From Alphaproteobacteria bacterium (lineage in GTDB: Bacteria > Pseudomonadota > Alphaproteobacteria > Micropepsales > Micropepsaceae), in the NCBI GenBank assembly GCA_015654715.1, contig JAATGK010000108.1, positions 1 to 13,200 of the forward strand: DNA of 13,200 nucleotides, read 5' to 3'. The position numbers and the translations under genes were made by a program. How positions within the stretch are numbered: the first letter of the stretch is position 1; each line of letters starts with the position of its first letter. A model generated the notes under the pieces. That model saw nothing but the letters and a program-made list of their open reading frames with translations, made no database searches and was not told the DNA's origin. Below, in pieces: positions 1 to 13,200 of this stretch.

Positions 1-105
1 GAGCCCGAAATCATGCGCGGTGTCACAAAAGGCGTTGTCCATAAGAACACCGGCGCCCGCAAGGTTTCCCGGCTTTCCAAGCGGGTCGCAAAACTGTCAA
101 AGTGA
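1..105 (+). CDS. rpsT: 30S ribosomal protein S20, C-terminal part
   Basis: The window opens inside a gene read in frame 1. The 34 visible residues carry the S20 C-terminal pattern [20 protein letters not shown], very basic and ending in K-stop (TGA at 103-105). S20 binds 16S rRNA in the small subunit. Only the last third of the usual roughly 88-residue protein is present; the start lies outside the window. A terminator follows 35 bases later. The order rpsT then dnaA is a familiar alphaproteobacterial arrangement, which supports the call. Confidence 0.93.
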
Positions 106-117
106 GTAACCTCACTT
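100..117. repeat. perfect inverted repeat across the rpsT stop codon
   Basis: AAGTGAG (100-106) and CTCACTT (111-117) are perfect 7-base arms around a 4-base loop, and the left arm contains the rpsT TGA. There is no T-tract, so it is unlikely to terminate by itself. It may protect the mRNA end or assist the terminator just downstream. Confidence 0.5.
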
Positions 118-140
118 GACTCTTGCATAATATGTGAAGG

Positions 141-170
141 CGGGTCCAACATTGGCTTGGGCCCGTTTTT
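141..170 (+). terminator. Rho-independent terminator of rpsT
   Basis: Nine-base arms (141-149 and 157-165, one T-G wobble) around a 7-base loop are followed directly by TTTTT (166-170). It lies 35 bases after the rpsT stop on the same strand. Confidence 0.88.
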
Positions 171-581
171 ATTTGTCCGTGCGCTGACGAACACCTCAAA
201 AGGCCGCAGTGCAGTGCAGCATGACAGTTCGGCTTCGGTAAGCCCCTGATTCGGCAAAATTAACCACGGCGCGTGTATTTTCAGTATAAAGAACATACGG
301 TTAGGAATACCGCCAGCATCATCGATTCGTCATAGAATCTTCGCCGTACCCCTTTTGTCCGCTTGCGCCGCCCCCGGGATTTTGCTTAGTGTTAGCCATG
401 GTGAGGGCGCGAGATACAGACAATGCCTAACAAAACAAAAATACAGATGAGGGTGTTGTTCGCGATGCGAAGTCTAGTTGGGGCAGCTTCGCAGTAAAGT
501 TAAGTAAATCGGTAAATTGAATACTTCAGGCGACGGGTTCAACCGCGCGCGCGTGGGCGTTTTTTTCCGGATTGTTGTGAG
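171..581. other. Gene-free leader between rpsT and the rhodanese gene
   Basis: No convincing gene is seen in these 411 bases. The stretch holds three GANTC sites (248-252, 324-328, 335-339), a weak DnaA-box-like 9-mer at 260-268 (7 of 9 matches to TTATCCACA), a 7-base-arm hairpin (466-472 with 487-493) and A/T-rich patches around 427-445 and 491-520. The AT-rich patches, CcrM-type sites and closeness to dnaA fit a cell-cycle-controlled promoter region. There are too few DnaA boxes to call an origin. Confidence 0.4.
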
Positions 582-1019
582 ATGGCGACTACCCTTCCCT
601 CCAATTATGCAGGCGATGTCAGCGCCCCGGAAGCCTGGGCGGCGCTGCAAGCGGACCCGCGAGCCCAGCTTGTCGATGTCCGGACGGCGGCGGAGTGGGC
701 CTTCGTCGGCCTGCCCGATCTGACCGAATTGGGGCGCCGCGTGCACTGTATCGAATGGGTGACGTTCCCCTCGATGGATCCGAACACAGCTTTCGTGAGC
801 GAAGCCGGTGCCGCGTTAGGTCCTGATCAAGACATTCCCGTCTACTTCCTGTGCCGTTCGGGCGCGCGGTCGCGTGCCGCCGCGATAGCGCTGACGGCCG
901 TGGGCTACACAAAGAGTTTCAACATCGTCGGTGGCTTCGAAGGCGATCTCGACGCCGACCGCCACCGCGGCAAGAACAATGGCTGGAAGGCCGCGCGCCT
1001 TCCGTGGGCACAGACTTGA
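582..1019 (+). CDS. Rhodanese-like domain protein
   Basis: This 145-residue single-domain rhodanese-like protein probably transfers sulfane sulfur or acts as a persulfide carrier in the cytoplasm; the acceptor cannot be told from sequence. The family's N-terminal strand motif LVDVRTAAEW is at residues 30-39. The active-site loop is CRSGARS at 91-97, with Cys91 as the sulfur-accepting residue and Arg96 in the usual anion-binding position. GGFEGDLD near residues 117-124 matches the family's C-terminal GG motif. No signal peptide is seen. ATG 582 is the only reasonable start and leaves the whole domain intact; its ribosome site (GTGAG) is weak. It lies between rpsT and dnaA on the same strand, with 151 bases before dnaA, so dnaA could be partly transcribed by read-through. 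It shows no obvious functional link to replication. Confidence 0.88.
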   Translation: MATTLPSNYAGDVSAPEAWAALQADPRAQLVDVRTAAEWAFVGLPDLTELGRRVHCIEWVTFPSMDPNTAFVSEAGAALGPDQDIPVYFLCRSGARSRAAAIALTAVGYTKSFNIVGGFEGDLDADRHRGKNNGWKAARLPWAQT

Positions 1020-1039
1020 GAACGAGGGAGGATGCCACA

Positions 1040-1087
1040 ATGCGAAGTTTGATGGCGCCGCGGGGACGGCGTTCAGGAGGCCGATAG
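1040..1087 (+). CDS. Possible 15-residue leader peptide ahead of dnaA
   Basis: A tiny ORF, MRSLMAPRGRRSGGR, has one of the best ribosome sites of the region: GGGAGGA at 1026-1032, 7 bases before ATG 1040. It sits between the rhodanese stop and dnaA and ends 77 bases before the GTG candidate start of dnaA. By contrast dnaA itself has a poor ribosome site. It could be a regulatory leader peptide, a chance ORF, or the SD could belong to a differently placed start. Nothing in the peptide is recognisable except its strong positive charge. Confidence 0.25.
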   Translation: MRSLMAPRGRRSGGR

Positions 1088-1163
1088 ACCGGGCCACCAA
1101 AGAGTCCGGACTTTCAACAAGAACAAGCGGTGCGCCGAACAGTTGGGTGCATCGAATAGCGGG

Positions 1164-1172
1164 TGTGGATAT
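1164..1172 (-). promoter_or_regulatory. Near-consensus DnaA box at the dnaA start codon
   Basis: Read on the minus strand the site is ATATCCACA, 8 of 9 matches to the DnaA box TTATCCACA. It overlaps both candidate starts of dnaA (GTG 1165, ATG 1171). DnaA autoregulation through boxes near its own gene is well known, but boxes usually lie in the promoter rather than on the start codon. A chance match is possible. Confidence 0.35.
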
Positions 1173-2619
1173 GGGACAATCGACAAGCAAGCCGACTTCG
1201 AAAGACTGGCCGGCACGGTGGGTGTGCGTGCGCGAGCGTCTTCGCAAGGAACTCGGCGATCCGATCTTCGATGCCTGGATCGCGCCTTTGAGCCTGGAAG
1301 CCTGGGACAAGGATGAGTTGAAAATCGGCGCCGCCAAGCAGTTCGTCCGCAACTGGGTCGCCAATCACTACATCGCCCGGATCGAGCGCGCTTTCCGCGC
1401 CGAAAACGCCGAACCGGCATCGCTCACCATTGTCGTTACCGCGGCACCTTCGGCCGTGGCGACGCAAGTCTCGAAAGAGCCCGTACACATCATCCCGCAA
1501 TCCTCCGTTCCGCCCTCCAACGTCTCCTACATGCCGCATGTCGTGGCGCCCGACGCCACCAGTGCCGTTCAGGGCCTGTGGAGCCGCATGCTGCATCCGC
1601 AGCAGACCTTCGACAGCTTCATTCCCGGCCAAGCCAACGAGTTCGGCCATGGCGCGGCGCGTGCCTTTGCGGAAGGCCGCGGCGGCGATATTCCCCTGCT
1701 CTACATCCATGGCGGGTTCGGCCTCGGCAAAACCCATTTGCTCAATGCCGCCGCGCTGGAATTCCGCAAGCGCACCAAGAAAGTGCTGTTCCTGCGCGCC
1801 GAAGATTTCATGCGCCACTTCCTCGGCGCCCTCTACCGTAAGGACACGCTCAACTTCAAAGAAGAGCTGCGCAGCGCCGACGTTCTCATCATCGACGACC
1901 TGCAGCACATCTGCCGCTCGGCCGCGACGGCGTCGGAGTTCCTCTACACCGTCAATGCGCTCGCCGATCTGCGCCGCAAGGTGGTGATCGCCGCCGACCG
2001 CGCCCCCGCCGCGCTGGAAGGCCTCGGCGCCGACGTCAAAAGCCGCATCTCCGGGGGTCTGGTGATCCAGCTCGGCAAGCCCGACCGCGCCACGGCGCTG
2101 GCGATCTTGCAGCATCGCGCCGCCGAATTCTTGCGCCTGCGTCCCGGCGTTGCCATTCCTGACGAGGTGCTGGAGCGCATCGCCGATCTCGAAAACGCAT
2201 CCCCGCGCGATCTCATCGCCATCTTCACCAAACTCGCCACCTATGCCGATCTGACCAAGAAGCCGGTGACGGCGGAAATGGCCGAGGAAGCCGTCGGTCT
2301 GCGCATGATCGGCGGACTTGCCGCCAAGACGTCGATCGAGGACATCCAGCGCAAGACGGCCGAGTTCTACAAACTCGACGTCCGCGACTTTCACTCGCCG
2401 CAACGCGCCCGCCGCGTCGCCCGCCCGCGCCAGGTGGCGATGTACCTCGCCCGTAAACTGACGACGCGCTCGCTGCCCGAAATCGGCCGGCGCTTCGGCG
2501 GCCGCGACCACACCACGGTGCTGCACGCCTGCCGTAGGGTCGAAGCGCTGTGCCATGAGGACCCGCTGTTCAAGCAGGAAGTCGATTTCCTCAGCCAGAT
2601 GCTATCGCGCGTGATGTAA
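1171..2619 (+). CDS. dnaA: Chromosomal replication initiator protein DnaA
   Basis: DnaA binds DnaA boxes, melts the origin and loads the helicase. With ATG 1171 it is 482 residues. Domain I is about 13-80, a Pro/Ser/Ala-rich linker about 81-135, and the AAA+ domain about 136-380. The latter has Walker [10 protein letters not shown] (181-189), Walker B VLIIDD (238-243) and the box VII arginine finger at Arg292. Domain IV carries [20 protein letters not shown] (418-437) and the signature [12 protein letters not shown] (443-454). Some normally conserved positions differ: the position of the first box VII Arg is Asp288, the usual Trp is Gly295, and DDIQF is DDLQH. The reading frame is open back to 931, but that extension overlaps the rhodanese gene and matches no DnaA, so ATG 1171 or GTG 1165 is chosen. 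The ribosome site is weak. Confidence 0.95.
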
Positions 2620-2647
2620 TCCGGCTTCGCCTTCGGGCTACGCCGGA
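2620..2647. repeat. REP-like palindrome after dnaA
   Basis: An outer stem TCCGGC/GCCGGA (2620-2625, 2642-2647) encloses an inner stem GCC/GGC capped by a TTCG tetraloop (2632-2635). It begins one base after the dnaA stop and has no T-tract. It resembles the short intergenic palindromes scattered through many proteobacterial genomes. Only one copy is seen here. Confidence 0.55.
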
Positions 2648-2731
2648 CAAGGGGGACAAATTGGGAGCCCAAGACCCGAGGTTCGTTCGCATCTAGCCTT
2701 AACCGGCCGCGAGACGGGCGAATTTCCGGGC

Positions 2732-2769
2732 AAACCGCCCGCTCTGCAAACCGCACGAGCGGGCGGTTT
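2732..2769 (+). terminator. Strong hairpin, probable dnaA terminator
   Basis: Perfect 13-base arms (2732-2744 and 2757-2769) surround a 12-base loop. The right arm ends in TTT and is followed by CCTATTT. AAA on the left arm gives a short T-run on the other strand too, so it may work in both directions. It lies about 110 bases after the dnaA stop. Confidence 0.7.
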
Positions 2770-2865
2770 CCTATTTGGCCCGCCAGCGGCCGCTCCAACG
2801 AAACCTGCAACACAGCCGGCCACAGCGAACTTTGGACGTAAAACTTACGACCGTTTTTTCGCGTT

Positions 2866-2916
2866 GAAAGAAAAAAGCCGCCGCCCCCACGGGGGTCGTG
2901 TGAGGGGCGACGGCTT
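2866..2916 (-). terminator. Rho-independent terminator read on the minus strand
   Basis: Thirteen-base arms (2875-2887 and 2904-2916, one mismatch) are followed on the minus strand by TTTTTTC and more T residues. No minus-strand protein gene is recognised immediately to its right, so the transcript it ends is unexplained. Confidence 0.75.
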
Positions 2917-3033
2917 GCTTGGCCCGTTCGAGAAGCGCGCGTTCCAGGACACCGGTTCTGCGCTTCGACTATCCGATAATTGGCAAAGGCCAGTGTCGTC
3001 ACCGTAAGCCAAGGCAGCTTTGCTGGGCAGGAT

Positions 3034-3048
3034 CGGAATCTACTCATT
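3034..3048 (-). promoter_or_regulatory. Recurring intergenic motif, copy A
   Basis: On the minus strand the site reads AATGAGTAGATTCCG, followed by ATCCTGCC. It matches the TGAGTA-N2-TTCC core exactly. It faces left, toward the minus-strand terminator at 2866-2916, with no protein gene between. It is the only copy not facing a recognised gene. Confidence 0.6.
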
Positions 3049-3193
3049 TGCGTTCCGGCCGCCCGGTTGTCGTCGCCACAAGCACGCTCCAAGGCTATCT
3101 GGCTCGCATGAATACGCGACGCATATCAAATTCGTTCGGCCGAGCCATGACCCGCCGAACCGCCGCCGCGTCAAGCGCGGGAGCGGCACGTAA

Positions 3194-3208
3194 CCTGAGT
3201 ACATTCCG
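3194..3208 (+). promoter_or_regulatory. Recurring intergenic motif, copy B
   Basis: CCTGAGTACATTCCG, followed by AGTCTGCC, is identical to copy C at 14 of 15 positions. It ends 89 bases before the start of the two-helix membrane protein gene and points toward it. Confidence 0.6.
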
Positions 3209-3297
3209 AGTCTGCCGCGCTCAGCGCCGCGAGATTATGAATATCGAACGGTGTTTCAGCCCTACGCGGCGGCGTCAAATGCCCGCCTGACCAGGAG

Positions 3298-3846
3298 TTG
3301 TTCGGGATTAGTGCTTTGACTACGATACCTTCGCCCCCCCGCTTCGCCCCACAGCGCCAGCCTTATACCAGAGGGGCGCCGATCACCGATGTCACGGCTT
3401 GCATCAAGTCGTGGGGCCGGCGCGGAATCGTTTGCGGCGCCGTGTTCGGCTTCGTGCTCGGCACGATATTCGTGGCGATCCCGCTCTCGACCAATATTCT
3501 CACTTTCGGCGCCGCCGGTACGCTGTTGGTCGCCGCGGTCGAGTGCGCCGTCATCGCCGGCGGATTCGCAGCTTTGGCGGCAGCCCTTTTTGGCGAGGGC
3601 AGCGGCAGTCACGCGCGAACTGAGCCGGCCTCGATCGCCAGGCGCCGCGTCACCGAGGCGAGCTGGCGAAATGGCGACGTGTCTGTCGCCGAGTGGCCGC
3701 AACGCTGGCCGTCCGCCGTTCAAACACCGCCGGTTGCCCTGCCGCCGGACAGCGACGGCGATTGGAGCACGGCATCTTCCCTGCAGAATATTCAAAACCG
3801 GTTGGACACGATCGATGCCTGGGAAAATGGCAGCACTGGGCCGTAA
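3298..3846 (+). CDS. Two-helix membrane protein of unknown function
   Basis: I do not recognise a precise family. The 182-residue product has a polar N-terminus, two adjacent hydrophobic segments at about 43-62 and 68-97 rich in Gly and Ala, and a long polar tail with WPQRWP and SLQNIQNRLDTID near its end. The Gly/Ala-rich helix pair resembles the membrane part of DUF1269-like stress proteins, but the usual N-terminal domain is missing. The start is uncertain. No ATG or GTG exists in frame after the upstream stop at 3238; TTG 3298 is directly abutted by AGGAG (3293-3297), which is too close, and TTG 3316 is the alternative. It precedes the CsbD-like gene by 39 bases, and motif copy B lies upstream, so the pair may be one stress operon. 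Confidence 0.62.
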   Translation: MFGISALTTIPSPPRFAPQRQPYTRGAPITDVTACIKSWGRRGIVCGAVFGFVLGTIFVAIPLSTNILTFGAAGTLLVAAVECAVIAGGFAALAAALFGEGSGSHARTEPASIARRRVTEASWRNGDVSVAEWPQRWPSAVQTPPVALPPDSDGDWSTASSLQNIQNRLDTIDAWENGSTGP

Positions 3847-3885
3847 CAATCCACGGCATTCCCCATTACCATAGGAGAGACGCGC

Positions 3886-4086
3886 ATGAACTGGGATCAA
3901 GTCGAAGGCAACTGGAAGCAATACAAGGGTCAGATCATGTCTAAATGGGGCAAGCTGACCGACGACGATATCGAGTCCATCAACGGCAAGCGAACCGAAT
4001 TGCTCGGTCTCATTCAGACACGATACGGCCGCGCCAAGGAACAAGCAGATATCGAAATCGAACATTGGATCAGCCACATCAATTAA
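3886..4086 (+). CDS. CsbD-like small stress protein
   Basis: A 66-residue CsbD/YjbJ-family protein: abundant, small, helical and soluble, induced by general stress in many bacteria, with no known biochemical activity. The family pattern is clear: MNWDQVEGNWKQYKGQ at 1-16, then WGKLTDDDIESINGKR at about 21-36 and a helical end with the RYGRAKEQA segment. Length is typical. ATG 3886 has a strong ribosome site (AGGAG at 3872-3876, 9 bases before). It follows the membrane protein gene by 39 bases with no terminator between, so co-transcription is likely. The C-terminus is normal. Confidence 0.93.
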   Translation: MNWDQVEGNWKQYKGQIMSKWGKLTDDDIESINGKRTELLGLIQTRYGRAKEQADIEIEHWISHIN

Positions 4087-4102
4087 CCGCGGGGCCTTGC
4101 CC

Positions 4103-4236
4103 ATGAAGACCAGGCTAGCCACTCCCGATACAAGGCGCCTTACGTTGGTCTGGTTCCCGTTATCGTCAGCATGACGGTCGGTTCCGTCGTGTTGCTGCTC
4201 GTTTTGCGGATGATACGACGGGTTTGTACCCCCTAA
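4103..4236 (+). pseudogene. Possible frameshifted small single-helix membrane protein
   Basis: Two tiny frames are joined by an ATGA overlap: ATG 4103 to TGA 4172-4174 (23 residues) and ATG 4171 to TAA 4234-4236 (21 residues). The second frame, read from about 4141, gives a clear hydrophobic helix (VGLVPVIVSMTVGSVVLLLV) followed by RMIRR. One base gained or lost would fuse a basic N-terminus to this helix. It could be a broken small membrane protein, two coupled micro-ORFs, or chance. No strong ribosome site is seen. Confidence 0.2.
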
Positions 4237-4283
4237 AGAGATGGCGGGATCGCCACCGTTGCTTGCATTACGGATTTGCTCTC

Positions 4284-4646
4284 ATGGCTCCGATGATCGA
4301 CATCATTGACGACGACGACGCGGTTCGCGAGTCGACACAGGCGCTGCTCGAAACCTACGGCTACGACGCCCGCCAACACCCCTCGGCCGAGGATTTCCTC
4401 AGCCATTCGGGCGAAAAGGCCGACTGCCTGCTTGTCGATCACCACATGCCCGGCATGACCGGACTTGATCTTCTCGAGCATCTGCATGCGAAAGGCGATC
4501 ACACGCCTGCGCTGGTTATTACCGGCCGGAGCGATCCGACCATGGAGCCGCGCGCCGCACGCGTCGGCGTCAAGGTGCTGCACAAGCCGGTCGATGCCGA
4601 CGAACTCATCCGTTGGATCGAAGAAGTGCGGAACGTGAAACGCTAA
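4284..4646 (+). CDS. Stand-alone response regulator receiver domain
   Basis: This 120-residue protein is a CheY-like receiver without an output domain, closest in feel to FixJ-type receivers. Seen directly: the acidic pocket in IIDDDDAVRES (7-17), phospho-acceptor Asp52 in LLVDHHMPGMTGLDLL, Thr80 in LVITG and Lys101 in LHKPVD. It should be phosphorylated by a histidine kinase and signal by protein contact or as a phosphate sink; no kinase gene lies in the window. ATG 4284 gives the normal receiver start. An upstream in-frame TTG (4224) would add an atypical basic extension and is rejected. It sits among stress-type genes, where single-domain regulators often tune signalling, but a link to the stress response here is inference. 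Its stop lies inside a palindrome (4638-4653). Confidence 0.88.
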   Translation: MAPMIDIIDDDDAVRESTQALLETYGYDARQHPSAEDFLSHSGEKADCLLVDHHMPGMTGLDLLEHLHAKGDHTPALVITGRSDPTMEPRAARVGVKVLHKPVDADELIRWIEEVRNVKR

Positions 4647-4653
4647 AGCGTTT
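4638..4653. repeat. Palindrome over the stop codon of the receiver gene
   Basis: AAACGC (4638-4643) and GCGTTT (4648-4653) flank TAAA, which contains the stop codon. It resembles the start of short repeated intergenic elements common in alphaproteobacteria (AAAGCGTTTTC-type). Another short dyad, CGGAC/GTCCG, follows within 25 bases. Either could act as a weak terminator. Confidence 0.35.
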
Positions 4654-4714
4654 TCGGCGGACATCATTTGGTCCGATAATTTCCCAACTCGGAATCCTCC
4701 GCTGCGTTCACCAG

Positions 4715-4729
4715 CCTGAGTAGATTCCG
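4715..4729 (+). promoter_or_regulatory. Recurring intergenic motif, copy C
   Basis: CCTGAGTAGATTCCG faces the secreted protein gene at 4825 and ends 95 bases before it. Its GATTCCG half (4723-4729) is mirrored by CGGAATC at 4690-4696, making a dyad with 26 bases between arms. Twelve bases after the motif begins an EcfG-like promoter candidate. Confidence 0.6.
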
Positions 4730-4741
4730 GTCCTTTCTGGT

Positions 4742-4766
4742 TGAACCCAGTGATGGCAGTGTCGTT
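4742..4766 (+). promoter_or_regulatory. Candidate EcfG-type stress promoter
   Basis: TGAAC (4742-4746), 16 bases, then CGTT (4763-4766): one mismatch from the alphaproteobacterial general-stress consensus GGAAC-N16/17-CGTT. It lies 58 bases before ATG 4825 on the right strand. The -35 mismatch makes this tentative. Confidence 0.4.
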
Positions 4767-4824
4767 GAACCGCTGTTGTATCGCGCTCATTCCGCGCAGG
4801 TGACAGCACAATGAGGACTCCAAC

Positions 4825-5136
4825 ATGCGTATGCTTTTAAAAAGCGCAGCCATTGCGCTGGCCCTGGCAGGTGCGACGTTCGCGACCACCGGTGCGTCCA
4901 GTGCCGACGGCTTTGCGATCAGCACGTCCAACCACGGCCGTGGTCATACCACGACCGGCGTTGCGTTCGATTTCGGCAATGTCGCTTTCGGATATCAGGA
5001 CGGCTATTGGGACAATGGCCACCGCTGGCACAAATGGCGTAATCGTGGCGACCACGACAATTATCGCAACCAACACGGCGATAACTATCGCGACGGAAAC
5101 CACAGTCGCTATCACGGCCAAGGCTGGCGGCGATAA
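4825..5136 (+). CDS. Secreted His/Asn/Gly-rich small protein
   Basis: A 103-residue exported protein. Residues 1-27 form a typical Sec signal (MRML-K, a hydrophobic Ala/Leu run, then ASSA before Asp28). The mature part has a short beta-like segment with TTGVAFDFGNVAFGYQDGYW, then the aromatic/basic motif DNGHRWHKWRNR and a tail packed with His, Asn, Arg, Asp and Tyr ending in QGWRR. Periplasmic proteins with a GYWD...HRWHRW block are common in alphaproteobacteria but uncharacterised. The many His residues suggest metal binding, as inference only. ATG 4825 is well placed after GAGGA (4813-4817). Upstream lie motif copy C and an EcfG-like promoter candidate, consistent with stress control. Confidence 0.82.
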   Translation: MRMLLKSAAIALALAGATFATTGASSADGFAISTSNHGRGHTTTGVAFDFGNVAFGYQDGYWDNGHRWHKWRNRGDHDNYRNQHGDNYRDGNHSRYHGQGWRR

Positions 5137-5208
5137 GTCCGTTAATATCGAAGTCCTTGACCGCAGACGTGCGCGTTGAGGACTTCGACCTTTCGTGGAA
5201 GACAAGTT

Positions 5209-5406
5209 ATGGGCTACACGATTCGATTTCAGCGCCCGGGAACGTTGGGCTGCATCTCCAATCTTTTCGTCGAGAACGATGCGACGACAGCAATGCAAAT
5301 CCGGCACCTGGAAGCAATCGGCTACATCATCGTTGATGCACCGCCGCCACCGGAAGCAGAGACGCGATTTCCGCTGGTCCAGCCGGCCTTTTCACGCACT
5401 TTTTGA
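5209..5406 (+). CDS. Small hypothetical protein
   Basis: A 65-residue protein I cannot assign. It begins MGYTIRFQRPGTLG, continues with a plausible alpha/beta stretch (MQIRHLEAIGYIIVDAPPPP) and ends in RTF. ATG 5209 has GGAAG 7 bases upstream; upstream in-frame ATG 5176 has less support. It follows the secreted protein gene by 72 bases on the same strand and may share its transcript. Its last 15 bases overlap the 3' end of the exporter gene on the other strand (5392-5406), so the two transcripts converge. Composition looks protein-like, but no conserved motif was recognised. Confidence 0.55.
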   Translation: MGYTIRFQRPGTLGCISNLFVENDATTAMQIRHLEAIGYIIVDAPPPPEAETRFPLVQPAFSRTF

Positions 5407-6981
5407 GACGATAGCGGGCTGAGTGCATTTCGCGGCCTTCTTTTGGCGCGCGAACGGAACGCCGACCACCGCCGCCAAAGTCAGGATCGCGACCACCGCC
5501 CAGGCATCGTTCATCGCCGCAACGAAGGCGGCGCGATTGACCATGGGCTCGAGGATGCTTTGGGTCATGGCATCGATCGGACCCGGCGCCCGGTCGGCAA
5601 AGAGCCGCATCGGGATACCGACAAATTTCGCCGTCGCGACGTCGCCAGCCATCAGACGATGCGCAATCGCCGTCGCATGAACCGGCGCCCGGCCGTAGAT
5701 GATGCTGTCGACCAGTGCGATGCCGATGGCGCCGCCAAGATTGCGCATCAGATTGAAAAGACCACTGGCGTCCGGTACGGCCGCTGTCTTGAGGTGGCCA
5801 AGCGCCAAGCGCGTCGGCGGCAACAAGCAAAACATGATCGCCACGCCGCGAATGACCTGCGGCCAGAACATACCGGCAAAGTCGGTCTCGGGCGTTTCGA
5901 AGGCGCTAAGACCGAGGCCGGTCGCAAACAGTAGAAAGCCCAATGTCGTCAACAAGCGCGCGCCCATGCGGCGCTCCAGGAAAACAGCGAGAGGTGCCGT
6001 CGCCAATTGGGCGATACCCGTCACCAGCATGGTTGCGCCGATTTCGAGCGCCTCATGACCGCGCGCAAAGGCCAGGAACACCGGCATCATATAGACAGAG
6101 CCGAAGAGACCGATCCCCAGCACGAAACTGAGCAGGCACCCCACCGCAAACATCGGATCCGCCAAGGTGCGAAGTTCGACGACCGGCTTGCGGCGGCCGA
6201 GCGTGCGGCGCACAAATGCGAAACCGCTCGCCAGCGCCACCGCCAGCAAGCCGCACACGGTGGGCGATAGCCAGCCGCGGTCGGGCGCTTCCTTAAGGGC
6301 AATTTCCAGAGCGGCAAGCGCCAGCGCCATGAACGCAATCGACAGGATGTCGAGCGAACGCGTCTCGCCCCATACCGGTTTCTCTACCGGCAACAGCCAC
6401 ACCGTCGCCACGGCCGACAAAATTCCCGGCGCGACGTTGATGAGGAACAGCCAGTGCCAGCTATAAGTCTCGGTGATCCAGCCGCCGACGATGGGCCCTA
6501 CGGTGGGGGCGAGCACGGCGAGGACGCCGCCAATCGTCGTGGCGATGCCCTGCAGACGCGGCGGAAACAGCACAAACACGGCCGTGAACACCGCCGGAAT
6601 CAGCGTTCCGCCCGAAAAGCCCTGCACCACCCGCCAGATCATCAGAACGGTAAAGCTGGTGCTGGCGGCACAACCGATGGAAGCCAGCGTGAAAATCGAA
6701 ATGGTGATGATGAACATCCAGCGCATGGTCAACAGACGGGTCAAAAATCCCGTCAGCGGGATCGCGATGACTTCGGCGACGAGATAAGCCGTCTGGACCC
6801 AGCTCATCTGATCGCGCGCGATGCCAAGGGCGCCTTGGATCGTCGGCAGCGAGGTGGCGACCACCTGTATATCGAGGATCGCCATGAACATGCCGACGCA
6901 CATCATGGCAAAGCCGGCCCAGGTGGCGGGCGGAACCTTCTCCTCGTCGCTAGGTATCGGACGCTCCTCTGAGGGCGGCAT
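5392..6981 (-). CDS. DHA2-family MFS drug/metabolite exporter (EmrB-like)
   Basis: A 529-residue inner-membrane transporter of the 14-helix DHA2 type, expected to export hydrophobic small molecules using the proton gradient. Early helix 1 carries the family pattern GMFMAILDIQVVATSLPTIQ. A motif-A-like loop is GFLTRLLTMRW. The antiporter motif C is clear (GPIVGGWITETYSWHWLFLI). The second half has the expected later helices and a short basic tail. ATG 6981 (MPPSEERPIP) is chosen because it gives the usual short polar N-terminus; an upstream ATG at 7017 would add 12 hydrophobic residues. The gene overlaps the methyltransferase gene by 32 bases and is third in the operon with the polyketide synthase, so its cargo is probably the methylated polyketide. 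A general multidrug role is the alternative. No terminator is obvious. Confidence 0.92.
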   Translation of the reverse strand: MPPSEERPIPSDEEKVPPATWAGFAMMCVGMFMAILDIQVVATSLPTIQGALGIARDQMSWVQTAYLVAEVIAIPLTGFLTRLLTMRWMFIITISIFTLASIGCAASTSFTVLMIWRVVQGFSGGTLIPAVFTAVFVLFPPRLQGIATTIGGVLAVLAPTVGPIVGGWITETYSWHWLFLINVAPGILSAVATVWLLPVEKPVWGETRSLDILSIAFMALALAALEIALKEAPDRGWLSPTVCGLLAVALASGFAFVRRTLGRRKPVVELRTLADPMFAVGCLLSFVLGIGLFGSVYMMPVFLAFARGHEALEIGATMLVTGIAQLATAPLAVFLERRMGARLLTTLGFLLFATGLGLSAFETPETDFAGMFWPQVIRGVAIMFCLLPPTRLALGHLKTAAVPDASGLFNLMRNLGGAIGIALVDSIIYGRAPVHATAIAHRLMAGDVATAKFVGIPMRLFADRAPGPIDAMTQSILEPMVNRAAFVAAMNDAWAVVAILTLAAVVGVPFARQKKAAKCTQPAIVSKSA

Positions 6982-7447
6982 TTTCAGCGGAAATGCGAAT
7001 ATACAGAACCATGCCATTCAGTATCGAGAACGCCAGGGCATACCACGGCAGTCCGAGGGCGAGCGGCAAGACCGCGATCTCGCCGACGACCACCGTATAA
7101 TTGGGATGTTTCAAAAAACGATAGGGACCGGTTTTGACCAAAGGCGCTCCCGGCAGGAGGATGATGCGGGTGGTCCAGCGCTCTCCCAGAGTGGTCAGCA
7201 CCCACACGCGCAGAACCTGAAGCACGGCGAAAAGCGCCAGCCATCCCCATACGATCGGGTGGTTCCAGGCAATCAGCCACAGACCCCCAAGCCATATCGC
7301 GTGCAGCGCGACGACCAGACGATAGTGTTCGGGCGCAAATTCCACGGCCCCGCGGCCGACGAGCCGCGCCGTATTGCGCCGCGCCAGAACAAGCTCCGCC
7401 ACCCGTTCGGCGGTGACGAAGCCAAGCAGGATAATCGCGCCAATCAA
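6950..7447 (-). CDS. ICMT-like membrane methyltransferase (YpbQ/BpsB-like)
   Basis: A 165-residue integral membrane methyltransferase of the isoprenylcysteine carboxyl methyltransferase superfamily. Four to five hydrophobic segments are visible. The SAM-binding signature is GPYRFLKHPNYTVVVGE (107-123), with Glu155 in the later R-I-x-x-E-N motif. In Bacillus the relative BpsB (YpbQ) O-methylates alkylpyrones made by the type III synthase BpsA. The same pairing here suggests the same chemistry, since bacteria do not normally need a CAAX methyltransferase. The start is TTG 7447, overlapping the synthase stop as TTGA, so translation is coupled; GAGAG lies 7 bases before it. Its end overlaps the exporter start by 32 bases. 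Confidence 0.88.
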   Translation of the reverse strand: MIGAIILLGFVTAERVAELVLARRNTARLVGRGAVEFAPEHYRLVVALHAIWLGGLWLIAWNHPIVWGWLALFAVLQVLRVWVLTTLGERWTTRIILLPGAPLVKTGPYRFLKHPNYTVVVGEIAVLPLALGLPWYALAFSILNGMVLYIRISAENAALRGASDT

Positions 7448-8499
7448 GCCGCTCTCTTCAGCGAGACGCAGCTCGCGCTGAACCCCGGCCCCATCGCCGT
7501 CGCCACCGCGCGCGACGGCAGGCCCGCACGCAGCGTACGGTCGAGCACAAACAACACCGTCGGGGCCGACATATTGCCGTATTCGCGCAGGATCTCGCGT
7601 TCATGGTCGAGCCCGCCCTGGGCAATGCCCAAGGCCCGCTCCAGCGCAACAACGACCTTGGTGCCGCCGGGATGGCAAATGAAGCGGTCCACCTCATTCA
7701 TCCGGATTTTCGCGCGCTGCAGAATTCCCGCCACTGCCGGTCCCATATTGGCCTCGGCAAACGACGGGATCGCCTGCGCAAAAATCACTTCGAAGCCCTC
7801 GCTGTCCAGATCCCAGCCCATGATGTCGAGCGTACCAAGCCAGGTATGTTCACCGGCCGCTTCCACTTCGGCAAGGCCGCCTTCTTTTCCGGCGCGCAAG
7901 ACGCACGCCGCCGCGCCGTCGCCGAACAGGGCACAGGCGACGATGCCCGCCTTGGTGAGCTGATCCATGCGGAACGCGAGGGTGCAAAGCTCGACCACGA
8001 CCAAGAGGACGTAGGCGCCCGGTTGCGCTCTGGCCAGACGAGCCGCTATTGCAAAGCCGGAGACGCCGCCCGCACATCCCAGCCCAAACACCGGAACCCG
8101 CTGGATGTCATCGCGGAACCCCATCGCCTGAGCGGCCCGTGCCTCCAGACTTGGCGTCGCAATGCCGGTGGAGGAGACCGTAACGACGATATCAACGTCG
8201 GCCGCGTCGAGCTGTGCCGTCGCCAGCGCCTTGTTGGCGGCATCGACAAACAGATCGTGACCCACTTCAAGATACGCCGCCGTTCGTTCCTTCCAGCCGT
8301 GCGGCTTGGAATACCATTCGATCGGCCGTGCCGAGTGCCGTTTGTGGATTCCGGCCGTCGAAAACACAGGCACCATGCGATCGAACGCGGCGTATCGATT
8401 GCCGAACATTTCGCGGGCGGCCTCCACGACATCATCTTGATACAGAATGTGCGGAGGAACCGCCGTTGCGAGCGAAATCAACTTTGCCGTTTGGTTCAA
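7444..8499 (-). CDS. Type III polyketide synthase (chalcone/alkylpyrone synthase family)
   Basis: A 351-residue type III PKS. It condenses an acyl-CoA starter with malonyl-CoA units and cyclises the chain, typically to alkylpyrones or alkylresorcinols in bacteria. All three catalytic residues are seen: Cys142 in VFGLGCAGGVSG, His276 in FICHPGGTKVV and Asn309 in YGNMSAPTV. The C-terminal cyclisation-pocket loop appears as AMGPGFS (335-341). Length is normal for the family. The TTG 8499 start has AAGG 7 bases upstream and gives the expected N-terminus (LISLATAVPP). It heads an operon with the methyltransferase and exporter, with 4- and 32-base overlaps. Starter length and product cannot be read from sequence. 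Similar genes occur in membrane-lipid and cyst-lipid pathways. Confidence 0.94.
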   Translation of the reverse strand: MNQTAKLISLATAVPPHILYQDDVVEAAREMFGNRYAAFDRMVPVFSTAGIHKRHSARPIEWYSKPHGWKERTAAYLEVGHDLFVDAANKALATAQLDAADVDIVVTVSSTGIATPSLEARAAQAMGFRDDIQRVPVFGLGCAGGVSGFAIAARLARAQPGAYVLLVVVELCTLAFRMDQLTKAGIVACALFGDGAAACVLRAGKEGGLAEVEAAGEHTWLGTLDIMGWDLDSEGFEVIFAQAIPSFAEANMGPAVAGILQRAKIRMNEVDRFICHPGGTKVVVALERALGIAQGGLDHEREILREYGNMSAPTVLFVLDRTLRAGLPSRAVATAMGPGFSASCVSLKRAA

Positions 8500-8661
8500 G
8501 TATCAGCCTTTCGTGCGGTTCAGAGAAACCGGCCGTTGTTATGGTGATGAAGACGAGCACGTCGCTGCGCCGTTCGACCTTAGCTATGACCGGCGCAATT
8601 CCCTAGGGATAATGCCGCGCCCTAGCGGCAGGTTCCGGCGTTACCGAACTGAAACGTCCGG

Positions 8662-9015
8662 CTACCGCCGACTGGCCGCACCAACGATCGCGCCGAGAAG
8701 CGCGCCGGCGCCGATCGACCACGCCAACGCAGCCAGCGGCTGGGCCCGTATCGACTTGCGCGCGGAATCCAGATTGCCGCTCGCCCAATCGTCGACATCG
8801 TGGACGGCTTGCGCGGCTGATTCCTCGGCGAGGCGGTAAGCACCATGCGCCACGTCTTCCGCCTTGCGCAGAGCGAGTTGGACACGATTGTCCGCCACAC
8901 CTTCGACGTCGCCGGCAACTTTCTTCATGTCGCCCTCCAACGTCTCAAGTTCCGAGCGCAACGCGCCCAGGCGTGAATCCAATTTGACGGAATTTTTTCT
9001 GGTACGGTCGGCCAT
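8662..9015 (-). CDS. DUF883/ElaB-YqjD-like tail-anchored protein
   Basis: A 117-residue protein with the build of the DUF883 (ElaB/YqjD) family. A charged helical or coiled-coil body (about 10-85, with LRSELETLEGDMKKVAGDVE) is followed by a basic linker (SARKSIRAQP) and a single C-terminal helix, LAALAWSIGAGALLGAIVGA, ending ASRR. In E. coli such proteins are inner-membrane tail anchors that bind ribosomes in stationary phase; that role here is inference. ATG 9015 has GGAA 8 bases upstream. It stands alone: 162 bases separate it from the polyketide synthase operon downstream, and 151 from the small acidic gene upstream. Confidence 0.85.
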   Translation of the reverse strand: MADRTRKNSVKLDSRLGALRSELETLEGDMKKVAGDVEGVADNRVQLALRKAEDVAHGAYRLAEESAAQAVHDVDDWASGNLDSARKSIRAQPLAALAWSIGAGALLGAIVGAASRR

Positions 9016-9166
9016 GAGTGGTTTCCATTCGTTTGAGGTTGATTGACGTGATCAGCATGCGGGTCACCGCCGGCTGATGATCGGCGAATAGTTTTTTGCG
9101 TGCAATGCGCCCGCGGCACGTGTTCGGGTTTCAGTATGCCTTCGAAGCGTTGATGCGCGACGCTAC

Positions 9167-9376
9167 CTAAAATCGTCCACCGACATTGCGAAGAAGCGTC
9201 GATCGCATCGGCGGGCGGCCTACGGGCCGTTGCGGTTCGTCATCGTCATCGTCATCGTCCAAGCCACGGGCTTCCAAACAGCGGCTCTGCGTCGGCACGC
9301 CGTCCCCCCCTGCCACACACAATTTGCAGTCGATGTCTTGCGTTTGAGGGCTGCTGATTTGATCGCTTTTATTCAC
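9167..9376 (-). CDS. Small acidic Cys/Asp-rich protein, unknown
   Basis: Not recognised. GTG 9376 has a perfect GGAGG (9386-9382) 5 bases upstream, which is why this start is preferred over ATG 9448. The 69-residue product has an N-terminal polar part, a CKLC pair (17 and 20) with a third Cys at 33, a run of seven Asp (40-46) followed by Glu, then a Pro/Arg-rich end (PQRPVGRPP) and LLRNVGGRF. The Asp run is encoded by alternating GAC/GAT, so it is a short repeat that could vary in length. The Cys spacing and acidic run could bind a metal, but this is a guess. Motif copy D lies 130 bases upstream and faces it. Confidence 0.6.
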   Translation of the reverse strand: MNKSDQISSPQTQDIDCKLCVAGGDGVPTQSRCLEARGLDDDDDDDEPQRPVGRPPMRSTLLRNVGGRF

Positions 9377-9505
9377 AGAGACCTCCACAAAATAACCAAG
9401 CCCTGGCCGCGGGAGACAGAAACGCCAGGCCGGACGACGGCACCACACAGGCGCCCATACCGGGTCTTACAAAACATGTCATTTACCGAGGCGAGCGAGA
9501 AGGCT

Positions 9506-9520
9506 CGGAATATACTCAGC
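9506..9520 (-). promoter_or_regulatory. Recurring intergenic motif, copy D
   Basis: On the minus strand the site is GCTGAGTATATTCCG, followed by AGCCTTCT. It lies between the FMN reductase stop and the small acidic gene, and faces the latter. It shares the AGCCT extension with copy E. Confidence 0.6.
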
Positions 9521-9543
9521 GTGTTACGCGTTGGTATGGGTCG

Positions 9544-10092
9544 TCACGCGTGCTGTTTCACCCAAGCGACATAGTGGTCCATCCAGCCTTGCAGGAACAA
9601 TTTGCTGCCGGCGCCGATATTGCCGCTATCGTCGAACAGACCCTCTCTTACTTGAACATAGGCTTCGGGTTGCCCCAGCGTGGCGACATCCAGATAAGCG
9701 AGGACGTTGCGCAGATGCTGCTGCGCCAGTGCCGTCCCGACCGGCCCGACCGACACGCCCAATATTCCGGCGGGCTTGCCAGCCCAGGCGCTTTCGCCGT
9801 AAGGGCGCGAGGCATGGTCGATCGCGTTCTTGAGGACCCCGGGTATCGACCGGTTGTACTCAGCCGTAACGAACAAAAGACCTTGGGACGCTTTGATCGC
9901 CTGCTTCAGCCTGATGACGGGGGCCGCTTGTTGGGGGTCGTCATCCTGATTGTAAAGCGGCAAATCGCTGATTTTTATGTGCTCGAACGACAATTCCGGC
10001 GGCGCGAGCTTGATCATGGCCTCGGCGAACTTGTGATTGAAGGACTCGCGGCGAAGGCTGCCGACCACTACGGCGATCTGATACGGGCTCAT
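9544..10092 (-). CDS. NAD(P)H-dependent FMN reductase (ChrR-like quinone/chromate reductase)
   Basis: A 182-residue flavodoxin-fold reductase that should bind FMN and pass two electrons from NAD(P)H to quinones, and in relatives to chromate or azo compounds. Motifs seen: the phosphate-binding loop GSLRRESFN (11-19), and the flavin-contact motif AEYNRSIPGVLKNAIDHASR (77-96). Length is normal for the family. ATG 10092 is chosen because GGAG stands 6 bases upstream; an in-frame TTG at 10104 would overlap that ribosome site. It is a single gene on the minus strand. The DUF992 terminator upstream separates it, so it needs its own promoter in the roughly 40 bases before the ATG or read-through. A protective role against redox cycling fits the neighbouring stress genes. 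Confidence 0.9.
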   Translation of the reverse strand: MSPYQIAVVVGSLRRESFNHKFAEAMIKLAPPELSFEHIKISDLPLYNQDDDPQQAAPVIRLKQAIKASQGLLFVTAEYNRSIPGVLKNAIDHASRPYGESAWAGKPAGILGVSVGPVGTALAQQHLRNVLAYLDVATLGQPEAYVQVREGLFDDSGNIGAGSKLFLQGWMDHYVAWVKQHA

Positions 10093-10130
10093 CTCGGTCT
10101 CCAACGAAAAAGCCGCAGCAAACGCAATCG

Positions 10131-10165
10131 AAAAACCTGCGCGGACGGTCGCCCGGCCGCGCAGG
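10131..10165 (-). terminator. Rho-independent terminator of the DUF992 gene
   Basis: Perfect 9-base arms (10136-10144 and 10157-10165) around a 12-base loop are followed on the minus strand by TTTTT (10135-10131). It starts 12 bases after the DUF992 stop. Confidence 0.88.
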
Positions 10166-10176
10166 TCGAAACTAAT

Positions 10177-10659
10177 TCACGGCGTATGCTTCAGAGTGAT
10201 CGAGCCGATACCGGCGGCGACATTGAGGCCCTTGTTGCCCGATACGCTCAGCGGCTGCAGCGAGAACGACTTGTCGAAGCCGCCGATCAGCACATTGGCG
10301 CCGACACCGATACCGGCGGTGGCACCCGCGCTGACGCCGACATAATCGCCTTCCAGTGCGCCGGGACGCACGTCGGACGTCGGGGCAACGACTTCCCAAA
10401 CCAGGACACCGCCTTCGGTGTAGCCGATGTCGACGCCGAACTTGTTAATCGAGCCGGAATAGTGGACGGCCTTTCTATCGTTCTGGCGGAAGACGCAACG
10501 CAGGTCTTTGGTCGACCCGAAGACGAATCCCCAACCGCTAGCAACGCCGCACGTCAACTCACCGACCTTCACGCCATGCGTGGCGGCTTCAGCCGAACCG
10601 GCAAGCGCGATGGCGCCGATCGCCGCGGCGCTCATCATCAAACGCAATGTATTCTTCAT
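10177..10659 (-). CDS. DUF992 family exported protein
   Basis: A 160-residue secreted or periplasmic protein. Residues 1-25 are a clean Sec signal (MKNTLRLMM, Ala/Gly core, then SAEA). The mature chain matches the DUF992 pattern: VGELTCGVASGWGFVFGS with Cys37, then LRCVF with Cys55 (a likely disulfide), YSGSINKFGVDIGYTEGG, an LVWEVVAPT segment, and Gly-rich beta strands to a short end. Function is unknown; the family is widespread in Rhizobiales-type alphaproteobacteria. ATG 10659 has GAGGAG 8 bases upstream, one of the best ribosome sites in the window. Upstream codons run open to 10857 but are shapeless. It has its own terminator, and 109 bases separate it from the slipin stop upstream. Confidence 0.9.
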   Translation of the reverse strand: MKNTLRLMMSAAAIGAIALAGSAEAATHGVKVGELTCGVASGWGFVFGSTKDLRCVFRQNDRKAVHYSGSINKFGVDIGYTEGGVLVWEVVAPTSDVRPGALEGDYVGVSAGATAGIGVGANVLIGGFDKSFSLQPLSVSGNKGLNVAAGIGSITLKHTP

Positions 10660-10768
10660 CGAAGAACTCCTCTTTCGTCGAATTAGCATAAGAGCCGGAA
10701 TGACCCCTATGTATTGCGATCCGCACGTCTGAAGCGCGCTCGATCGATGGTGATGGAAAGCGCAGTGC

Positions 10769-11596
10769 TTACGCCAGGCGCGGCGCGCTGCCGGCGGATG
10801 GAATACGCGTGACACCGTTGGTGGCAGCCGCCTTACCGGCGGTATCGAGGATCTCAAGGAACGGCTTGATGATGTCGATCGGCATCGGGAAGATCACCGT
10901 GGAATTCTGTTCGGCGCCGATCTCCGTCAGGGTTTGCAGATAGCGAAGCTGCATCGCGGCCGGAATGCTGCCGAGAATCTGGGCGGCGTTGACCAGCGTT
11001 TGCGACGCCTGGAATTCGGCCTCCGCATGGATGACCTTGGCACGCCGGTCGCGCTCGGCCTCGGCCTGTTGGGCGATGGCGCGCACCATGTTTTCGGTGA
11101 GTTCGACGGTCCTGATCTCAACGTTGCTGACCTTGATCCCCCAGGTTTCGGTTTGGGCGTCGAGAATAGCCTGCACGTCGGTGCTGAGTTTTTTCCGTTC
11201 GGACAGCATTTCGTCAAGCTCATGCTGGCCAAGCACGGCGCGCAGAGTCGTCTGCGCCAGCATGTTGGTGGCAGGAAGATATTGTTGAACCTGGATGATC
11301 GCGTGTTCCGGATTGACGACGTTGAAGTAAAGCACCGCGTCCACTTTCATCGAAACGTTGTCGCGTGAAATCACATCCTGGCTCGGTATTTCGATGACTT
11401 GAATGCGCAAATCCACGCGCACCATTTCCTGGATGAAGGGGATCAGGAAGACCAAGCCGGGACCTTTGACCTTCTCGAAACGCCCCAAGGTAAAAACCAC
11501 CGCGCGCTCATATTCACGCAGAATCCTTATGCTCATGGTTGCCAAGACAAACGCCACGACCACCACGACGGGGATGACAAATACACTGGATGACAT
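10769..11596 (-). CDS. Slipin (stomatin/SPFH-family membrane protein)
   Basis: A 275-residue SPFH protein of the bacterial slipin type, expected to form membrane-bound oligomeric cages that organise membrane domains. One N-terminal hydrophobic helix (about 3-21, FVIPVVVVVAFVL) is followed by the SPFH domain, with EYERAVVFTLGRFEKVKGPG and IPSQDVISRDNVSMKVDAVL. A helical arm rich in Ala, Glu and Arg follows (QQAEAERDRRAKVIHAEAEF) and the end is polar. Slipin genes often pair with an nfeD gene, but none is present on either side. ATG 11596 has GGAGG 10 bases upstream. A perfect EcfG-type promoter lies at 11641-11666 and motif copy E about 150 bases upstream, pointing to stress induction. Confidence 0.93.
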   Translation of the reverse strand: MSSSVFVIPVVVVVAFVLATMSIRILREYERAVVFTLGRFEKVKGPGLVFLIPFIQEMVRVDLRIQVIEIPSQDVISRDNVSMKVDAVLYFNVVNPEHAIIQVQQYLPATNMLAQTTLRAVLGQHELDEMLSERKKLSTDVQAILDAQTETWGIKVSNVEIRTVELTENMVRAIAQQAEAERDRRAKVIHAEAEFQASQTLVNAAQILGSIPAAMQLRYLQTLTEIGAEQNSTVIFPMPIDIIKPFLEILDTAGKAAATNGVTRIPSAGSAPRLA

Positions 11597-11640
11597 GGCG
11601 TGGCGCCCTCCAGAGCGCGAAAAGCGGGGTCACCACAACA

Positions 11641-11666
11641 AACGGGCGACACCGCTGAAATGTTCC
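11641..11666 (-). promoter_or_regulatory. EcfG-type general stress promoter of the slipin gene
   Basis: On the minus strand the site is GGAAC (11666-11662), 17 bases, then CGTT (11644-11641). This is an exact match to the alphaproteobacterial EcfG consensus, 44 bases before ATG 11596. Expected start of the transcript is near 11634. Confidence 0.7.
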
Positions 11667-11747
11667 ATTCGAAAGCGCTGGGCGTGTTCCGCGTCCGGCC
11701 GGTTAAGTTGGGGCAAAATGGCAGTCGCCAAGACGTTGGGACAGGCT

Positions 11748-11762
11748 CGGAAACTACTCAAC
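11748..11762 (-). promoter_or_regulatory. Recurring intergenic motif, copy E
   Basis: On the minus strand the site is GTTGAGTAGTTTCCG, followed by AGCCTGTC. It sits just after the stop of the small helical gene and faces the slipin gene, about 80 bases upstream of the EcfG-type promoter. Confidence 0.55.
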
Positions 11763-11764
11763 CC

Positions 11765-11977
11765 TCACGAGCGCGGCGACACATCGAGCCGCTCGATACA
11801 TTCGCCGAGTTGGGCGAGCGCGAACGCAACGCTCGCAAATGCTCGTTTCAAATTGGCGTCAGTCGTGTTTTTGGACGCCTCCGAATACATGTTTGCCTGC
11901 GCGCGCACTTCCGCCGGCGTGGCCTTGAAGGCCGTACGACGCTCGGAACCGACGCCGGACTTTTCCGGCACGTTCAT
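11765..11977 (-). CDS. Small helical protein, unknown
   Basis: Not assigned to a family. The 70-residue product has a polar start (MNVPEKSGVGSERR) and a helical core, TPAEVRAQANMYSEASKNTT followed by DANLKRAFASVAFALAQLGE, ending IERLDVSPRS. The pattern of a short helix pair resembles small alphaproteobacterial hypotheticals found with stress genes. ATG 11977 is chosen because GAGG stands 5 bases upstream; ATG 12007 would add ten residues but has no ribosome site. A weak EcfG-like site (GGAAT-N18-CGTT, 12043-12017) is upstream. The gene lies between the universal stress protein and slipin genes on the same strand but with long gaps on both sides, so it is probably transcribed alone. Confidence 0.62.
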   Translation of the reverse strand: MNVPEKSGVGSERRTAFKATPAEVRAQANMYSEASKNTTDANLKRAFASVAFALAQLGECIERLDVSPRS

Positions 11978-12303
11978 GCCCGCCTCATAGAGGATAGGAG
12001 GTCGCATTGTCCGACGAACGCCGGCGAAACGGCCGAGGATTCCGTTCGGACAACCATCTTGGTAACGCTGCTGGCCATCCCAGGGCGCTGGACTCGAATT
12101 GTGTGTGTCATGCAGACCTCGACGTGGTTTGCATTCCCTATCCTACACGCGACACGATACACTTGCCTGACGGTTCGTGCGGACCTTGGCCGAAGCGTGA
12201 ACCCTGTCACCGCCTTTGACCAGCACAAAGCTACTCAGATTTGGCTGGGTATGCCGACTTCCGTTACAGCAAGGGCATGACCGGGCCGCTGTTACGCCAA
12301 CTA
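11978..12303. other. Gene-free stretch before the small helical gene
   Basis: No convincing gene in 326 bases; frames here are short and shapeless. It holds a weak EcfG-like site (12017-12043), a degenerate partial copy of the recurring motif (CTACTCAG, 12231-12238) and a hairpin-like dyad near 12263-12296 that could end the universal stress protein transcript but has no T-tract. Confidence 0.35.
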
Positions 12304-13131
12304 TCAGTGAGACATGAGAGAGCAACACGCCGTGCTGCGCAACAGATCCCGCGTGACGCCGCCAAAGACGAATTCACGAAAGCGGCTGTGGCCATAAGCC
12401 CCCGCGACGATGACACCGGCGCCTTGCTTGTGAGCGATAGCGTTCAACTGACTGGCGTCGTCGCCGGTCGCGTGCCGCACCGTTGCTTCGGCGGCAACAC
12501 CATGCCGCTTCAGCCAGTTGGCGACATCCTTGACCTCGCGGTGGGCGTCGGCCTGATCCTCTTCGGCGGCAATTTCGACGACCGTGACGTGCTCGGCCAT
12601 TTTCAACAACGGCAAGGCATCGAGGGCCGCACGGCGCGCTTCCAGTGTGTCTTTCCAGCCGACAACGATATGCGAAAAGTCCGGTTTGTCGGTCGTGCCC
12701 GGAACGATGAGGACAGGGCGGCCAACCTGCATCAGGAGCTCGCCGGTGTTGATGAGCCGCGATGCATCAAGCATATCGCCGGAATTGACGCTGGTGATGA
12801 CAAGGTCAGCGCATCGCGCCTCGTGCGCGATGTACTCGGAGAGCGACGCCGACATCACCGTCGAGCGCCATTCAAGTGTGCCGGTGTTGCCCTTCAGGGC
12901 GCTGCGAAACTCGGCCTCGGCTTCCTTGATCTCCTGATGGGATTCGTCGCGCACCTGCACAACGACATCGCCGGGAACATAGCCGTCATTATAGCTGGTC
13001 ACCATCGACTGGCACCCGGCTATGCCGATCACATCGGCGTGGAAACGCTCCGCCAAATCACCGGCGACACGTAACAGACCGGCGTTCGAACGCCCAAGCT
13101 CCAAATGCACCATCAAAGTCGTGTACGTCAT
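12304..13131 (-). CDS. Tandem universal stress protein (UspA family)
   Basis: A 275-residue protein with two UspA domains in a row. Domain 1 spans about 1-150, starting MTYTTLMVHLELGRSN and closing with VGRPVLIVPG. Domain 2 spans about 155-275, starting HIVVGWKDTLEARRA. The second domain keeps the ATP-binding-type motif G-x2-G-x9-G (GAYGHSRFREFVFGG, 244-258) and ends in LMSH. The first lacks this motif, so only domain 2 probably binds nucleotide. The residues just before the end (STACC) differ from the usual Val-Pro-Val run, a minor oddity. Such proteins bind ATP and support survival under stress, in the cytoplasm. ATG 13131 has AAGGA 8 bases upstream; an upstream ATG at 13170 would run through a hairpin and is rejected. 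Confidence 0.92.
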   Translation of the reverse strand: MTYTTLMVHLELGRSNAGLLRVAGDLAERFHADVIGIAGCQSMVTSYNDGYVPGDVVVQVRDESHQEIKEAEAEFRSALKGNTGTLEWRSTVMSASLSEYIAHEARCADLVITSVNSGDMLDASRLINTGELLMQVGRPVLIVPGTTDKPDFSHIVVGWKDTLEARRAALDALPLLKMAEHVTVVEIAAEEDQADAHREVKDVANWLKRHGVAAEATVRHATGDDASQLNAIAHKQGAGVIVAGAYGHSRFREFVFGGVTRDLLRSTACCSLMSH

Positions 13132-13150
13132 GGTCGGCGTCCTTGCGGCA

Positions 13151-13180
13151 ATGCCCGACGGCACAAACACCGGCGGGCAT
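13151..13180. repeat. Hairpin in the leader of the universal stress protein gene
   Basis: Arms 13151-13161 and 13170-13180 pair at 10 of 11 positions around an 8-base loop, ending 19 bases before ATG 13131. There is no T-tract on the minus strand, so an mRNA leader structure or operator is more likely than a terminator. Confidence 0.45.
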
Positions 13181-13200
13181 CGCGGTTACTAAAACAGCAC

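Follow-up and report, generated by a model that had tools for sequence, protein, structure and literature searches.

A repeated promoter word in a Micropepsaceae genome, most likely the docking site of a giant sensor protein with its own DNA-binding end

We found that a repeated word in a 13,200-nt stretch of alphaproteobacterial DNA (the window) is a real promoter switch. In all likelihood it is bound by a giant, little-studied bacterial sensor protein, which has a DNA-binding end of its own and would turn on stress-protection genes. The word TGAGTANNTTCC occurs five times in the window, against a mean of 0.01 in 200 dinucleotide shuffles, none of which reached five. Sequence comparisons suggest, with a probability of about 0.84, that the motif serves as operator for a regulon under a CheB-CheR-PAS-HisKA/HATPase-receiver-receiver-LuxR/FixJ-type HTH regulator. 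The initial annotation had proposed an undescribed regulator or sigma factor controlling a stress island. The scans agree with one regulator acting through a fixed-orientation promoter site at stress-type genes, in this genome and in related ones.

The site and its promoters

The 12-base cores lie at 3035-3046(-), 3196-3207(+), 4717-4728(+), 9507-9518(-) and 11749-11760(-), all five where they had been reported, and none overlaps a gene accepted by the ORF caller, as had also been claimed. Allowing one mismatch adds two window matches, 9015+, directly next to the start codon of gene 8662-9015 on the opposite strand, and 11185+, within the slipin gene; the extended consensus is absent from both. 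The sites and their surroundings are as follows.

2871..2994, - strand: candidate small RNA, 124 nt, its 5' end estimated from the position of the -10 box
3001..3006, - strand: -10-like box TACGGT, 40 nt past T1 of copy 1, placed by the spacing rule
3025..3046, - strand: site copy 1, TGAGTAGATTCCGATCCTGCCC, facing the candidate small RNA
3196..3217, + strand: site copy 2, TGAGTACATTCCGAGTCTGCCG
3298..3846, + strand: predicted target, two-helix membrane protein (start uncertain: 3298, 3389 or 3442)
3886..4086, + strand: CsbD-like stress protein (PF05532, E 8.8e-16), probably on the same transcript as 3298..3846
4224..4646, + strand: receiver-only protein, a FixJ-like receiver without output domain (the ORF caller starts it at 4293)
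4717..4738, + strand: site copy 3, TGAGTAGATTCCGGTCCTTTCT
4825..5136, + strand: predicted target, secreted His-rich protein, 103 aa
8662..9015, - strand: possible further target, 117-aa protein without a Pfam match
9167..9448, - strand: probable target, acidic Cys/Asp-rich protein (GTG start uncertain)
9497..9518, - strand: site copy 4, TGAGTATATTCCGAGCCTTCTC
10769..11596, - strand: predicted target, slipin (Band 7/SPFH protein; PF01145, E 5e-40)
11739..11760, - strand: site copy 5, TGAGTAGTTTCCGAGCCTGTCC
12304..13131, - strand: universal stress protein, also in this island, without its own strict site in the window

Four copies face small or stress-type genes, as annotated, at distances somewhat off the 89-151 nt given before: 96 nt for 4717+, 152 nt for 11749-, 58 nt for 9507- (to the GTG of ORF 9167-9448) and 90-234 nt for 3196+, the start codon of whose target is uncertain. 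The count of four was right because copy 3035(-), downstream of which no protein gene is called in the window, precedes a probable small RNA, 2871..2994(-). The 3' end of this candidate forms a long G+C hairpin followed by six T, which a mechanical terminator scan (loop limit 8) did not list. Its single-sequence fold gives modest support (z -2.59 for the whole, -0.36 without the terminator), and pair shuffles gave 125 of 500, from two sequences only.

In the relative G007, the site is better kept than its surroundings: 17/18 core bases versus 81/120 in the flanks for copy 3, and 18/18 versus 46/63 and 47/63 aligned flanking bases for copies 4 and 5, respectively. The two-helix membrane protein has 71% identity there and groups with a YflT-domain protein of locus L143. 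The acidic Cys/Asp-rich ORF, which has no match in Pfam or NCBIfam, is also conserved in G007 (63% over residues 15-92, E 1.8e-23).

A scan of the 3.13-Mb genome gave 23 copies and none of the reversed pattern. These copies are scattered over at least 14 contigs of the fragmented assembly; thus, the term 'stress island' holds for the window, while the regulon is dispersed. The class-wide position count leaves out L124, L125, L158 and L166, since these come from the same genomes as G007, G025, G034 and G016. None of its 122 copies lies inside a gene, defined as more than 15 nt within an ORF scoring above 10 by our own caller, in DNA that is 78-80% coding. Any called ORF is touched by 16 of them, 8 at the edge of an ORF scoring above 10, and 98 of the 122 face a gene at most 400 nt away. 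The predicted target kinds are CsbD, Dps, BON, Usp, hemerythrin, OmpA-type proteins, slipin and single receivers, that is, general-stress genes.

Leaving out six sites as redundant because their flanks are alike, 116 sites give the extended consensus TGAGTA-G-W-TTCC-G-A-N-S-C-T-G-C-C (full site, TGAGTAGWTTCCGANNCTGCC). The motif is longer than described in the initial annotation, with its core TGAGTA-N2-TTCC. The conserved block of 18-21 nt is often followed by a distinct TAnnnT box of the sigma70 -10 type, 39-41 nt past the block start. A TATAAT-like box occurs at these offsets in 43 of the 116 sites, and the best three-offset sum is 44, compared with a maximum of 14 over 1000 shuffles. An operator at a fixed distance from the -10 box, overlapping the place of the -35 element, is the arrangement of a class II activator. 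This geometry is that of an activator at a sigma70 promoter, not of a new sigma factor.

The giant fusion and its co-occurrence with the site

The likely reader is a protein of ~1450 residues with the architecture CheB-CheR-PAS-kinase-REC-REC-LuxR HTH, recovered by Pfam in all three fusions scanned. In each, a PF00072 receiver followed by a PF00196 LuxR/GerE HTH places the C-terminus in the NarL/FixJ family; the same two domains are found in a 6xx-residue hybrid of G003 and a 778-aa hybrid of Magnetospirillum fulvum. CheB (PF01339) and CheR (PF01739) domains are both present. Among six fusions, the phosphate-acceptor positions H871, D1162 and D1299 are invariant, as are CheB S28, H55 and D147, which we take to be the catalytic triad. 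The closest solved chain is FixJ (5xso, E 3.6e-36), but the fusion is not FixJ proper: it scores 230.1 against the NCBIfam FixJ cut-off of 255, and kinase and HTH are joined in one polypeptide, where FixJ is a separate protein paired with FixL. Of 120 listed relatives, 108 carry PF01339 (counted by eye), and many are automatically named 'CheB/CheR fusion protein'. In the genome of the window (G000), the end of contig C473 carries the N-terminal portion of a gene of this kind, and its HTH is not assembled. Of the 23 complete fusions whose upstream DNA is available, 17 have a site within 900 nt upstream, 16 of these 17 as divergent sites only, many of them ~200 nt away. Our first candidates, FixJ-like regulators that are separate proteins encoded next to sites in G034 and G011, are now regarded as likely targets.

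We then compared loci. Forty loci of close HTH relatives (at least 58% identity) contain 75 sites in 669 kb, with a site at 31 of the 40, whereas 40 control loci of more distant FixJ-like regulators (at most 52%; the split is our own) contain one site in 620 kb; the reversed pattern is found in neither set. The mean of 300 column shuffles, 0.76, overstates chance, because one of the shuffles reproduced the motif itself (75 hits). Among the 37 genomes of the genus, the 18-mer is present in 8 of 8 with the fusion (G000 by its start only) versus 1 of 29 others (Fisher 2.3e-7, or 2.0e-6 if the truncated G005 is counted as a miss; the genomes are related by descent). G005 contains most of the fusion, on a contig that ends before the HTH, and has no site.

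In the class-wide sample, from which G000 was left out as its HTH is not assembled, the site is found in 8 of the 12 genomes that encode the regulator and in 1 of the 276 that do not (Fisher 4.1e-12, kinship ignored). The 18-mer is missing in the other four of the 12, and in at least five of the 12 the open frames are too short for a whole fusion. Whole-genome counts over 16 carriers total 119, versus 34 for the reversed pattern, with some carriers at or below this control (G066, 0 v 5; G072, 3 v 3; G074, 2 v 3). Skermanella (L142) has the HTH and no site in its genome (reversed control, 5), L150, L160 and L162 have the HTH without a site, and the short loci L132 and L135 lack a strict site.

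One genome, G003, changes both partners: its recognition helix reads TVETHRA in place of TVENHRA, and it has eight sites of the forms TCCGTA, TACGTA or TCAGTA and none with TGAGTA, all within 22 kb on one regulator-bearing contig. Among the 40 close loci the helix could be read in 25, a partial tally since our HTH regular expression missed most loci: 23 have TVENHR, L132 has TIENHR and L150 has TVETHR. L150, despite its altered helix, has no recognisable altered site. The paired change in G003 offers a possible way into the FixJ-family DNA code.

Other readings of the motif

The statement that no alphaproteobacterial regulator with this site is known finds no support. The 116-site consensus falls into the published FixJ class GTAGTTTCCC / TAAGTAATTTCCC, whose core is GTAGTTTCC in the text available of PMC4999443; the FixJ sites quoted there, TAAGTAATTTCCCTTA and GTAGTTTCCC, have the same core. 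An oxygen-regulated regulon under an orthodox FixJ of a FixL-FixJ pair is a rival reading, and G000 contig C464 encodes a response regulator next to a PAS kinase, barely above the NCBIfam FixJ cut-off (255.3 v 255). However, we rejected this very unlikely reading because G032 keeps that FixJ at 94% identity without the site, having a single TCGGTA variant. The protein is also kept in G020 (71%) and G026 (67%), the 18-mer is absent from all three, and in other orders the site clusters around the fusion. It is possible, if on balance unlikely, that the site is shared by a number of FixJ-family regulators, all carrying the helix SQRTVENHR (fusions, shorter hybrids and orphan HTHs), the CheB-CheR fusion being only the commonest. 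The 778-aa kinase-REC-REC-HTH protein of M. fulvum has the same helix and TGCGTATATTCC sites upstream, G003 carries a shorter hybrid, and G004 lacks the fusion and has a small HTH ORF adjoining its one site; yet the full fusion is present in seven of the eight other motif genomes of the genus. This shared use is compatible with the fusion as reader, as an extension of it.

The fixed orientation upstream of genes, and an ECF sigma gene in G016 with a site upstream, could point to a new sigma factor using the motif as its promoter, as had been suggested. We reject this highly improbable reading because the -10 box is separate from the motif; the motif also co-occurs with an HTH protein. Several copies per contig and the inverted pairs in the window (3035/3196) and in L004 might recall a dispersed repeat or mobile element. 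A check for a longer repeat found information at background beyond positions -1 to 21 save for the -10 box, and just 6 of 122 copies alike in their flanks. As the flanks are not conserved, this explanation was rejected and has a negligible chance of being right.

Proposed mechanism and relation to known systems

The analysis shows the sites, their positions and spacing, and their co-occurrence with the regulator; signal, binding and activation are inferred, as follows. A signal on the PAS and/or CheB-CheR part would set kinase activity, and phosphate would pass to the last receiver of the fusion. The C-terminal HTH, probably dimeric, would bind TGAGTAGTTTCCGAGCCT at an imperfect dyad of 14 bp, TGAGTAG-WTTCCGA, whose centre lies ~45 nt upstream of the transcription start. 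It would then recruit RNA polymerase with an ordinary sigma factor (class II activation) to promoters with a -10 box and a poor -35 element. This would switch on general-stress genes (the CsbD to single-receiver kinds listed above) and also, in the genome of the window, the probable small RNA. More tentatively, and at somewhat less than even odds, many Alphaproteobacteria and some Paraburkholderia may have, next to the EcfG system and distinct from it, another general stress response that is run by a single CheB-CheR-kinase-FixJ polypeptide. Chemotaxis-type methylation enzymes would feed directly into gene control, the operator code would co-evolve with one helix residue (Asn or Thr in TVE[N/T]HR), and some Rhizomicrobium would have a small-RNA arm. 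The widespread giants annotated only as 'CheB/CheR fusion protein' or 'chemotaxis protein CheB' gain a site, a regulator role and a testable regulon. If this is true, they would be re-read as regulators of stress-protection genes, not parts of chemotaxis, and a route parallel to EcfG would be added.

Open-licence PMC papers on CheB, CheR, LuxR and FixJ with stress contained no such fusion, in line with the claim of an undescribed regulator, and a text search with four 12-mer variants returned no paper on the subject, as judged by titles and abstract beginnings. FixJ of Sinorhizobium and Bradyrhizobium shares with the fusion a REC and LuxR/GerE HTH and the site core, and its targets in Rhizobiales include fixK, nifA, fixX and SMc03253, according to the available part of PMC4999443. 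Unlike FixJ, the fusion has its HTH behind CheB-CheR-PAS-kinase, a longer site with GANNCTGCC and stress-gene targets. The PhyR-NepR-EcfG response overlaps the motif regulon in target kinds (csbD, osmC), but its promoters, GGAAC-N16-CGTT, are unlike the motif, as given in the accessible text of PMC7083833. The pattern GGAAC-N16/17-SGTT has one window match (11666-; shuffle mean 0.34), ~70 nt upstream of where slipin starts, and it overlaps none of the five sites. Che3 consists of separate Che proteins controlling cysts, in the portion of PMC3868531 consulted. The kinase-receiver part is nearest to the NahK/ErcS-type hybrid kinases (NF041832), yet below the cut-off (371.4 vs 400 bits), and scores 264.8 against 1500 with the NahK model. 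CheB/CheR fusion kinases share their automatic name with close relatives of the fusion; unlike them, the present protein has two receivers and a DNA-binding HTH at its C-terminus, and it is tied to a site and a regulon.

Motif, position and promoter geometry

The five copies reported in the window by the initial annotation are all exact, against a mean of 0.01 and a maximum of 1 in shuffled DNA. The genome-wide scan it had proposed gave 23 copies, and none of the reversed control pattern, in G000, the genome holding the window (518 contigs, 3.13 Mb, 74% complete). Comparison of all 23 revealed a word longer than the core. The consensus of 116 non-redundant sites, drawn from G000, its genus and other orders, is TGAGTA-G(72%)-W-TTCC-G(99%)-A(90%)-N-S-C(93%)-T(94%)-G-C-C. 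The strict 18-mer TGAGTANNTTCCGANNCT has 18 copies in G000 and is present in 8 of 36 genus mates (G007 11, G010 14, G025 10, G031 13, G034 3, G016 2, G004 1, G011 1). It is absent from all 24 other-genus genomes scanned, and its reversed control is absent from each of 61 genomes.

We then compared 122 sites (23 own, 37 from ten loci of eight genus genomes and 62 from other-order loci) with genes called by a simple codon score; the own and genus sets share orthologous sites, so not all 122 are independent. No site lies more than 15 nt inside an ORF scoring above 10, our definition of inside, while 78–80% of the same DNA is coding. On recount, eight sites touch the edge of such an ORF and eight more overlap low-scoring calls only. 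A co-oriented gene follows within 400 nt of 98 sites, with median distances of about 141–161 nt. The claimed intergenic location and fixed orientation toward genes thus hold. For the three window sites aligned with G007 (the remaining two are unaligned), 17, 18 and 18 of 18 bases are kept, and 81/120, 46/63 and 47/63 in their flanks. It is a genuine regulatory motif with a wide distribution.

A single further element rises downstream, a TAnnnT box starting 40–41 nt after the first base of the site. A TATAAT-like hexamer (at least four of six matches, with A at position 2 and T at position 6) occurs at offsets 39–41 in 43 of 116 sites; the three-offset sum is 44, and the best sum anywhere in 1000 shuffles is at most 14. 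If this box is the -10 element, the 14-bp dyad TGAGTAG-WTTCCGA would be centred near -45, and CTGCCG would take the place of the -35 element with an 18–19-nt spacer. By established promoter knowledge, such geometry would correspond to class II activation, which argues against a sigma factor as reader. That earlier suggestion is thus opposed by the separate -10-like box.

Target genes and a candidate small RNA

The first genes after 107 sites sort into groups. Their Pfam names include ferritin/Dps, CsbD, BON, YflT, Ysc84/SYLF, OmpA, LTXXQ, zinc alcohol dehydrogenase, hemerythrin, Usp, PRC, DUF308, DUF3309, phosphoketolase, single receivers and ECF sigma; OsmC lies farther downstream of a site in locus L069. 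Judged by family name, the predicted targets are stress-protection genes. The ECF sigma factor of G016 (L066 15398–16108, +; PF04542, also PhyR_sigma2 PF22029) has a site 63 nt upstream, possibly forming a cascade to an EcfG-type response. The receiver-only island protein at 4224–4646 (+) of the window resembles another (L074 1035–1388, -) beside the FixLJ-like pair of contig C464; such proteins might serve as a phosphate sink or for cross-talk between the island and FixLJ-like systems.

The island starts directly after a full-length DnaA gene (window 1171–2619; PF00308, PF08299, PF11638). In G007 it is flanked by a dnaA end and by dnaN (PF02767), which are separated by about 16 kb (L054 3–314 and 16919–18040); stress genes thus lie close to the presumed replication origin. 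Inside it, consecutive genes for an MFS transporter, an ICMT-type methyltransferase and a type III polyketide synthase (window 5392–8499, -) are kept in G007; no strict site precedes this row.

Copy 3035(-) is followed 40 nt further on by a -10-like TACGGT and then by:

2871–2994, - strand: candidate small RNA, 124 nt, ending in a long G+C hairpin and T6

G007 has a counterpart of 86% identity that retains 97.3% of the pair cells (slid controls, 37–51%) and in which two pairs differ on both sides; the site upstream of this counterpart is weaker (TGGGTAGAATCC). Apart from a 21-nt match in G002, no other match was found among 61 genomes, and an Rfam search returned no matching family. The stretch at 2871–2994 (-) is probably a small RNA.

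A chemotaxis-kinase-FixJ fusion as candidate reader

G000 has three FixJ-like proteins with an HTH. The orthodox one, on C464 adjoining a PAS kinase (FixJ model score 255.3, cut-off 255), was rejected as reader: a 94% identical copy exists in G032, yet G032 lacks the 18-mer. The site clusters contain frames of about 1470–1510 residues whose last 200 residues match FixJ. All three frames scanned with Pfam carry CheB, CheR, PAS, HisKA, HATPase, two receivers and a LuxR HTH, and six aligned fusions are 62–74% identical to the first.

With the whole fusion as query, seven genus genomes carry it through to the HTH (G007, G010, G011, G016, G025, G031, G034). G000 holds its first 183 residues at the end of contig C473, 90% identical to G007; the remainder is expected in the gap toward C24, by comparison with G007. 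All eight genomes have the site. The site occurs in just one of the remaining 29 genus genomes, G004, as a single copy adjoining a small LuxR-HTH ORF; in G005, which lacks the site, the contig breaks off at residue 1375 of the fusion. In a class sample of 289 genomes (two samples taken as one since their handles agree; own genome excluded from counts), 12 genomes have a close REC-HTH (E up to 1e-52), and 8 of these contain the 18-mer; of the 276 lacking one, 1 does (Fisher 4.1e-12); these twelve carriers are not all whole fusions, their open frames ranging from 377 to 1580 residues.

Scanning named genomes with A2, an alignment of the C-terminal part, returned 40 close and 40 distant loci, the latter as control. 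Close loci come from taxa including Rhizomicrobium, Rhodoblastus, Rhodopila, Xanthobacter, Roseiarcus, Methylocapsa, Nitrospirillum, Skermanella, Acidisoma and Paraburkholderia. Their 669 kb contain 75 sites, spread over 31 of the 40 loci; the distant loci contain one in 620 kb, and the reversed pattern is absent from both sets. The lone control site is in Magnetospirillum fulvum; the matching protein there, a kinase-REC-REC-HTH of 778 residues, shares its helix with the fusions and has a TGCGTA site 265 nt upstream. Nine close loci lack a strict site: L141 and L146 carry TAGGTA/TGCGTA variants, L139 has a one-off copy, and L142, L150, L160, L162, L132 and L135 have no acceptable site. Across 16 whole carrier genomes, 119 sites stand against 34 reversed patterns (Rhodopila 19 v 1, Roseiarcus 15 v 2, Acidisoma 10 v 0); Skermanella (0 v 5), G072 (3 v 3) and G074 (2 v 3) are at or below control. 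Upstream DNA is available for 23 complete fusions, and in 17 of these a degenerate-pattern site lies within 900 nt upstream, nearly always oriented away from the fusion; 0.006 are expected per 900 nt from the density in 37 control loci. Most likely, the reader is the CheB-CheR-kinase-FixJ fusion together with its same-helix kin.

Other forms were also seen. In G000 (C64, L076 419–2071, -), a reversed fusion has receiver-LuxR HTH at the N-terminus and, by eye, PAS plus an HWE-type kinase in the C-terminal remainder; with helix NQRTVENHRA, it is possibly another reader. G010 has second fusion copies, broken or split, on C43 and C44 (residues 459–1448; 18–239 and 233–441), one adjoining a site.

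Recognition helix and relation to FixJ sites

Readable recognition helices of 25 close loci are TVENHR in 23, TIENHR in L132 and TVETHR in L150; no site was found in the latter two loci. The kinase-REC-REC-HTH regulator of G003 has the helix TVETHRA. This genome has no TGAGTA 18-mer and eight variant sites (TCAGTA 3, TCCGTA 3, TACGTA 2), all within C63:17913-39695 on the contig of the regulator. In this one case an altered helix goes with an altered site, which is suggestive rather than proof.

The FixJ sites given in PMC4999443 are TAAGTAATTTCCCTTA in the fixK promoter and the SELEX classes GTAGTTTCCC and GTAMGTAG. Since these match, the motif, for which the initial annotation knew of no alphaproteobacterial regulator, falls in the published FixJ class.
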